Shown one piece after another: positions 1 to 64,000 of a stretch of DNA of 64,000 nucleotides (positions within the stretch are counted from its first letter, which is position 1; each line of letters starts with the position of its first letter). The translations under genes and the position numbers were made by a program. The DNA is from Firmicutes bacterium HGW-Firmicutes-7 (lineage in GTDB: Bacteria; Bacillota; Clostridia; Lachnospirales; Vallitaleaceae): NCBI GenBank assembly GCA_002841375.1, contig PGZO01000009.1:1-64000 (forward strand), read 5' to 3'. Under the pieces are notes generated by a model. The model was given only the letters and a program-made list of their open reading frames with translations. It did no database searches and was not told where the DNA came from.

Positions 1-426
1 GTAGGAAACCTTTCATGAAATATATTCACCAACTAGAATGAAAATGAAACATGAAAGTTTCGACGTCACATATCAAGTTTATTTTCGTAGGAAAGTTCTG
101 CATAAGTAATTGGAAAAGCGGCAGATGAATGTATAAAGTTAAAGTTGGTGTAGAAAGAGAACAATGGCAGTAATATTTTATTATAGAAGGACCGTTTCAT
201 GCGCAATGATTAGATAAAAACTGCTTCAGAAAAATAATTTGAGTGAAAACCATGAATATATATTCACTAATATGAATAATGGCATATAGTAGAATATGCG
301 CTATAAGCAAGGAATACAGCCAAATTATAGGGTGTATAAGCGGGTTAACCTATTATACAAATCGTTATTAAATTAACAAAAACTTGATTTAATATATCAG
401 CAATATTGACAGCAAAGTGATTGAAC
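1..426. other. Intergenic start of window, no gene seen
   Basis: No reading frame with a ribosome site or recognisable product is seen here. It holds one copy of a short interspersed repeat (86-127) and the region upstream of the glpP promoter. Small dyads such as the one around 240-275 have no U-run. Confidence 0.5.
86..127 (+). repeat. Interspersed repeat, type B copy 1
   Basis: A 40-odd base segment beginning TAGGAAAGTTCTGCATAAG recurs with a single clear mismatch at 43070-43110, ending in both cases in AAGCGGCAGATG. The first 12 bases are shared with the type A palindromic repeats elsewhere in the window. Confidence 0.6.
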
Positions 427-455
427 TTGACAATAAATTATGTATATAGTACAAT
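427..455 (+). promoter_or_regulatory. Promoter of glpP
   Basis: TTGACA (427-432), 17-base spacer, TACAAT (450-455). It is a near-consensus vegetative promoter reading into the terminator-like leader ahead of glpP. Confidence 0.75.
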
Positions 456-481
456 AATTGTAAATATTTTTATGAATAATT

Positions 482-523
482 TAACCGCATGCATTCCTTA
501 AGGATATTGGTGCGGTTTTTTGT
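482..523 (+). terminator. Leader terminator or attenuator ahead of glpP
   Basis: AACCGCA and TGCGGTT arms close a hairpin that is followed by a U-run. It lies between the glpP promoter and the glpP ribosome site, so read-through would control expression. That suggests attenuation, possibly autoregulation by GlpP, which is inference. Confidence 0.55.
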
Positions 524-613
524 AGGAGGAGAAATTAGGGCTCTTTCTGCAGCGTAAATTCGAATTGATCCCTATACTGAATTAGTGAATTGACAGGGAA
601 TTTGGAGGCCAAA

Positions 614-1183
614 ATGAGAAAAAAAGATGTATATGAAATACTAGTTAACAACCCAATTATTGCTGCCGTAAGTGACAGAGAAAAGCTTGACAAAGCACTA
701 AAGTCTCCTTGTGAGGTGATTTTTATGCTTTATGGAGATATTTTTACACTTAAGGAGGATGTACAGGCAGTACTAGACCATGAGAAATATGTGTTTGTAC
801 ATCTTGATTTAATCAAAGGATTTTCTAATGATGCATATTCTCTTAAATATATTCAAGAAGAAATCAAACCAAGTGGTGTTGTTACGACGAAAACTAGTCT
901 AGTAAAGAAAGCAAAGGAACTTAACTGTTTCGTGGTTCAAAGGCTATTTATATTAGATTCAAAGTCTATTTTGGCTGGCATTCAAACGATCCATCAAGTA
1001 ACGCCTGATGCAGTAGAAATTATGCCAGGCGTTGTTCCTAAAATAACAAGAGAGATAAATAAAGCTGTAAGAGTACCAATTATTACAGGGGGATTAATAG
1101 AATCAAAGCATGAAATTATTGAAAGTCTTGATGCAGGAGCAACCTGCATTTCAACAAGCTGTGAAAAGATCTGGTATAGTTAA
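614..1183 (+). CDS. glpP: Glycerol-3-phosphate-responsive antiterminator GlpP
   Basis: This 189-residue protein matches the GlpP family, which binds glycerol-3-phosphate and then the leader RNA of glycerol genes to prevent termination. It has the TIM-barrel-like pattern of the family, with recognisable stretches VFVHLDLIKGF, SGVVTTK, VEIMPGVVPK and PIITGGLI near the phosphate site. The start is placed at ATG 614 because a GGAGG lies seven bases upstream; the frame stays open to 590 but without a better ribosome site. Its position directly before the glycerol uptake and kinase genes, which have a long leader RNA, supports the call. Length is normal for the family. Confidence 0.93.
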   Translation: MRKKDVYEILVNNPIIAAVSDREKLDKALKSPCEVIFMLYGDIFTLKEDVQAVLDHEKYVFVHLDLIKGFSNDAYSLKYIQEEIKPSGVVTTKTSLVKKAKELNCFVVQRLFILDSKSILAGIQTIHQVTPDAVEIMPGVVPKITREINKAVRVPIITGGLIESKHEIIESLDAGATCISTSCEKIWYS

Positions 1184-1298
1184 AACCTACAAAAAAATTG
1201 CTTGATAATCATTAAAATTCAAAAAAGTAAGTTAAAATCTTAACAATAATCCAACATTTGGTTATGGAATATACAATGTGAATTAAAAAAAATAAATA

Positions 1299-1328
1299 TT
1301 GACAAAATAGTTGTTTGTTTTGTATAAT
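1299..1328 (+). promoter_or_regulatory. Promoter of the glycerol uptake/glpK operon
   Basis: TTGACA (1299-1304) and TATAAT (1323-1328) with an 18-base spacer. It precedes a leader of about 220 bases ahead of the first membrane-protein gene. Confidence 0.75.
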
Positions 1329-1339
1329 GAATCTATAAT

Positions 1340-1520
1340 TTAATAACGTTTAGGCTGAGACGATGAGAGCCGTATTTATAATATATCTATATTATATATC
1401 TTTGATATAATCTTTGATATTCAAAAGTTTATCAGAGGAATTAATATTAATAATATTTATTAGATACAGCTTATTTTTTTTGGGCTTATGCCAAAATGAA
1501 TATCGTCTAAACTCTAGGGG
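1340..1520 (+). promoter_or_regulatory. Structured 5' leader RNA of the glycerol operon
   Basis: GTTTA (1348-1352) plus GACGAT (1359-1364) pair with ATCGTCTAAAC (1502-1512), giving an 11-bp long-range helix with a six-base bulge. An inner AGCC/GGCT pairing and a run of eight T near 1475 follow. This suggests a GlpP-responsive antitermination leader. No known riboswitch consensus was recognised, and the exact terminator fold is not certain. Confidence 0.5.
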
Positions 1521-1556
1521 TTACAACAATTAATTAAATTTAAGGGAGGCAAAAAC

Positions 1557-1910
1557 ATGAAACATGTAGGTTCTATTTTAGGAGCGGCATTAGCTGGGCT
1601 TTTCGTATTCGGCGTTTGGGGAAGATTTGCTGAAGCGTATGGAATTGGTGGAGGTTGGTTTGCTGGTTTAGCGATTATCAGCATCATGTGGTTTTTAAAT
1701 CACTTTGTTGGTCTTATTAACAATGATGGTGCTTGGGTTGATCTAGGTCTTGGCGTAGGTGTTGCTGGTACAACTAGTGGTGCATTTGCTAATGGTTGGG
1801 ACACAGTATCTGCATCATTCCCTACATTAGGGTTAGTATTACTTGGCGCTTGCTGTGGTGGTATTACTGCAGGCTTATTCCAAAAATATCAAGCTAGTAA
1901 AGCAAACTAA
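1557..1910 (+). CDS. Small membrane protein of glycerol locus (Lin0368-like), subunit 1
   Basis: A 117-residue, very hydrophobic protein with about four membrane segments, starting at ATG with GGGAGG upstream. It is clearly paralogous to the next gene: both share W-G-(R/K), a G-x-G/I-G-G-W turn, W-x-LNH, G-L-I and a G-AW-(V/I)-D-(L/M)-G block. The pair lies between glpP and glpK where the channel gene glpF is normally found. From memory, a family named after Listeria Lin0368 is annotated as a putative glycerol transporter subunit; this protein appears to belong there. A role in glycerol entry is inferred from context. It is not a MIP-family aquaglyceroporin: no NPA motifs are present. Confidence 0.75.
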   Translation: MKHVGSILGAALAGLFVFGVWGRFAEAYGIGGGWFAGLAIISIMWFLNHFVGLINNDGAWVDLGLGVGVAGTTSGAFANGWDTVSASFPTLGLVLLGACCGGITAGLFQKYQASKAN

Positions 1911-1930
1911 TTAAAAGGAGGAGAACTTAA

Positions 1931-2269
1931 ATGACAGCTCAATTAGCATTTGGAACATTTTTCGGAGGATTTTTATTTCCATTCATCATTCGTTTATGTT
2001 GGGGTAAATTAGTTGAAACTTTCGGACCAATCGGTGGTTGGTTAGCAGCAGGATTTATCGTTGGTACTTCATGGACATTGAATCATGGCGCAGGCTTAAT
2101 CTATCAAAGTGGTTCAGCTTGGATCGATATGGGGTGGGCAGCTGGGATTGGTTTATTTGTTGCAAACATCGTAGTAGATAAAGCAGACGCAGCAAAAGGT
2201 TTTGTTAACTTAATAATGGTAGTACTTGGTGGGACTTTAGGTGGATTCCTTGTATCTTGTATTGGATAA
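1931..2269 (+). CDS. Small membrane protein of glycerol locus (Lin0368-like), subunit 2
   Basis: A 112-residue membrane protein translated 20 bases after its paralogue, with AAGGAGGAG as ribosome site. It keeps the shared residues (WGK, GGW, WTLNHGAGLI, AWIDMG) but replaces the cysteine pair of the first copy with VSCIG at its C-terminus. Co-transcription and similar size suggest a hetero-oligomer in the membrane. Function as a glycerol facilitator or transporter subunit is inferred from its location before glpK; no catalytic motif is visible. Confidence 0.75.
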   Translation: MTAQLAFGTFFGGFLFPFIIRLCWGKLVETFGPIGGWLAAGFIVGTSWTLNHGAGLIYQSGSAWIDMGWAAGIGLFVANIVVDKADAAKGFVNLIMVVLGGTLGGFLVSCIG

Positions 2270-2327
2270 GAATTAATTTTATCAAGTTAAAGATATGAAT
2301 TATCGAGAATACAATTTTTATATTTAA

Positions 2328-3854
<1,527 letters not shown>

Positions 3855-3913
3855 TTTTCACTTGAAATTTGCTTAGAAATCTAGTAAAATATGAAATAGT
3901 GGCATGATGATGA

Positions 3914-3966
3914 GAAGCCGTATGAATAGAGTTAAGAATAGCTTTATCTTATACGGCTTCTTTTTT
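3914..3966 (+). terminator. Terminator after glpK
   Basis: A perfect 10-bp inverted repeat GAAGCCGTAT/ATACGGCTTC is followed by six T. A type A repeat starts immediately behind it. Confidence 0.85.
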
Positions 3967-4060
3967 ATCCAGTAGGAAAGTTCTACTTTCCACGAAGCAT
4001 AGAAGAAAGCGTTAGATAGCATAAATTATTATGTAACGCGCTGGTAAGCGCTTTGTTCTA
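3967..4060. repeat. Palindromic repeat, type A, divergent copy
   Basis: Starts ATCCAGTAGGAAAG right after the terminator T-run, contains the TAGGAAAG-TTCTA-CTTTCC palindrome and a second dyad made of AAGAAAGCGTTA and TAACGCGCT...AAGCGCTTTGTTCT. Its stem bases differ from the copies at 7313, 21464 and 21557, yet pairing is kept, which indicates a conserved structure. Confidence 0.6.
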
Positions 4061-4167
4061 GACATGGAAAGCCTCTAAACTTGATTTTTTAACTTTCCTG
4101 TCTACTTTAAGTGGGAAAACCACTTTCTTGTCTATATACTTTAGGAAATAAATAAGGAGGCAACACA
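4061..4167 (+). promoter_or_regulatory. Leader with two hairpins ahead of GlpA-like gene
   Basis: An imperfect dyad AGACATGGAAAG/CTTTCCTGTCT (about 4060-4104) and a perfect one AAGTGG/CCACTT (4109-4125) lie before the ribosome site. No classic promoter was identified, so origin of transcription is uncertain. Confidence 0.3.
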
Positions 4168-5610
4168 ATGTATGATGTAGTAGTTATTGGTGCTGGTATT
4201 GCGGGCACATTCATTGCAAGGGAATTGTCACGTTATGATTTAAAAATAGCAATTGTTGAAAAAACAAATGATGTAGCGAATTCTACAACTATGGCGAATA
4301 GTGCGATAATTCACGCAGGTTATGATGCTCCAGCAAACAAAAAGAAAGGTTATTTTAATGCGAAGGGGAATGCATTATATGATCAAGTTTGTGAAGAATT
4401 AGATGTGCCGTTTAAAAGAATCGGTTCATTAGTAGTAGCTTTTTCTGAAGAGGATAAAATTACATTACAAAAGCTATATGACAATGGAGTAGAAGTTGGA
4501 GTTCCTGATATGGAAATCCTAAATCAAGAACAGGTACTTGCAATGGAGCCAAACTTAAACCAAGAAATTCTTGGTGCATTACATGCTCCATCAGGTGGTG
4601 TTATATCCCCTTGGGAAATGGCTATTGCCTTAGCTGAAAATGCTATGGAAAATGGTGCAGAATTATTTTTAAACAAAGAAGTAAAAGATATGAAAAAAGA
4701 TGATGACAAATTTACACTTTACTTTGAAGATGGTACGATGGAAGCTAAATATGTTATTAACTGTGCAGGTCTTTACTCAGACAAAATTAATAATATGGTT
4801 GCAGCTCCACTATTTGAAATTAAACCTCGTAGAGGACAATATTACATTTTAGATAAAAGTGAAGGTAATCTAGTTAGTAAAGTTATTTTCCAATGTCCAA
4901 GTGAAAAAGGAAAAGGTATTTTAGTATCTCCAACGGTACATGGCAATCTACTAGTAGGTCCTGACTCAGAACCAATAAATAATAGAGATGATATTAGTAC
5001 ATCAAGAGATGCACTTGATATGATAAGAGAGACTGCTTTGCTAACATGTAAAAATATTCCTTATGGTAAAGTTATTCGTTCCTTCTCAGGGGTAAGATCT
5101 ACAGCTGATTATGGCGACTTTATTATTGGTGAATCCCCAGAAGTTAAAGGATTAATTAACATTGGAGGATTTGAATCACCTGGTTTATCTTCTGCACCTG
5201 CAGTTGCTAATTATGTAGTTGATCTTATGAAGCAAATAACAGGAGGATTAACTGAAAAGGCTGATTTTAATCCAAGAAGAAGACCTTTTATACGTTTTGA
5301 AGAGTTACCTGAAGACGAAAAAGCTGAATTAGTAAGAAAAGATCCTAAATATGGCCGTGTTATTTGTCGTTGTGAAGTAATTACTGAAGGCGAAATCGTT
5401 GATGCTATTCATAGAAAAGCCGGTGCAACAACTGTTAAAGGTGTTAAGAAAAGAACTAGAGCTGGTATGGGACGTTGCCAAGGTGGATTCTGCTCACCAA
5501 GAGTAGTTGAAATTTTAGCAAGAGAACTTAAGTGTGATGTTAAAGATATTAAGTTAGATGGTCCAAGCAGCTATATCTTATCTGATAGAACTAAAAATGT
5601 AGAAGAATAA
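4168..5610 (+). CDS. FAD-dependent glycerol-3-phosphate dehydrogenase, GlpA-like, with [2Fe-2S] domain
   Basis: A 480-residue flavoprotein. The N-terminal VVIGAGIAGTFIAREL motif is the Rossmann FAD site of the DAO superfamily, and SGVRSTADYGDFIIG and IGGFESPGLSSAPA are typical of the GlpA/L-2-hydroxyglutarate oxidase group. The C-terminal domain has four cysteines (400, 402, 437, 442) in a BFD-like [2Fe-2S] arrangement, C-x-C and C-x4-C. It probably oxidises glycerol-3-phosphate made by GlpK to dihydroxyacetone phosphate, passing electrons to the next two gene products. It is followed after eight bases by another FAD protein and then DUF1667, the usual clostridial triad in place of glpABC. 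Confidence 0.9.
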   Translation: MYDVVVIGAGIAGTFIARELSRYDLKIAIVEKTNDVANSTTMANSAIIHAGYDAPANKKKGYFNAKGNALYDQVCEELDVPFKRIGSLVVAFSEEDKITLQKLYDNGVEVGVPDMEILNQEQVLAMEPNLNQEILGALHAPSGGVISPWEMAIALAENAMENGAELFLNKEVKDMKKDDDKFTLYFEDGTMEAKYVINCAGLYSDKINNMVAAPLFEIKPRRGQYYILDKSEGNLVSKVIFQCPSEKGKGILVSPTVHGNLLVGPDSEPINNRDDISTSRDALDMIRETALLTCKNIPYGKVIRSFSGVRSTADYGDFIIGESPEVKGLINIGGFESPGLSSAPAVANYVVDLMKQITGGLTEKADFNPRRRPFIRFEELPEDEKAELVRKDPKYGRVICRCEVITEGEIVDAIHRKAGATTVKGVKKRTRAGMGRCQGGFCSPRVVEILARELKCDVKDIKLDGPSSYILSDRTKNVEE

Positions 5611-5627
5611 GAAGAGAGGTGATAAAG

Positions 5628-6893
5628 ATGCGTGATTATGAAATAGTTGTAGTTGGTGGAGGCCCAGCAGGTCTTGCAGCAGCCATCGAAGCGAAAAAAA
5701 ATGGAGCAAGTAGTATCCTTATACTAGAACGTGATAGAGAGTTAGGCGGTATTTTACAACAGTGTATTCATAATGGTTTTGGTTTGCATATTTTCAAAGA
5801 ACAACTAACAGGACCAGAATATGCAGAACGCTTTATCGTTGAAATGCAAGAAATGGGTATTGATTATATGGTTGATACTATGGTTCTTGAAGTAGGTGAC
5901 GATAAAAGAATTCATGCAATGAATCCAAAAGAAGGCTACTTTATCGTTCAAGCGAAAGCTGTTATTTTATCAATGGGCTGTAGAGAAAGAACTAGAGGCG
6001 CAATTTCTATTCCTGGTTATAGACCAGCGGGTGTTTTTACTGCTGGAACAGCACAAAGATATACAAATATGGAAGGTTATATGCCAGGTAAGAAGGTGTT
6101 TATCCTTGGTTCAGGTGATATAGGTTTAATTATGGCTCGCCGTATGGTATTAGAAGGTGCTGAGGTAATTGGTGTTGCTGAGGTGTTGCCTTTCTCAGGT
6201 GGGTTGAAGCGTAATATTGTTCAATGTTTAGATGATTATAATATCCCACTTTACTTAAGTCATACGATTACTGAAATCAGAGGTAGAGAGAGACTTGAAG
6301 GTATTACAGTTGCTAAAGTTGATGAAAACAGAAGACCTATCATTGGTACTGAAAAATATTATGAGTGTGATACTTTATTGCTTTCAGTTGGTTTGATTCC
6401 TGAAAATGAATTATCAAGACAAGCTGGAATTAAAATTAATCCTACAACGTCTGGACCACTTGTTAATGAGTCTATGGAAACAAGTATTGAAGGTATCTTT
6501 GCTTGTGGTAATGTAGTACATGTACATGACCTCGTAGATTTTGTTACAGAAGAAAGTCGTAGAGCAGGGTTAAATGCAGCTAGATATGTAAAAGGTGAAC
6601 TTAAAGCTGAAGGTCATTCGGTTGATACGCAAGCAGGACCGGGCATAGTGTACATTGTGCCAAGTAAAATTCGTGTAGATAATATTGAAAGCAGTTTAGA
6701 TTTATTTATGCGTGTTAATAATGTTTACCATAATGCAAAGCTTCAACTTATTTCTGGTGGTCAAGTTTTTAAAGAATATAAGAAAAAGCATTTAGCACCA
6801 GGTGAAATGGAAAAAATAAGATTAAGTAAAAAGCAACTTCAAGAATTAGGTAATGATCTACAAATTAAAGTTGTAGTAGAGGAGGTAGTTTAG
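5628..6893 (+). CDS. FAD/NAD-binding pyridine nucleotide-disulphide type oxidoreductase of the glycerol locus
   Basis: A 421-residue two-dinucleotide-fold oxidoreductase: FAD site VVVGGGPAGLAAAIEA at the N-terminus, a central NAD-type GSGDIGLIMARRM motif near residue 150, and a second FAD contact, GIFACGNVVHVHDLVD, in the last third. A CIHNGFG stretch near residue 40 is common in this subgroup. The start is ATG 5628 behind GAGAGGTG; an upstream GTG at 5619 lies inside that ribosome site. It is expected to accept electrons from the GlpA-like enzyme. The next gene starts one base after its stop codon, so the products are likely made in equal amounts. The natural acceptor is unknown. Confidence 0.85.
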   Translation: MRDYEIVVVGGGPAGLAAAIEAKKNGASSILILERDRELGGILQQCIHNGFGLHIFKEQLTGPEYAERFIVEMQEMGIDYMVDTMVLEVGDDKRIHAMNPKEGYFIVQAKAVILSMGCRERTRGAISIPGYRPAGVFTAGTAQRYTNMEGYMPGKKVFILGSGDIGLIMARRMVLEGAEVIGVAEVLPFSGGLKRNIVQCLDDYNIPLYLSHTITEIRGRERLEGITVAKVDENRRPIIGTEKYYECDTLLLSVGLIPENELSRQAGIKINPTTSGPLVNESMETSIEGIFACGNVVHVHDLVDFVTEESRRAGLNAARYVKGELKAEGHSVDTQAGPGIVYIVPSKIRVDNIESSLDLFMRVNNVYHNAKLQLISGGQVFKEYKKKHLAPGEMEKIRLSKKQLQELGNDLQIKVVVEEVV

Positions 6894-7256
6894 ATGTCAG
6901 TAAAAAGTTTAACATGTATTGCATGTCCTGTTGGATGTCAACTTGAAGTAACAATCAATGGCGAAGACATTACTGTTTCTGGAAATGCGTGTAATCGTGG
7001 TCCTGAATATGCAGTAAATGAACTAACCAATCCTACTCGTGTGTTGACTACAACAGTTGCTATAAAAGACGGATTTTTAAATCGTTTACCAGTGAATACA
7101 AATATGGAAATCCCTAAAGGTCTATTATTTGAAGCAATGGAAATAATTAATAAAACGCTTGTTGTAGCGCCAGTAAAAGTAAGAGATGTAATTATTAAAG
7201 ATATTCTTGGCACAGGCGCAGATGTTCTTGCATCAAGAAGTATGAGTAAAAAATAG
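6894..7256 (+). CDS. DUF1667 cysteine-motif protein of the glycerol-3-phosphate oxidising complex
   Basis: A 120-residue protein of the DUF1667 family. Cysteines 8, 11 and 15 (C-x2-C-x3-C) and Cys33 in a GNACNRG motif look like ligands for an iron-sulphur cluster or metal. It is always found beside the two flavoproteins seen just upstream and may be the electron-transfer or anchoring partner; this is inference from co-occurrence. The ATG directly abuts the stop codon of the preceding gene, with AGGAGG inside that gene's end. A strong terminator follows. Confidence 0.85.
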   Translation: MSVKSLTCIACPVGCQLEVTINGEDITVSGNACNRGPEYAVNELTNPTRVLTTTVAIKDGFLNRLPVNTNMEIPKGLLFEAMEIINKTLVVAPVKVRDVIIKDILGTGADVLASRSMSKK

Positions 7257-7284
7257 TTAGTTCGATAAAAACCATTAAGAAAGT

Positions 7285-7309
7285 GGAGCTATTGTAATAG
7301 CTCCTTTTT
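7285..7309 (+). terminator. Terminator of the glycerol dehydrogenase operon
   Basis: GGAGCTATT and AATAGCTCC arms with a very short loop, followed by TTTTT. A type A repeat begins a few bases later. Confidence 0.85.
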
Positions 7310-7312
7310 CTT

Positions 7313-7405
7313 ATCCAGTAGGAAAGCTCTACTTTCCTACGAAGCCATAAAAAGAGCGTTGAAAAATTAAAATCTTTCATAACGTGCTGACAAGTGCTCT
7401 TTTTA
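7313..7405. repeat. Palindromic repeat, type A
   Basis: Begins ATCCAGTAGGAAAG just behind a terminator T-run; TAGGAAAG and CTTTCCTA form a perfect palindrome, then ATAAAAAGAGCG pairs with the closing TGCTCTTTTTAT. Over 80 bases it is nearly identical to the two copies at 21464 and 21557. Confidence 0.8.
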
Positions 7406-7522
7406 TGAGATGAAAATTTATGTGGTGGTTAGTGGAAAAATAAAATGATATTTGCTTAGAAAAAACTAACGGTTAGTTGGAAATAATTTGTATAAAAATA
7501 AATAACTAGTATAAAAATAATG

Positions 7523-7551
7523 TTGACACTAGTATATAGTTGTGCTAACAT
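7523..7551 (+). promoter_or_regulatory. Promoter of the riboflavin operon
   Basis: TTGACA (7523-7528), 17-base spacer, TAACAT (7546-7551), just before the FMN riboswitch. Confidence 0.7.
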
Positions 7552-7567
7552 TATGTAAATTAAATAA

Positions 7568-7677
7568 CGTTCTTCGGGGCAGGGTGTAACTCCCTACCGG
7601 CGGTATAGTCCGCGAGCCAATAGGCTGACTTGGTGTAATTCCAAGACCGACAGTATAGTCTGGATGAGAGAAGAATT
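7568..7677 (+). ncRNA. FMN riboswitch (RFN element)
   Basis: Contains the conserved RFN blocks in order: CTTCGGGGCAGGGTG, CCCTACCGGCGGTATAGTCC, GCGAGCC, the GACTTGGTGTAATTCCAAG arm, CCGACAGTATAGTC and the closing GGATGAGAGAAGAA. It is followed by a terminator and the complete riboflavin operon. Binding of FMN is expected to favour termination. Confidence 0.97.
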
Positions 7678-7706
7678 GTAATCTGTATTTTTATGTATGG
7701 ATGAGT

Positions 7707-7740
7707 AGACCCTGAAGAATTTTTTCTTAGGGTCTTTTTA
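7707..7740 (+). terminator. Riboswitch-controlled terminator
   Basis: AGACCCTGAAGAA and TTCTTAGGGTCT form a long stem followed by a U-run, 30 bases after the FMN aptamer and before ribD. Confidence 0.9.
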
Positions 7741-7773
7741 TTTTATTTTAAATAAGGAAGGAACCGATGCTTA

Positions 7774-8862
7774 ATGAAATATGAATATATGAAAAGAGCA
7801 ATAGGGTTATCTAAACTTGGAATAGGTCGTGTTAATCCGAATCCTTTGGTTGGAGCTGTAATTGTAAAAGATGATAAGATCATCGGAGAAGGGTACCATG
7901 AATACTTTGGTGGTAATCATGCTGAAATTAATGCTTTTGAGAATGCCGAGACAGATGTGACAGGGGCGGATATTTATGTTACTTTAGAGCCTTGCTCACA
8001 TCATGGAAAAACGCCTCCCTGTGTTGACAAGATTATTGAGAAGAAGATCTCAAAGGTATTTATAGGAATGAAAGATCCAAACCCATTAGTTATGGGAAGA
8101 GGAATTAATAAATTAATGGATCATGGAATTGAAGTAGAAGTTGGTTTATGTGAAGATGAAATACTGAAGTTAAATGAAATTTTCACTAAATACATTACCA
8201 CGAAGGTACCGTTTTGTATTATGAAAACTGCTATGACTTTAGATGGGAAGATCGCAACTAGAACAGGGGAATCCAAGTGGATTACAAATGAAAAATCAAG
8301 GGCTTATGTGCATCAATTAAGAAATAGAGTAGCTGCAATAATGGTTGGAATTGGAACAGTAAATAAAGATAATCCATCATTAACAACGCGTATAGATGGT
8401 GCAGGAGGTAGCAATCCAATTAAGGTAATCGTGGATTCCCATTGTAGTATTTCAGCTGATTCCAAGGTTTTTCTTACTGGATCAAAGGCTACAACAATAA
8501 TTGCGGTAACAGACCAGATAAATAATGAGAACTTTCAACTCATTAAAGAAAAAGCAGAAATCATTACAACACCTAATAAAGATGGTCAAGTTGACTTGGT
8601 ATATTTGTTCGAAAGATTAGGAGAAAAAGGAATAGATAGCGTTTTGATTGAAGGTGGTGGGAATATTAATTACAGTGCAGTAAGAGCCAATATTGTTGAT
8701 AAACTTGTAACTTTTATTGCCCCTAAAATATTTGGAGGTAGAGATGCCTTAACTTCTTTTGAAGGAGAAGGTATTGAAAAAACTGAAGATGCCATTCTTC
8801 TGAAAAAGACTGCTATTTATCATTTTGACGAAGATATTATGATTGAAAGCTACTTATCTTAA
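7774..8862 (+). CDS. ribD: Bifunctional riboflavin biosynthesis deaminase/reductase RibD
   Basis: A 362-residue fusion that deaminates the pyrimidine product of GTP cyclohydrolase II and then reduces its ribosyl side chain using NADPH. The deaminase domain (1-145) has the zinc signature His49-Ala-Glu51 and Cys74/Cys83 in PCSHHGKTPPC. The reductase domain (150-362) has the MTLDGKIATRTGESKWIT and GIGTV-x4-P-x-LT motifs and a late EGGGNIN. Start is ATG 7774 after AAGGAAGG. It is first in the FMN-riboswitch operon, with only 24 bases to the real start of ribE. Confidence 0.97.
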   Translation: MKYEYMKRAIGLSKLGIGRVNPNPLVGAVIVKDDKIIGEGYHEYFGGNHAEINAFENAETDVTGADIYVTLEPCSHHGKTPPCVDKIIEKKISKVFIGMKDPNPLVMGRGINKLMDHGIEVEVGLCEDEILKLNEIFTKYITTKVPFCIMKTAMTLDGKIATRTGESKWITNEKSRAYVHQLRNRVAAIMVGIGTVNKDNPSLTTRIDGAGGSNPIKVIVDSHCSISADSKVFLTGSKATTIIAVTDQINNENFQLIKEKAEIITTPNKDGQVDLVYLFERLGEKGIDSVLIEGGGNINYSAVRANIVDKLVTFIAPKIFGGRDALTSFEGEGIEKTEDAILLKKTAIYHFDEDIMIESYLS

Positions 8863-8886
8863 ATCATGTATAAAGGAGGTGTTATC

Positions 8887-9531
8887 GTGTTTACTGGACT
8901 TATTGAAGAAATTGGAATTATTAAAATGATTTCAAAAGGCGTTAATTCTGCCCAACTAACAATTAAAGCGGAAGAAGTATTAAAAGAAGCAAAGGTTGGA
9001 GATAGTATATGTACAAACGGTGTTTGTTTAACCGTTACCAATCTTGCAAACAATACTTTTTCTGTTGATGTTATGCCTGAAACAATGAGAAAGAGTAACC
9101 TGGGGAAGTTATCAAATGGAAGTAAAGTCAATTTAGAGAGGGCACTTAAAGTATCTGATCGAATGGGAGGCCATATTGTTTCAGGTCATATAGATGATAC
9201 GGGAATAATAACGAATATTACAGAAGAAGAAAATGCTACGTGGATTACAATTAGACCCCCAAAAGAACTCATGAAATATATTATCAACAAAGGTTCTATA
9301 GCTATAGATGGAACAAGCTTAACAGTTGCAAATGTTGATGACGAGTTGTTTAAGGTGTCTATTATACCGCTTACAAAAGATAAAACCATATTATTAACAA
9401 AAAAGGTAGGGCAAGAAGTAAATGTTGAGTGTGATGTTATTGGAAAATATATCGAAAAATTAATTACGTTGGGGAATAGTTCAAAGGAAAGTAGTATTAC
9501 AATGGAGTTTCTACAGCAACACGGTTTTTAA
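8887..9531 (+). CDS. ribE: Riboflavin synthase alpha chain
   Basis: A 214-residue protein made of two homologous lumazine-binding barrels: the first starts [10 protein letters not shown], the second [16 protein letters not shown]. It dismutates two molecules of 6,7-dimethyl-8-ribityllumazine to riboflavin. Conserved TNGVCLTV and IDGTSLTV occur in the same position of each half. The start is GTG 8887, with AAAGGAGGTG eight bases upstream; the frame is open from an ATG at 8866 that precedes the ribosome site and lacks one of its own. Confidence 0.96.
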
Positions 9532-9562
9532 CCTAACTAAGGAAGTCAGAAAGGTGGTTATT

Positions 9563-10762
9563 ATGATTAAATTTAATACAATTGAAGAAGCAATTGAAGA
9601 TATAAGACAAGGAAAAATGATAGTGGTTGTAGATGATGAAAACAGAGAAAATGAAGGAGATCTTGTGTTAGCAGCTGAAAAAGTAACACCAGAGGCTGTC
9701 AATTTTATGGCTACATTTGGAAGGGGACTTATTTGTACGCCAATGATGGAAAGTAGACTTAAGGAACTAAACATTGGTAAAATGGTTGATAATAACACAG
9801 ATCCTAAAGAAACAGCTTTTACAGTATCGGTTGACCACATAGATACTACTACGGGTATTTCCTCTTATGAAAGAGCTTTAACGATAGAAAAGTTAATAAG
9901 TGCACATAGCAAACCTGAAGAGTTTACTAAGCCAGGACATATATTTCCCTTAATTGCAAAAGAAGGTGGTGTATTAAAAAGAGCAGGACATACAGAAGCC
10001 TCTGTAGATTTAGCGAAGCTTGCAGGGTTAACGCCAGCTGGGGTAATTTGTGAAATCATGAATGACGATGGAACTATGGCTAGAGTGCCGGAGTTGTTAG
10101 AGTATGTTAAGAAACATAAGCTTAAGTTTATATCTATTGTCGATTTAATTGCATATAGACGTCAAACAGAAAGCTTGATTGAAAAAGTATCTGAAGCTGA
10201 TATGCCAACAATGTATGGTGATTTCAAAATTATAGGTTATATAAATAAGTTAAATGGAGAGCATCACATTGCTTTAGTAAAAGGTGATATATCTCAAGAT
10301 GAAAAAATATTAGTTCGGGTGCATTCTGAATGCCTTACTGGGGATGTTTTTGGTTCTGTTCGTTGCGACTGTGGAGAACAATTAGCATATGCTTTGGAGA
10401 AGATTGAGGAAGCTGGAAAAGGTATTTTACTTTATATGAGGCAAGAAGGAAGAGGCATTGGACTAATTAATAAAATTAAAGCCTATGCATTGCAAGATGA
10501 GGGAATGGATACGGTAGAAGCAAATATTGCATTAGGTTTCCCAGAAGATATGAGAGATTATGGAATCGGGGCACAAATTCTAGCAGATTTAAATGTTAGG
10601 AAAATTAGACTTATGACAAATAATCCTCAGAAATTAAGTGGGGTATCCGGCTATGGCTTAGAGATTGTTGAAAGGGTTCCAATTGAGATGGAAACCCATG
10701 TTAAAAATGAACACTACTTACACACTAAAAAAGAAAAAATGGGACACATATTAAACTTTTAA
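9563..10762 (+). CDS. ribBA: Bifunctional DHBP synthase / GTP cyclohydrolase II
   Basis: A 399-residue fusion. The N-terminal half (about 1-200) is 3,4-dihydroxy-2-butanone-4-phosphate synthase with [11 protein letters not shown] and the [11 protein letters not shown] substrate motif. The C-terminal half is GTP cyclohydrolase II with the zinc cysteines in [18 protein letters not shown] and the RQEGRGIGL and MTNNPQKL motifs. Both enzymes open the two branches of riboflavin synthesis. The start is ATG 9563 after AAAGGTGG; a GTG at 9554 is part of the ribosome site. It is third in the operon. Confidence 0.97.
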
Positions 10763-10775
10763 AGGAGAATAAAAA

Positions 10776-11237
10776 ATGAAAAAGTATGAAGGAAATTTAA
10801 TTGCTGAGGATTTGAAAATTACAATTGTTGCTGGAAGGTTTAATGATTTTATTGTTTCAAAATTAGTTGATGGTGCAATTGATGGCTTAAAAAGACATGG
10901 CGTTAGTGAAGATTCAATAAACATTGTCTGGGTACCGGGTGCATATGAAATACCGTTAGTAGCCAAGAAGGTGGCAAAAGCTGGGAATAGTGATGCAGTA
11001 ATTTGTCTTGGTGCAGTCATTAGAGGTGCGACACCACATTTTGATTTTGTAGCAGGTGAGGTATCAAAGGGTGTAGCTAGTGTATCGTTAGAAACAGAGG
11101 TGCCAGTAATATTTGGTGTAATTACAACTGAAAATATTGAACAAGCAATTGAGCGAGCAGGAACGAAGGCTGGAAATAAGGGTTTTGAGGCCGCAATGAC
11201 AGCTATTGAAATGGCAAATCTATTAAAACAACTTTAG
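10776..11237 (+). CDS. ribH: 6,7-dimethyl-8-ribityllumazine synthase
   Basis: A 153-residue lumazine synthase, the usual length. It condenses the ribitylamino-pyrimidinedione with DHBP. Recognised motifs are [53 protein letters not shown] with the catalytic histidine, and the C-terminal [20 protein letters not shown] follows AAAGGAGA after the ribBA stop by 13 bases. It probably forms a capsid-like shell with riboflavin synthase inside, as in the family. Confidence 0.97.
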
Positions 11238-11250
11238 GGAAAGGTAAAAT

Positions 11251-11910
11251 ATGAAGGAAAACAACACCATAAAAACGATCTTTATGGATTATGATGGTAC
11301 TATTCACGATAGTATTACAATATACGCGCCCGCTTTTAATATTGCATACAAGTACTTAGTAAATGAAGGTTTAGCTGATGAAAAAGAATGGACCAATAAG
11401 GAAGTTTCCTATTGGCTTGGGCTTAGTAGCAAGGAAATGTGGGAACAATTTATGCCACATATTGATGAAGAAATGCGGAAAAAGGCAAGTGAAATTATTG
11501 GACAAGAGCTTATTAAACAAATAAAGCTAGGAAAAGCAAAGCTTTTTGATGGTGCAATAGAAACTTTACAATATTTGAAAGCGAAAGGGTATAAGTTGAT
11601 TTTTCTTAGTAATTGTAATAGTTATTATAAGGAAATTCACAAATCAATTTTTGGTTTAGATCGATATTTTACAGAATTGATTGGAGCCCAAGAATTTAAT
11701 TATATCCCAAAATCAAGTATTTTAGAATTGGTGATGCAAAAGTATGAACCAGATATGTGTATAGTTGGAGATAGAGTTCAGGATATAAATGCAGGACGAA
11801 TGAATGGATTAAAAACTTTTGGATGTTTGTATGGATATGGTTTGCAAAATGAATTAGAGGATGCAGATATTAAAATAAACAATATAATTGAACTGAAAAA
11901 GTATTTATAG
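11251..11910 (+). CDS. HAD-family phosphatase in the riboflavin operon
   Basis: A 219-residue haloacid-dehalogenase hydrolase. Motif I is MDYDGT (nucleophile Asp13, general acid Asp15), motif II is the LSN stretch near residue 114, motif III is a lysine in PKSS, and motif IV is VGDRVQDINAG. A helical cap lies between motifs I and II. It follows ribH by 13 bases in the same operon, so it may be the phosphatase that removes the phosphate from 5-amino-6-ribitylamino-uracil phosphate, the one riboflavin step without a dedicated operon gene in most bacteria. The substrate is not shown by the sequence; a phosphoglycolate-type or housekeeping phosphatase is possible. Confidence 0.8.
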   Translation: MKENNTIKTIFMDYDGTIHDSITIYAPAFNIAYKYLVNEGLADEKEWTNKEVSYWLGLSSKEMWEQFMPHIDEEMRKKASEIIGQELIKQIKLGKAKLFDGAIETLQYLKAKGYKLIFLSNCNSYYKEIHKSIFGLDRYFTELIGAQEFNYIPKSSILELVMQKYEPDMCIVGDRVQDINAGRMNGLKTFGCLYGYGLQNELEDADIKINNIIELKKYL

Positions 11911-11959
11911 ATTATGCAAATATTATAAAAATAAAGTATACAAATATTAAAAAATAGAC

Positions 11960-11988
11960 TTGAAAAAATTTAATTATTGTGATAAAAT
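11960..11988 (+). promoter_or_regulatory. Promoter of citrate synthase gene
   Basis: TTGAAA (11960-11965), 17-base spacer, TAAAAT (11983-11988). Expected transcript start is just before the 5' hairpin. Confidence 0.65.
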
Positions 11989-11995
11989 GTATCTT

Positions 11996-12040
11996 AGGGA
12001 TTCCCTCTGCTGAATTAATTATCAGCATATGGAACCCCTC
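11996..12040 (+). promoter_or_regulatory. 5' stem-loop of the gltA transcript
   Basis: AGGGATTCC (11996-12004) pairs with GGAACCCCT (12031-12039), and inside it GCTGA pairs with TCAGC. The hairpin would be at the very 5' end of the mRNA; 150 unpaired A-rich bases follow before the ribosome site. It has no U-run, so it is not a terminator; RNA stabilisation or protein binding are possibilities. Confidence 0.5.
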
Positions 12041-12195
12041 ATTTTCTAATACAAATCAAATAGAGAGTGCTTTAACCTAATTCAAGGAACAACCAACTCA
12101 AATAACAATCAACCTAGCAACATACAACTAAAAGAAAAATATTAGGAAAAGCACACATGCTTTTCAGACAAAAATTAAAAGGGAGGTAATAATGA

Positions 12196-13569
12196 ATGAG
12201 TGAAACGAAATTTGAACAAAAAGTGAATACGCAATTAATAGAGGACTGGAGTGAATTAGCCAAATCCTGTAATAAAGTTGACCCGGAGTTATATAAACAA
12301 TATGAAGTAAAAAGAGGTTTACGTGATATTAATGGGAAGGGTGTACTTGCAGGACTAACACGTATTGGTGAGGTGCATTCTTATATTATTGATGAGAATG
12401 AAATGATTCCAGTACCAGGTAGATTGATTTATAGAGGTATTGATATTGAAGATTTAGTAAATGGATTTCTTAAAGACAATCAATTTGGCTTTGAAGAGAC
12501 TTGTTATTTATTACTATTTGGAGAATTACCAAACCGTACCCAATTAGATGAATTTGAAAATACGATTGCTTCTTGTAGAAAATTGCCAAATGATTTTGTT
12601 AGAGATATGATTATGAAGGCCCCTAGTAAAGACATGATGAATGTGCTTGCAAGAAGTGTACTTGCATTATATAGCTTTGACGAGCGCGCAGATGATACAA
12701 GTATTCAAAATGTTCTTAGACAGAGCTTGGAAATGATTTCATATTTCCCACTACTTGCTGTATATGGATATCAAGCTTTTGCCCATTATCATGGAAATAG
12801 TAGCTTGTTTATTCATAGCCCAAAAGCTGAACTAAGCACTGCTCAAAACATTTTACATATGCTTAGAAATGATAATAAGTATACAGAGCTAGAAGCCAAG
12901 TTGTTAGATCTTGCATTGGTATTGCATGCTGAGCATGGAGGCGGAAATAATTCATCCTTCACAACGCATGTAGTTACTTCTTCAGGAACAGATACGTATT
13001 CAACGATTGCGGCTGCGCTTGGTTCATTAAAGGGACCAAGACATGGAGGCGCAAATATAAAAGTTATTCAAATGTTTGAAGATATTAAAGCTAATATAGA
13101 AGATTGGGAAGATGATGAAAAGGTTAGTGATTATCTTGAACTTTTACTTAATAAGCAAGCATTTGACAGATCAGGATTGATTTATGGTATCGGTCATGCA
13201 GTCTATTCAATATCTGATCCAAGAGCTATTATATTTAAAGGTTATGTAGAGTCTCTTGCAAAAGAAAAAGGATTGGAAAAAGAATTTGAGTTATATGATC
13301 GTGTAGAGAGATTAGCGCCAGAAGTAATTGGTAGAGCACGCAAGATGTATAAAGGGGTTAGTGCAAATGTCGATTTTTATTCAGGATTTGTATATAACAT
13401 GTTGGATATTCCACAAGAACTGTATACACCAATTTTTGCTGTTTCTAGAATTGTTGGATGGTGCGCTCATCGCATTGAGGAATTAGTAAATGCAGGTAAA
13501 ATTACACGACCTGCATATAAAAGTGTAGCACCAAGACGTGAATATACATCAATAGATGACCGTCCATAG
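12196..13569 (+). CDS. gltA: Citrate synthase (citrate/2-methylcitrate family)
   Basis: A 457-residue citrate synthase condensing acetyl-CoA with oxaloacetate. Recognised blocks are the N-terminal PVPGRLIYRGIDIEDLV, the LVLHAEHGGGNNSSF stretch with the first catalytic histidine, GPRHGGANIKV, and GHAVYSISDPRA with the second. The catalytic Asp lies in SANVDFYSGFVY. The form with a 40-residue N-terminal extension is common in Clostridia. Start is ATG 12196 (GGGAGG upstream); an ATG four bases earlier is out of frame and closes at once. It stands alone with its own promoter and terminator. A methylcitrate role cannot be excluded, but no prp genes are nearby. Confidence 0.93.
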   Translation: MSETKFEQKVNTQLIEDWSELAKSCNKVDPELYKQYEVKRGLRDINGKGVLAGLTRIGEVHSYIIDENEMIPVPGRLIYRGIDIEDLVNGFLKDNQFGFEETCYLLLFGELPNRTQLDEFENTIASCRKLPNDFVRDMIMKAPSKDMMNVLARSVLALYSFDERADDTSIQNVLRQSLEMISYFPLLAVYGYQAFAHYHGNSSLFIHSPKAELSTAQNILHMLRNDNKYTELEAKLLDLALVLHAEHGGGNNSSFTTHVVTSSGTDTYSTIAAALGSLKGPRHGGANIKVIQMFEDIKANIEDWEDDEKVSDYLELLLNKQAFDRSGLIYGIGHAVYSISDPRAIIFKGYVESLAKEKGLEKEFELYDRVERLAPEVIGRARKMYKGVSANVDFYSGFVYNMLDIPQELYTPIFAVSRIVGWCAHRIEELVNAGKITRPAYKSVAPRREYTSIDDRP

Positions 13570-13590
13570 ATTCATAGACTCCACCAGGGA

Positions 13591-13623
13591 AGCTCTCCAC
13601 TTATGAAGTGAAGGGCTTTTTTT
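13591..13623 (+). terminator. Terminator after gltA
   Basis: AGCTCTCCACTT pairs with AAGTGAAGGGCT with one mismatch and is followed by TTTTTTT. Confidence 0.8.
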
Positions 13624-13661
13624 GTATGTCCTCTTTTAGGAATAAAACGGTTATGCTGATA

Positions 13662-13696
13662 TAAACAAAAATAGGATGTTCCTCAGAACATCCTAT
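13662..13696 (-). terminator. Terminator after dapB
   Basis: ATAGGATGTTC/GAACATCCTAT is a perfect 11-bp inverted repeat. On the minus strand it is followed by a TTTTT-rich stretch, so it ends the dapA-dapB message. Confidence 0.8.
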
Positions 13697-13716
13697 AGAA
13701 AACTAATTAGGTGATT

Positions 13717-14469
13717 TTAACGAATTACATCTCCCATATTATAAAGGCCAGGAGGCTTGCCTGCAAGAAATTTTGCAGCATTTACAGCACCAACTGCAAA
13801 TATTTCTTTGGATAGGGCTGTGTGTTTTAATTCAATAATTTCATCTTGACCAGCATAAATAATGCTATGTTCACCTACAATTGTTCCACCACGAAAGGCA
13901 TGTATACCAATTTCTTTTTTGTCTCTTTTTTTGCGTTCAACAGTTCTATCATATTGATATGAATATTGATTATTTAACGTTTCGTTTATTGCATCAGCTA
14001 TAGCAAGAGCGGTACCACTTGGTGCATCAATCTTTTGATTATGATGTTTTTCAATTATTTCTATATCAAAATTAGCATTTGTTAAAACAGAAGTTGCCTT
14101 CTGAGCTAAATTAATTAAAAGATTTACACCTAAAGACATATTTGCAGAAAATAATATGGGTACTTGAGTACTCGCTTCATTTACAGCTTTAATAAGATCA
14201 TCCCCAAGGCCAGTAGTACATAAAACTAAAGGTATCTTATTCTTTTTAACATACTGAAGCAAAGGCATTACTGCATTAGCAGTTGAAAAATCTATAATTA
14301 CATCAGCATCAACATTACATGCATCTGCTGAAGCAAAAACTGGATAAGGATTATTAATTCCATTGAAAGGGTCTATACCAGCAACCATTTCGGAACTCGA
14401 ATTAGCAACAATGGAAGAAATTACTTGACCCATCGTTCCATTACATCCGTGCATTATAATTTTTATCAT
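13717..14469 (-). CDS. dapB: 4-hydroxy-tetrahydrodipicolinate reductase
   Basis: A 250-residue NAD(P)H-dependent reductase, second step of the diaminopimelate/lysine branch. The N-terminal HGCNGTMGQ is the nucleotide-binding loop; VIIDFSTANAV, CTTGLG and FSANMSLGVNLL follow, and EKHHNQKIDAPSGTAL carries the catalytic His-His and Lys. The end KFLAGKPPGLYNMGDVI is typical. It is transcribed after dapA with 26 bases between them and shares its lysine riboswitch. Length is slightly short but normal. Confidence 0.97.
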   Translation of the reverse strand: MIKIIMHGCNGTMGQVISSIVANSSSEMVAGIDPFNGINNPYPVFASADACNVDADVIIDFSTANAVMPLLQYVKKNKIPLVLCTTGLGDDLIKAVNEASTQVPILFSANMSLGVNLLINLAQKATSVLTNANFDIEIIEKHHNQKIDAPSGTALAIADAINETLNNQYSYQYDRTVERKKRDKKEIGIHAFRGGTIVGEHSIIYAGQDEIIELKHTALSKEIFAVGAVNAAKFLAGKPPGLYNMGDVIR

Positions 14470-14495
14470 TAGCGCACTCCTTCAAAAAGCATGGA

Positions 14496-15389
14496 CTAAA
14501 TTATTGACATTCCATAGTTTTTCATTTCCGTCTTTAAGAGCTCAAGATGAGCAGGTTCCATAGTTGTCAGAGGCCTTCTACCTATACCTGAATCGTATTT
14601 TGGACCCATCAATGAAAGAGCAGCTTTAATTGGAATTGGATTCGTTTCACAGAAAAGAGCATCTATTAAACCATGCATCTTTAACTGTTGCTCAAGGCTA
14701 CCTTTAAGATCACCTTTCATAAACAGTTCAACGATATTATGTGTTTCTCTAGGTAAAATGTTAGCAATAACTGAGATTACACCTAAACCGCCAAGAGAAA
14801 GTAGGGGTAAAATTTGATCATCATTACCTGAGTATAAATCTAATCTTCCTTCGCATCTTTTTACTGTATCAATAATGTGTGAAATATTTCCACTTGCTTC
14901 TTTTACTGCCACAATATTTTCTATGTGTGATAAGGTTGCAGCTGCTTGAGGAGATATATTTAATCCTGTACGTGATGGAACGTTGTATAGTACTATTGGT
15001 ACATCAACGCTACTTGCAATTGCTGTAAAGTGTTCAATTAATCCTTTTTGTGTAGTTTTATTGTAATAAGGAGTAACATGTAATAAACCATCGACACCAA
15101 GAGCGGCAGTTTTTCGTGAAAGCGCTATACCATGATTAGTATCATTACTACCAGCGCCCGCTATTATTGGAACTCGTTTGTTTGTTTGCTCTACTGTTAC
15201 ACGAATACATTCTAATTGTTCAGCATCTGTAAGGGTAGAAGCTTCACCCGTTGTACCACATATTACAATACAATCAGTTCCGTTTTCAATTTGAAAGTCA
15301 ATTAGATTTCTTAGTTGATCAAAATTAATACTTAAGTCTTTGTTAAAAGGTGTAACAATTGCCACACCTGAGCCAGTAAAAATTGCCAT
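14496..15389 (-). CDS. dapA: 4-hydroxy-tetrahydrodipicolinate synthase
   Basis: A 297-residue TIM-barrel lyase that joins pyruvate and aspartate semialdehyde. Motifs seen: GSGVAIVTPF, CGTTGEASTL with the catalytic threonines, PYYNKTTQKGL with the tyrosine, LYNVPSRTG and the Schiff-base lysine in VAVKEASGN. The start is ATG 15389; an in-frame ATG at 15398 directly abuts GGAGG and would leave no spacing, so the downstream ATG with nine bases is preferred. A lysine riboswitch lies about 400 bases upstream on the same strand. Confidence 0.97.
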   Translation of the reverse strand: MAIFTGSGVAIVTPFNKDLSINFDQLRNLIDFQIENGTDCIVICGTTGEASTLTDAEQLECIRVTVEQTNKRVPIIAGAGSNDTNHGIALSRKTAALGVDGLLHVTPYYNKTTQKGLIEHFTAIASSVDVPIVLYNVPSRTGLNISPQAAATLSHIENIVAVKEASGNISHIIDTVKRCEGRLDLYSGNDDQILPLLSLGGLGVISVIANILPRETHNIVELFMKGDLKGSLEQQLKMHGLIDALFCETNPIPIKAALSLMGPKYDSGIGRRPLTTMEPAHLELLKTEMKNYGMSII

Positions 15390-15398
15390 TAGGACCAT

Positions 15399-15786
15399 CC
15401 TCCAGATCGTTTTTTTATAATAGAAAAGTCATGAGACTTTTCTGTGCCTACTCGGAAAACCTAGGTGCTTGACTGTCTTTATTAAGAAGTTCCTCCTAAT
15501 AAACAGTATATTAATTTGCTACATATTATGCCCAATATTAGGTAGAATAAAGTATATATTACGCTTGAGATAATTCAAAGGATACTTGCCTTGCGCATTC
15601 TTTATGAGCTCGTAACCTCAAATAGTCCTTTAAGTTAAACTCTCTAATATTATATTACTTTTTTAACCTTTTGTCGAACCAAATAATATTTCAACCTTGA
15701 ATTCAGTCTTAGCTGAGATCCAGTTGATGGGAATGTTTTGAATTTAAGAGAGTTGACAATTGACCATGTAGAACTTTCATAATCAA
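15399..15786 (-). promoter_or_regulatory. Long untranslated region between lysine riboswitch and dapA
   Basis: Nearly 390 bases without a gene. Read on the minus strand it holds several dyads: one around 15472-15505 (CTGTTTATTA paired with TAATAAAGACAG) that contains an AGGAGG, CCTA...TAGG near 15445-15465, and GAAAAGTC/GACTTTTC (15423-15442) without a U-run. No T-box or second riboswitch consensus was recognised. It may be a further regulatory leader. Confidence 0.35.
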
Positions 15787-15817
15787 TAAAAAAACAGTCG
15801 ACATGCGCCAACTGTGA
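15787..15817 (-). terminator. Lysine-riboswitch terminator
   Basis: On the minus strand ACAGTTG and CGACTGT close a stem followed by seven T. An alternative antiterminator pairs TTGTGAA with TTCACAG just upstream. Confidence 0.8.
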
Positions 15818-16046
15818 ATAGATAAATAAAGTTCCTTCACAAGTAGCACCCCATATAATTATAGCACGTTTATAGTCGCTATAACTAAATGACAGTCAAT
15901 AAGTTGTTAACTTATCAACCAGATGAAAAACCAACAGGGGTTTTTATCTTCGGCATTTTTTCCTTTTATCAAATATCACGTATGCCTGAACATATCAATA
16001 TGATTACTAATAAAAAATGCGCCTCTACTGTAGTTCCTATTAAATT
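15818..16046 (-). ncRNA. Lysine riboswitch (L-box)
   Basis: Reading the minus strand, conserved L-box pieces appear in order: GTAGAGGCGCA, TTAGTAA, AAAAGGAAAAAATGCCGAAG, a CATCTGGTTGATAAG arm, TTGACTGTCA and GGGGTGCTACTT. ACAGTAG and CTACTTGT can close P1. It precedes dapA-dapB and is followed by a terminator, so lysine should switch transcription off. Confidence 0.9.
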
Positions 16047-16052
16047 TCGTTA

Positions 16053-16081
16053 ATAATATCATTTTTACTATAAAAAGTCAA
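16053..16081 (-). promoter_or_regulatory. Promoter of the lysine riboswitch-dapAB transcript
   Basis: On the minus strand TTGACT (16076-16081), 17-base spacer, TATTAT (16053-16058), placing the start just before the L-box. Confidence 0.75.
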
Positions 16082-16300
16082 TGATTATTTCCCCTGACTG
16101 ATTTAATCAGTGTAATTATCTTTTTCATAAAACGTAATTTTGAATAGGGAACTAATACGTTATAGCATTCGTTACTCTCAATTATAGTGGTTTAAATTAA
16201 TAATTTTATAAAAAAGTTTAGTAATAATTTTTTTTTATGGTATAATATGTAAGAACAAAATAGAAGTGAATTATTAAGCAATTATAAAATGGAGGAGAAT

Positions 16301-17782
16301 ATGAAGAAAATATTAATAGCAGTATTAGCAGTTGTTATTCTTTTAGTTGGGACAGGGGGCTTTTATTATGCAAAAGTTTACGCAAATCCATATAATAGAA
16401 CGGCAATTGCTGTCGCAAAATCAATGAATGCAACCAATCAAGATATTACATGTAATATGAAATTTGCGTTAGATCCTGAAAAGTATGAGGAAAGCACTGG
16501 AATGACGTTGTATGATGATGAAAAAGCAATGATGCTTTATGTGAATTCATTGCTTGATAAGACTGCATTCGAACTTAATTATAAACAAGCAATTAACAAA
16601 AAAAATCCAATTGATAGTAAGTTTCAATACGCTCTAAATTGGTTATACAATGAGGAAAAATTATTGGATTTCATGGTAGGCATGGACGAAGAATACTTTG
16701 AGGTTCTTATGCCATCAATAATGAACAAAACATTTTTTGTTTCTAAAGACGATATTTATAAGCAAATGGATTTAGATTTAAAAGACTTTGATTTTGAAAA
16801 GTATTTTAAAATTATTAGAAATAACAGAAAGTTACTGAAAGCTGTAGATCAGGATGTATATCTTGATATTTTAAAAGATACTTTTAAAGACAAGATTAAA
16901 AAAGGTGATTCAGTTAATGTAGTAATGTCAGATGGTAAGAAGGTAAAGTGTAGAGAGTATATTGTAGAAATGCAATACGAAGATACCCTTAATATTATGA
17001 AAGATATGATAAGTGAAATGGAAGATGACGAAGCCATTAAAGAATATATACGCGTTACAACATTGGAAGTTCTAGAAGAGTTAAAAGATTCCAAGGATTA
17101 TAAAGCCTTTAAAATTGAGAAAAATCATATCGAAGAAATAACTGAGTACTTCGAAAATGAAGATGATTTCGAAGATGTTTATGAGGAAATGATCGTTGCA
17201 TTGAATGAAATGATTGATGAGCTAGAAACTGTATCTGATGAAGTAAATGTTGATTACAATGTTACTTACGCTATCGATATAAAAAATGACATTCGTGCTA
17301 TGAAGATGGATATGGATTATGGATTCATAAAAGTAGATTATGATTATGTGATGAATTCCATAGGTCGAAAAATAGACTTTGCAAGCTATGAAGATAATGA
17401 GCGCATTGATATTATGACACTTATGGAAAAAGATGAAGATGAATTATATGACATGGCTGAAGAAATCATTATTGATGCAGGTGATAAAGTTATTGCCAAT
17501 AAGGCGCTTGACAGTATGTTAAAAGACATGAAAAAGAATAGTGATTTATTACCTTCAGAATACAGTGCGATGCTTGGAACTTATATTGACGAATTCCAAA
17601 ATAACAAGGGTACGTTTATTCAAGATTTGATTGATACTATGTTATACAGTATGAAAAACCCATACAGCTACGATTACGAAGAGGATGTAGATTATGAAGA
17701 CTATGACTTTGAGGACTTGGAGCTTGACTACGATTTCGGAGATTTGGATTTTGATTTCAATATTGAAGACTACGAATATTAA
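16301..17782 (+). CDS. Membrane-anchored protein with an Asp/Tyr-rich acidic tail, unknown function
   Basis: A 493-residue protein I do not recognise. One N-terminal hydrophobic segment (about 4-26, no lipobox) anchors a long, charged extracytoplasmic region rich in Asp, Glu, Lys and Met. The last 40 residues are almost only D, E, Y, F and L, ending in repeats of the form (Y/F)-D-(F/Y)-(E/D)-D-L. Start is ATG 16301 behind GGAGGAG; an ATG at 16289 lies inside the ribosome site. It is monocistronic with its own terminator. The tail could bind cations or interact with wall or spore components, but that is a guess. Confidence 0.8.
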   Translation: MKKILIAVLAVVILLVGTGGFYYAKVYANPYNRTAIAVAKSMNATNQDITCNMKFALDPEKYEESTGMTLYDDEKAMMLYVNSLLDKTAFELNYKQAINKKNPIDSKFQYALNWLYNEEKLLDFMVGMDEEYFEVLMPSIMNKTFFVSKDDIYKQMDLDLKDFDFEKYFKIIRNNRKLLKAVDQDVYLDILKDTFKDKIKKGDSVNVVMSDGKKVKCREYIVEMQYEDTLNIMKDMISEMEDDEAIKEYIRVTTLEVLEELKDSKDYKAFKIEKNHIEEITEYFENEDDFEDVYEEMIVALNEMIDELETVSDEVNVDYNVTYAIDIKNDIRAMKMDMDYGFIKVDYDYVMNSIGRKIDFASYEDNERIDIMTLMEKDEDELYDMAEEIIIDAGDKVIANKALDSMLKDMKKNSDLLPSEYSAMLGTYIDEFQNNKGTFIQDLIDTMLYSMKNPYSYDYEEDVDYEDYDFEDLELDYDFGDLDFDFNIEDYEY

Positions 17783-17810
17783 TATTACTGATTAATAAAG
17801 GATAAAAGAA

Positions 17811-17853
17811 AACAGCTTCAACTAGGATATGTTTCTAGATGAGGCTGTTTTTT
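17811..17853 (+). terminator. Terminator after the acidic-tail protein
   Basis: AACAGCTTCA pairs with TGAGGCTGTT over ten bases, followed by TTTTTT. Confidence 0.85.
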
Positions 17854-17901
17854 AACTTAATGAACGTGAAGGTTATGTATCATTGTTCGTGATTTATTTG
17901 T

Positions 17902-20235
17902 TTAGTTTGTTTTATAATAGTTAATTAAACAACCAGCTAACAATATTTCTCTTTCAGAAGATGATAGTTCAGGAAGATAAAGGTTCAGTGGACGCTTTTG
18001 ACCATCATGAATGATATAAGCTTCAATTTCTTCTTTATTATTTTGAACAACTTCTCTAATTCCAGGAATATAAAGATAATCATCTGTTTCTAAATCAATA
18101 TTATCTTCTTTGGTAATAAAAGGCAATAACCCCCAATTAATCAAATTACTCCTATATCTTTTGGTAGCATATTCTTGTGATATATTTCCCCAACCACCAA
18201 GAACTTTTTGGCAAGAAGCTGCCTGTTCACGAGCTGAGCCATCACCAGGCTTATTTGCATAAATGATACTTCCTAATGCAGTTGTTCTAATTAAGTCATC
18301 TACAGAACCTTCAGTGCTTATCAAATTAAAGACATAATTCAAATTGCCTTGTTCACTTGAAGGAGTATTATTTATAACGGCAGCTCTTTCTTTTTCTACA
18401 GCAAAGATTTCCTTACATTTTCCAACATATGCAGGGTCTTTTCTACTTAAAGTGAATTCTGCTAATCTATGTGGATTGGAACGATAGGAAGAAGTTTCAC
18501 CAGATGGTATTAATTCATCGGTAGTGGTAACAGGGTCTTTGATCACAGTGGTAACTTTTAGAAGTAAATTTTCTGTAAGTGCAGGCATAACTGGCCATTC
18601 TTTAATGTTTGGGCCAAACTTTAATGTGGTGTCAGGTTGCGGTTCATTAAAACCTTGATAAATTCTATGATTATAAATTTTCGAATTATATACATAGGGT
18701 GCAACAGAAGTTGGCACATTAATATCAGTACCAGCCGTTAAAAAACCACCGTTAATAGCAGTAGCAGTGATTGAACGTGCATCCATAAGCGCAACAGATG
18801 AAATTTGGCCATCTGATGGTTTAGAGCCTTCACGATTTGGGAAGTTTCTAGTTGCATGTCTAATACTTAAAGCATTGTTAGAAGGCACATCTCCAGCTCC
18901 AAAGCATGGACCACAAAAAGCTGTTTTTATGTTTGCGCCAGCTTCCATCAATTTATTTATTGCACCGTTTTGGTTTAATGCATAAAAGACAGGTTGACTT
19001 GCGGGATAAACACTCAATACGAAATCATCATGTCCAGTAGAATGACCTGCAATCATTTCACCCATTAGATAAATGTTTTCATATGTACCACCTGAGCATC
19101 CTGCAACTATGCCTTGGTCTACTTTGATTTTACCTCCAATAATCTTATCTGTAAGAGAAAAGTTTATAGTATTATTTCCAAAGATTTTTCTTGCATCTGC
19201 TTCAACAGATTGGAATATTTCTTTGGCATTTGCGTTTAATTCTTTTATTGTGTATACATTACTTGGATGGAAAGGAAGTGCAATGACTGGTTCGATTGAT
19301 GAGAGGTCAACTTTAATTAAGGCGTCATAGTAGGCTACATTTGTTGGTTCTAACTTTTTGTAAGCGTCTTTTCTACCATGAAGTGCAAGGAATTCTTCGA
19401 CTTGCTCATCGGTTGACCAAATTGATGATAGACAGGTTGTTTCAGTAGTCATAACATCAATACCATTTCTATATTCAACTGTTAGATTTTGTATACCTGG
19501 GCCTACAAATTCCATTACTTTATTTTTTACAAATCCATTGTTAAATACTTCCTTAATAATAGATAGTGCAACGTCTTGAGGACCTACACCTGATTTAGGA
19601 GTGCCTTCGAGATAAACAGCTACAATCCCTGGGTATTTTACATCGTATGTTCGATTAAGAAGTTGTTTAACAAGCTCTGGGCCACCTTCGCCAATAGCCA
19701 TTGTTCCAAGTGCGCCATAACGGGTGTGACTATCTGAACCAAGGATCATTTTACCACAGCCTGCCATCATTTCACGCATATATTGGTGGATTACAGCTTG
19801 GTGTGCGGGAACATAAATGCCTCCATATTTTTTTGCCGCAGAAAGTCCAAATACATGATCATCTTCATTAATTGTTCCACCAACAGAACATAGACTGTTA
19901 TGGCAATTTGTCAAAACGTATGGAATTGGAAAAGTATCTAACCCACTGGCTTTAGCTGTTTGAACAATTCCTACATAAGTTATGTCGTGAGATGCTAATG
20001 AATCAAATTTCATTTTCAAATAGTTCATATCTTCAGAAGTGTTGTGAGCTTTAAATATGCTATAGGATAAAGTGTTTTGGTATGCTAGTTCTGGATTAAG
20101 TTGTTGTTGAGTAATAGGAGTTTTACCTGATTGTTGAAGTTTATGATTGATTTCGTCTAGGTTTAGCATTTTCATATCTTCGACTAGTATAGAATCTTTA
20201 ATGAGATAAGTGCCCTGATCAAATAATTTTATCAT
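17902..20235 (-). CDS. Aconitase-family hydratase (YbhJ-like)
   Basis: A 777-residue member of the aconitase superfamily. The [4Fe-4S] cysteines are visible in AGCSGGTYEN and in FCGPCFGAGD (C-x2-C); GSDSHTRYGALGTMAIGEGG is the strongly conserved active-site block, and the swivel domain carries GDGSAREQAA. Sequence details (CHNSLCSVGGTI, no AcnA/AcnB layout) fit the group that includes E. coli YbhJ, called a putative hydratase. It could serve as the aconitase for the citrate synthase upstream, since no other is in view. Start is ATG 20235 behind GAAAGAGGG; the frame is open to 20271, but that overlaps the predicted -10 box. Confidence 0.85.
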   Translation of the reverse strand: MIKLFDQGTYLIKDSILVEDMKMLNLDEINHKLQQSGKTPITQQQLNPELAYQNTLSYSIFKAHNTSEDMNYLKMKFDSLASHDITYVGIVQTAKASGLDTFPIPYVLTNCHNSLCSVGGTINEDDHVFGLSAAKKYGGIYVPAHQAVIHQYMREMMAGCGKMILGSDSHTRYGALGTMAIGEGGPELVKQLLNRTYDVKYPGIVAVYLEGTPKSGVGPQDVALSIIKEVFNNGFVKNKVMEFVGPGIQNLTVEYRNGIDVMTTETTCLSSIWSTDEQVEEFLALHGRKDAYKKLEPTNVAYYDALIKVDLSSIEPVIALPFHPSNVYTIKELNANAKEIFQSVEADARKIFGNNTINFSLTDKIIGGKIKVDQGIVAGCSGGTYENIYLMGEMIAGHSTGHDDFVLSVYPASQPVFYALNQNGAINKLMEAGANIKTAFCGPCFGAGDVPSNNALSIRHATRNFPNREGSKPSDGQISSVALMDARSITATAINGGFLTAGTDINVPTSVAPYVYNSKIYNHRIYQGFNEPQPDTTLKFGPNIKEWPVMPALTENLLLKVTTVIKDPVTTTDELIPSGETSSYRSNPHRLAEFTLSRKDPAYVGKCKEIFAVEKERAAVINNTPSSEQGNLNYVFNLISTEGSVDDLIRTTALGSIIYANKPGDGSAREQAASCQKVLGGWGNISQEYATKRYRSNLINWGLLPFITKEDNIDLETDDYLYIPGIREVVQNNKEEIEAYIIHDGQKRPLNLYLPELSSSEREILLAGCLINYYKTN

Positions 20236-20273
20236 GATTTTCCCTCTTTCTTTGTAGTTTACAGATAGCATAT

Positions 20274-20302
20274 ATTATAGCGCAAGGGAATTATTAGGTC
20301 AA
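20274..20302 (-). promoter_or_regulatory. Promoter of the aconitase-family gene
   Basis: Minus-strand TTGACC (20297-20302), 17-base spacer, TATAAT (20274-20279). Confidence 0.7.
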
Positions 20303-20355
20303 TGATTTTGTATTTTTATGCACTTTACCTTAATGAAACATTTAAGATAAATAAT

Positions 20356-20385
20356 ATTGACAATCATTCTCAAATAGGATATAAT
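20356..20385 (+). promoter_or_regulatory. Fur-box promoter of DUF2325-flavodoxin operon
   Basis: TTGACA (20357-20362) and TATAAT (20380-20385), spacer 17. The sequence TGACAATCATTCTCA overlapping the -35 box resembles a Fur box, so iron would repress it. Confidence 0.7.
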
Positions 20386-20444
20386 CATTTTCATAAACAT
20401 AGAAAAATTGCTTGAGAACGAGCAGTATTTTTTTGACTATCAAA

Positions 20445-20459
20445 TGAGAATCATTATCA
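20445..20459 (+). promoter_or_regulatory. Second Fur-box-like dyad
   Basis: TGAGAATCATTATCA matches the classical Fur box core (GAtAATgATtATC type). It lies about 60 bases downstream of the promoter, in the leader of the DUF2325 gene. Confidence 0.65.
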
Positions 20460-20593
20460 AAAAGCAAGCCGTCGCAATGCATTTCTTCTAACTTTATGAA
20501 TGCGGAGGTTTTGTATCATAAACGATGTAGGGATAGATGCGAAGAGGACTGTGACGATAATGGCTTGAATAAAAACATAAAGGAAGTGATAAA

Positions 20594-20887
20594 ATGAGTA
20601 TAATACTCGTTGGAGGACACGATAGAATGCATGAGCGGTACAAAAGCATTGGTAGTAAACACGGACATCGTATGAAAATTTTTACTCAAATGCCAGCAAA
20701 GTTTGAAAAATTAATTGGAGAACCTGATTGCATCTTGCTTTTCACAAATACTGTATCTCATAAAATGGTAAAAGCCGCAGTTAAAGAAGCAAAAAGGAAA
20801 AACATACCTGTAATTAGATGTCATAATAGTAGTGCTAGTTCTTTAGAGAGTTCAATTAAGCAATTAGAAGGTAGTGTTGTATTATAA
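20594..20887 (+). CDS. DUF2325 domain protein
   Basis: A 97-residue protein of the DUF2325 family, recognised from the start SIILVGGHDRMHERYKSIG and the end with PVIRCHNSSASSL. The fold is a small Rossmann-like domain. The conserved histidine and cysteine (GGHDR, RCHNSS) suggest metal or redox sensing, but the family has no established activity. Two Fur-like boxes lie upstream and a flavodoxin gene follows after 24 bases, so it is probably part of an iron-limitation response. ATG follows AAGGAAGTG. Confidence 0.8.
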   Translation: MSIILVGGHDRMHERYKSIGSKHGHRMKIFTQMPAKFEKLIGEPDCILLFTNTVSHKMVKAAVKEAKRKNIPVIRCHNSSASSLESSIKQLEGSVVL

Positions 20888-20911
20888 GTAAATTATAAGG
20901 AGTAGATGAAT

Positions 20912-21343
20912 ATGAAAAAAGTTTGTGTTATATATTGGAGTGGTACAGGAAATACTCAATCTATGGCAGAGGCACTTGCAGAAGGTGCAAAAAGTAAAGG
21001 TGCCAGTGTTAAGTTGTTAAATGTTAGTGATGCCGTGAAGGAAGATGTACTTGAAGCAGAGGTCATTGCGTTGGGTTGTCCTTCCATGGGAAGCGAAAAT
21101 CTAGAAGAATCTGAAATGGAACCATTCGTAGAAGAGCTTGAAGGTGAAGATCTTTCAGGGAAGCATTTTGTATTGTTTGGATCCTACGACTGGGGTGATG
21201 GTCAATGGATGCAAGAATGGGAAGAAAGAATGACTAATAAAGGTGTTAAATTGGTAGAAAGTGGATTAATAGTTCAAAACACGCCAGAAGAGGATGAATT
21301 AGAAAAATATAAAACGCTAGGTAATAAACTTGCAACGATTTAA
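20912..21343 (+). CDS. Flavodoxin
   Basis: A 143-residue flavodoxin. The phosphate-binding loop WSGTGNTQSMA and the isoalloxazine-binding segments GCPSMGSE and FGSYDWGDGQWM are clear. It carries one or two electrons on FMN and commonly replaces ferredoxin when iron is short, which fits the Fur-like boxes in front of the operon. The start is ATG 20912 with AAGGAG at nine bases; an ATG at 20906 is too close to that site. A long perfect terminator follows. Confidence 0.95.
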   Translation: MKKVCVIYWSGTGNTQSMAEALAEGAKSKGASVKLLNVSDAVKEDVLEAEVIALGCPSMGSENLEESEMEPFVEELEGEDLSGKHFVLFGSYDWGDGQWMQEWEERMTNKGVKLVESGLIVQNTPEEDELEKYKTLGNKLATI

Positions 21344-21431
21344 CCTAACGAATGGGGAGGGCGAGTTTTATTTAACTGTTGTTAGTTACATCGAATTAGA
21401 AATCGGGGTATTTTATGAATAAAGGGGAACA

Positions 21432-21462
21432 AAAAAGGATGGATTATTAATCCATCCTTTCT
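21432..21462 (+). terminator. Terminator after flavodoxin
   Basis: Perfect 13-bp arms AAAGGATGGATTA and TAATCCATCCTTT. It sits immediately before two tandem type A repeats. Confidence 0.8.
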
Positions 21463-21463
21463 A

Positions 21464-21556
21464 TGCTTCGTAGGAAAGTTCTACTTTCCTACGAAGCCAT
21501 AAAAAGAGTGTTGTAAAATTAAAATATTTCATAACGTGTTGACAAGCGCTCTTTTT
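21464..21556. repeat. Palindromic repeat, type A, tandem copy 1
   Basis: Opens with GCTTCGTAGGAAAG and CTTTCCTACGAAGC, a perfect 14-bp inverted repeat with a TTCTA loop (21465-21497), then the AAAAAGAG...CTCTTTTT dyad. The next copy starts at its end. Confidence 0.85.
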
Positions 21557-21650
21557 ATCCAGTAGGAAAGATCTACTTTCCTACGAAGCCATAAAAAGAG
21601 TGTTGTAAAATTAAAATCTTTCATAACGTGCTGACAAGCGCTCTTTTTAT
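21557..21650. repeat. Palindromic repeat, type A, tandem copy 2
   Basis: Begins ATCCAGTAGGAAAG and repeats the previous element with only a few changes. The inverted pair TAGGAAAG/CTTTCCTA and the AAAAAGAG/CTCTTTTT arms are intact. Confidence 0.85.
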
Positions 21651-21713
21651 TAAGCAATTGTCTTTTGAAAAGGCTTGCTATACGAGAATTACGTTCAAGG
21701 AACGTTGTTCTTG

Positions 21714-21786
21714 TGGGCACAACTGGACTTGAACCAGCGACCCCCTGCTTGTCGAGCAGGTGCTCTCCCAGCTGAGCTATGCGCCC
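21714..21786 (-). tRNA. tRNA-Asp (anticodon GTC)
   Basis: On the minus strand the acceptor GGGCGCA pairs with TGTGCCC, the D-arm is AGCTCAGCTGGGAGAGC, the anticodon stem CCTGC/GCAGG encloses TTGTCGA, and the T-arm CTGGTTCAAGTCCAG is standard. CCA is not encoded. Confidence 0.97.
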
Positions 21787-21965
21787 TTTTGTTGAAGGAA
21801 ATTTTACCATATATAAGGGGCTTTTGTCAATAAGTATTGAGTGAAAGCGTAGTTGTAATAATGTAGCTACTGCAACGGATTATATTTAATAAAAGATGTA
21901 TACTATATACAATGGTACAGCGCTTAGAATTATAAGTATATATTATCTAAAATGGAGGAAATTTT

Positions 21966-22316
21966 ATGAACAATCAATTAATAAAAAATATTGAATTTGC
22001 AAAAGTATTAGAAATGGAACACCTTGTAACTTATAACGAGGGTCAGGTAGTCAGTAAGACACTTGCTCAGAGTAAAGCAATAAGCATTACCTTGTTTGCA
22101 TTTGATCAGAATGAAGAAATAGGAGAACATGTTACAAGTGGCGATGCAATGGTATATGTTCTGGATGGTATGACAGAAATTACGATTGGTGGTAAATTAT
22201 TTAACGTAAAAAAAGGTGATACAATTGTAATGCCAGCAGGAATACCTCATTCTCTTTTTGCAAAAGAAAGATTTAAAATGCTATTGACTATTGTTTTTAA
22301 TCAGCCTGAAAAATAG
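21966..22316 (+). CDS. Cupin-domain protein
   Basis: A 116-residue single-domain cupin. The first cupin motif is partial (GEHVTSGDAMVYVLDG, with one His and a following Asp) and the second is PAGIPHSLFA, so two metal-binding histidines are present. Proteins of this type bind small molecules or a metal; no specific function can be assigned. ATG follows TGGAGGA. It is monocistronic, ended by a good hairpin. Confidence 0.85.
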   Translation: MNNQLIKNIEFAKVLEMEHLVTYNEGQVVSKTLAQSKAISITLFAFDQNEEIGEHVTSGDAMVYVLDGMTEITIGGKLFNVKKGDTIVMPAGIPHSLFAKERFKMLLTIVFNQPEK

Positions 22317-22356
22317 AAAATAATTGACGGTTATTTAACCTGGCTTTAAAATGTGA

Positions 22357-22395
22357 GACTCTATGTTGCCAATTTATGGCAAGTAGAGTCTTTTT
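22357..22395 (+). terminator. Terminator after cupin gene
   Basis: GACTCTA...TAGAGTC with inner TTGCC/GGCAA, followed by TTTTTATTT. Confidence 0.85.
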
Positions 22396-22459
22396 ATTTG
22401 TAAAAATTAATTTTGGGGAAAATAATATTAAAGTATGATTTTAAAGATAGGAGAAAATT

Positions 22460-25078
22460 ATGAGAGATTTTTACAAGCTATCAAAAGAAGATGTGTTAAA
22501 ATCTTTGGATGTAGATGTTAAGGGGCTTAATGATGAGCAAGTTGTTTTAATGCGAGAACAATATGGAATAAATGAATTAGAGGAAACGAAGACAGCCTCT
22601 GCGCTAATGGTGTTCATATTACAGTTTAAAGATTTTCTTGTATGGATATTGATTGTTGCGGCCATATTATCAGCATTGTTAGGTAAGCTTGAAAGTACAA
22701 TAGTAATTGTAGCTGTAATAATACTAAATGCTATACTGGGGACAGTTCAGCATGTAAAAGCTGAGCAATCCTTAAAAAGTCTAAAATCGTTGTCTTCACC
22801 GACAGCTAAAGTATTGAGAAATGGTGAAAAGATAGAAATACCATCAGAAGAGGTTGTTGTTGGTGAACTATTATATTTAGAGGCTGGTGATTTTGTAGCA
22901 GGAGATGGCCGTATAATTGAAGGTTATAGCTTAAAAGTTAACGAGAGTGCATTAACCGGAGAATCAGAAAGTGCTGAAAAACATGGAGATGAAATCGATC
23001 TACCAAATCTTTCTCCAGGAGACCAAAAAAACATGGTTTTCTCAGGAAGTCATGTAACATACGGCCGTGGTGTTATTATCATTACCGCAGTAGGAATCCA
23101 AACAGAGATTGGTAAAATTGCGCGGCTTCTTGAGCAAGCCAAGGAAAAGCAAACGCCACTTCAGCAAAGCTTAGATGATTTCGGTAAGAAGTTAGCGGTA
23201 ATTATATTAATTATTTCAGCCATTATATTTGGACTTAATATTTACAGAGGAAGCGAAGTATTAAATTCTCTTATGTTTGCAATATCTTTAGCAGTTGCAG
23301 CAATTCCAGAGGCATTAAGCTCAATTGTAACAATCGTCTTAGCGATTGGCACGAGAAAAATGGCCGCTGAAAATGCAATTATACGTAAACTACATGCTGT
23401 GGAAAGTTTGGGTAGTATTTCAGTTATATGTTCTGATAAAACAGGAACATTAACACAAAATAAAATGACAGTAAAACAAATATATGTTAGAGATCGTTTG
23501 GTAAAAGCATCCGAATTAGATTTAGAAAACTCGCTAGATTTCAGACTGCTAATGATGTCTATGCTTTGCAATGATTCAACAACGACTGAGAATCAAGAGT
23601 TGGGGGACCCTACGGAGATTGCATTAGTAACTTTAGGAGAGTTATATGGATGGGATGAACTTAAGACTAGAGAAAAGTATATAAGATTTCAAGAACTGCC
23701 TTTTGATTCAGATAGAAAATTGATGAGCACATTAAATCAAATGGACGATGGATCTGAAATGATTACTAAAGGTGCCCTGGATGTAATTCTTAAGAGATCG
23801 ACTCATATTGAAGGCGAATCGGGTGTAAGAGAATTTACTAATGAAGATCAACAAAGGCTTGAGGAAATGAATATCCACTTATCTAATAAAGGGCTTAGAG
23901 TACTTGCATTTGCATGGAAAAAACATGATAATCCAAAATTAGATTTAAGTGATGAGTATGATTTGGTTTTTATGGGATTAATTGCTATGATGGATCCACC
24001 AAGAGAAGAATCAGAAGCAGCGGTAAAGAGTTGTCATCAAGCGGGAATCAGAACAGTTATGATTACAGGAGATCATAAAATAACTGCTTCAGCTATAGCA
24101 AGAGAGATAGGAATATTAAAGGATGCCACAGAAGCTATTGAGGGTGCAGAATTAGAGGCAATTAGTGATGAGGCATTAAAAGAACTAGTGCCAAAAATTT
24201 CTGTTTATGCAAGAGTATCTCCAGAACATAAAATAAGAATTGTTAATGCTTGGCAAGCGTTAGGACATGTGGTAGCAATGACAGGAGATGGTGTGAATGA
24301 TGCACCTGCCTTAAAACAAGCAGATGTAGGTATTGCAATGGGCATAACAGGAACAGAAGTTGCTAAGGATGCATCTTCAATGGTACTGACGGATGATAAT
24401 TTTTCTACTATTGTAAAGGCAATAGGTAATGGACGCAGCATTTATGGTAATATAAAAAATGCAGTTAAATTTTTATTATCTGGGAATACAGCAGGGATTT
24501 TGTCAGTTTTATATGCTTCATTAGCTGCATTACCCGTACCATATGCACCGGTTCATCTTTTATTTATTAATTTACTAACTGATAGTTTGCCAGCAATAGC
24601 AATTGGTATGGAAGCGCCTAGGGGTAATGTTTTGTTAGAAAAACCAAGAGATATTGGACAACCAATTTTAGACAAAGCATTTGGTATTGAAATTTTATTA
24701 GAAGGATTAATAATTGCGGTAGTCTCAATGATAGCTTTTCATATTGGCTTGAATTATTCAGAAGCAGTTGCTATGACTATGGCCTTTGCAACACTTTGCT
24801 TATCGCGCTTAGTACACGGATTTAACTGTAGAATGAAAGAACCTCTTACTATTAAATCTTTGTTTTCAAATCGCTATAGTTGGATGGCTTTTGGGTTAGG
24901 TGCTTTCTTGCTTACAATAGTTTTAACATGGTCACCAATGATGAGCGTATTTGAAATTTCAATATTGACAACATCTCAGTTAATTACGATTATATCACTA
25001 TCTATTGTACCTCTTTTTGTAGTGCAAGCCTCAAAATGGATTATAAAGCTTTTTGGGGAGAGAAAATTCACTAATTGA
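22460..25078 (+). CDS. Cation-translocating P-type ATPase, type II (Ca2+-like)
   Basis: An 872-residue membrane pump. It has TGES (166-169) in the actuator domain, the phosphorylated Asp326 in CSDKTGTLTQNKM, and the hinge motif TGDGVNDAPALKQADVGIAMG. Segment 4 reads AAIPEAL (PEAL rather than the common PEGL) and segment 6 has NLLTDSLPAIAIGME, both features of type IIA/IIB calcium ATPases. It probably exports Ca2+ or Mn2+ from the cytoplasm. A cation-ATPase N-terminal domain is at 1-60. ATG follows AGGAGAA. The stop codon overlaps the -35 box of the next promoter. Confidence 0.93.
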   Translation: MRDFYKLSKEDVLKSLDVDVKGLNDEQVVLMREQYGINELEETKTASALMVFILQFKDFLVWILIVAAILSALLGKLESTIVIVAVIILNAILGTVQHVKAEQSLKSLKSLSSPTAKVLRNGEKIEIPSEEVVVGELLYLEAGDFVAGDGRIIEGYSLKVNESALTGESESAEKHGDEIDLPNLSPGDQKNMVFSGSHVTYGRGVIIITAVGIQTEIGKIARLLEQAKEKQTPLQQSLDDFGKKLAVIILIISAIIFGLNIYRGSEVLNSLMFAISLAVAAIPEALSSIVTIVLAIGTRKMAAENAIIRKLHAVESLGSISVICSDKTGTLTQNKMTVKQIYVRDRLVKASELDLENSLDFRLLMMSMLCNDSTTTENQELGDPTEIALVTLGELYGWDELKTREKYIRFQELPFDSDRKLMSTLNQMDDGSEMITKGALDVILKRSTHIEGESGVREFTNEDQQRLEEMNIHLSNKGLRVLAFAWKKHDNPKLDLSDEYDLVFMGLIAMMDPPREESEAAVKSCHQAGIRTVMITGDHKITASAIAREIGILKDATEAIEGAELEAISDEALKELVPKISVYARVSPEHKIRIVNAWQALGHVVAMTGDGVNDAPALKQADVGIAMGITGTEVAKDASSMVLTDDNFSTIVKAIGNGRSIYGNIKNAVKFLLSGNTAGILSVLYASLAALPVPYAPVHLLFINLLTDSLPAIAIGMEAPRGNVLLEKPRDIGQPILDKAFGIEILLEGLIIAVVSMIAFHIGLNYSEAVAMTMAFATLCLSRLVHGFNCRMKEPLTIKSLFSNRYSWMAFGLGAFLLTIVLTWSPMMSVFEISILTTSQLITIISLSIVPLFVVQASKWIIKLFGERKFTN

Positions 25079-25103
25079 CCAAGATGTTATATAATGGTAT
25101 AAT
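25075..25103 (+). promoter_or_regulatory. Promoter of the AI-2E-family gene
   Basis: TTGACC (25075-25080), 17-base spacer, TATAAT (25098-25103); it overlaps the end of the P-type ATPase gene. Confidence 0.7.
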
Positions 25104-25129
25104 TAATCCGTTCTATAGAATATAAAACT

Positions 25130-25154
25130 AAGGCAGTATTAATCTGCCTTTTTG
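25130..25154 (+). terminator. Terminator after ATPase, also in the next leader
   Basis: AAGGCAG/CTGCCTT with a seven-base loop and TTTTTG. Because it lies downstream of the 25075-25103 promoter it may also attenuate the following gene. Confidence 0.75.
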
Positions 25155-25179
25155 TATATGCGATTTTAAGGAGGAAAGT

Positions 25180-26316
25180 ATGAATAAGAAGTTGTTTAAG
25201 AGTTTGATGTTGTTAATTACATATTTCACCTTACTCATAGTTACTATCGTAAAAGTTGATGTTTTTATTGGATTTTTTAACAATATAATTTTAACACTTA
25301 CACCGTTATTTATAGGTATAGCAATAGCATTTATACTTAATGGGCCATATACATTTTTTTGGAAGAAGTACAATAATGCTTTTCAAAAAAATAAGGATAA
25401 TAAGTTGTCTAAATTATCTAAGTTATTGTCAATAGCTACAGTATATATACTTTTTTTTGGTATAGTAAGTGGTGTAATAGCGTTTCTTATACCGCAACTT
25501 TCGGCTAGCATAGAGATACTATATGCAAACCTAGCGAACTACGGAGAAAATATTGAAAGCTTTTTGTTAAACCTTAATGAATTTTTAAAATTAGAAACAT
25601 TAGATGCTACAAATCTTAACTCGGCAATTGAGAAAATACCTGATATGGTATCTGGCATTTTAACGGGTATTTTTCCTCAAATCTTCAATTTTACTTCGGG
25701 GTTTGTGAAAACTGTTATTAATATAGTAATTGGGTTTATCATTTCAATATACTTGTTAGCAGATAAGGATCACATAAAAAGACAGTTTTCTAATGTATTA
25801 ATAGTTTGTGCAACTCAAAAGGCTGCTAAGCGAATAATTAAGATTACCAAAATGGTTATTAAGACTTTTACAAATTTTATTACTGGACAAATTACAGAAG
25901 TATTAATACTGGGTACTTTATGTTTTATCGGAATGGTCATATTTGGGTTTGATTACGCACTACTAATAAGTGTAATTATAACAATTACGAGTTTAATACC
26001 TATTGCAGGTCCAATTATTGGGTTAATCCCTGCATTGTTCATTCTATTAATGATAGAGCCAATGCAAGCTGCTTGGTTTTTACTATACTTTGTTATTCTA
26101 CAACAAATAGAGGGAAATCTAATTTATCCTAAAGTAGTAGGGGATTCAATCGGTCTTCCAGCGCTTTGGGTATTGCTTGCCATTATAATTGGTGGTGGTC
26201 TTTTCGGGGTTCTTGGTATGATTTTAGGCGTTCCAACAGCTTCTGTAATTTATCAACTTATGAAGGAAGCAGTTCATAGTAAGCTTGACGAAACAAATAA
26301 TCCATTAAATGTTTGA
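25180..26316 (+). CDS. AI-2E family transporter (YdbI/PerM-like membrane exporter)
   Basis: A 378-residue membrane protein with about eight hydrophobic segments and the central soluble loop of the AI-2E exporter family. The conserved late blocks are ITSLIPIAGPIIGLIPA, LQQIEGNLIYPKVVGDSIGLPALWVLLAIIIGGGLFG and GVPTASVI. Members export autoinducer-2, Na+/H+ or unknown solutes; the substrate here cannot be given. ATG follows AGGAGGA. The zinc-type ABC ATPase starts 36 bases later, so they may be co-transcribed. Confidence 0.88.
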   Translation: MNKKLFKSLMLLITYFTLLIVTIVKVDVFIGFFNNIILTLTPLFIGIAIAFILNGPYTFFWKKYNNAFQKNKDNKLSKLSKLLSIATVYILFFGIVSGVIAFLIPQLSASIEILYANLANYGENIESFLLNLNEFLKLETLDATNLNSAIEKIPDMVSGILTGIFPQIFNFTSGFVKTVINIVIGFIISIYLLADKDHIKRQFSNVLIVCATQKAAKRIIKITKMVIKTFTNFITGQITEVLILGTLCFIGMVIFGFDYALLISVIITITSLIPIAGPIIGLIPALFILLMIEPMQAAWFLLYFVILQQIEGNLIYPKVVGDSIGLPALWVLLAIIIGGGLFGVLGMILGVPTASVIYQLMKEAVHSKLDETNNPLNV

Positions 26317-26352
26317 AATAGAAATGGAAGTTAATAACGGAGAGGAAAATAT

Positions 26353-27132
26353 ATGAAGAACTTAGTTGAAGTGAATAACCTGAATTTTGGATATAAAGAA
26401 ACTTTGATTCTAAAAGATATTAGCTTTACGATACACCGTGGCGATTTCTTGGGAATTATTGGTGCAAATGGGTCGGGAAAGAGTACTTTAATAAAAATGA
26501 TGCTGAAGGTATTAGTGCCTTGGAGTGGAGAAATTAAAATGTTTGGTGAAAATATTCAAACCTTAAAAAGCTGGAATAAGGTAGGATATATTTCTCAAAA
26601 GGTCAATTCTTTTAATGGCAGTTTTCCTGCAACTGTAGAAGAGGTAGTGCTTGCAAATCTATATTCTAAAATTGGTCGTTTCAAGCTTCCACATAAAAAG
26701 CATAAAGAAAAGGTGTACGAAGCGTTAGAAAAAGTAGGGATGCAAGAGCATAGTAAAAGCCTTATTGGTAGCTTATCAGGTGGTCAACAACAAAGGGTTT
26801 TTTTGGCAAGAGTACTTGTAGGTGATCCAGAAATATTAATTTTAGATGAGCCAACAGTAGGTATTGATTTGAAGGCCGAGGAGGCACTCTATTGCTTACT
26901 TGCTCGAATTAATAAAGAGCTTGGGTTAACGGTTATAATGGTAACGCATGATATTGGCGCCATTACAGTTCATGCAAATAGATTAATATGTTTAGGAGAA
27001 AATGGAATGTTTGAGCATAATCCGAAGGAAGGAATGAAGAGTGAGTTTGTCTCGGAATTCTATGGATATGACGTAAATTTGCACACACATAAATGTGATA
27101 AATGTGATCAAGGTGAGGTGAAATCATGCTAG
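26353..27132 (+). CDS. znuC: Zinc/manganese-type ABC transporter ATPase (ZnuC-like)
   Basis: A 259-residue ATPase with Walker A GANGSGKST, Q-loop, signature LSGGQQQRVFLARVL, Walker B ILILDEPTVGID and the H-switch TVIMVTHD. The C-terminal tail HTHKCDKCDQGEVKSC is His/Cys-rich and could bind metal. It overlaps the downstream permease by seven bases. A substrate-binding protein is not adjacent; one of matching type is encoded about 9 kb further on (36435). The metal is inferred from family and tail. Confidence 0.88.
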   Translation: MKNLVEVNNLNFGYKETLILKDISFTIHRGDFLGIIGANGSGKSTLIKMMLKVLVPWSGEIKMFGENIQTLKSWNKVGYISQKVNSFNGSFPATVEEVVLANLYSKIGRFKLPHKKHKEKVYEALEKVGMQEHSKSLIGSLSGGQQQRVFLARVLVGDPEILILDEPTVGIDLKAEEALYCLLARINKELGLTVIMVTHDIGAITVHANRLICLGENGMFEHNPKEGMKSEFVSEFYGYDVNLHTHKCDKCDQGEVKSC

Positions 27133-27965
27133 AGATTTTTCAGTATGGCTTTATGCAAAAGGCTTTCTTGGTAGGATTATTAATTGCTATTATTACGCCT
27201 TGCATTGGAATGATTGTTGTGTTAAAAAGGCTTTCAATGATTGGAGATTCACTTTCTCACAATTCTTTAGCAGGGGTTGCTGCAGGCTTGGCATTTGGGT
27301 TTAATCCAATACTCGGCGCTGTAATATTTTCAGTAACGGCTGCATTTGGTATAGAACGAATTCGAAAGGCTTTCCCTCAATATGCTGAAATAGCTATAGC
27401 AGTTATTATGTCAACAGGCATTGGTTTTGCAGGTGTATTATCAGGCTTTGTTAAAAATAGTGCTAATTTTACCGGTTTTCTTTTTGGAAGTATTGTAGCC
27501 ATTACAGATTTTGAACTTTATATTGTAATTGGATTAAGTAGTATTGTAATGTTAGCAGTGCTGCTATTATATAAGGAATTATTTTATGTTACCTTTGATG
27601 AAGAATCTGCTAGACTAGCGGGCGTTCCTATTAAGATAGTAGATTTTATTTTCACACTTTTAACAGCGATTACAATTTCAATCTCAGCAAGAACGGTGGG
27701 CGCACTTGTTATTTCTTCACTGATGGTTTTACCTGTTGCAACTGCAATGCAATTTGCAAGAAGCTATAAGCAAACAATGATCTATTCTATATTTATTGCA
27801 ATATTTTGCACTATGATAGGTTTATATATTTCGTATTATGGTGGATTAAAGCCAGGTGGAACGATAGTATTAGTTGGCGTTCTAGTATTGTTACTAGGAA
27901 TAGGCTATAAGAATATTATTAGAAAAAACTTTTTAAAGAAGGTATCTAAAGGTAAAACGATCTAG
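27126..27965 (+). CDS. znuB: Zinc/manganese-type ABC transporter permease (ZnuB-like)
   Basis: A 279-residue permease of the ABC-3 family with about eight membrane segments. Conserved parts are RLSMIGDSLSHNSLAGVAAG, the segment with SARTVGALVISSLMVLPVATA, and YGGLKPGGTIVL. It forms the membrane channel of the metal importer with the overlapping ATPase. The ATG lies inside the end of the ATPase gene after AGGTGAA. No metal-responsive operator was seen upstream of this pair. Confidence 0.88.
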   Translation: MLEIFQYGFMQKAFLVGLLIAIITPCIGMIVVLKRLSMIGDSLSHNSLAGVAAGLAFGFNPILGAVIFSVTAAFGIERIRKAFPQYAEIAIAVIMSTGIGFAGVLSGFVKNSANFTGFLFGSIVAITDFELYIVIGLSSIVMLAVLLLYKELFYVTFDEESARLAGVPIKIVDFIFTLLTAITISISARTVGALVISSLMVLPVATAMQFARSYKQTMIYSIFIAIFCTMIGLYISYYGGLKPGGTIVLVGVLVLLLGIGYKNIIRKNFLKKVSKGKTI

Positions 27966-28060
27966 GAAAGATCGTATAATCTCTATAATGAGGCACTTTC
28001 GATAAACTCAGAGCAAGATAAAATAGCAAGAAAAAATTATGAGTTTTTTAATTTAATATG

Positions 28061-28089
28061 TAGACTGATGTAATAAGCTATGATATAAT
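28061..28089 (+). promoter_or_regulatory. Promoter of uracil permease gene
   Basis: TAGACT (28061-28066), 17-base spacer, TATAAT (28084-28089). Confidence 0.6.
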
Positions 28090-28144
28090 TGGCAACGGGC
28101 TATATGTATAGTCCATGATTAGGTTAATTTACATTGAATCCATT

Positions 28145-28177
28145 CTTCCTGTAGTATAAACATAGGAAGCTTTTTTT
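28145..28177 (+). terminator. Leader terminator/attenuator of uraA
   Basis: CTTCCTGT and ATAGGAAG pair over eight bases and are followed by seven T, between promoter and start codon. AGTCC...AGGTT upstream loosely resembles a PyrR-binding loop but the loop length differs. Confidence 0.65.
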
Positions 28178-28209
28178 AGGATAAGAAAAAAATACGGAGG
28201 ATAGAAATC

Positions 28210-29508
28210 ATGCAAAGAAAAGTTATTCAAGTCGAAGAAAAAGTTCCGTTTTTACAAGGCTTACCTTTAAGTTTTCAACATCTTTTTGCCATGTTCGGCG
28301 CCTCGGTGCTCGTTCCTTTTCTTCTTAACGATGCCGCTAAAACACAAGTTATTGACCCATCCTTAGTTTTACTTATGAATGGTATTGGAACACTTCTTTA
28401 CATATTCTTATGTAAAGGGAGATCACCAGCATTTCTTGGTTCAAGCTTTGCGTTTATTGTACCAGCACAATTAATTATTACAAGCTCATCAGATGCTGTA
28501 GGTAATTATTCAAATGTATTAGGTGGATTTATAGTTTCAGCATTTATATTTTGTATTGTCGCGTTAATTGTTGGCGTTGTAGGTACAGAATGGTTAAATG
28601 TAGTATTGCCACCAGCTGCAATGGGGCCGATCGTAGCCTTAATTGGTCTAGATCTTGCACATACAGCTACGGAGATGGCAGGTCTGACACCAACTGATGG
28701 TGTATTTGATTCAAAGGCTATTATTGTCTCCTTGTTTACACTTGCAGTTGTCATATTAGGAACACTACTTTTTAGAGGATTCTTTTCTATCATACCAATA
28801 TTATTCGGTGTATTATCTGGATACACGTTGGCAGCATTTTTAGGAATGGTAGATTTCACTAAGATAACAGGTGAAAGCGTTAAAATTCTTTCAATGCCAA
28901 CTTTTGTTCTGCCAACTTTTGATATAACGGCTATTATGATTATCATTCCAGCTACTTTAGTTGTTATTTCAGAGCATATTGGGCATCTTTTTGTAACAGG
29001 AAATATTGTAGGACGCGACCTTACTAAGGATCCTGGACTACACAGATCTCTTCTTGGTGACGGATTATCATCTATGATATCAGGATTTGCAGGTTCTGTG
29101 CCAACGACTACTTATGGTGAGAACATGGGCGTTATGGCAATAACAAAAGTTTATAGTGTTTGGATAATTGGTGGTGCAGGTGTTATATCCATTATTCTTG
29201 CATTTTTTGGGAACCTTTCTGGCGCTATTTCAAGTATACCTGTTCCTGTAATGGGTGGTATTTGTATTTTGCTCTTTGGTGTCATCGCTGCATCAGGTAT
29301 TAGAATGCTCGTTGAAGCAAAGGTTGACTATAGTAATTCAAAAAATCTAATTCTTACTTCCGTCATTTTGATCGTTGGTATTAGCCAAGTGGCAATTAAG
29401 ATTGGAAGTGTTGAACTAAAAGGAATGGTTTTAGCGACTGTAGTGGGTATGTTATTAAGTCTTATGATTTATTTATTTGATAAATTAAAGCTTACGAATG
29501 ATAATTAA
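28210..29508 (+). CDS. uraA: Uracil permease (UraA, NCS2 family)
   Basis: A 432-residue membrane transporter very similar in pattern to E. coli UraA: LPLSFQHLFAMFGASVLVPF, GTLLYIFLCKGRSPAFLGSSFAFI, PPAAMGPIVALIGLDLA, the substrate-site VVISEHIGHL and TTYGENMGVMA. About 14 membrane segments are expected. It imports uracil by proton symport for salvage. An attenuator-like leader suggests pyrimidine control, probably by PyrR, though the binding site is not a clear match. ATG follows CGGAGGA; a perfect terminator ends the gene. Confidence 0.95.
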   Translation: MQRKVIQVEEKVPFLQGLPLSFQHLFAMFGASVLVPFLLNDAAKTQVIDPSLVLLMNGIGTLLYIFLCKGRSPAFLGSSFAFIVPAQLIITSSSDAVGNYSNVLGGFIVSAFIFCIVALIVGVVGTEWLNVVLPPAAMGPIVALIGLDLAHTATEMAGLTPTDGVFDSKAIIVSLFTLAVVILGTLLFRGFFSIIPILFGVLSGYTLAAFLGMVDFTKITGESVKILSMPTFVLPTFDITAIMIIIPATLVVISEHIGHLFVTGNIVGRDLTKDPGLHRSLLGDGLSSMISGFAGSVPTTTYGENMGVMAITKVYSVWIIGGAGVISIILAFFGNLSGAISSIPVPVMGGICILLFGVIAASGIRMLVEAKVDYSNSKNLILTSVILIVGISQVAIKIGSVELKGMVLATVVGMLLSLMIYLFDKLKLTNDN

Positions 29509-29579
29509 GTAAAGAGATTATTCAAGCCAAGATTAGTCATATTGCAATAGGAGTATTTAGCAAAAATATAGTTATTTGA

Positions 29580-29621
29580 GGCGTGTAAAACATAGAATAT
29601 GATATGTTTTACACGCCTTTT
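29580..29621 (+). terminator. Terminator after uraA
   Basis: Perfect 15-bp arms GGCGTGTAAAACATA and TATGTTTTACACGCC with an 8-base loop, then TTTTC. Confidence 0.9.
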
Positions 29622-29737
29622 CTATATAGAAGTTTGTATAAAATATATAGACATTATGTTACAAGCACCAACAAGGCATAGGTACATATATTAATCATAA
29701 GGTAAGTAATTAAAGTGAAACTTATGGAGGTATTTGT

Positions 29738-30826
29738 ATGCCTAAAGGTAAAATCAAGCACCTGTTTCCAGGTGGTAATACTTCTCTTGGCTTTTTTAGC
29801 TTTTATTCTAATATCATAAACCAAGAGGAAGCAGATCGGTTAATAATTATTAAGGGAGGTCCCGGTGTCGGAAAATCTACTTTTATGAAAAAGGTCGGAG
29901 AGCAATTGCTTGAGATGGGATATGATGCCGAATATTTGCACTGTTCATCAGATAATAATTCTCTAGATGGTGTTAAAATTCCTGAACTGAAAGTAGCTAT
30001 TATTGATGGAACATCACCCCATGTCGTAGACCCCAAAAGCCCAGGAGTAGTTGATGAAATTCTGAATTTTGGTGAGTTTTGGGATGATCGAGGTATTAGG
30101 GTTCATAAGGAAGAAATTCTTTTAATTAACAAAGAATTATCAGCTATATTTGCAAGCGCATATAAGTATTTGAAGGCAGCTTACTTAGTTTATGAAGACA
30201 GTATTGTTGTATATAACAATGCATTTAATAGAGGAGAAGTAAATCTTTTTACAATGGAATTAATAGATGAAATCTTTAATAATCGATCAATAGCTATAGA
30301 GGAAGGGGTACAAAGAAGCTTATTTGTAAGTGCCATTACGCCTAAAGGATTATGCAATTACCTTGATGAACTATTAACAGTGAGAAATGTTTATGAACTT
30401 ATAGGGGAAATAGGAACAGGAGAGGAAATGATCGTTCAGAAAATTAAGTTAGCTGCCATTGAGAGAGGCTATGACGTCGAAGCCTATTATTGTGCACTAA
30501 ATCCAAGTAAACTTGAGCATTTAATCATTCCAGCATTAGATGTTGCGATAACTACATCTAATGAATATCATAATTCGACGGTTAAGAAGTGTAAGACAAT
30601 TGACATGCAGATGTTTTATAATGAAAATTTAATTGAAGAGCATAGTGAGACTTTGATGCAAAACAAAGAAGAATTCGAACATTTAATGAACATTGCGTTG
30701 CAAACAATCAGCAAGGCTAAAGCGCTTCATGATAAGCTAGAATCTTTCTATATCCCCAATATTAATTTTTTAGAGGTTGATAAATGCTTTAACAAGACAA
30801 TGGCTAAAATAGTCGGAAATATTTAA
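29738..30826 (+). CDS. P-loop ATPase-like protein (PRK06851 family)
   Basis: A 362-residue protein with a Walker A motif IKGGPGVGKST at about 40-48. An IIDGTSPHVVDPK stretch at about 88-100 is the typical follow-up of the PRK06851 family, whose members are conserved in spore-forming Firmicutes. The C-terminal half, which in longer relatives holds a second P-loop, has GEIGTGEEMI but no clear Walker A. Function unknown; ATP or GTP binding is a safe inference. It is monocistronic with a strong ribosome site and terminator. Confidence 0.75.
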   Translation: MPKGKIKHLFPGGNTSLGFFSFYSNIINQEEADRLIIIKGGPGVGKSTFMKKVGEQLLEMGYDAEYLHCSSDNNSLDGVKIPELKVAIIDGTSPHVVDPKSPGVVDEILNFGEFWDDRGIRVHKEEILLINKELSAIFASAYKYLKAAYLVYEDSIVVYNNAFNRGEVNLFTMELIDEIFNNRSIAIEEGVQRSLFVSAITPKGLCNYLDELLTVRNVYELIGEIGTGEEMIVQKIKLAAIERGYDVEAYYCALNPSKLEHLIIPALDVAITTSNEYHNSTVKKCKTIDMQMFYNENLIEEHSETLMQNKEEFEHLMNIALQTISKAKALHDKLESFYIPNINFLEVDKCFNKTMAKIVGNI

Positions 30827-30833
30827 GAAACTA

Positions 30834-30867
30834 AAAAGTGGTTAATCCTAAAGGTTAACCACTTTTT
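30834..30867 (+). terminator. Terminator after P-loop protein
   Basis: AAAAGTGGTTAA and TTAACCACTTTTT arms with a short loop. Confidence 0.9.
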
Positions 30868-31046
30868 ATGAGTTATGTTAACTAACTTGATATTATTTTA
30901 ATTATTCTACAGATAAAAAAGTTAAAATTTTACATTAATAGTGCCCGAAATTGACGTTGATATGGTATAATTATACTAATGCTTATTGTCCTATTAATCC
31001 TCTTGTTAATAGGAAATAACAAATAATTTAGGGAGGTACGGAGAAA

Positions 31047-32855
31047 GTGAAGAAAATAAGACAAATAGTTGTATTTTTAGTTACGTTATCAATGATTTTT
31101 TCCATGTTCGTAACAAGCTATGCAGCTGATGAGGAAAAAGTAATTCAGATTATTTCCTTTAATGATTTACATGGTGCATTGGCTGAAGGTAGTAGTGATA
31201 TGGGGTGGGCGAAGATGGTTGCAGCTGTAAATGCTGTGAAAGAAATGAACCCCAATACTGTAGTAGTCTCTGCAGGAGATAATTTCCAAGGTACTGCAAT
31301 GAGTAATTTAACTCACGGAGAACCAGTTAATGAAATGATGAAGCAATTAGGTGTTACTGTATCAGCAGTTGGAAATCATGAGTTTGATTGGGGTACCAAC
31401 AATTTTGAAAAATGGGCTTCTGATGGAGGGTATGACTTCCTTGCATCAAATATATATGATAAAACAACTGGAAACCCTGTGACATGGGCGAGCCCATATA
31501 AGGTTGTTACCGTAGATGGCGTGAAGATTGGCTTGATCGGTATTGCAACACCTGAAACTTTAACAAAAACAAAAGCTGAACATGTTGCTAATTTAGAATT
31601 TAAGGATCCTGCTGTAGCTACTCAAGTTTGGATTGATTATTTAGAAGCTGGTAATGCTACTGAAGGAATCCCAGATATAATTATAGCAGTAACCCACGTA
31701 GGTGCTGAACAAGAAAGTAAAGGAACAGATGTAACAGTTGCTGTAACAGGCACGGATATTGAAAATCTTTGTACAAATACAAAAGGTTTAGATGGCGTAA
31801 TTACTGGACACACCCATACTTCTGTTGCAGGCTATATTAATGATGTAGCTGTTGTTCAAGCATATAAACAAGGCAGGGCATTAGGACAGTTAATCGTTAC
31901 CCTTAATGCTGACAATACTGTGAAAAGTGTTGTTCCTGCAGTTTTGGATTATACAAAAGATAAGGAACAGCTTGTTGCTGACGAAACAGCTAAAGCAGCC
32001 TTTGATCAATGGAATAAGAACCTTAGTCCAATTCTAGATGAAAAACTAGGTGTCGCGACAGGTACACTTACTCATGACAATAAATCAAACGTTAGTGTAC
32101 TTGGTAAGTGGGTATGTGAAGCAATGGCAGAGGCAACTGGTGCTGAGATTGCGTTGCAAAATGGAGGCGGATTAAGAACAGAAATTCCAGAGGGTGATAT
32201 TACATATGGGCTAATGTACACTGTAATGCCTTTTGATAATACTTTGGTGACAATGAATATGACTGGCTCAGATATATTAAAGGCAGTTGAGCATGGAATT
32301 GACCTACCTACAGCTGGTTTTGGCTCTTTTAGTGGGTTAAAGGTTGAATATGATCCAACACTTACTTATGGTTCTAAAGTAACGAGTATTACGTTAATGG
32401 ATGGAACAACATTAGATATGAATAAAACATATAAAGTGGTTACAAATGACTTTTTAGTAACTGGTGGTGATGGATATGATTTTAGTGGAGCGACTGATAT
32501 TGTTGATACCTTTATACCAATTAGAGATATGCTTGTTGACAAGGTGAAAGCTGAAGTTAATATTTCTGCTGTAGAGGTTGATTATGTAACAATAAAAGCA
32601 TCCGTAGTAGAACCAATACCAGAACCAATACCAGAACCAATATCAGAACCAGCACCACAACTAGTACCAGCAACACCTGCAACACCAGTAATTACACAAA
32701 CGACCGAAACAATATACATTGTTCAGCCAGGTGATGTGCTTTGGATTATTGCAAAGAAGTATAACATGACATATGAGGAATTAGGAGCATACAACAAATT
32801 AGTAAACAATCATCTAATCTATCCTAATCAAAAATTACTAATACCGGTTAAATAA
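31047..32855 (+). CDS. Secreted 5'-nucleotidase/2',3'-cyclic phosphodiesterase with C-terminal LysM
   Basis: A 602-residue exported enzyme. A signal peptide (1-26, cleavage after SYA) precedes a calcineurin-like phosphoesterase domain with dimetal motifs FNDLHG, AGDNFQG, GNHEFDWG, THVG and GHTHT. A 5'-nucleotidase C-terminal domain (about 325-500) has NGGGLR and NDFLVTGGDGY. A proline-rich linker with E-P-I-P repeats leads to one LysM domain (about 555-602) that should hold the enzyme on peptidoglycan. It releases phosphate or nucleosides from nucleotides outside the cell. Start is GTG 31047 behind GGGAGG. Confidence 0.95.
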   Translation: MKKIRQIVVFLVTLSMIFSMFVTSYAADEEKVIQIISFNDLHGALAEGSSDMGWAKMVAAVNAVKEMNPNTVVVSAGDNFQGTAMSNLTHGEPVNEMMKQLGVTVSAVGNHEFDWGTNNFEKWASDGGYDFLASNIYDKTTGNPVTWASPYKVVTVDGVKIGLIGIATPETLTKTKAEHVANLEFKDPAVATQVWIDYLEAGNATEGIPDIIIAVTHVGAEQESKGTDVTVAVTGTDIENLCTNTKGLDGVITGHTHTSVAGYINDVAVVQAYKQGRALGQLIVTLNADNTVKSVVPAVLDYTKDKEQLVADETAKAAFDQWNKNLSPILDEKLGVATGTLTHDNKSNVSVLGKWVCEAMAEATGAEIALQNGGGLRTEIPEGDITYGLMYTVMPFDNTLVTMNMTGSDILKAVEHGIDLPTAGFGSFSGLKVEYDPTLTYGSKVTSITLMDGTTLDMNKTYKVVTNDFLVTGGDGYDFSGATDIVDTFIPIRDMLVDKVKAEVNISAVEVDYVTIKASVVEPIPEPIPEPISEPAPQLVPATPATPVITQTTETIYIVQPGDVLWIIAKKYNMTYEELGAYNKLVNNHLIYPNQKLLIPVK

Positions 32856-32878
32856 TTTTGACGACATAGTATTAAAAT

Positions 32879-32920
32879 AACTAAGACACAGTTTAAAAAT
32901 AAACTGTGTCTTAGTTATTT
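32879..32920. terminator. Bidirectional terminator
   Basis: Perfect 15-bp arms CTAAGACACAGTTTA and TAAACTGTGTCTTAG between two convergent genes; T-rich on both strands. Confidence 0.85.
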
Positions 32921-35387
32921 ACATTTCTTTATAAAATTTTAAATTTTCTTCAAGTACGATATCTTTTGATATATTGTTGTCCAGTAGTTTGTTGTAACGC
33001 CTTTCTAATTCAATCGCTTTTTTACTTCTCGCTGTACTGAAGGGCATAGCAATATCATTAAAAATAGGTTGTTTTTCTAATTTTTGGCGGATAGATTTGT
33101 TAAAAGGACAGTGTTTATACAAGATACTTCTAGCAACTTTGTTAAGACGCACATTTCCTTTGCATTCATGTTTAATCCAAATTTCGTAATCAGCAGTAAA
33201 TATTTCTCTCATTTGGCTGTTATTTCTCTGAATTTGAGTTTTGACTTTATCTTTTGCTTCTTCTGATAAATCTTTATTTTTCTTATAAAACTGAATATAG
33301 TCCATATATTCTGAGGTTAAAGATGGTATCGTTATGTCATTCCAGGCCATTCCCATCATTGTTCGACATAATTCCCATCGAAAGTTGCCGATTAGTTTAA
33401 TTAACATATCTTCTAAGTTTTCGCTTGTAAAGGCAGGGAGAATAATTCGTCCAGGCGTATTACGTGCCCTACCTGTAATATCTTGCCACATACTTCCTCT
33501 AAAACCAAATGTTGGCATTAGTATAATGTCTGGAGCTACAGTTTTTGATATAAGTTCTTTTTCAATATCGCTCTTTGGATTATGGTAAAAAATCTCTCGG
33601 TTAAAAGCAGAGAAGTCTACCTCTAAAATTTTACTTATAACACGATCTATCATATCTCTCGTAACAAAAGATTTGGATAAGTCTCTCGTAATCATATCGC
33701 TATGTAAAATTGGGAAATATGAATTGATTTGGCCATAACAGAGACGTTGATTCGTTTTAAACATATTATTTATTTCGAAATTCAACCTTGCATCTGTATC
33801 ATTGTTGTATCTAATTTTGTCATTATCTGATACCTGTCTTTTTTTCTTCATCTCTCTAAAAACGTCAAAGTAATCTTGATCAAATTCGTTCGTTGACGGA
33901 TCTTTTTCCATGGTATGAACAAGTGTGAGCCATTCTTTAATATTATAGGTGGTGCAATGACCATTACAAGAAGATTTATCAATAAGCTTATAAAGATAAA
34001 GAACTTGTTCAGTTTTAAGGAGTCTTTCATCCATATACCCGTATGTAAGAAACATTTCAAATAATCTTGATTTGTTATTTTCAGTTTTAACTTTTTTTAG
34101 AACCAATTCATATAGTTCAAAGAATATTGGTGTAATGATATTTGCAATACTACGTTCGGTCACATCTGTAGTTAGCTTATCTTTAAATGAAATAAAAGTA
34201 TTAAGACTACTTCGCAACAAATCAGCTTTTTCATTCGATATTTCAGAGTATCGAATAATCCGCTCTGCACTATCCACTAATTCTTCAGGAATATTTTTAA
34301 GTTCATCGAGATCAGACCCATTAACCTCACTTGAATTAGAATCTGAAAGTACCTTTACCTGGTTGCTTACGTTTATTAAATGATTAAGATCGACGTTTAA
34401 GTCGTAGTGATAATCATCTTGGAAAGCAATAGTGATATCAGTGATTTTTTTTACAAGATGGTCTAATAGTTGAAATAATTCTTCAGGATTCTGGTTATAT
34501 TTTTTAACCTCAGTAATAAGATTAATAAGTTCGGAAATAATACAGTTTTCACCTTCAAGGTAGATTTTTTTGAAGTACTTTTCACATAACAATATTGCAT
34601 CTTTTATATTGTAATTTATTTTATCAAAGGTTTGTGCAGCATCAACAAAGTGGTGCTGTGAGATGTAATCATCTGCACTAAAAAAACTCTTTCTTAATTG
34701 AAGCGGAAGTGCAATGATATGCTTATAGTATTCGAGTTTGCTCTTCGTAGTTTCATCGAGGTAGATATAGTCCACATCTGTTAATCCTAATATCTCTTGT
34801 TCTAAAAATTGTGGTGTAAACTGCAATGGTAATAGGTCTGAACTTTTGAATAGTTGATACTTTTCTTGTGCTTCGCTTAAATATAAAGAGGAAGGCATAT
34901 GTGTTAAATTATACTTGTCCTTTAATATCCAAAAAAGCATTGATAGATTATCTGCTAATACACTAAGCGTTTCCATCCATTTCTCAAATTTTAAAAGAGC
35001 ATCATAGGTTTGGCCCATCATAGAGGATATAGAAGTAATAGAAAAAGAAGCATATTCTTTTTGAGCGTGAAGGAGTTCGGTAAATTGATCCAATCCTGTT
35101 ACAGGGTATGAAAACAGGCTAGAGTTTTCAGCGGCTCGGTAACTTAATGAATACTTTCCTCTCAGAAATAAATCAATCGTACCAATAAAAATATTCTGAT
35201 CTACTGAATATATTCTAAAGCTATCTTTTAATACGTTGTTTGTATTTCTATTATCATCGTCATGAGGAGATAGGAATATATCTACCTTACCTTTTAATAA
35301 AACGTTAAGTGACTCCACCTTTTGTCCTTCAAGAAAGATTGTGTCGCCCTTAGAAACAGAATAATTACCTGACAAATTAGTACTCAT
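32919..35387 (-). CDS. Large cyclic-nucleotide-binding-domain protein of unknown function
   Basis: An 822-residue cytoplasmic protein. Residues 1-130 look like a cNMP-binding (Crp-type) beta-roll: GDTIFLEGQKVESLNVLLKGKVDIFL, then FIGTIDLFLRGKYSLSYRAAE. No HTH follows. The rest is mainly helical with no domain I can name; a cluster of Cys-x3-Cys (SSCNGHCTT, near 480) and a conserved-looking block APDIILMPTFGFRGSMWQDI with a later RTMMGMAWNDI stand out. No signal peptide or membrane segment. It is monocistronic. Such proteins occur in some Clostridia as uncharacterised; a signalling role is inference from the sensor domain. Confidence 0.8.
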   Translation of the reverse strand: MSTNLSGNYSVSKGDTIFLEGQKVESLNVLLKGKVDIFLSPHDDDNRNTNNVLKDSFRIYSVDQNIFIGTIDLFLRGKYSLSYRAAENSSLFSYPVTGLDQFTELLHAQKEYASFSITSISSMMGQTYDALLKFEKWMETLSVLADNLSMLFWILKDKYNLTHMPSSLYLSEAQEKYQLFKSSDLLPLQFTPQFLEQEILGLTDVDYIYLDETTKSKLEYYKHIIALPLQLRKSFFSADDYISQHHFVDAAQTFDKINYNIKDAILLCEKYFKKIYLEGENCIISELINLITEVKKYNQNPEELFQLLDHLVKKITDITIAFQDDYHYDLNVDLNHLINVSNQVKVLSDSNSSEVNGSDLDELKNIPEELVDSAERIIRYSEISNEKADLLRSSLNTFISFKDKLTTDVTERSIANIITPIFFELYELVLKKVKTENNKSRLFEMFLTYGYMDERLLKTEQVLYLYKLIDKSSCNGHCTTYNIKEWLTLVHTMEKDPSTNEFDQDYFDVFREMKKKRQVSDNDKIRYNNDTDARLNFEINNMFKTNQRLCYGQINSYFPILHSDMITRDLSKSFVTRDMIDRVISKILEVDFSAFNREIFYHNPKSDIEKELISKTVAPDIILMPTFGFRGSMWQDITGRARNTPGRIILPAFTSENLEDMLIKLIGNFRWELCRTMMGMAWNDITIPSLTSEYMDYIQFYKKNKDLSEEAKDKVKTQIQRNNSQMREIFTADYEIWIKHECKGNVRLNKVARSILYKHCPFNKSIRQKLEKQPIFNDIAMPFSTARSKKAIELERRYNKLLDNNISKDIVLEENLKFYKEM

Positions 35388-35491
35388 AATATGCTCACCT
35401 ATCCTATAATGTATTATTTCTAAAAATTATTAAGTAGATAATTTATTTAAAGAAATTATTTAACATTAATATCTAATAATGTAATATTTTT

Positions 35492-35520
35492 AGTATAGCA
35501 CTTCATTTGCTGGTTAGCAA
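35492..35520 (-). promoter_or_regulatory. Promoter of the cNMP-domain gene
   Basis: Minus-strand TTGCTA (35515-35520), 17-base spacer, TATACT (35492-35497). Confidence 0.65.
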
Positions 35521-35570
35521 TCATTAGAAAGTCCTAATAAAAAGCACATTTATATATAAATCAAATCATA

Positions 35571-35608
35571 TAAAGCCTACATGATTAGAGGTTAACACAT
35601 AGGCTTTA
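35571..35608 (-). terminator. Terminator after ndk
   Basis: TAAAGCCTA and TAGGCTTTA arms, 20-base loop; on the minus strand a short T-rich tail follows. Confidence 0.6.
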
Positions 35609-35628
35609 AGTTAAAAGGTAATCTTGTG

Positions 35629-36045
35629 TTAAGAATCAAATCTTATTAAATCTTTCCATATTTCAATTTCCACCCTAGCAGCCTCAACAGATTCTGAACC
35701 ATGAACTGCATTTCTTTGAACGGTTTCTCCAAACATATATCTTATAGTTCCTGGTCTTGCTTTCAATGGATTGGTTGAACCGTTTATTTCTCTAACAATG
35801 CTCACCACATTTTCACCTTCTAATACGAGTACGATTACTTCCGAAGAAGACATAAAATCTAATAAATTATCATAAAACTCCCTTCCTTGATGGGCCTGAT
35901 AATGATTTCCTAAAACTTCTCTAGTGGGTAAACATCTATGGGCATGAATTATATCTAAACGATTATCTTCATACATTGAAATGATTTTTCCAGCTAGTTT
36001 TTTTATTACTGCTTCAGGCTTAATAATAACTAAAGTTCTTTCCAT
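35629..36045 (-). CDS. ndk: Nucleoside diphosphate kinase
   Basis: A 138-residue Ndk that transfers gamma-phosphate from ATP to NDPs through a phosphohistidine. Motifs: ERTLVIIKPEAV at the N-terminus, the GRxFYDNLLDFMSSS region, and NAVHGSES with the catalytic histidine. Normal length and sequence. Start ATG with GGCGAGTG upstream. It is monocistronic. Confidence 0.95.
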   Translation of the reverse strand: MERTLVIIKPEAVIKKLAGKIISMYEDNRLDIIHAHRCLPTREVLGNHYQAHQGREFYDNLLDFMSSSEVIVLVLEGENVVSIVREINGSTNPLKARPGTIRYMFGETVQRNAVHGSESVEAARVEIEIWKDLIRFDS

Positions 36046-36363
36046 AATAAATCACTCGCCTTTCGTTAAATTTAGGGTCTCTTTATGATTTGATTTCATT
36101 TTACTGTAGTAAATTTCATTCTATTATAACATTAACAGGTAAGTGCTTCAAGAAATGTTATTGAAGCCTACGTAGGAAGGCGTTCATATCTCTAACGTGT
36201 TTCTTCTATAGTTTTGACATCAAATGCAAATGTTATAGCAAGATATGAAAATAAAATGGATAAATAGTTAAAGTTGGTAGCATAATATCTAAAATATTAC
36301 GAAGGGAGCGTATCCCTTGATAACATCCTAAATGGATACAGAGTAAAATAGTGAAAAAAATAC
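36046..36363. other. Intergenic region before zinc operon, no gene seen
   Basis: Between divergent ndk and znuA. It contains a CCTACGTAGGAAGG dyad near 36168-36182, related to the TAGGAAAG repeats, and a short AAGGGA/TCCCTT hairpin at 36302-36318. No reading frame was supported. Confidence 0.4.
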
Positions 36364-36414
36364 TTGCATTACGTATTGACATATTATATAATGCAAATGA
36401 GAATGATTTGCATT
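36364..36414 (+). promoter_or_regulatory. znuA promoter with Zur/Fur-type palindrome
   Basis: TTGCAT (36364-36369), 17-base spacer, TATAAT (36387-36392). AATGCAAAT (36390-36398) and ATTTGCATT (36406-36414) form a perfect 9-bp inverted repeat around GAGAATG, overlapping the -10 box and start point. The layout fits repression by the Fur-family protein encoded in the same operon. Confidence 0.8.
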
Positions 36415-36434
36415 AAAAAAGGAGGTATTTTATT

Positions 36435-37400
36435 ATGAAAAATATAGCAAAAAGAGGTTTATTGTTTATTTTGGTATTAGTGCTCGTCTTGGTTACTGGG
36501 TGTGGTGGGAAAGCTACAAAGGAAGGAATTGTTCAGAACGATAAAATTACCGTATATACTAGTTTCTATGCGATGTATGATTTTGCGAATAAAATTGGGG
36601 GAGATAAAATTAACTTAATTAATCTTGTTCCTTCTGGAACTGAACCCCATGATTGGGAGCCAACGCCTAACGATATTGTTAAACTTGAAAAGGCAGATGT
36701 ATTCATATATAATGGAGTTGGAATGGAGCATTGGGTTGAAAAAGTATTAGAGTCAATTGATAATGAACAATTAATTGCAGTTGAGACAACTAGAGGATTA
36801 AAACTTCTTGAGGGTGGGGATGTACATGAAGAGGAAGAAGACGATGAAGATGAAGAGGAAGAAGACCATGAAGATTTGAAATATGATCCCCATGTGTGGT
36901 TAAATCCTATGTTGGCAAAACAACAAATGGCAGCCATCAAGGAGGCGTTTATAGAAGCCGATCCTTCAAATAAAGAATTTTATGAAAATAACTATATCAA
37001 TTATGCATCAAAATTAGATGAACTTTTTGAAGAGTTTACTTCAACATTATCAAAGCTTGAGAATAAAGATATTATAGTAGCACATCAGGCCTATGGTTAT
37101 TTATGTGATGCCTTTGGATTAAATCAAGTTCCAATAGAAGGGCTTAATGCTGATGCAGAACCTTCACCCGCTAGGATGGTGGAGATTATAAAATTTGCAC
37201 AAGAAAATGACATTAAAGTAATATTCTTTGAAGAATTGGTGAGTCCTAAAGTAGCAGAAACCATAGCAAAAGAAATTGGCGCAGAAACAGCTGTTCTAAG
37301 TCCTATAGAGGGATTAATAGAAGAGGATATTCTAGCCGGAAAAGAATATTTCTCTGTAATGAGAGATAATCTTGAGGCTTTAAAACAAGCTTTGAAATAA
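36435..37400 (+). CDS. znuA: Zinc ABC transporter substrate-binding lipoprotein
   Basis: A 321-residue cluster A-I metal-binding protein. The lipobox VTGC puts the lipid-modified cysteine at residue 23. Metal ligands expected for the family are His72 (GTEPHDW), His153 (YDPHVWLNP) and His217 (AHQAYGYL). A loop between them (about 130-148) is strongly acidic (EEEEDDEDEEEEDHED) with only two His, unlike the His-rich loop of many ZnuA proteins. It probably feeds zinc to the ABC ATPase and permease at 26.4-28 kb, as no transporter is adjacent. Strong Zur-like operator and AGGAGG upstream. Confidence 0.92.
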   Translation: MKNIAKRGLLFILVLVLVLVTGCGGKATKEGIVQNDKITVYTSFYAMYDFANKIGGDKINLINLVPSGTEPHDWEPTPNDIVKLEKADVFIYNGVGMEHWVEKVLESIDNEQLIAVETTRGLKLLEGGDVHEEEEDDEDEEEEDHEDLKYDPHVWLNPMLAKQQMAAIKEAFIEADPSNKEFYENNYINYASKLDELFEEFTSTLSKLENKDIIVAHQAYGYLCDAFGLNQVPIEGLNADAEPSPARMVEIIKFAQENDIKVIFFEELVSPKVAETIAKEIGAETAVLSPIEGLIEEDILAGKEYFSVMRDNLEALKQALK

Positions 37401-37429
37401 TGTAATAATACAAGTTGTAGGTGATTAAT

Positions 37430-37852
37430 ATGAAAAATTCATGTAAAGAAATTTTAATGGATAAAGGCCTCAAGAATACGCGCCATAGGGAGCGTATTCT
37501 TGAGGTATTCAAAAAATCCGACAGGCCTTTAACTGCGGAAGAAATTTTTTTGATTTTAAAGAGTAACTCCGAAAATAGTTGTTTATCTACCGTGTATAGG
37601 ACTGTTGAAGTTTTTGAAGCAAAAGGACTAGTACTTAAGTCCAATAGTATTGATGACGGGAAAGCACGATTTGAATTCAATACGAAGGAACATAAGCATC
37701 ATGTGATTTGTACGCGTTGTCATCAAATTATTTTCATTAATGAGTGTCCTTTTAGTGAGTTTGAAAAAAAACTAAAAGATAAAATTGATTTTGATATTAC
37801 CGGTCATAAGTTTGAAATCTATGGGTATTGTAAAGAATGCCAAGATCAGTAG
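37430..37852 (+). CDS. Fur-family metalloregulator, probably Zur
   Basis: A 140-residue Fur-family repressor: N-terminal winged helix (KNTRHRERILEVFKKSDRPLTAEEIF, then CLSTVYRTVEVFEAKGLV), and a C-terminal domain with HKHHVICTRCHQ and GYCKECQ, giving the two C-x2-C pairs of the structural zinc site. Position after znuA and the dyad at the znuA promoter suggest it senses zinc; PerR or Fur function cannot be excluded by sequence. The start is ATG 37430 (AGGTGA upstream); a GTG at 37421 is less likely. A 14-bp perfect hairpin lies inside its coding sequence (37468-37505). Confidence 0.85.
   Translation: MKNSCKEILMDKGLKNTRHRERILEVFKKSDRPLTAEEIFLILKSNSENSCLSTVYRTVEVFEAKGLVLKSNSIDDGKARFEFNTKEHKHHVICTRCHQIIFINECPFSEFEKKLKDKIDFDITGHKFEIYGYCKECQDQ
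37468..37505 (+). repeat. Perfect inverted repeat inside the Fur-family gene
   Basis: CCTCAAGAATACGC (37468-37481) and GCGTATTCTTGAGG (37492-37505) are exact reverse complements with a ten-base loop. It encodes part of the DNA-binding domain and has no U-run. Confidence 0.85.
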
Positions 37853-37890
37853 AGAGTATGTAGAAACGAGAAGGGATTAAAAATGAAATA

Positions 37891-38874
37891 ATGACTAATT
37901 TGACACAAAAACTAGATGGATTTACAATTATTTTTACAAGTATCATTCTTGAAGCCATACCATTTGTTCTTATTGGAGCTATAGTTTCTTCATTTATTCA
38001 ACTATTTGTTTCAGAAAAAACGATTCAAAGCTTATTACCGAAAAATAAATACGTTGCCATAATAGGAGCTTCGTTTATGGGCATTATCTTTCCTGTTTGT
38101 GAATGCGCAATTATTCCAATCATGAGAAGACTTGTAAAGAAAGGTGTACCATTGGATGTGGCTATTACGTTTATGCTTTCGGTTCCAATACTTAACCCTA
38201 TTGTTTTGTTATCGACATATTATGCATTCACAGGCCAACCAAGTATGGTGTTATATAGAGGTATTTTAGGTGCATTTGGTGCAATTATTATAGGATTGAT
38301 TGTTGGAAGATTGAACCATAGGAATGTCCTTAAGATTAGTGCAACAAATTTTGAACCTAGTTGTTGTACCAATCATAATCATGAAGAACATCTTGATCAA
38401 GAAGAGCATCATCATGAATGTACGCAAGATACTGTACATATTAGAATTGGCGTAAATCAAACAAAGCGAAAAATACTTAGTAGTATCATTGATCATACTA
38501 GCCATGAATTTTTTGAAGTAGGTCGTTTTTTAATTATTGGTGCATTTTTGTCAGCTTTAATGCAAACATTATTACCTAGAACTACGCTTATGGCAATAGG
38601 AAAAGGACCAATAAATTCTATTATTGTACTTATGTTATTGGCGTTTGTATTATCGATATGTTCAGAGGCAGATGCTTTTATAGCAAGAACTTTTGTCGGA
38701 CAGTTTACACAAGGTTCAATTGTTGCTTTTTTAATATTTGGGCCAATGTTAGATATTAAAAATATGATTATGTTAAGTGCAACGTTTAAAGCAAAATTTC
38801 TACTCAAATTGGTAACAGTGATTACCATAGTATGCTTCTTATTGGCCTTAATGGTAAATATTATTATAGGATAG
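37891..38874 (+). CDS. YraQ/UPF0718-type permease with His-rich loop
   Basis: A 327-residue membrane protein of the DUF318 permease family with about eight segments in two homologous halves. Each half has a diagnostic motif: FPVCECAIIPIMRR and ICSEADAFIART. The cytoplasmic loop between halves (about 155-185) is rich in His and Cys (CCTNHNHEEH, HHHEC), suited to binding zinc. It lies 38 bases after the Fur-family gene and ten bases before a TIGR03943 gene. Such pairs (YcgR/YcgQ type) recur in zinc-starvation regulons, so a role in zinc handling is inferred. The ribosome site is weak. Confidence 0.8.
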   Translation: MTNLTQKLDGFTIIFTSIILEAIPFVLIGAIVSSFIQLFVSEKTIQSLLPKNKYVAIIGASFMGIIFPVCECAIIPIMRRLVKKGVPLDVAITFMLSVPILNPIVLLSTYYAFTGQPSMVLYRGILGAFGAIIIGLIVGRLNHRNVLKISATNFEPSCCTNHNHEEHLDQEEHHHECTQDTVHIRIGVNQTKRKILSSIIDHTSHEFFEVGRFLIIGAFLSALMQTLLPRTTLMAIGKGPINSIIVLMLLAFVLSICSEADAFIARTFVGQFTQGSIVAFLIFGPMLDIKNMIMLSATFKAKFLLKLVTVITIVCFLLALMVNIIIG

Positions 38875-38883
38875 GAGTAAAGT

Positions 38884-39657
38884 ATGAAAAAAGTCAATAT
38901 TAATGCATGGATGTGGTTCTTTGTTCTAATTGTGTATTGTGTATTTATGATTCACTTGATTGTAAGTAATAGGATTCTATTATTTATTCACCCTAAAATG
39001 ATTAAATACATTGCTTTTACTATAATTGTATTTATTATTTTGATATCTCGTCAAATAATACAGCTCAATAACATTAAAAACAGCTCAAATAAGCTAGATT
39101 TAAGTTTTTTGATTTTCATGTTGCCTGTTATATTAACGGTTATAGTAAATCCAAATCAGTTAAATGCTAAAACAGCTGTTAATAAAGGGATTAATATTCC
39201 GAGTGTTAGTCAACAACTTGAGGTTCCAGATGAAACGGAAAAATCAGAAGAATTAGTTCAACCTATTCAGGTAGAAGTGGGGTATAACACTCAAGAGGGG
39301 AAGGATTTTTTAGATGTAATCGAGGGAATATCTAACGACTTTGAAAATGTATTAGGTACGAAAGTAGAAATATCAGGATTTATATTTTTACAGGAAGATT
39401 TTAATGAAGGACAATTTGTAATTTCGAGGTATATGATGAACTGCTGTGCGGCAGATGTACAGCTTATCGGTGTACTATGTAAATATTCAGATGACTATCC
39501 CTTAGTAGCGAATGAATGGATAAAAATATCCGGCATTGTGGATCAGATTATGTATAAGGGGAGTTCTGATGAAGAAGAAATCGAAATGGCACAAATTATA
39601 GTGAGTGAGGTTGAAGGAATCATAATCCCAGATGATCAATATGTTTATCCTTATTAA
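38884..39657 (+). CDS. TIGR03943-family membrane protein
   Basis: A 257-residue protein with three N-terminal hydrophobic segments (about 8-27, 34-57, 71-88) and a long soluble domain. The motif NCCAADVQLIGVL near 180 is the signature of the TIGR03943/DUF1980 family, which always accompanies a YraQ-type permease. The conserved cysteine pair may bind metal. It is last in the zinc operon. Function unknown beyond the association. Confidence 0.85.
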   Translation: MKKVNINAWMWFFVLIVYCVFMIHLIVSNRILLFIHPKMIKYIAFTIIVFIILISRQIIQLNNIKNSSNKLDLSFLIFMLPVILTVIVNPNQLNAKTAVNKGINIPSVSQQLEVPDETEKSEELVQPIQVEVGYNTQEGKDFLDVIEGISNDFENVLGTKVEISGFIFLQEDFNEGQFVISRYMMNCCAADVQLIGVLCKYSDDYPLVANEWIKISGIVDQIMYKGSSDEEEIEMAQIIVSEVEGIIIPDDQYVYPY

Positions 39658-39677
39658 TATTAATTTATTTACATGTA

Positions 39678-39740
39678 TGAAATAGCCATGTCATTGTATA
39701 TTCTCAAAATAGAGAACATACAAAGTTATGGCTATTTTAT
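39678..39740. terminator. Bidirectional terminator
   Basis: AAATAGCCAT and ATGGCTATTT arms enclose a further imperfect dyad; the element separates the convergent zinc operon and cooS. Confidence 0.75.
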
Positions 39741-39753
39741 GTTAATGCTATGC

Positions 39754-41886
39754 TTATTTAAGACCTAATTCTTTTCGTTTTTTCTCAATATGATCCACAT
39801 AAATTTGGATTGTTTTTTCTGCATCCATTTCTACAACCACTTTTCCAAGTCCTAAGGATTCGGTTGTCTCAGTAAGTGTCTTTACTACTACATCACTACC
39901 AGTTATGGAGGGTACCGGTGCAATGTGCACAAGCCAACCTAAAGCGATTGCGGTACAAGCATCAGCAACTGCTTTTTGTTCTAAATATTCAGGGGCACCA
40001 ATTACAATTGGTAACATATTGGTATCTACTTTGAGGGCATCAGCGAGTTCTTTAGCGGTATGGGTCATTTTACCAATATCTACGCAAGCGCCATATGAAA
40101 GGACTGGTGGTATTCCTAGTTGTTTGCATACAGCTTTTAAACCATCACCACATTCTTCTGCGGCTTCTGGTTGAGTAAGTCCGGTATATTCCATCACTGA
40201 AGAAGTACAACCGCCAGATAGTACGAGAATATTGTTTTTGATTAAACCTTGTGTTATTTTAAAAACATTACTGCCGCCTTGCCCATAGCGAGCAGTAGTA
40301 CAACCAACAATCGTTGCAATGCCACGAATATTGCCATTTGCAATTTGTTCAATAAGTGGATCAAAGGTACCATCTAATGCTTTTTTGATGGATTCGGTGC
40401 TAAATCCAATGGTACAATTTGAAATATGAGGAGGAATATAGGTTTTCCTATTTTCGCTTTTTCTTTGTTTAAAAGCATCTAAGGCCATATTTAATGCTTT
40501 TTCTGCTTGTTCTTTCATTTTTTCAGGGATAAAATCTAAAGTTTCAGTGCCTTGTAACTTAATGATGGGGTGCGTGCTTAAAAGTTTGGTGCCAAAGCGT
40601 TTAGCGTATAAGGGCATCGTTGGTACAGTACAGTTATAATCAAACATAAATAAATCTATAACACCTGTGGCTAATACATACTCCTGTGACAACCATTCAC
40701 CTTCTTGCCCTGCATATGCTTTCTGGTGATGCATACCCTCATAATTAATCAATTGCTGTCCTTCACATACATGACCTAATATTTGAATACCATCTGCACC
40801 TAGAGCTTGTGCTTTTTGCTGCCATTCGTCTGTTGAGGCTAAGTCTATGGCTACATGAGCTAATAGTGGCATGTGCCCATTTGTAATGATATTGACCATG
40901 TTGTTTTTCAATAAACCCATATTTTGTTGTTTATTAGCAATTTCCTGTGTACCCATAAGGATTTCTTGAATTAGGTCAAGTAATAATAATCCTTGGTATT
41001 CATTAGCAACACCTAAGCGTACACTATTGAGAAGAAAATCTACGGGATCAGAGGAGAAATTGGTCATACATCTTGTTTGAGCATAAGCAATTTCACTATA
41101 GCCACCTCCTGGAAAAAGACCAAGCTTATTCCATAGTTCTTTACGCTGAGTTGGAGCAAAGGCTTCAACCGCTTTTGAAGGAATATGGTATGGTGCGTGA
41201 ATATCATTGATTACCCAATCCGCAAACTGAATGGCAAGGGCTTCAATAGGTTGATTGGCATCAAGCCCTGCCATATCTGCATATTTCTTTAGTTTTTCAG
41301 CATCACGTATTTTCAAACCACTTTCAGGGTGCTCACCTGCAGCTTTTAGCGTTCTAGCAGCTTGATGACAATGAAAGATATTAGCGGCAGTTCCAATTGT
41401 AACGTGCCGATACATGAAGTTTCTTGCTACCATAGTATGAGCATCAACACCACAGGTTCCACGTGGTGCTTTTTCATTTATACGACAAGGGCCGTTAGCA
41501 CATAATTGACAGGATAGACCTTCGATGCAAAATTGACATTGTAAAGGTTGCTGCTCACTAAAACGGTCAAAAACATTCGTCAAGCCTGATTCGTGAACGA
41601 CTTGATACATTTCCCGCATAGCAGGATCAATAATTACATTAAGCGGATAGCCTCGCTTTGACTGATCATGTTTTTTTATATGTTTTCTTTGCCATTTATG
41701 CACTTCTTTCATATCAGGCATTTTTTCTATATGTTCATAATCAATAGGATTGCGATTATGAAGATCTTGATGGGAATTTGGGTCATTTGAATCTTCAGCC
41801 GTAAGTTTAGAACCAAAAGTAGCCTTGCTACCACTCATACGCTCAGCACTTTTTTCAAAGGATTTTTTTATTTCTTTATCAGACAT
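39754..41886 (-). CDS. cooS: Ni-Fe carbon monoxide dehydrogenase catalytic subunit
   Basis: A 710-residue CO dehydrogenase interconverting CO and CO2. C-cluster ligands are recognisable: His in NGHMP, Cys in GHVCEG, FDYNC, IVGCTTAR, SGGCTSSV and YGACVD, with the lysine in EQKAVA. The B-cluster cysteines are 126, 129, 134 and 145. The D-cluster region reads C117-x2-C120, and the residue before Cys126 is Ser, so the usual C-x7-C spacing is absent. About 80 extra residues precede the cluster region compared with typical enzymes. It stands alone, with no cooF, acsB or hydrogenase genes nearby. Nbp35 and MinD-type ATPases lie across a divergent region. Confidence 0.95.
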   Translation of the reverse strand: MSDKEIKKSFEKSAERMSGSKATFGSKLTAEDSNDPNSHQDLHNRNPIDYEHIEKMPDMKEVHKWQRKHIKKHDQSKRGYPLNVIIDPAMREMYQVVHESGLTNVFDRFSEQQPLQCQFCIEGLSCQLCANGPCRINEKAPRGTCGVDAHTMVARNFMYRHVTIGTAANIFHCHQAARTLKAAGEHPESGLKIRDAEKLKKYADMAGLDANQPIEALAIQFADWVINDIHAPYHIPSKAVEAFAPTQRKELWNKLGLFPGGGYSEIAYAQTRCMTNFSSDPVDFLLNSVRLGVANEYQGLLLLDLIQEILMGTQEIANKQQNMGLLKNNMVNIITNGHMPLLAHVAIDLASTDEWQQKAQALGADGIQILGHVCEGQQLINYEGMHHQKAYAGQEGEWLSQEYVLATGVIDLFMFDYNCTVPTMPLYAKRFGTKLLSTHPIIKLQGTETLDFIPEKMKEQAEKALNMALDAFKQRKSENRKTYIPPHISNCTIGFSTESIKKALDGTFDPLIEQIANGNIRGIATIVGCTTARYGQGGSNVFKITQGLIKNNILVLSGGCTSSVMEYTGLTQPEAAEECGDGLKAVCKQLGIPPVLSYGACVDIGKMTHTAKELADALKVDTNMLPIVIGAPEYLEQKAVADACTAIALGWLVHIAPVPSITGSDVVVKTLTETTESLGLGKVVVEMDAEKTIQIYVDHIEKKRKELGLK

Positions 41887-41943
41887 AGATGCCTCCTATA
41901 ACTTTGTTTTTTTTAGAATTACCAATTTGTTGTAATAATATAC

Positions 41944-42051
41944 AGTGTCAAAAGTACTTAGTTGTTCTTTCCTATACAGCATATAGCATATGGATGCTTT
42001 AACCATCTACTATATGCTGTATAGGAATTAGAACAACTTACTTTTGACACT
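41944..42051. repeat. 108-bp imperfect inverted repeat between cooS and mrp
   Basis: The left arm (41944-41985), starting AGTGTCAAAAGTA, and the right arm (42011-42051), ending TACTTTTGACACT, pair over about 42 positions with a few bulges around a 25-base loop. There is no transposase or clear target duplication. It lies between divergent genes. Confidence 0.8.
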
Positions 42052-42165
42052 ATAACTTGAAACCCAAGACAAAAATTTCATTTGGGTATTTGACAGTAAC
42101 TCAACTTAGGTATATTATTATAAAGAGCATATGCCATAAATTATTATAATTAAGGAGTATTTGAA

Positions 42166-42996
42166 ATGTCAGAATGTACAAGTTGTTCATCTAATGATAA
42201 CTGCACAAGGGATAAAGAAAAGTGCCAGGTTGTGAGTAACCCATTTAGTAAAATTAAAAGAGTAATAGGCATTATGAGTGGAAAAGGTGGTGTTGGTAAA
42301 TCAACAGTTGCAGTATCCATTTCAAAGCAATTAAAGAATATGGGGTATCAAGTAGGTATATTGGATGCAGATATCACTGGACCTAGCATTCCTAGATTAT
42401 TGGGACTGCAAAATGAAAGAGCAATAAATACAGAAGAGTATATCTTGCCAGTTGAATCTGTTGATGGGATTCGTGCAATGTCTTTGAATTTTTTAATTGA
42501 AGAGGAAAAAAGTCCAGTTATTTGGAGAGGGCCAGCAGTATCGAATGTTGTTAAACAGTTTTATACTGATGTTTTTTGGGGAGATTTAGATTTTCTTATT
42601 ATTGATATGCCACCAGGCACGTCGGATGTTGCTTTAACTGTTATGCAGTCAATACCACTCAATGGTGTAGTTATGGTAACGTTGCCCCAAGATATGGTTT
42701 CAATGATTGTAGCCAAAGCAGTGAATATGACGAAAACACTTTCTATACCAGTACTTGGCGTAATTGAGAACATGAGTTATATAACTTGTCCAGATTGTGG
42801 AAAACACATTGAGTTGTTTGGTGAGGGAAATAGTGATGAATTGCTTTATGGTTTGCAGCTGGAGCTTTTAGGAGAACTTCCAATGACGAAGGAAGTAGCT
42901 AAGCTTTCATCTGAACGAGAGGCGAGTGATTCGGAAGTTATGAATACTTTATTTGCACCAATAGTTAAGAAAATTATTAGTGCAGTTAACTTATAG
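42166..42996 (+). CDS. Mrp/Nbp35-type iron-sulphur cluster carrier ATPase
   Basis: A 276-residue P-loop ATPase. The deviant Walker A SGKGGVGKS is at about 38-46; IWRGPAVSNVVKQF and MPPGTSDVALTV are typical of Mrp. Four N-terminal cysteines (4, 7, 13, 20) form an Nbp35-like cluster site, and the C-terminal CPDC is the second, bridging cluster site. It is thought to carry [4Fe-4S] clusters to target proteins. Opposite cooS, it may help mature the CO dehydrogenase or serve general Fe-S assembly. ATG follows AAGGAG. Confidence 0.9.
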   Translation: MSECTSCSSNDNCTRDKEKCQVVSNPFSKIKRVIGIMSGKGGVGKSTVAVSISKQLKNMGYQVGILDADITGPSIPRLLGLQNERAINTEEYILPVESVDGIRAMSLNFLIEEEKSPVIWRGPAVSNVVKQFYTDVFWGDLDFLIIDMPPGTSDVALTVMQSIPLNGVVMVTLPQDMVSMIVAKAVNMTKTLSIPVLGVIENMSYITCPDCGKHIELFGEGNSDELLYGLQLELLGELPMTKEVAKLSSEREASDSEVMNTLFAPIVKKIISAVNL

Positions 42997-43032
42997 GATT
43001 ATGTGAGAATACATAGATCTTACAACAGAGCT

Positions 43033-43064
43033 GGCTAAAGTGATTTCACTTTAGCCGTTTTTTT
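43033..43064 (+). terminator. Terminator after mrp
   Basis: GGCTAAAGTGA and TCACTTTAGCC arms, loop TT, followed by G and seven T. A type B repeat begins just after. Confidence 0.9.
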
Positions 43065-43069
43065 GTTTA

Positions 43070-43110
43070 CTAGGAAAGTTCTGCATAAGCAATTGGAAAA
43101 GCGGCAGATG
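43070..43110 (+). repeat. Interspersed repeat, type B copy 2
   Basis: TAGGAAAGTTCTGCATAAG and the following bases to GCGGCAGATG match 88-127, and again the copy lies right behind a terminator T-run. Confidence 0.6.
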
Positions 43111-43162
43111 TGTAACGAGGATTTTAACTCGGCGTAGCCGATTTTCTTGTTTATTCAATAGG

Positions 43163-43223
43163 GTTATTGACATATGACCAAAATAGAGTATAATAGGTAA
43201 TGTAATGGGTATATGTCAATAAC
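43163..43223 (+). promoter_or_regulatory. Promoter of the NifX-MinD cluster inside a 13-bp dyad
   Basis: TTGACA (43167-43172), 16-base spacer, TATAAT (43189-43194). GTTATTGACATAT (43163-43175) and ATATGTCAATAAC (43211-43223) are exact reverse complements flanking it; the left arm contains the -35 box. Looks like an operator pair; the regulator is unknown, with the nearby DUF134 protein a candidate. Confidence 0.75.
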
Positions 43224-43242
43224 AAACAAGGAGGTAATAAAT

Positions 43243-43335
43243 ATGCCAGGTAGAGATGGAACAGGTCCATTGGGACGTCGAGCATTAAGTGGAAGAGGAC
43301 TTGGAGTTTGCACTAGAACAAATATTGTTAGGTAA
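43243..43335 (+). CDS. 30-residue peptide, DUF5320-like
   Basis: A short gene with ATG 43243 behind AAGGAGG. The product begins MPGRDGTGPLGRRALSGRGLG and has one cysteine. This Gly/Arg-rich opening is the signature of small DUF5320 proteins that sit beside NifX-like and MinD-like genes in anaerobes. Only the head is present; family members often continue into a cysteine- or coiled-coil tail. The strong ribosome site and position after a clear promoter support translation. Function unknown. Confidence 0.75.
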   Translation: MPGRDGTGPLGRRALSGRGLGVCTRTNIVR

Positions 43336-43366
43336 AAAAAACGTGTAAAAATAAGGAGGATATCTA

Positions 43367-43735
43367 ATGAAAATTGCAATACCTGTAGATGATAAATCTG
43401 TGGAAACACATATTTGCCAATCTTTTGGACGTACACAATATTTTTTGATTTATGATACAGAAACAAAGGAAAAGATATTTCTAGATAATCGAGCGGCAGG
43501 AAGCCAAGGTGGTGCTGGCATTAAGGCAGCGCAGACGGTTGTAGACAACAATGTAAATGTTTTACTTACACCCCGATGTGGGGAGAATGCCGCAGGGGTT
43601 ATAAAAGCTGGAAATATAAAAATATATAAGACAATAAGTGAATCTATCCAAGATAATATTCAGGCTTATATTGATGGCAAGTTATCTTTGCTGGAGGATA
43701 TACATGCAGGGTTTCATAATCATGGAGGAGAATAG
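43367..43735 (+). CDS. NifX/NifB-type iron-molybdenum cofactor domain protein
   Basis: A 122-residue protein of the dinitrogenase iron-molybdenum cofactor family. It starts MKIAIPVDD, has FGRTQYFLIYD and later LTPRCGENAAGVIKAG. In nitrogen fixers this fold carries the cofactor; stand-alone forms occur in many anaerobes without nitrogenase and probably bind Fe-S or other metal clusters. It is followed at once by two ferredoxin-MinD ATPases. ATG follows AAGGAGGA. Confidence 0.88.
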   Translation: MKIAIPVDDKSVETHICQSFGRTQYFLIYDTETKEKIFLDNRAAGSQGGAGIKAAQTVVDNNVNVLLTPRCGENAAGVIKAGNIKIYKTISESIQDNIQAYIDGKLSLLEDIHAGFHNHGGE

Positions 43736-43736
43736 C

Positions 43737-44594
43737 TTGAAGATCGCTGTGCTAAGTGGCAAAGGTGGTACAGGCAAAACATTACTATCTGTAAATATGG
43801 CTGCCACAGCAAAAAAAGCTATATATATTGATTGTGATGTTGAAGAACCGAATGGTCATTTGTTTTTTAAACCTCAAAATATGATGTCAGAAGAGATATC
43901 TATTAAGATTCCTATCGCAGACGAAAAACTTTGCAGTGGCTGTCGTGTGTGTGTTGACTTTTGTAAATTTAATGCGTTAGCGTATATTAACAATAAATTG
44001 ATTGTCTTTGATGAAGTTTGCCATTCCTGTGGGGGATGTGTACTGTTATGTCCTAATAGAGCCTTGTCAGAAGAAGAAAAAATAATTGGTAAAGTACAAA
44101 AAGGTGTTTCTGAGAGTGTTACTGTAATTACAGGGATATTAAATACAGGTGAAGCTTCGGGTGTTCCAATCATTAAGAAACTTTTGAAGGATCTTGAAGG
44201 GGAAAAAGAAATTGTCTTCATCGATTGTCCTCCTGGAAGTGCCTGTATTGTTATGGAAAGTATAAAGGATGCAGATTATTGTGTACTGGTGGCTGAGCCA
44301 ACTTTATTTGGTGTGCATAATCTTAATATGGTTCTTGAATTAGTAACATTATTTAAAAAACCATATGGCGTGGTGCTAAACAAGTGCTTAGAGAGTGAAA
44401 ATCCCGCAGAAAAATTCTGTATCGAAAAAGAACTTATAATCTTAGGGAAGATTCCATTTGATCTTGAACTTGGTACATTGAATTCTAACGCTTTGATTTC
44501 AGCAAGAGAAAATAAGAAGTATTATGAAGTGTTTTCATCATTGCTTCAACTTGTGATGAAGGAGGTTGAGCATGAAACAGCTATTAATTCTTAG
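43737..44594 (+). CDS. MinD-type ATPase with inserted 2[4Fe-4S] ferredoxin, copy 1
   Basis: A 285-residue ParA/MinD ATPase. The deviant Walker A SGKGGTGKT is at 7-15 and CPPGSACIV is the Walker B region. An eight-cysteine ferredoxin is inserted after beta-strand 2: Cys66, 69, 72, 76 and Cys95, 98, 101, 105, each C-x2-C-x2-C-x3-C. The likely start is TTG 43737, six bases after GGAGGAG and one base after the NifX stop; an upstream ATG at 43638 would overlap NifX by 98 bases. It probably inserts or moves clusters in an ATP-dependent way; its target is unknown. The gene overlaps the next by 23 bases. Confidence 0.85.
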   Translation: MKIAVLSGKGGTGKTLLSVNMAATAKKAIYIDCDVEEPNGHLFFKPQNMMSEEISIKIPIADEKLCSGCRVCVDFCKFNALAYINNKLIVFDEVCHSCGGCVLLCPNRALSEEEKIIGKVQKGVSESVTVITGILNTGEASGVPIIKKLLKDLEGEKEIVFIDCPPGSACIVMESIKDADYCVLVAEPTLFGVHNLNMVLELVTLFKKPYGVVLNKCLESENPAEKFCIEKELIILGKIPFDLELGTLNSNALISARENKKYYEVFSSLLQLVMKEVEHETAINS

Positions 44595-45432
44595 TGGTAA
44601 GGGCGGTACGGGTAAAACTACTATAGCTAGCGCTTTTGTTAAACTATCAGCGGCTAAAGCATTTGCAGACTGTGATGTGGATGCACCTAATTTACATCTG
44701 GTCATGAAGCAGTCAGTTCAAGCCAAACAAAGTGATTATTATGGGTTACCTAAAGCAGAGGTTAACCAAGATTTATGTATTAAGTGTGGCTTGTGTACAG
44801 AAAATTGCCGATTTTATGCAATTAACGGAGAGGATGAGGTTAAAGTGGATTTCTATAGCTGCGAAGGTTGCGGTGTTTGTGAAGCCATATGCCCAGTAGG
44901 AGCTGTAACGCTAAAACCTGTCATTGCAGGAGATCTAATGCTCTATGTCGACGATTCAGTCTTTTCCACTGCACAGCTTAAAATGGGAAGTGGCACGTCA
45001 GGAATGCTAGTATCAAAGGTGAAGGCGCAACTGAAATCAGTAGATATTAATACGCCGCTTATAATTATTGACGGATCACCGGGCATTGGGTGCCCTGTAA
45101 TAGCATCGCTAAGCGGTGTGGATATGGTGCTTGTTGTTGCAGAACCATCTATATCGGGAATTAGTGATATGGAACGTATTATTCATACTGCAGAAAAATT
45201 TCAAACAAGGGTAGCTGTTTGCATTAATAAATATGATACGAATGTAGAAAACACAGAAAAAATAGAGCGCTTTTGTATGGATAATTCCTTGCTTTTTTGT
45301 GGAAGAGTACCCTTTGATTCCGAGGCTATAAAAGCAATCAATAATGGAATGAGTATAGTTGAAATGAACTGTAGGGCAGGAGATGCCGTCAGAGATGTTT
45401 TTGCAAAGTCAATTAAAATATTATTTAGCTAA
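44572..45432 (+). CDS. MinD-type ATPase with inserted 2[4Fe-4S] ferredoxin, copy 2
   Basis: A 286-residue paralogue of the preceding protein. Deviant Walker A SGKGGTGKT is at 8-16 and the ferredoxin cysteines are 69, 72, 75, 79 and 97, 100, 103, 107. The active-site region reads DGSPGIGCPV. ATG 44572 follows AAGGAGG; the TTG six bases earlier is not needed. Paired copies of this ATPase are common in anaerobes and archaea and probably form a heterodimer. The cluster ends here, and the DUF134 gene has its own promoter. Confidence 0.9.
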   Translation: MKQLLILSGKGGTGKTTIASAFVKLSAAKAFADCDVDAPNLHLVMKQSVQAKQSDYYGLPKAEVNQDLCIKCGLCTENCRFYAINGEDEVKVDFYSCEGCGVCEAICPVGAVTLKPVIAGDLMLYVDDSVFSTAQLKMGSGTSGMLVSKVKAQLKSVDINTPLIIIDGSPGIGCPVIASLSGVDMVLVVAEPSISGISDMERIIHTAEKFQTRVAVCINKYDTNVENTEKIERFCMDNSLLFCGRVPFDSEAIKAINNGMSIVEMNCRAGDAVRDVFAKSIKILFS

Positions 45433-45480
45433 AATAAAAAGGTTCACGTCTCATATTATTACTTGAGCATGCAGTTAATG

Positions 45481-45508
45481 TTGATAGTTGCCAAAAACAT
45501 GGTATAAT
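45481..45508 (+). promoter_or_regulatory. Promoter of DUF134-ppk2
   Basis: TTGATA (45481-45486), 16-base spacer, TATAAT (45503-45508). Confidence 0.65.
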
Positions 45509-45579
45509 GACTTTAAAGATAAATAAGCATTATATATATTCAAATAGAGCAACAGTTGGTGCCAAGGAGGTAGTTAAAT

Positions 45580-45942
45580 ATGGCAAGACCGAGAAAGTTT
45601 AAGAGAGTGTGCTGTTTACCAGAGGTCACATTATTTGGACCATTAAATAATAATGAGCTTCAACAAGAAGATGTATGTATGACAGTTGAAGAATATGAAG
45701 TTATTAGAATGATGGATTATGAAGGACATAATCAAGAAGAATGTGCCAAAGCAATGGGCGTTGCTAGGTCTACAATACAAAGAATTTATGATGATGCTCG
45801 TAAAAAAATTGCTGACAGTTTAATAAATGGAAAATCTTTAAAGATTCAAGGTGGAGATTATAAATTATGTAGCGAGTTTGGTGAAGAATTTCCTTGTAAA
45901 AGAAAAGGATGTCATAAAAGAAGTCAACATTTAGAAGAATAA
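45580..45942 (+). CDS. DUF134 HTH regulator
   Basis: A 120-residue DNA-binding protein. MARPRK..RVC at the N-terminus and a sigma-70 region 4-like helix-turn-helix (NQEECAKAMGVARSTIQRIYDDARKKIADSL) define the DUF134 family. Cysteines around 24, 105-112 (PCKRKGC) could sense metal or redox state. DUF134 genes are regularly found with NifX-like and MinD-like genes, so it may control that cluster, whose promoter is framed by a 13-bp dyad. ATG follows AAGGAGG. Confidence 0.88.
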   Translation: MARPRKFKRVCCLPEVTLFGPLNNNELQQEDVCMTVEEYEVIRMMDYEGHNQEECAKAMGVARSTIQRIYDDARKKIADSLINGKSLKIQGGDYKLCSEFGEEFPCKRKGCHKRSQHLEE

Positions 45943-45961
45943 ACTATTAGTGGGGTGAATT

Positions 45962-46765
45962 ATGAGCGAGAAAAAGAAAATTAGTAAGAAAGTTTATGAG
46001 AAAAAGTTAGAAGAACTTCAGATTGAACTGGTTAAGTTACAGGAATGGGTTAAAGCAAAGGGGTTACGAATTGTTGTTGTGTTTGAAGGAAGAGATGCAG
46101 CTGGTAAAGGCGGTGTGATTAAAAGGATTACAGAAAATTTGAATCCACGTGTTTGTCGAGTCGTTGCATTAGGCGTGCCAACAGAAAAAGAAAAGAGCCA
46201 ATGGTATTTTCAAAGGTATGTAGCACATTTGCCTGCAGCAGGTGAAATAGTACTATTTGATAGGAGTTGGTACAATAGAGCTGGTGTTGAGAAGGTTATG
46301 GGTTATTGTAGTGATATTGAATACAATGAATTTTTAAGAAGTTGTCCAGATTATGAAAGAATGTTGGTTAGATCAGGGATTATCTTGATTAAGTATTGGT
46401 TTTCCGTGGGTGATGAAGAGCAAGAAAAAAGATTTCAAGATCGGATTAATGATCCAACAAAAAGATGGAAGATTAGCCCAATGGATTTAGAATCAAGGAA
46501 ATACTGGGTAGATTATTCAAAAGCAAAGGATACGATGTTTGATTATACTGATATCAAACAAGCACCTTGGTATGTTGTAAATGCAGATATTAAAACCCAT
46601 GCAAGATTAAATTGTATTTCCCATTTGTTGAGTCTTGTACCTTATCAAGATTTAACGCCAGAAAAAATTTCATTACCTGACCGACAGGATGATGAAGCCT
46701 ATATTCGGCCACCTATTGATGAACAGACATTTGTCCCTGACATTACTAAAAAGCTAGAGTCCTAA
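45962..46765 (+). CDS. ppk2: Polyphosphate kinase 2
   Basis: A 267-residue PPK2-family enzyme that uses polyphosphate to phosphorylate nucleotides, or the reverse. Walker A is FEGRDAAGKGG (about 41-51) and the Walker B/lid region is VLFDRSWYNRAGVE; the later NDPTKRWKISPMD and APWYVVNADIK are typical. One-domain form; whether it prefers ADP, GDP or AMP cannot be told from sequence. It follows the DUF134 gene by 19 bases, probably in one transcript. Confidence 0.95.
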   Translation: MSEKKKISKKVYEKKLEELQIELVKLQEWVKAKGLRIVVVFEGRDAAGKGGVIKRITENLNPRVCRVVALGVPTEKEKSQWYFQRYVAHLPAAGEIVLFDRSWYNRAGVEKVMGYCSDIEYNEFLRSCPDYERMLVRSGIILIKYWFSVGDEEQEKRFQDRINDPTKRWKISPMDLESRKYWVDYSKAKDTMFDYTDIKQAPWYVVNADIKTHARLNCISHLLSLVPYQDLTPEKISLPDRQDDEAYIRPPIDEQTFVPDITKKLES

Positions 46766-46805
46766 AGCAGGTTCCTTAGGAAGCGAAGGCCTTCCTACGT
46801 TAGAT

Positions 46806-46844
46806 TAAAAACACCATAAACTTTTTTAAGGTATGGTGTTTTTT
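46806..46844. terminator. Bidirectional terminator after ppk2 and Mn catalase
   Basis: AAAACACCATA and TATGGTGTTTT arms with T-runs on both strands between convergent genes. Confidence 0.85.
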
Positions 46845-46884
46845 GCGTTATGTTTATTTATGAATTTCATGTTTGTTTTAGTTA

Positions 46885-47586
46885 TTACACTTTAATTTTT
46901 TCTTTATCGGTGTTAGTGTTAGGACTGTTAAAGGTTGTAGGTTGAGGGTTATTAGCATTAAAAAACTGGCCACCAGGTGTTGAAAGGTTAAAGTAAAGTT
47001 TTGAATCCTTTGTAATACCCCAATCTTTCAAAGAACCTGTATCTTGAATTTTATTAAATGCTTCTCTAAACATTGTGTTATGTGCTTCTTCACGATTTAA
47101 TAAAAAATCAATCATCTCTCTTACGCCTTTATCATTTATTTGTCTATGCAAGTATTCATAAACAACTTTGGCTCTTTGTTCTGCTGCAATATTTGATAAT
47201 ATATCTGCTGGAAGGTCACCGGTTTCATTAATATATGCAGCAGTCCATAAGTAACCCGAGGCGTTACTTAACATAGGTGTAAGTCCACTGGATACATGTG
47301 CTTGGATGCTACCAATTGTTGCGTTTTCTGCATCTAGGTCATGACCATTCAACATATTTATTGCGGTAGTAACCATTTCCATGTGGCTTAATTCCTCGGC
47401 AGCAATGTCAAGAAATAAATCCTTAATTTCAGGGTCTTTAATTCGAAAACTCTGGGAAATATACTGTAACGCAGCTTTTAATTCGCCATGTGGGCCACCG
47501 AGTTGTTCTTGAAGCATTGTTGCATAATTAGGATTTGGGGCATCTACTCTAACATCTTGAAGAAGTTTTTTTTCATGTTTAAACAT
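46885..47586 (-). CDS. Manganese catalase
   Basis: A 233-residue ferritin-like dimanganese protein that breaks down hydrogen peroxide. Ligands expected from the family are Glu35 (PHGELKAAL), Glu65 and His68 (AAEELSH), Glu136 (AAEQRAK) and His169 (REEAH). The short C-terminal part lacks the long arm of larger enzymes and resembles the spore-coat CotJC group, so a spore location is possible. Strong AAGGAGAG ribosome site. An aerotolerance function fits an anaerobe. Confidence 0.92.
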   Translation of the reverse strand: MFKHEKKLLQDVRVDAPNPNYATMLQEQLGGPHGELKAALQYISQSFRIKDPEIKDLFLDIAAEELSHMEMVTTAINMLNGHDLDAENATIGSIQAHVSSGLTPMLSNASGYLWTAAYINETGDLPADILSNIAAEQRAKVVYEYLHRQINDKGVREMIDFLLNREEAHNTMFREAFNKIQDTGSLKDWGITKDSKLYFNLSTPGGQFFNANNPQPTTFNSPNTNTDKEKIKV

Positions 47587-47704
47587 TTTTATCTCTCCTT
47601 AATTGTATTAAATGATTGTTTATAATAGCTTTTGTATATGTAAGGAAAATATACATCATATTTTGACTAACATATCATTAATAACAAGCATCTCATTAAT
47701 ACTA

Positions 47705-47733
47705 TTGAAGTCTATCCAATTTTATGTTATGAT
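47705..47733 (+). promoter_or_regulatory. Promoter of TPP riboswitch-thiW
   Basis: TTGAAG (47705-47710), 17-base spacer, TATGAT (47728-47733). Confidence 0.6.
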
Positions 47734-47752
47734 AATTTTCAATTGAATATTG

Positions 47753-47842
47753 CTAGAGGAGCCAGTGTTGCTGGCTGAGATAAAGAACGATATTCTTTGA
47801 CTCTTATACCTGATCTGGATAATGCCAGCGTAGGAAAGTGTA
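47753..47842 (+). ncRNA. TPP riboswitch (THI element)
   Basis: Contains GCTGGCTGAGA and ACCTGATCTGGATAATGCCAGCGTAGGAAAG, in two adjacent parts of the typical thi-box core. It is followed by a terminator and thiW, so thiamine pyrophosphate would reduce expression. Confidence 0.96.
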
Positions 47843-47858
47843 TGATAGAATTTATAGG

Positions 47859-47882
47859 CAATCCTTGGATTGTTTTTTTTTA
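47859..47882 (+). terminator. TPP-riboswitch terminator
   Basis: CAATCC and GGATTG form a short stem, followed by nine T. A TAGGAAAG repeat starts directly after. Confidence 0.7.
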
Positions 47883-47916
47883 TCCAGTAGGAAAGCTCTA
47901 CTTTCTCGGCTTATCC
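47882..47916. repeat. Palindromic repeat, type A, truncated
   Basis: ATCCAGTAGGAAAG-CTCTA-CTTTC, the head of the type A element, again immediately behind a terminator T-run; the AAAAAGAG half is missing. Confidence 0.6.
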
Positions 47917-48005
47917 TCCAAAAAGGATGAGTGGTTATCGGACAGATGTAGAAGTAGCAGGGTTCAATTTACTACATAATGTATATTATAATTGGAGGAA
48001 AAAAC

Positions 48006-48491
48006 ATGTATCAAACGAAGAAAATAGCACTTTCAGGTGTATTAATTGCCTTAGGTGTAGCACTAAGTCCCCTTTACATTCCAATAGGTACTGCAAAATG
48101 CTTTCCACTTCAGCATCTGATTAACGTTATTTCAGCAGTCTTGCTTGGACCGTTATACGCAGTAGCTAATGCGTTTGTTATTTCGTTGCTTAGAAATATT
48201 TTTGGAATGGGCTCTTTATTAGCTTTTCCAGGGAGCATGATTGGTGCATTATTGGCAGGGCTATTATATGTTAAATATAAAAGTCAAACGATTGCTGCGA
48301 TAGGTGAGCTCATAGGGACGGGTATTTTGGGATCCTTGGTGTCTGCACCAATTTTTATACATCTTATGGGTAAAGAAGCGGGAATTTTTTTCTTTGTCAT
48401 TCCGTTTATGTTAAGCTCATTTGTTGGTACTTCTATTGCAATGGTGTTACTTAGAGTACCAGCCCTTAAGAAGTTGCTAAATTATGAGTAG
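48006..48491 (+). CDS. thiW: ThiW, thiazole-precursor transporter component
   Basis: A 161-residue membrane protein of the ThiW family, thought to be the substrate-binding S component of an ECF-type importer for hydroxyethylthiazole. It has about five hydrophobic segments with PLYIPIGTAKCFPLQHLINV and FGMGSLLAFPGSMIGALL as conserved loops. The start is ATG 48006 with TTGGAGGA upstream; an ATG at 47979 has no ribosome site. TPP riboswitch control fits a thiamine-salvage role. No ECF ATPase or T component is in the window. Confidence 0.92.
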   Translation: MYQTKKIALSGVLIALGVALSPLYIPIGTAKCFPLQHLINVISAVLLGPLYAVANAFVISLLRNIFGMGSLLAFPGSMIGALLAGLLYVKYKSQTIAAIGELIGTGILGSLVSAPIFIHLMGKEAGIFFFVIPFMLSSFVGTSIAMVLLRVPALKKLLNYE

Positions 48492-48560
48492 TTTATTTAG
48501 AGTAGTCACTTTGCTTTTATTAGGATTAAACATAATATAGATTAAAGAAGTGGGTTCAGT

Positions 48561-48589
48561 TTGTACTAAATATAGTTATCTGATATAAT
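48561..48589 (+). promoter_or_regulatory. Promoter of the HD-GYP gene
   Basis: TTGTAC (48561-48566), 17-base spacer, TATAAT (48584-48589). Confidence 0.6.
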
Positions 48590-48641
48590 ATTATCATCTT
48601 AACATTAAAGTTTGGACTTTGGTTATAAAGGAGGTTTTATT

Positions 48642-49802
48642 ATGGATGGTTTTCTATATAAACTTGTTGGTTTATATGAGTTGTTAAATAAAAGAGTATC
48701 AGTTGAGGAAACAATGGAACACTTATATACAACATTTAAAGATTACATACCGTATGATAGAATATGCATAGCACTCTTAGATAATGAAGGAAATGTCTAC
48801 TCTCAAGACGTACAGAGTGATTATAAACCCATATTGAAAAAGGGATTTTCAATAAGCTTACGAGATACTACGCTTAAAGAAATCATATCCACCAAACAAC
48901 ATAGAGTCATTAATAACTACGTGGAATATATGAAAGAAAATCCGAGTTCACAATCAACAAAACTTATTTTAGAAGAAGATATAAGAGCAAGCATCGCATG
49001 TCCTCTTATTACCAATGATCTTTGCTTCGGCATACTGATTTTTTCAAGTAAAACCATAAACATATTCAATGACGAACATGTATATTTTACGAATATGATT
49101 TCAAATAATATGGCAATAACAATTGAGAAGAATCTACTTGTTGATGATTTGATCTTAACTTCAATCACTGGATTTGCGAGGCTCGTTGAAGCAAAGGATA
49201 GCGATACAGCGCTACATCTAGATAGAATGCAAAATTACTCAAGAATCATTGCTTTGGAACTTCAAAAAACTGAAGCATATAGTAAGGTAATTAATAATTC
49301 TTTTGTCGACGATATTATGCGATTTAGTCCTCTTCATGATATTGGCAAGGTAGGCATTGCTGATGGAATACTTTTGAAGCCTGCAAAGCTCACGCCTGAA
49401 GAATTTGAGGTAATGAAAAAGCATACAATTATTGGAAGTGAAGTGTTAAAAAAGGCAAGTAATAATCTTTTAAGAAATGGAAAGAACTTTTTTGATATAG
49501 GAATCGAAATCGCGTTAAGTCATCATGAAAAGTATAATGGTCAGGGTTATCCTTATGGTATTGCAGGTGAGGACATCCCTCTTTCTGCAAGAATTGTCAT
49601 GGTCGCGGATGTATTTGACGCACTAACTTCAAAAAGAGTATATAAAAATGCTATTGCAGTGGAAGACGCCATTCAAATAATTATCGATGAAAGTGGAAAA
49701 AGCTTCGATCCGAACGTCGTGCAGGCGTTACTAGACAGTAAACCGAGTATATTAGAAGTTTATAAACAACATCAAGAAAGCGTTGACTTTGATAGAAGAT
49801 AG
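48642..49802 (+). CDS. GAF and HD-GYP c-di-GMP phosphodiesterase
   Basis: A 386-residue cytoplasmic protein. Residues about 15-175 form a GAF sensor domain (YIPYDRICIALLDNEGNV, RASIACPLITNDLCFGILIFSS). The second half is an HD-GYP domain with LHDIGKVGIAD, HHEKYNGQGYP and ARIVMVADVFDALTS, expected to hydrolyse c-di-GMP. Ligand of the GAF domain is not predictable. Start is ATG 48642 after AAAGGAGG; the frame is open from a TTG at 48612. It is near a c-di-GMP-riboswitch chemoreceptor gene, suggesting local c-di-GMP signalling. Confidence 0.92.
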   Translation: MDGFLYKLVGLYELLNKRVSVEETMEHLYTTFKDYIPYDRICIALLDNEGNVYSQDVQSDYKPILKKGFSISLRDTTLKEIISTKQHRVINNYVEYMKENPSSQSTKLILEEDIRASIACPLITNDLCFGILIFSSKTINIFNDEHVYFTNMISNNMAITIEKNLLVDDLILTSITGFARLVEAKDSDTALHLDRMQNYSRIIALELQKTEAYSKVINNSFVDDIMRFSPLHDIGKVGIADGILLKPAKLTPEEFEVMKKHTIIGSEVLKKASNNLLRNGKNFFDIGIEIALSHHEKYNGQGYPYGIAGEDIPLSARIVMVADVFDALTSKRVYKNAIAVEDAIQIIIDESGKSFDPNVVQALLDSKPSILEVYKQHQESVDFDRR

Positions 49803-49903
49803 AAATAAGTATCTTAAGTTATGTACAGGTAGAGCGAAATTTTCTATTGAGGATAGTGCTAAGCGTTACGGTATAGTTGTTTATATATTGAAGCTTATAG
49901 CTA

Positions 49904-50215
49904 TTATAAATCTTGAATATTCATCTTGTTAATTTCGCTTGTACGCCTTATTTTTTCGCGACAACTAAAATAGATGGCAAGTAAGATTACTGTTGGTATA
50001 TTGGTTAAAAGTAATGTGATAATACTAAGTGCAATCACTTGTATAATACTTTCAAGTCCGGCAATATTCAAAATAAAGATCAAAGAAAAGATAAACGAAA
50101 TGATCGGCAATACAAGTCCTGGCCATTTGCTTTCTCTCTTGGATAAAAATATTTGGAGTATAATCCCCCCTACAATAAAAACTAAAAAGAATGTGATATT
50201 TCTTATTGGTAGCAT
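49904..50215 (-). CDS. Small three-segment membrane protein, unknown
   Basis: A 103-residue hydrophobic protein with about three membrane segments and a short charged tail (SCREKIRRTSEINKM). I do not recognise its family. Its start lies next to the stop of the DUF2089 regulator gene with AAGGAGATAAAT inside that gene's end, so the two are translated as one operon and regulated together. It could be the target, sensor or immunity-like partner of that regulator. Confidence 0.7.
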   Translation of the reverse strand: MLPIRNITFFLVFIVGGIILQIFLSKRESKWPGLVLPIISFIFSLIFILNIAGLESIIQVIALSIITLLLTNIPTVILLAIYFSCREKIRRTSEINKMNIQDL

Positions 50216-50216
50216 T

Positions 50217-50516
50217 TTATTTATCTCCTTTTATTTTTTTGTATTCAGAAATTAAAAGCTTTGCAGTATTAAAATCGACTTTTTCATTTACTGCAAGTCG
50301 CTTAATCAAGGCGACGTAAGGCTCGCTCGTAGTATTTTCGCTAATTTGAATTTTTTGGATTAATCTGTCTAATCGCAATCTAACGGTTGGATATGTGACA
50401 CTATATTGATTAGCAATTTCTTTTAATGAACCAGAGGACATAATAAACTTTTTAATAAAAGAGATGTCTTCATCATCAAGATTCGTCATCCATTCTGGTA
50501 CAACTTCTATTCCCAT
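50217..50516 (-). CDS. DUF2089-type HTH regulator
   Basis: A 99-residue protein with a helix-turn-helix SLKEIANQYSVTYPTVRLRLDRLI, typical of the DUF2089 family. The start is ATG 50516 after AAAGGAGG. Upstream, two copies of TTAACAWTGTTAA flank or lie within the promoter, which is the expected arrangement for a self-repressing regulator. It is followed by a small membrane protein gene. The inducing signal is unknown. Confidence 0.8.
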   Translation of the reverse strand: MGIEVVPEWMTNLDDEDISFIKKFIMSSGSLKEIANQYSVTYPTVRLRLDRLIQKIQISENTTSEPYVALIKRLAVNEKVDFNTAKLLISEYKKIKGDK

Positions 50517-50529
50517 TATTTCAGCCTCC

Positions 50530-50571
50530 TTTAACAATGTTAATTGTACACTTTAACATTGTTAAAGTCAA
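50530..50571 (-). promoter_or_regulatory. Promoter with paired TTAACATTGTTAA operators
   Basis: Minus-strand TTGACT (50566-50571), 17-base spacer, TACAAT (50543-50548). TTTAACAATGTTAA (50530-50543) and its exact reverse complement (50553-50566) lie nine bases apart, one within the spacer and one at the start point. Confidence 0.85.
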
Positions 50572-50707
50572 GGAAAAGTAGAGCATGATTCACCATATGT
50601 CAATTAGAGAGAGGATCTATTTCCGATAGATCATGATCATGCAAAAATGGAAACATCTTTGGTGCAAACTAATAGAATGTAATAGAAAAAAGAATTGGGT
50701 GGTGCAA

Positions 50708-51979
50708 ATGCAAATATTGAGACGTGGTTCAAGCGGTCCGGATGTAAAACTCATTCAAACGCTGCTAGCTAGAATAGGTTATAATCCTGGACCAGTGGAT
50801 GGAAAATTCGGACCAGTAACTGCACAGGAAGTTGTTGAATTTCAGCGTAACAACGAGCTTGTGCCTGATGGTATAGTGGGACCTGCCACATGGAACGTTT
50901 TTGACAAGTTACTTAGGGGTTATGATGAATATACCATTAGACCAGGAGATACACTAAATACTATAGCGTGGGGATATTATACATCGGTTAATTCAATACT
51001 AGTTGCAAACCCGGGAATTAATCCAAATAACTTAACAATCGGTCAGGTGATAACGGTACCATACGGAATTGAAGTCGTATTTACAGATATAGATTATACT
51101 TATGAAATAATGCAAAGGGATATATTGGGATTGAAAGCTAGGTATCCTTTTCTTGAAGTCGGTTCCATTGGGCAAAGCGTAATGGGAAAAAACTTATACT
51201 ATATTAGGTTGGGAAGAGGGGAAAATAGAATCTCTTACAATGGGTCCCATCATGCAAATGAATGGATTACAACGCCACTATTAATGAAATTTATTGAAAA
51301 TTTTGCCGCTGCATATGCCACTGGCAACAGTATAAGAGGTTATGATATTCAAGAAATATTTGATAGTAGCAGTATTTATATTGTACCTATGCTTAATCCG
51401 GATGGTGTAAATCTGGTGTTGTACTGGCCTAATTATACCGAGGCTGCCTATACGGAGGCAGCACAATTAAACAGAACAAATCTTCCATTACCCAGCGTAT
51501 GGAAAGCAAATATTAGAGGTGTGGATTTGAACAGCAACTATCCTGCACTGTGGGAAGAGGAAAAAGAGCTAGAAATTGCAGCTGGAATAACTGAACCTGC
51601 GCCAAGAGATTATGGAGGTCCAGAACCTCTGTCTGAGCCAGAAACCTCAGCACTTGCAGCGTTCACCCGAAACATGGACTTTAGTCTCGTAATTGCATAT
51701 CATACACAGGGTAGAGTAATCTTCTACCAATTTGAAAATTTGGCCCCTCCTGAGTCAATGGACTATGTCCGTGAATTCTCTCGCGCCAGTGGTTATGCAT
51801 ACTCTGAAAATCCCGAAGAAGCATCCTATGCAGGCTATAAGGACTGGTTTATTCAAGAATTTAGAAGACCAGGCTTCACGATGGAAGTTGGACTAGGAAG
51901 AAATCCCATTTCTATTTCTCAATTTAATACCATTTATAATAATAATGAAGAGATTATGCTCTTGGCTCCGCTCCTATAA
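50708..51979 (+). CDS. Peptidoglycan-binding/LysM M14 peptidase
   Basis: A 423-residue zinc peptidase. Residues 3-65 are a PG_binding_1 domain (GSSGPDVKLIQTLLARIGYN, DGKFGPVTAQEVVEFQ), 73-120 a LysM domain (YTIRPGDTLNTIAWGYYTSV) and the rest an M14 carboxypeptidase with Zn ligands in SHHANEW and YHTQG and catalytic Glu in TMEVGLG. Layout matches gamma-D-glutamyl-L-diamino acid endopeptidases of spore-forming bacteria that cut cell-wall peptides. No signal peptide is seen, as in the sporulation forms. Start is taken at ATG 50708 with GGGTGGT; the frame opens at 50633. Confidence 0.9.
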   Translation: MQILRRGSSGPDVKLIQTLLARIGYNPGPVDGKFGPVTAQEVVEFQRNNELVPDGIVGPATWNVFDKLLRGYDEYTIRPGDTLNTIAWGYYTSVNSILVANPGINPNNLTIGQVITVPYGIEVVFTDIDYTYEIMQRDILGLKARYPFLEVGSIGQSVMGKNLYYIRLGRGENRISYNGSHHANEWITTPLLMKFIENFAAAYATGNSIRGYDIQEIFDSSSIYIVPMLNPDGVNLVLYWPNYTEAAYTEAAQLNRTNLPLPSVWKANIRGVDLNSNYPALWEEEKELEIAAGITEPAPRDYGGPEPLSEPETSALAAFTRNMDFSLVIAYHTQGRVIFYQFENLAPPESMDYVREFSRASGYAYSENPEEASYAGYKDWFIQEFRRPGFTMEVGLGRNPISISQFNTIYNNNEEIMLLAPLL

Positions 51980-52073
51980 AGTTACTATTATTGATACAAT
52001 AAGACAACTAATTGATAATGTATTTAGATGATAGAGGACTTAAAAAGAAATCGAGCATAAAATAAGAAAAATG

Positions 52074-52102
52074 TTGATAAGACATTGATATTATGATAAA
52101 AT
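52074..52102 (+). promoter_or_regulatory. Promoter of c-di-GMP riboswitch-MCP transcript
   Basis: TTGATA (52074-52079), 17-base spacer, TAAAAT (52097-52102). Confidence 0.65.
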
Positions 52103-52120
52103 AAAAAAGTTGTTTAAAAA

Positions 52121-52212
52121 ACGAAAATGGCAAACTTACTTAAAGGTAAGGACGCAAAGCTATGAATCTAAGGTGTTAACACACTATGATCGTCAAGCTA
52201 CCGAAATAAAGA
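52121..52212 (+). ncRNA. c-di-GMP-I riboswitch (GEMM)
   Basis: Shows the GEMM-I core: ATGGCAAACTTACTTAAAGG, GGACGCAAAGCTATG, and the closing CAAGCTACCG. A terminator lies 18 bases downstream, then a chemoreceptor gene. Confidence 0.95.
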
Positions 52213-52229
52213 CCATAGATATTGGATTT

Positions 52230-52268
52230 ATTAGCTGTAGCACAATTTAGTGCCGCAGCTTATTTTTG
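52230..52268 (+). terminator. c-di-GMP riboswitch terminator
   Basis: AGCTGTAGCAC pairs with GTGCCGCAGCT with one mismatch, followed by TTATTTTTG. Confidence 0.8.
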
Positions 52269-52360
52269 TTGAGTTACTTAATGAATAACTGATTTGGGCA
52301 CATATTACTCAGAAATTGAAGGAGTAAAGTAAAATAGAAGCGAAAAAATGGAGAAAAGAT

Positions 52361-54358
52361 ATGAAATTTAATTTAGCTAAGAGAATTGCACTGTTTGTTG
52401 GAATACTTGTATTTGTTGTTGCTGGAGGATTAGGTACTGCGGCAATTTTACTAAGTTCTAATACGGCACTTGAGGAAGCAGAAAACGGATTGAAGGAAGC
52501 TGCAACGCAAGGAGCGAATGTAGTCGATTCACGATTGCAAATTCGTACCAATGTACTTGTACAGGTTGCTATTCGCATAAGTGAAATGGATATTAATCAA
52601 CAAATTGATACGCTAGCTACAGAAGTAGAGGCATTGGGTTATCTAGATATAGGCATAGTAGATTTACAGGGTAAAACTAAGTATGTCATTAGCGGTGAAG
52701 AAGCAGAACTGGGCGATCGAGAATATGTTCAAAAGGCTTTAAAAGGTGAGGCTTGTTTTTCAAATGTATTGATCAGTAAGGTGACAAACAGCCCAGTGAT
52801 TATGGTTGCTGCACCAATAAAGGTAGACGGTACTATTGTAGGTGCACTTGTTGCTAGAAGAGATGGGGCAGCACTAAATGAGATATCCGATAATATCAAG
52901 TATGGAGAAAAGGGCTATGCATATATATTAGGTATGGATGGTGCTTTTTATGCACACCCAAATAGAGAATTTGTTATAAACCAAATTAGTGTCCTCAAAG
53001 ATATTGAAAGTGATGGTGTGTTTAAAAGTGCAGGAATCGCACTTGAGAAACTGGGCATGGGGAATGCAGGAATCATTGAATATAAGTTGAACTCAGAAGA
53101 ACGAATTGTTGCAATGCAACCTATTCCAAATACTAATTGGATGCTAGGATTGACTGCGCCAAAAGAACATATATTAAAGGGTGTTAGTGAACTATCTCAA
53201 CTACTTATAATCATTTCATTTGTTTTTGTTGTCATAGGTATTGCGGTTGCAATTGTTTTAGGAAGGTCTATTTCAAAACCGATTAAACATGTTGTTGGGA
53301 TTGTAGATCAAATTGCTCAATACGATTTAATATTAGAGGATAATAACAAAGCGCTGGGTTATACAAAAAGAACAGATGAAATAGGGGTTATGGCTAAAGC
53401 CGTTATTTCTCTACAAGAAAACTTAAAAGAATTGATCAAAAATATCGGAGCCACTTCTGAGCAAGTAGCGGCTTCGTCTGAAGAATTAACATCTACAAGT
53501 CAACAGTCAGTTACGGCAGCGGATGAGGTAGCAAGTACCATACAAGAAATTGCAAAAGGCGCAAATGACCAAGCGAAAGATACAGAACAAGGCGCTGTGC
53601 ATGTTGAATTATTGGGTTCAATAATTGAGAAAGATCAAATACTACTTGCTGAGTTAAATGCTTCTGCTGATGAAGTTGAACAATTGAAAAGTGAAGGATT
53701 TGATATCTTAAAGATTTTAATTGAAAAAACACAAATAACAAATCAAACAGCAGTTGAAGTAAGAGACATTATTGTTGATACGAATGAAAGCGCTAGAAAG
53801 ATAGAAGATGCGAGCCAAATGATAAAGAGCATTGCAAATCAAACAAATCTCTTAGCTTTAAATGCAGCAATAGAAGCTGCAAGGGCTGGGGAGGCAGGCA
53901 TGGGCTTTGCAGTTGTAGCAGATGAAATACGAAAGCTCGCTGAACAATCCAATGGATTTACAGAAGAGATTGGCAAGATTATCAAAGAACTGACTAATAA
54001 AAGTGAACAAGCAGTGGATACAATGGAAGAGGTAAGCGGTAGTTTAGCATCACAAGCAGAAAGCGTAGAAATGACCAACACAAAATTTGAAGGTATCGCA
54101 AGTGCTATTGAAACAGTAAAGAGGTCTATAACTGATTTAAATCAATCAAGTAAAGAAATGGGACAGAAGAAAAATGAGATTGTAGGAATCATTGAAAGCT
54201 TATCAGCAATTTCAGAAGAAAATGCAGCAGGTACACAAGAAGCTGCCGCCTCTATTGAAGAACAAACAGCCTCAATGGAGGAGATTGCTAATGCAAGTGA
54301 AAGCTTAGCAAAACTAGCTGAGGAAATGCAAAAAAGTATATCACAGTTTAAGTATTAA
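52361..54358 (+). CDS. Methyl-accepting chemotaxis protein with dCache sensor
   Basis: A 665-residue chemoreceptor. A membrane segment at about 7-29, a periplasm-side dCache-type ligand domain (35-280, with [17 protein letters not shown]), a second segment (about 285-305), a HAMP domain and a cytoplasmic signalling helix pair. The hairpin tip contains [22 protein letters not shown] and [16 protein letters not shown], required for CheA/CheW binding. ATG follows GGAGAAAAGAT. Expression is under a c-di-GMP riboswitch, linking motility behaviour to second-messenger level. Confidence 0.95.
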
Positions 54359-54461
54359 AATAGTTTAGATATTGAAATGAATAAGTTGTATTGGCGCAAC
54401 TTATTCATAATAATTAGCGAATATTAGATTTTGAAAATATTAAAAAATGGAGTAAGTATTG

Positions 54462-55259
54462 ATGAAGAATCATATCAATAAAGTGAATAAGATTGTAATA
54501 AAACTATTATTTCTATTAGCAAATGTAACTGCATTATGTGGAGTGTTTTTTAAGATGCCTATTTTATATGCGGTTTCTATGATATATATTGTTTTAATTA
54601 CACTTGTGGGCATATCAATTTATAAGAAAGCATTCGAGCTTGGCAGTGGATATGTGATCTCATTTGTTATAGGTATTGCTGTTTTGAGTTTTATAAACAA
54701 TACAAACACAGTGTACCTAGTGCTTATACCAATTAGTCTTGCAGGCCTTTATCTGAACATTAAATTATTTATAATGGTAAGCATATTTATGAATAGTATA
54801 TTGGTTATTAAACTGTTATTATTACGGATTTTTGATGATAACCTTGTAATAACACTAATGATTGTAAATGTTATAATATTGATAATGTTTTTTATGACAA
54901 AGTGGGGTACAGAGCTTATAATGACTATAAGCAAAGAGGCGCAGAAAGCAAGTAATTCATTAGATGCATTGGTGAATACGATGCTGCTAATAGATCAAAA
55001 TACCAAGAGATTAAATTTGCAAATATCAAATTGTGAGGTTGAGCTTCAATTAGTAAAGGAAAAAAGTTCTGCTTTGGTAGAAACTGTGGACTCTATCACG
55101 TTAGAGGATATTCTAACAACAATGGAAGAGCAAGATGCATATATTAACACTATATATGATAGAATGCAAGAAATTACTAAATCTTGCACCCACCTTAAAA
55201 GTGTCGTTCAAACAAACGAGAATAACAGAGTTGGAGAAATGCTATTGACAAAAATGTAG
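54462..55259 (+). CDS. Membrane protein with cytoplasmic coiled coil, unknown
   Basis: A 265-residue protein with five or six N-terminal membrane segments (residues about 10-150) and a helical, probably coiled-coil tail (about 160-255, KEAQKASNSLDALVNTM and later helices). It resembles the membrane input half of certain chemoreceptors but has no signalling hairpin. It is about 100 bases downstream of an MCP gene and may be a partner or a truncated receptor. ATG 54462 is used; the TTG just before it is not required. Function unknown. Confidence 0.7.
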   Translation: MKNHINKVNKIVIKLLFLLANVTALCGVFFKMPILYAVSMIYIVLITLVGISIYKKAFELGSGYVISFVIGIAVLSFINNTNTVYLVLIPISLAGLYLNIKLFIMVSIFMNSILVIKLLLLRIFDDNLVITLMIVNVIILIMFFMTKWGTELIMTISKEAQKASNSLDALVNTMLLIDQNTKRLNLQISNCEVELQLVKEKSSALVETVDSITLEDILTTMEEQDAYINTIYDRMQEITKSCTHLKSVVQTNENNRVGEMLLTKM

Positions 55260-55274
55260 GCGAAGGCAAGTATT

Positions 55275-55319
55275 AAACGGTTAAACCAATTAAAATAATT
55301 AATGGGCTTAACCGTTTTT
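55275..55319 (+). terminator. Terminator after coiled-coil membrane protein
   Basis: AAACGGTTAA and TTAACCGTTTTT arms with a weakly structured loop. Confidence 0.75.
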
Positions 55320-55342
55320 GACTTTAAGGTTATAATTTTGTT

Positions 55343-55999
55343 TTAACAACTTTTTTTATTTATTATAAGCGTTTTATAAGTAATATCTAAGGTTTCATGT
55401 TCAACCTTGGTTGGATCAAACTTCAATAGCTTAAAAGTTATCTGAACACAAAAGCCTATTACTAGCGCTGAAATAATTGTTCCTATACCAACCATCCCAC
55501 CAAGTCTCCAACCGAAAAATATCGCTAGAAGTTCTATTGTAGCCCGGCAAACGCCAACTGGAAACCCTGTTTTTCTAGTAAGTGCAACCATTAAACTGTC
55601 TCTTGGTCCGGCTCCAAAGGCAGATCCAATATAAAAGAATGAAGCTAAAGCAATTATAAATAAGCCTAGAATTATCATTATAATCCCATAGATAAAGTTG
55701 GTAGCTAAGGGTATTATACGAAAGTTGAGAAGGATATCCATAAATACACCAATAAGTACCATATTTAAAAGCGTACCAAACCCTAGTTTTTCACCAAGTA
55801 ATACGGTAATAACACCAAGAAGTATTCCTGTTATAATAGAAGCTGTTCCAATACTTATCCCTATTGTTTCAGCTATTCCTACATGGAAAACATCCCATGG
55901 AGCATATCCTATTTGAGCGTTCATTGTAACGACTATTCCAACTGAGAATAGTATATTTCCCCATATTAGTCGTAATAAGCGGAGGTAAAATCGCTTCAT
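55343..55999 (-). CDS. YczE/YitT-type membrane protein
   Basis: A 218-residue membrane protein with about five segments. NAQIGYAPWDVFHVGIAE, GSAFGAGPRDSLMVALTRKTG and a late GTIISALVIGFCVQ match the YczE/YyaS/YitT family of unknown function. Start ATG with AAAGGAG upstream. It is monocistronic on the minus strand, divergent from the MerR gene cluster. Confidence 0.85.
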   Translation of the reverse strand: MKRFYLRLLRLIWGNILFSVGIVVTMNAQIGYAPWDVFHVGIAETIGISIGTASIITGILLGVITVLLGEKLGFGTLLNMVLIGVFMDILLNFRIIPLATNFIYGIIMIILGLFIIALASFFYIGSAFGAGPRDSLMVALTRKTGFPVGVCRATIELLAIFFGWRLGGMVGIGTIISALVIGFCVQITFKLLKFDPTKVEHETLDITYKTLIINKKSC

Positions 56000-56155
56000 G
56001 TTAAAATCTCCTTTCTAAAATCCTTTGAGTTGATAAGATTAGTTATAAAAATTGGCTGACGGTTTAGTAAGTAGATTCAAAAATAGCGTAATGAAAATTT
56101 ACATTAACTCTATTATAGCGTTATAAACCGTAAAGTCAACAAAATATGCTCGTTT

Positions 56156-56431
56156 ATGCCCAAAGGTAATATCATGGGGTTAATTTGTGGTATCAAAGGA
56201 GCTATATTACCACCTGCTTATATATACCTCATGAAAATGATAGATACTTCAAAATTTCCTTGTGGTACTAAAAAAAGTATCATATACTTTACCTATGATG
56301 CAGGTTACCTCAGAGAGAAATATGGCAATTTTAGAGCGATAAAAGCTGATAAGGATATTTCGTTTTCTGCTTATATATATATAGGATATCTCGAGGATGT
56401 AAAAATGTATTTGGACTTACGAGGATGTTGA
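56156..56431 (+). pseudogene. Possible degenerate open frame, 91 codons
   Basis: An open frame without a ribosome site at its ATG, starting inside the region divergent from yczE. The predicted peptide has no recognisable domain. Could be a remnant of a displaced gene or chance. The MerR gene follows. Confidence 0.25.
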
Positions 56432-56476
56432 TATGCCTCAGACTTGGTGAGGATGCAAAAAGGAGAACATATTACG

Positions 56477-57028
56477 ATGGATTACGCTATCAGTCACTTA
56501 TGTAAACGATTTAATCTCTCTAGAAGTACGATATTATATTATGATACTATTGGGCTTTTAAAGCCTTCCTCTAGAGGGACCAATAATTATAGAAAGTATT
56601 CAGATGAGGATGTAAAGAAATTGGAGGAAATATGCAAATATCGTCAGATAGGCATACCCCTAGAAGACATCAAGGGCCTATTGGCAGCATCCGAAGGTAT
56701 AATAAAAAAGACCCTTGAGGAAAGACTTGACGAATTAAATATTCAAATAAGTAGAATTAGAAATCAGTACCATTTGATTATAAATATACTGAAGAATGAG
56801 GATTTGTTGAAAAGACTGCAAATTGTTGAAAAAGATACACTAGTACAAATATTAACTTTAGCAGGACTAAATGAAGGTGATATGGATATGCTTCATGCAA
56901 AAGTAGAAAAGATGTCTCCCGAAGGTCACCAAATTTTTTTAGAGGCATTGGGAATTGAGAATGAAGAGATTATCGAGATAAGAGAATATGCTAGAAGGTT
57001 AATGAAAAATTCTACTGGAATAACTTGA
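56477..57028 (+). CDS. MerR-family regulator
   Basis: A 183-residue MerR regulator: N-terminal winged helix (YAISHLCKRFNLSRSTILYYDTIGLLKPS, then NNYRKYSDEDVKKLEEICKYR) and a coiled dimerisation helix (about 75-110). The C-terminal effector region is without recognised binding residues. The start is ATG 56477 with AAAAGGAG; the frame opens at 56444. It precedes an MFS exporter by 48 bases and probably controls it in answer to a toxic compound. Confidence 0.85.
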   Translation: MDYAISHLCKRFNLSRSTILYYDTIGLLKPSSRGTNNYRKYSDEDVKKLEEICKYRQIGIPLEDIKGLLAASEGIIKKTLEERLDELNIQISRIRNQYHLIINILKNEDLLKRLQIVEKDTLVQILTLAGLNEGDMDMLHAKVEKMSPEGHQIFLEALGIENEEIIEIREYARRLMKNSTGIT

Positions 57029-57088
57029 CCTGACTATAACTTCATAGTTTATTATCTTCTTTATATTGAAAGGAAGATGGTGAAGTAT

Positions 57089-58309
57089 ATGAATAAAAAT
57101 AAGAGTTTTTTACTACTCTGGACAGGCAAATTTGTATCTGAATTAGGCGATAAGTTTTATGCCATCTCAATGGCGTGGTGGATTCTTGAAGAAAGTGGAT
57201 CGCCAATAAACATGGGACTTTATCTTGCTTTTTCTATTTTTCCGGGTATATTAGCAGGTATTTTTGCAGGTGCCTATATTGATCGCTTAAGCCCAAAAAA
57301 GCTTTTAATTATTATGGATGCAATTAGAGGCATAATTATATTCTGTATGGCGTGGCTTTATTTTACTGGAAATCTCAATATATGGCACGCATTCTTATCG
57401 GCTATGCTAGTTTCAATCGCCTCGTCATTTTTTAACCCAGCCGTTATAACCATTATTCCACGATTAGTGGATAAAGAATCATTAACAAAAGCCAATTCAT
57501 TTATACAGATGGTAGATGGTATTGCAACTGTAATTGGCCCAGTTATTGGAGCGGGAGTAGCAATTTTACATGGATTTACCTGGGTATTTGCATTAAATGG
57601 TCTCTCTTTTTTATTATCTGCTTTATTTGAATGTTTTATAAAAGTTAGGGCAAAAGAGCAATCTGTGAATTTGACGAATACATCTATTCTTGAAGATATT
57701 AAGGAAGGTTTTAAGTATTTAAAACAAAATCCAAATATGATTAGAATAATGTTAATTATAGGTTTTGCACATTTTTTTATTGGTGCAATTGTTATTACCA
57801 TGCCTTTTATTGCAAAATCTATAGATGGTAATGGTATTCAAGCGTTAGGGTATATGGAAATGGCATTAGGGCTAGGATTTATTATTGGCGCAATGATAAC
57901 AAGTAGTAAGAAAACAGTATCTTTGAAAATAAATAGATTATTTGGTTTTTTAATTACGGTTGGACTATGTTTTATTTGTATTGGCGTAGTTTCTCTACAG
58001 TTAATAAACGACTTAATACTATATGTAATAATAATATTTATTGTTGGCTTTGCGATAGTAAATGCATCTATTTACTGGCAAACATTTATTCAAAGTAGTA
58101 CACCAGAGAACATGCTTGGTAGAATGTCGGCTATATCATCACTTGTTGGAGATGCCACATTACCAATTTCTTTTACTCTGTTTGGAATTTTATTGGATTT
58201 AATTCAATTTGAATATTTGATGATATTTAGTGGTTTTATTTTAGTAGTATTTTTCTTGAAAAATGCGATGAGTGAATATCGAAATGATATAAGTACTATG
58301 AATAGCTAA
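57089..58309 (+). CDS. MFS transporter, drug-efflux type
   Basis: A 406-residue membrane transporter with 12 predicted segments of the MFS group that includes macrolide exporters (MefA-like). LLLWTGKFVSELGDKFYAISMAWWI at the start and GAYIDRLSPKKLLIIMD in loop 2-3 with the acidic/basic pattern of the family are visible. It is likely co-transcribed with the MerR gene 60 bases upstream. Substrate unknown. Start ATG 57089 preferred; 57077 is possible. Confidence 0.88.
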   Translation: MNKNKSFLLLWTGKFVSELGDKFYAISMAWWILEESGSPINMGLYLAFSIFPGILAGIFAGAYIDRLSPKKLLIIMDAIRGIIIFCMAWLYFTGNLNIWHAFLSAMLVSIASSFFNPAVITIIPRLVDKESLTKANSFIQMVDGIATVIGPVIGAGVAILHGFTWVFALNGLSFLLSALFECFIKVRAKEQSVNLTNTSILEDIKEGFKYLKQNPNMIRIMLIIGFAHFFIGAIVITMPFIAKSIDGNGIQALGYMEMALGLGFIIGAMITSSKKTVSLKINRLFGFLITVGLCFICIGVVSLQLINDLILYVIIIFIVGFAIVNASIYWQTFIQSSTPENMLGRMSAISSLVGDATLPISFTLFGILLDLIQFEYLMIFSGFILVVFFLKNAMSEYRNDISTMNS

Positions 58310-58358
58310 TAAAATAATTTCTAAGGAACAAATAGTAGGAAAAATAATTATAAAAGTA

Positions 58359-58389
58359 TTGACTGTAAACCTTGTTTATACTTTAATAT
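58359..58389 (+). promoter_or_regulatory. MerR-type promoter with 19-base spacer
   Basis: TTGACT (58359-58364) and TAATAT (58384-58389) are 19 bases apart, the long spacing typical for MerR control. The spacer holds the dyad TAAAC-CTT-GTTTA. It precedes the MerR-RDD gene, so autoregulation is likely. Confidence 0.8.
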
Positions 58390-58414
58390 AGATAATAAAA
58401 GGGGAGATGATATT

Positions 58415-59845
58415 ATGACCATAAAAGAAATCGAAGAAGTGTTATATATGAGTAGATCTAACATTCGATTTTATGAAAAAGAGGGATTGTTAGAACCTCA
58501 AAGAGATAACAATGGATATCGAGATTACACAGAAAAAGATTTAGATACTTTAAGAAAAATTAAATTGTTTCGACAGCTACATCTTTCTGTCGCTACAATC
58601 AAGCAAGTCCAGCAAGGAGAACAAGCGCTTTCTGATGCGATTCAAGACAAAATAGAGGAACTCAATTCTGATATTTCAGATTATATGCTAGCACAAAAGA
58701 TTTGCCAATATATAAAGAATGATGATGCTAAGTATGGAGATATAGATGCGCAAAAATATTTAAAAGAACTTCATACATTAACAAATAAAGATACGACATA
58801 CTTTTCCATCCAAAACGATAAAATAGCCATAGTTCCACATCCATGGAGGCGTTATTTTGCAAGAACATTAGATCTAGCTTTTTATGGGTTGATTTGGATT
58901 GCTTTTTCTTATTTGGTACTTCGCTGGAACCAAGGTGCAGGGTTCATCATATCATTGATTAACGCATATATTTCCATTGGACTGATGCTCGTGATTGAAC
59001 CTCTTCTACTTTCCACCTGGGGTACCACTCTTGGCAAATGGGTATTTGGTCTGGTTATTAGAAATATAAACGGTAAAAAACTTACTTACCGTCAGGCATA
59101 TCAACGTACCTTCGGCGTATTTAGTATAGGTATGGGATACAATATACCTATCTATAACATTATTCGAGAGATTAAATGCTATGGTGCTTGTGATCAAGAA
59201 GCTATGTCTTGGGAAGAGGATTTTACTTATTTGATAAAGGACATAAAGCTATTTCGTGCAATTGCTTATGTTGGATTAACGATTGCCATATCTGCAATAG
59301 GCATTTTGGTTATTCTACAGGCACAGATGCCGATTCACCGTGGCAATATCACAGCAGAGCAATACTATGAAAATTGCAATGATATCATGTCGTATTCAAA
59401 GATTGATTATGGTAAATCATTAAATAAACAGGGGAAATGGGTGGAAAATGATTCGGATGGAATCGTTATAATAGAATTGAGCTCTATTCCACTTCCAGAA
59501 CATGAACTTATAATCTCTGAGGGTATAATTAAGGAAGTAAAAATAGAGATTGAAACTGATACAAATGAATGGATTAGTGATTGTATTAATCAGAAATATA
59601 TTGCCGTTATGTCATTTCTTGCAGCGCAAAAAGAAATGAATGGCATTCGTTTGTATAGAAGTGGTATAGTGGATAAGATTAACAATGGATTTAGAGACTA
59701 TTCATTTGTTGAAGGGGGTATTAGGGTAACCAATAAGGTTGAATATAGGGGTTACGAGTTATTTGGTGATCAGCATCTTTTTCCCATAGAAGGAGAAAAG
59801 CAGTACTATCACATGGTATTCACCCTTGAGAAGATTGCACCATAA
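58415..59845 (+). CDS. MerR-HTH fused to RDD membrane domain
   Basis: A 476-residue unusual fusion. Residues 1-100 are a MerR winged helix plus coiled helix (KEIEEVLYMSRSNIRFYEKEGLL, NGYRDYTEKDLDTLRKIKLFRQ). Residues about 140-300 form an RDD domain with four hydrophobic segments and motifs WRRYFARTLDLAFY, and GTTLGKWVFGLVIRN. The C-terminal third is soluble and follows a last membrane segment near 285-300, so it is likely outside the cell. It could be a one-component membrane sensor that binds its own promoter. ATG follows AAAGGGGAG. Confidence 0.85.
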   Translation: MTIKEIEEVLYMSRSNIRFYEKEGLLEPQRDNNGYRDYTEKDLDTLRKIKLFRQLHLSVATIKQVQQGEQALSDAIQDKIEELNSDISDYMLAQKICQYIKNDDAKYGDIDAQKYLKELHTLTNKDTTYFSIQNDKIAIVPHPWRRYFARTLDLAFYGLIWIAFSYLVLRWNQGAGFIISLINAYISIGLMLVIEPLLLSTWGTTLGKWVFGLVIRNINGKKLTYRQAYQRTFGVFSIGMGYNIPIYNIIREIKCYGACDQEAMSWEEDFTYLIKDIKLFRAIAYVGLTIAISAIGILVILQAQMPIHRGNITAEQYYENCNDIMSYSKIDYGKSLNKQGKWVENDSDGIVIIELSSIPLPEHELIISEGIIKEVKIEIETDTNEWISDCINQKYIAVMSFLAAQKEMNGIRLYRSGIVDKINNGFRDYSFVEGGIRVTNKVEYRGYELFGDQHLFPIEGEKQYYHMVFTLEKIAP

Positions 59846-59878
59846 TGAACATATCAATTAAGTAGAAATACATAGAAA

Positions 59879-59908
59879 CCAAGGATACCAATGATGGTAT
59901 CCTTGATC
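59879..59908. terminator. Hairpin between convergent genes
   Basis: CCAAGGATACCA and TGGTATCCTTG arms with a short loop. The T-run is poor on both strands, so termination efficiency is uncertain. Confidence 0.5.
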
Positions 59909-59983
59909 AGACGAAGCCTTTGCGAAAGCAACGTCAGAAAATAAGTCCATCTTCCTATCCATACGTTCCTGTTCATTTTTTTG

Positions 59984-60685
59984 CTATGAGCAAAACTTAT
60001 ATCCGACACCCTTAATAGTTTGAATTAGTGAAGGATTCTGGGGATCAAGTTCTATTTTTTTCCTAATGTTACTTATATGAACCATCACTGTTCGGATATC
60101 TCCATAGCTCTCGGTACCCCAGATGGCATAATATAACTGCTCATTCGTGTATACAGTATTTGGATTTTGCATAAGGAATGAAAGAAGCTGAAATTCTTTA
60201 TTTGTATGAATAATCGGTTGACCATTCGCTACGATAGAATAAGTATCGAGATTAATTGTTATTCCTGGATAAGTGATTATGCTATTCTTAGAATTTGAAT
60301 AACTTAAGGTATCTAACAGGCGGTTTCTACGTAGATGAGCTTTTACCCTCGCAACCAATTCAATCGATTCAAATGGCTTTCCCATGTAGTCGTCACCACC
60401 TGCAATAAGACCTATTGACTTATCTTCTGCGGTAGACTTACTACTGAGAAATATAATAGGAGTGGAACTTGTTTTCCTTATTTCTTGACATACTTCTATA
60501 CCATCTAAGTATGGAAGAACCATATCTAAAACAATCAAATCTAATGGAGTAGAAAGAGCATGTTCTAATGCTTGCTTTCCATCTGAAGCCAAGATAACAT
60601 TATAACCTTCTCGTTCTAAATACAAAGAAATAATTTCTCTAATATCTGAATCATCATCTACAACTAATATTGTTTCTCCTGCCAT
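59984..60685 (-). CDS. OmpR-family response regulator
   Basis: A 233-residue two-component regulator. The receiver domain has Asp-Asp at ILVVDDDSD, phospho-acceptor Asp in LIVLDMVLPY, and Thr/Lys in FLSSK and GKPF. The C-terminal winged helix has YTNEQLYYAIWG and VMVHISNIRKKIE, PSLIQTIKGVGYKF. It is paired with the histidine kinase gene, with which it overlaps by a base or so. Function unknown. Confidence 0.94.
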   Translation of the reverse strand: MAGETILVVDDDSDIREIISLYLEREGYNVILASDGKQALEHALSTPLDLIVLDMVLPYLDGIEVCQEIRKTSSTPIIFLSSKSTAEDKSIGLIAGGDDYMGKPFESIELVARVKAHLRRNRLLDTLSYSNSKNSIITYPGITINLDTYSIVANGQPIIHTNKEFQLLSFLMQNPNTVYTNEQLYYAIWGTESYGDIRTVMVHISNIRKKIELDPQNPSLIQTIKGVGYKFCS

Positions 60686-62844
60686 TATTGTTCCTCCTTA
60701 TGATCAATAGAGTTTATATTACAAATAGGTAATGAAACAAAAAATTGGCTTCCTTTATCTTGTTCACTTAGTACCCATATTTTCCCGTTATGGTATTCCA
60801 ATATTTCCTTAACAATGGCTAATCCTAATCCTGTACCTTTCGTATTTGTTCCATGTGCTTTTGGAAGTGTATAGAAACGTTCAAAGATATGTGGAAGATC
60901 TTCTTTTGCAATCCCAATTCCGGTATCTGAAACGACAATAATTAAGTTTTTATAATCAAAGTCTATATAAAACTTAAGATCAAGATGTCCTTCTTCGGGT
61001 GTGTATTTAATTGCATTATTAAATAAATTAGTCAATACGCGTTCTATACGTTGATAATCAATACGTACATATAATGAATCTAAGTCAGAGGTCTCATCCT
61101 GCCAACAAGGAGGGTACTCAATATTAAAAATCACCTTTTCATTCAACGTATCATAGTAGCATTTATCTGCAAGATTTCTAATTATTTGTTTCAATGGAAA
61201 AAGTTCGTATTGTAACGCTAATTGTCGTGATTGTAATTGTGATAAATCAAATAATTCATGTACCATATGGTTTAAATGATCAACTTTATCATTAATTCTT
61301 GTGAGGTATTTTTGCTGCTTATCCGGTTGGGTGACAACCCCATCTAATATAGCATTTGTATAACCCTTTATTGTAGTTAAAGGTGATCGTAAGTCGTGAG
61401 ATAGATTTTGCATTAAACCTTGAAGAGATGATTTTGATTTTGAAAGCGTTAAATAGGCTTCGGATAACTCTTCTTTTGATTTTTCCAAAGCAAGGGTTCG
61501 ATCGTGAACTTGTTCTTCTAATGTCGAATTGATTTGTTGAAGTTGCTCGGACAATAGTTCAACATTAGTAAAGCTTTTCGAGGATTTTTTAGCTAATACT
61601 AAAGATTGGGTAAATATAAATATCAACAAACCCCAGGAAGAGAGATTGCCTCTAGTTACATAACTTCTCATAAAGTGATTGCTAGAATCTGCTAACAAAA
61701 CACTTAGGAAGATCATATCATTAACTGTAAATAGAATTAAAATTGTAACACCAAGACCGATTAAATAGGACCCTTCTCTTTTTTTAATGCATGAAATGAT
61801 AACTATATATAGCGCATATGAAAAAGTTAAAATTGAGAACACCTGATATAGTGGATTAAATTGACTAAATATTTTTACAGGTGTGAATAAAACCAACAAA
61901 CCAAAGCCTATGGCAATGGTTTTTATTATGGTAATGATTTTTTTAGAGGTATCCTGTGGAAAAGTTTCTTTTAAAAACTGAAAGACCAAAGGAACACCTA
62001 GATAATAAGCTAGCGTTTGCAATTTATGAGCGATCTCCCAACTAAAATCAGGAAAAAGTTGTATAAAATATATTTCACCAACTAATATAGTTCTAGCACT
62101 GATTAATAATGAATAGATGCCAAAGTACAAGGTAGACCTATCTTTAGTTCTAAATAAAAACAGTGAAATATGATAAAATCCAATAATAAATAAACCACCA
62201 AATAAAAATAGTTCAAGGGTAAGATTTTTAGTGCGCACCTCGCTAATTTGAGAGGTGGATCCTATTTGAATGCTTTCTAAGATGCCACCACTACGGTGAC
62301 GAAAGTTAGATACTTGAATAACAAATTCAATTGTATCCGATTCAGGGCTTATGTACTCGACCTGGGGTAAATATTGAGGAATCATTGAAGTATAATCAAT
62401 ACCTACTTTACCACTTGACGCAATCAATTCCTCATTAGCCCAAAGCGTATAAGCAGTAAAAATTCTAGGAATCTTAATGCTTAATATATCAGTACTTGTA
62501 TGTTTAACTGTAAGCCGATAGGTTGCATAGCCATCACCTGAGAGGATATGATCGTTAAGTATATATTTATTCCAAGCTCTAGGGAGTATGATGTGTTCAT
62601 TTTTTTCTGAGAAATCTGTTCGTGCAAAATCTTTAGGAGTAAGAAACTCTTGCCAATAAAATTCCCATTCGCCATCCAATGCAACAAGTCCATTTTGCTT
62701 AAAATTCCAATCAGATAAATCTAGTAGTCCATTGACTGCGTGGGGCTGAGCTACTGGTTTAGAAGTATTAGATGGAAATGCTGATTGAAGTACAATAAAA
62801 CATAAGGAGAGTATAATTATAGTCATAATTAATTTTCTTGACAT
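60685..62844 (-). CDS. Membrane histidine kinase with 7TMR-DISM sensor
   Basis: A 719-residue kinase. An N-terminal segment is followed by an extracellular beta-sandwich of the DISMED2 type (WEFYWQEFL, about 55-195), seven membrane segments (about 205-425), a coiled region, HisKA with NLSHDLRSPLTTIKGY and an ATPase domain with NLFNNAIKYT, DTGIGIAKEDLPHIFERFY and GTGLGLAIVKEI. It autophosphorylates and passes phosphate to the adjacent regulator. Start ATG 62844 after AGGAAGG; nine further codons lie upstream. Ligand unknown, possibly a carbohydrate. Confidence 0.93.
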   Translation of the reverse strand: MSRKLIMTIIILSLCFIVLQSAFPSNTSKPVAQPHAVNGLLDLSDWNFKQNGLVALDGEWEFYWQEFLTPKDFARTDFSEKNEHIILPRAWNKYILNDHILSGDGYATYRLTVKHTSTDILSIKIPRIFTAYTLWANEELIASSGKVGIDYTSMIPQYLPQVEYISPESDTIEFVIQVSNFRHRSGGILESIQIGSTSQISEVRTKNLTLELFLFGGLFIIGFYHISLFLFRTKDRSTLYFGIYSLLISARTILVGEIYFIQLFPDFSWEIAHKLQTLAYYLGVPLVFQFLKETFPQDTSKKIITIIKTIAIGFGLLVLFTPVKIFSQFNPLYQVFSILTFSYALYIVIISCIKKREGSYLIGLGVTILILFTVNDMIFLSVLLADSSNHFMRSYVTRGNLSSWGLLIFIFTQSLVLAKKSSKSFTNVELLSEQLQQINSTLEEQVHDRTLALEKSKEELSEAYLTLSKSKSSLQGLMQNLSHDLRSPLTTIKGYTNAILDGVVTQPDKQQKYLTRINDKVDHLNHMVHELFDLSQLQSRQLALQYELFPLKQIIRNLADKCYYDTLNEKVIFNIEYPPCWQDETSDLDSLYVRIDYQRIERVLTNLFNNAIKYTPEEGHLDLKFYIDFDYKNLIIVVSDTGIGIAKEDLPHIFERFYTLPKAHGTNTKGTGLGLAIVKEILEYHNGKIWVLSEQDKGSQFFVSLPICNINSIDHKEEQ

Positions 62845-63140
62845 TGTGGTCCTTCCTAGACATCTTATCATCTAAAGAAAATTTTAACCATTCTTTAGCT
62901 TGACTTAAACATCCTGTTGTTGATTTAATGTTATATTATTTGTAGACAATCTTTATCGAAATATATTTTATTATATATATTGTAACATAATTATGTCGCA
63001 TTAGCGATGTTTAATAAGAGAATGAAGACATAAATCAAAAGTCAATGGAAGTCAATGGGGACAGGTATTATTGACATGAGAATTAATTAGATGCTTTCAA
63101 ACCCTGGACCCATGGTACGCTAAAGAATTGAGGTGAAAAG
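62845..63140. other. Intergenic region between kinase and flaG
   Basis: No gene seen. It holds GTCAATGG repeats and a GGGGACAGGTATTATTGACA segment at 63057-63076 resembling REP-type sequence seen in Firmicutes. No certain promoter for flaG was found. Confidence 0.35.
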
Positions 63141-63563
63141 ATGGAATTAACAGCGATTATAACAAACACAAATCATCAGACGACACAAGCATTACAGCAG
63201 CCCCAAGGTGGAAGAAAAGAAGGTAACAATGAACTTATAAAAGAAGTTATTAGCCCTATCAAAATTAGGAACAAAGCGCAAAGTGTAGATAATCGGGATG
63301 ACCAAGAAGGAAAAAAGAAAGTTAAGAGTGTTCAGAATGATGAAAAAGATATAATCGATAGCATTGAAAGATTGAGTAGAGCCATTCTTAAGCCACATAC
63401 GGAATTGCACTTTACTGTTCACGAAAAAACAAATCGAATAAATGTAAAAATTGTCAATACTCAAACTCAAGAAGTAATTAGAGAAATCCAACCAGAAAAA
63501 GTACTTGATATGATTGCTAAAATGTGGGAGGTTACTGGAATACTAGTAGATGAAAAGGTTTAA
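63141..63563 (+). CDS. flaG: Flagellar protein FlaG
   Basis: A 140-residue protein. The C-terminal half has the FlaG pattern: LHFTVHEKTNRINVKIVNTQTQEVIREIQPEKVLDMIAKMWE. The N-terminal half is polar and variable. FlaG proteins are often encoded beside fliD and flagellin and affect filament length. ATG follows a GAGGTGAAA site. It indicates that the organism is motile; further flagellar genes may lie beyond the window. Confidence 0.88.
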   Translation: MELTAIITNTNHQTTQALQQPQGGRKEGNNELIKEVISPIKIRNKAQSVDNRDDQEGKKKVKSVQNDEKDIIDSIERLSRAILKPHTELHFTVHEKTNRINVKIVNTQTQEVIREIQPEKVLDMIAKMWEVTGILVDEKV

Positions 63564-63657
63564 TACATGACACGGAAAATAGGGTTGGTCGTCAAAAATA
63601 CCTGTAGCTATTGACTTGCAATAATTACATATTAACAAAAACAAAAGGAGATTAACT

Positions 63658-64000
63658 ATGAAGAGATTAAGAAAGGCCTTAGCGTTAGTTTTAGCAACAA
63701 TACTAACAGTAGGTGCTATACCTACAACAGTATTAGCAGGTGAAGATCCCATAGTCGTTATTGATGTAGAGGAGTCGCCGGTAATAAGCCCATTAGGGTT
63801 TAGTATTGTAGACGTAACATATGAAGCGTACAGCTTCGAAATAAATAAGGCAACAGATAATAATACATTACAAGATGAACTAAAATATGGCTCTAAAATA
63901 TACGCAGGAAGTATGAGTTTAGATGATCTAAATATACAGATAGAACTTGATCTAGATAATGAAGTAATAGAGTATTCAATAACAGAGTATATGATTGGTG
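63658..64000 (+). CDS. Secreted protein, 5' part only
   Basis: The frame runs from ATG 63658 (AAAGGAG upstream) to the window edge, giving at least 114 residues. A signal peptide (1-28, MKRLRKALALVLATILTVG to VLA) is evident, then a segment of acidic, beta-strand-like sequence (EDPIVVIDVEESPVIS). No known domain is recognised in the visible part. It could be a surface protein; the C-terminus would decide. Confidence 0.7.
   Translation, partial: MKRLRKALALVLATILTVGAIPTTVLAGEDPIVVIDVEESPVISPLGFSIVDVTYEAYSFEINKATDNNTLQDELKYGSKIYAGSMSLDDLNIQIELDLDNEVIEYSITEYMIG

Follow-up and report, generated by a model that had tools for sequence, protein, structure and literature searches.

Which regulator acts on the operon that encodes a NifX-like protein and two ferredoxin-MinD ATPases in Firmicutes bacterium HGW-Firmicutes-7, and what might this operon do? 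In the window, i.e., the whole 64-kb stretch of DNA that was analysed, the gene set was confirmed as a DUF5320-like peptide, a NifX/ORP protein, two ferredoxin-MinD ATPases and a DUF134 protein, with an Mrp/NBP35 gene upstream, all on the + strand. The Mrp/NBP35 Fe-S carrier ATPase (42166..42996; PF10609, 303 bits; NF041136, 310 bits, below its cut-off of 450) has 276 aa and lacks the fused NifX domain of MrpORP, with no PF02579 match. The single-domain ORP/NifX protein (43367..43735) matches PF02579 (Nitro_FeMo-Co) with 83.5 bits at a cut-off of 26.3, and its PDB matches include 1RDU (3e-15), MTH1175 (1EO1, 4e-14) and ORP (2WFB, 3.7e-9). The first MinD-like ATPase with 4Fe-4S motifs (43722..44594, start codon uncertain) carries AAA_31, CbiA and Fer4 domains, and the second (44572..45432), likewise with 4Fe-4S motifs, carries CbiA and Fer4; the NifX-like protein and the two ferredoxin-MinD ATPases of the sequence-only reading were thus borne out. 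The DUF134 protein, our predicted regulator, closes the operon (45580..45942; PF02001, 87.0 bits, cut-off 27). Outside the module, its neighbour on the - strand is cooS, which encodes the catalytic subunit of the anaerobic CO dehydrogenase (39754..41886; TIGR01702, 661 bits), and a Fur-like gene is found at 37421.

The first gene of the operon (43243..43335) had been described as a DUF5320-like peptide of 30 residues. The family assignment stands (PF17253, 32.8 bits, cut-off 27), but the gene is truncated: it retains only the MPxRDGTGP...GLGxC start, the homologue in the same-genus relative L039 is 86 aa long, and the remainder of the gene is absent from the window. It is the shortest of the 53 different ORFs that begin in this way in the loci compared; judged from these sequences, the peptide is a shortened relic of a DUF5320 gene.

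The operon is preceded by a σ70-type promoter (43167..43194, + strand) with TTGACA at 43167-43172 and TATAAT at 43189-43194, which had been described as bracketed by exact 13-bp arms. The two arms, GTTATTGACATAT (43163-43175) and ATATGTCAATAAC (43211-43223), are indeed exact inverted repeats, and the left one contains the -35 box; however, each arm is half of a palindrome of its own. The dyad consists of two 20-bp palindromes (TTATTGRCATATGYCAATAA), one covering the -35 box (site 1, TTATTGACATATGACCAAAA, 43164..43183) and kept in relatives, and the other, inverted, located downstream of the -10 box (site 2, 43203..43222). Using a scoring matrix built from 158 operators, with the window excluded, we scanned the 64 kb; sites 1 and 2 ranked first and second, with scores of 23.4 and 22.3. 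The third-ranking site (19.5) is a single palindrome (42121..42140) located after the -10 box of a putative Mrp promoter (42090..42118, + strand; TTGACA at 42090-42095, TATTAT at 42113-42118), and this arrangement recurs in L039 with a score of 20.9. Ten simple base shuffles of the window yielded no score above 17.5. The host genome contains the exact dyad only once. It has three pair sites, each at the head of an operon with a NifX gene, and a single DUF134 gene; two of these pair sites lie far from that gene. Another palindrome, between cooS and the Mrp gene (41941-42054), was rejected as a regulatory element, as its 114 bases, used as a query, were matched 75 times in the host genome, often on both strands of a single place.

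That this operator is conserved we regard, on the sequence comparisons that follow, as practically certain. The same promoter and operator are found in relatives despite a different gene order, and within the genus the promoter/operator retains 51 of 61 bases, compared with 97 of 164 aligned bases in the preceding flank, where the alignment also has 132 gap columns. The pair pattern was found in 11 of 22 family genomes (reversed control, no matches) and in 80 of 391 class genomes (reversed control, 3 matches), where 92 sites remained after both-strand matches of one pair had been merged and the strand with the better -10 kept. The palindrome extends to bases outside the search pattern, namely TTA, conserved at 88, 88 and 84% in 159 distinct operators. 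The 39-bp distance between palindrome centres in the window is the commonest spacing (44/159), followed by 38 bp (38/159); as distances range from 27 to 44 bp, no single loop geometry is indicated.

The genes that follow these sites depend on the quality of the -10 box. In the scan of named genomes (at least 119 stretches and at least 121 sites), among the matches listed, a module-family gene was located within 2 kb downstream in 66 of 78 sites with a -10 match of at least 5/6, in 8 of 16 sites with 4/6, and in 0 of 27 sites below 4/6. For the other 12 sites with a good -10, no module family was recognized within 2 kb on the strand concerned among the matches listed, and 3 of them had fewer than 600 bases of sequence left. 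Within this group, inspection by eye shows a DUF134-like ORF in L147; L176 encodes a cation efflux-NifX fusion, L229 contains a divergent DUF134-NifX-MinD operon, and L187 has a seemingly unrelated ABC-transporter-type operon. As far as sequence comparison goes, the operators precede DUF134, DUF5320, NifX, Mrp and MinD genes and occupy a set place on σ70-type promoters.

The DUF134 protein is matched over its full length by PF02001 and contains a helix-turn-helix (HTH) similar to σ region 4 at residues 37-77 (PF04545, 30.7 bits, cut-off 24.1), while Pfam and profile searches of its 120 aa gave no match to σ region 2, which binds the core and the -10 box. The nearest solved folds to its structure model (pLDDT 80.7) are mainly σ region 4, although the Foldseek E-values are weak (best 0.07) and the Z-score near 8 is a value that a common arrangement can give; the archaeal-factor structures 8HNO and 8HNP also match. 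Searches of the PDB returned one LuxR-type chain at 0.0036 with the single sequence, and one σ factor at 0.0044 with a profile, followed by weaker HTH chains up to E 10; by these sequence searches, DUF134 has no clear solved relative. DUF134 shares with σ70 region 4 proteins an HTH sequence match and a similar predicted fold, and the half-sites of the operator contain the -35 hexamer; unlike σ70 factors, it lacks region 2 and is predicted to be a stand-alone regulator, not a σ factor. A putative counterpart, Tfx of Methanothermobacter (PMC3087415), is archaeal. A NifX-like second half is present in 21 DUF134 proteins; in 16 of these, the C-terminal 70 residues include 12 or more His/Cys, and Pfam found both domains in the three fusions checked (3/3). 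A natural DUF134-NifX fusion occurs, for example, in Selenomonas ruminantium (L159).

The titles and abstract openings in the open-licence literature searched assign no function to DUF134/UPF0251 and none treats it as a regulator; the module gives this family a predicted operator, regulon and sensor partner. In excerpts of other papers, a UPF0251 gene is hit by an insertion in adapted rex mutants, and the family is otherwise named in a motif list and a gene table.

We consider it quite likely that DUF134 is the protein that binds the operator, based on their joint distribution across genomes. DUF134 is present in 74 of 80 operator genomes compared with 74 of 311 other class genomes (Fisher, p 1e-30) and, by genus, in 50 of 52 with the operator compared with 60 of 171 without it (p 2e-16); the genus-level count was sorted by hand with a looser DUF134 set, and these tests allow for relatedness no further than the genus. 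The stricter set leaves out 19 of 167 DUF134 genomes with a best E above 1e-10, and both versions were computed. At least 56 of 92 operator sites lie within 1 kb of a listed DUF134 gene, and the operator is present in 29 of 75 DUF134-positive genomes without the MinD profile compared with 5 of 239 with neither, and in 1 of 4 with the MinD profile but without DUF134, which are too few to weigh; cross counts are approximate, as some searches took in 380 genomes and others 391. Conversely, the strict pair pattern is missing in 74 of 148 DUF134 genomes, some of which have looser sites. No operator pair was found in the subgroup with VSRQTFQN-type DUF134 proteins (L035, L037, L040, L052), and the loci L047 and L054 of this type have single palindromes, not pairs, before Mrp.

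These counts could also be explained if the palindromes were the operator of another regulator common in anaerobes, e.g., of the Fur type, and DUF134 a frequent target. Since most operators adjoin DUF134, such a reading would account for much of the co-occurrence, including the 29/75 versus 5/239 contrast. At 40 of the 78 named sites, among the matches listed, the nearest module-family gene downstream is DUF134 itself, and such co-location cannot distinguish a target from a binder; thus, we slightly lowered our estimate for DUF134 as the binder. Fur-like genes were seen by eye in 5 of 6 other module loci (L038, L039, L046, L057, L058), in addition to the one in the window; nevertheless, with the window Fur-like protein as a query, a match was obtained in 2 of the 57 named loci that have both the operator and a module gene, in a search that was insensitive and missed L046. 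The sites distant from any DUF134 gene speak against another regulator. We considered the class sample with a -10 match of at least 4/6 and no DUF134 in the surrounding stretch, leaving out L270, L272 and L273 (-10 below 4/6), L264, L265 and L281 (stretch contains DUF134) and the two host stretches L285 and L286 (found with a looser pattern). Of these 15 promoter-like sites, 11 are in genomes with DUF134 elsewhere, compared with a base rate of 148/391 (p 0.006), and the two distant host sites point in the same direction. The other four, in genomes without DUF134, favour another regulator: G288 (71% complete) has NifX and MinD genes downstream, G274 is 97% complete, and G315 and G183 have no module gene near the site. 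On balance, we find another regulator improbable.

The promoter of DUF134's own operon thus carries a conserved operator, as for an autoregulated repressor, and the positions of the sites, over the -35 box and after the -10 box, suggest repression; that DUF134 represses rather than activates is, in our view, likely. As an activator, DUF134 bound to site 1 over the -35 box would recruit the polymerase as a mimic of σ region 4, with site 2 acting as a feedback brake, which would agree with the modelled fold and with a palindrome containing TTGRCA. However, the search pattern itself fixes a perfect -35 box, a -10 match of at least 5/6 is likewise present at 78 of the 121 named sites among the matches listed, and the Mrp site is located only after the -10 box. 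Repression fits these good -35 and -10 boxes and the Mrp site better, and activation seems unlikely. Taken as a whole, it is quite likely that the dyad serves as an operator with two sites for DUF134, whose gene ends the operon, and this constitutes the best explanation.

Regarding the function of the module, the statement that none is established holds, though a related system, the ORP (orange protein) complex of Desulfovibrio, has been studied. Excerpts of two papers (PMC6345978, PMC3897727) describe this complex as DVU2103-DVU2109, with MrpORP, which passes Fe-S clusters to Orp3-Orp4-Orp8 in vitro. As far as these excerpts go, both systems, in anaerobes, encode together a single-domain ORP/NifX protein, two ferredoxin-MinD ATPases and an Mrp/NBP35 carrier. 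The PF02579 and 2WFB matches given above identify the ORP/NifX protein as a homologue of Orp8, and the CbiA and Fer4 domains make the two ATPases putative counterparts of Orp3 and Orp4. The module differs in that its Mrp lacks the fused NifX (Di-Nase) domain and has its own promoter, and in that it adds the DUF5320 remnant and DUF134. Its promoter is of the σ70 type with palindromes, whereas Desulfovibrio uses σ54, IHF and DVU2106; among the seven genes between 42166 and 46765, Pfam found no DVU2106-type enhancer-binding protein. The DVU2106 palindromes were reportedly defined by Fievet in 2011. A Mo-Cu sulphide cluster on ORP is a further feature of the Desulfovibrio type.

The proposal of metal-cluster assembly or delivery as a general role is supported by the homology to ORP and Mrp proteins, and we lean slightly toward metal-cluster handling as the role of the module. 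Placement of the division septum is quite improbable: the ATPases are MinD-like and, in the excerpts, the Desulfovibrio orp genes have a putative part in septum positioning (PMC3897727, PMC6345978), but the further operator targets examined, a small set, are redox or metal genes (flavin reductase, C_GCAxxG_C_C, metallo-β-lactamase fold, cation efflux-NifX fusion) with no division gene among them.

A tie to CooS had been suggested from position and was not sustained: many genomes have the module but no CODH. The MinD-type ATPases were found in 77 genomes; CooS is encoded in 30 of these and nifH (over the cut-off) in 18, and 42 contain neither. The description as common in anaerobes without nitrogenase is correct as a count (59/77 without nifH over the cut-off), but the host itself has a gene over the cut-off, on contig C35; a nitrogenase link was rejected on the same count. 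CooS lies within 30 kb of a listed DUF134 gene in at least 2 of 71 CooS genomes, one being the host, and the neighbourhood is kept in a same-genus genome, so that the adjacency looks like local synteny; classification as a CODH accessory (CooC-like) module was likewise rejected. Assembly of CODH or delivery of its nickel cluster as a specific role is thus very improbable: CooS adjoins the module in the window and in the genus, is enriched among module genomes (odds ratio 4.1, uncorrected for relatedness) and the MinD profile matches CooC (3KJE, 1.3e-7), but this profile also matches other MinD-type ATPases, 47 of 77 module genomes lack CooS, adjacency to a listed DUF134 gene was seen in the 2 of 71 CooS genomes given above as a lower bound, and nifH is similarly enriched (4.6, also uncorrected), which makes the CooS link non-specific.

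Returning to repression by DUF134, we propose that a DUF134 dimer would bind each 20-bp palindrome via its σ-region-4-like HTH and, once bound, block the -35 box and the start region, repressing Mrp and its own operon together with two or more further NifX loci of the host. A metal or metal-sulphur species, probably carried on a NifX/ORP protein, would relieve repression, and in some species this sensor may be part of DUF134 itself; we give such a signal an even chance, as it is a guess drawn from the DUF134-NifX fusions and the gene content. Induced Mrp could then load Fe-S clusters into both ferredoxin-MinD ATPases, which, with the ORP protein, might hold, move or detoxify a metal-sulphide cluster, as in the Desulfovibrio ORP complex.

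More broadly, and tentatively, at somewhat under even chances, DUF134 proteins may be widespread one-component regulators that use a detached σ-region-4 fold on palindromic -35-like hexamers, compete with σ and respond to a metal-sulphide cluster of the NifX/ORP type, carried by a partner protein or a fused domain. If true, this would make DUF134 a new class of regulators that sense such clusters, in Bacillota, Chloroflexota and Synergistota. Many anaerobes carry DUF134 and DUF5320, two families of unknown function, and a sharp operator makes DUF134 a testable regulator. The operator also yields a list of candidate co-regulated genes, i.e., NifX paralogues, Mrp, ferredoxin-MinD, flavin reductase, C_GCAxxG_C_C and the cation efflux-NifX fusion, and the role of ORP/NifX-like proteins outside nitrogenase would become approachable via their regulation and inducing signal.

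On the forward strand, the Mrp/NBP35 gene (42166-42996) is followed by a dyad-bearing promoter (43163-43223) and then by the genes for a 30-residue DUF5320-like peptide (43243-43335), a NifX/ORP protein (43367-43735), two ferredoxin-MinD ATPases (43722-44594 and 44572-45432) and DUF134 (45580-45942), with CooS encoded upstream of the module on the opposite (-) strand. The window sequence and its gene order agree with the coordinates and gene calls of the sequence-only reading, whose module with a framed promoter is confirmed, and is stronger than stated. The 13-bp arms of the dyad match exactly, and comparison with relatives showed that each is part of its own 20-bp palindrome, TTATTGRCATATGYCAATAA. 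Site 1 overlies the -35 hexamer, while 8 bases lie between the -10 box and site 2. Using a scoring matrix built from 158 operators, the window excluded, these sites obtained the top two scores in the 64-kb window, and the third-ranked site (42121-42140) lies directly after the -10 box of a putative Mrp promoter. All three scored above the best of 10 simple base shuffles and are also present in a genome of the same genus (L039), where 51 of the 61 bases of the dyad are kept; the intergenic sequence upstream of it retains 97 of 164 aligned positions, and its alignment has 132 gap columns.

Other elements were observed around the module. A 114-bp near-palindrome (41941-42054), a MITE- or REP-like hairpin, sits between CooS and Mrp and is high-copy in the host genome (75 match lines, some places counted on both strands). 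A TPP riboswitch (47745-47853; Rfam RF00059, 75.3 bits) lies upstream of a ThiW-type transporter gene. The region adjoining CooS (36435-39657), a possible metal homeostasis cluster, encodes a zinc/manganese-type ABC binding protein and, by eye, has a permease-like gene and one for a Fur-like regulator.

The GTDB collection was also scanned at the DNA level alone; the matches listed comprise 119 stretches with 121 sites. Where the -10 box was good (at least 5/6 matches, 16-18 bp from TTGACA), a module-family gene lay within 2 kb downstream at 66 of 78 listed sites, 58 of them with DUF134; the corresponding counts among listed matches were 8 of 16 at 4/6 and 0 of 27 below 4/6. Over the 78 listed sites, the first module-family gene was DUF134 (40), DUF5320 (20), NifX (4), Mrp (2) or none (12). 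Examples with DUF134 downstream of the site are Acetobacterium bakii (L163), Anaerovirgula (L121), Faecalicatena (L160) and Selenomonas ruminantium (L159), as well as assemblies of Synergistaceae (L118), Dehalococcoidia (L117) and Anaerolineaceae (L124). Across the 159 distinct operators whose -10 box is good, the palindrome is maintained by bases outside the search pattern: TTA precedes the left core (88, 88 and 84%), and the right side carries an A/T-rich mirror run. The palindrome centres are 27-44 bp apart, at 38 or 39 bp in 82 of the 159. The placement of one site across the -35 box and the other immediately past the -10 box fits repression. Seven loci (L157, L183, L203, L213, L221, L227 and L230), two of them Nocardia and Mycolicibacterium records, have similar sites in common, of the form TTGACATATGTCGAAAAGGTG...TTCGAYATATGTC or nearly so; no module-family gene was called near them, and the sites look like an unrelated element.

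The pair pattern, TTGACATATGN{18,42}YATATGYC, was derived only from loci of the window's family, of which the host is the sole member in the class sample of 391 genomes. It was found in 80 of these genomes (92 sites once strands were merged), against 3 hits for the reversed-pattern control. DUF134 was detected in 167 of the 391, 148 of them at E below 1e-10, and was present in 74/80 operator genomes versus 74/311 others (Fisher p 1e-30, uncorrected for relatedness); when genera were counted instead, hand-sorted and with a looser DUF134 set, the proportions were 50/52 and 60/171. Six operator genomes lack DUF134. The -10 boxes at the sites of G069 and G297 are poor (3/6); the sites of G315 and G183 (5/6) and G274 (6/6) lie in stretches without a module gene; and in G288, which is 71% complete, NifX and MinD genes are directly downstream.

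DUF134 could be a mere target of the operator rather than its binder. Co-occurrence alone is compatible with this, since most sites adjoin DUF134, at least 56 of the 92 being within 1 kb of one. The operator's presence in 29 of 75 genomes with DUF134 but no MinD profile, versus 5 of 239 with neither, shares this weakness and does not separate binder from target. A fairer test uses distant class-sample sites with no DUF134 in the surrounding stretch: 11 of 15 such promoter-like sites (-10 of at least 4/6) lie in genomes with DUF134 elsewhere (base rate 148/391, p 0.006), which modestly favours DUF134 as the predicted binder. Outside these 15, the host itself has two sites without DUF134 around them (L285 and L286). 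The real find is the operator, together with its probable link to DUF134.

The host genome has a single DUF134 and, with a slightly looser pattern, three pair sites, which precede the module operon, a NifX gene (contig C12) and a flavin-reductase and NifX operon (contig C48). Pattern and matrix searches found no operator site at a fourth NifX gene (contig C36), whose neighbours are apparent ammonium transporter and PII-type genes. Among the genes called closest downstream of operators in other genomes are those for C_GCAxxG_C_C, for proteins of the metallo-beta-lactamase fold, glutamate-synthase-like and Fer4/CCG types, and for a cation efflux protein fused to NifX; one operator-headed operon includes DUF169. 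The efflux-NifX fusion, behind an operator in Acetobacterium fimetarium (L176:177-1406), may export the signal metal.

The 30-aa peptide is the shortest of 53 distinct ORFs with a DUF5320 start in the collected loci (one other is 38 aa, the rest 66-112 aa), the same-genus gene encodes 86 aa, the remainder of which was not found in the window, and a start-less remnant, ATATCAGGTAGAGATGAAATAGACCC, a decayed version of that DUF5320 start, precedes the flavin reductase on C48 (by eye; L060 7510-7570). The peptide is therefore probably a relic, and DUF5320 seems to be decaying in the host, leaving this stub and the C48 remnant.

The window DUF134 matches sigma-70 region 4 in Pfam, and the main solved neighbours of its predicted model (pLDDT 80.7) are sigma region 4 domains, with weak E-values. 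By eye, 21 DUF134 proteins over 200 aa among the collected loci have a NifX-like second half, and both PF02001 and PF02579 were found in all three of these tested. At least 12 His or Cys occur in the last 70 residues of 16 of the 21, and many carry HFGHTE-like and CDH stretches; the MrpORP paper names CXHFGHCE and CDH motifs as likely ligands in the MrpORP NifX domain. These fusions, with their ligand-like motifs and residues, are taken as the best hint that the signal would be a metal or metal-sulphur species. A second DUF134 subgroup (L035, L037, L040 and L052) differs in its recognition helix (VSRQTFQN) and ends in a tail rich in Cys; no operator pair was found at these four loci.

A tie of the module to CooS, to which the sequence-only reading pointed, is not supported, because CooS is absent from 47 of the 77 genomes positive for the MinD profile (380 searched). 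CooS over cut-off occurs in 71 of 391 class genomes, and it lies within 30 kb of a listed DUF134 in at least 2 of these 71. Of the 77 genomes with the MinD profile, CooS is present in 30, nifH over cut-off in 18 and neither in 42. In PDB searches, the window NifX protein matched MTH1175, 1RDU and the ORP structure 2WFB, and Mrp matched Fe-S carrier structures; for Desulfovibrio, in vitro Fe-S cluster transfer from MrpORP to Orp3-Orp4-Orp8 is reported (PMC6345978, PMC3897727). Because of these matches and this transfer, it is reasonable that the module would work like the Desulfovibrio ORP complex, although two defining features of the latter, the fused MrpORP and sigma54 control, are absent here. 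A metal-cluster role of the module is plausible.
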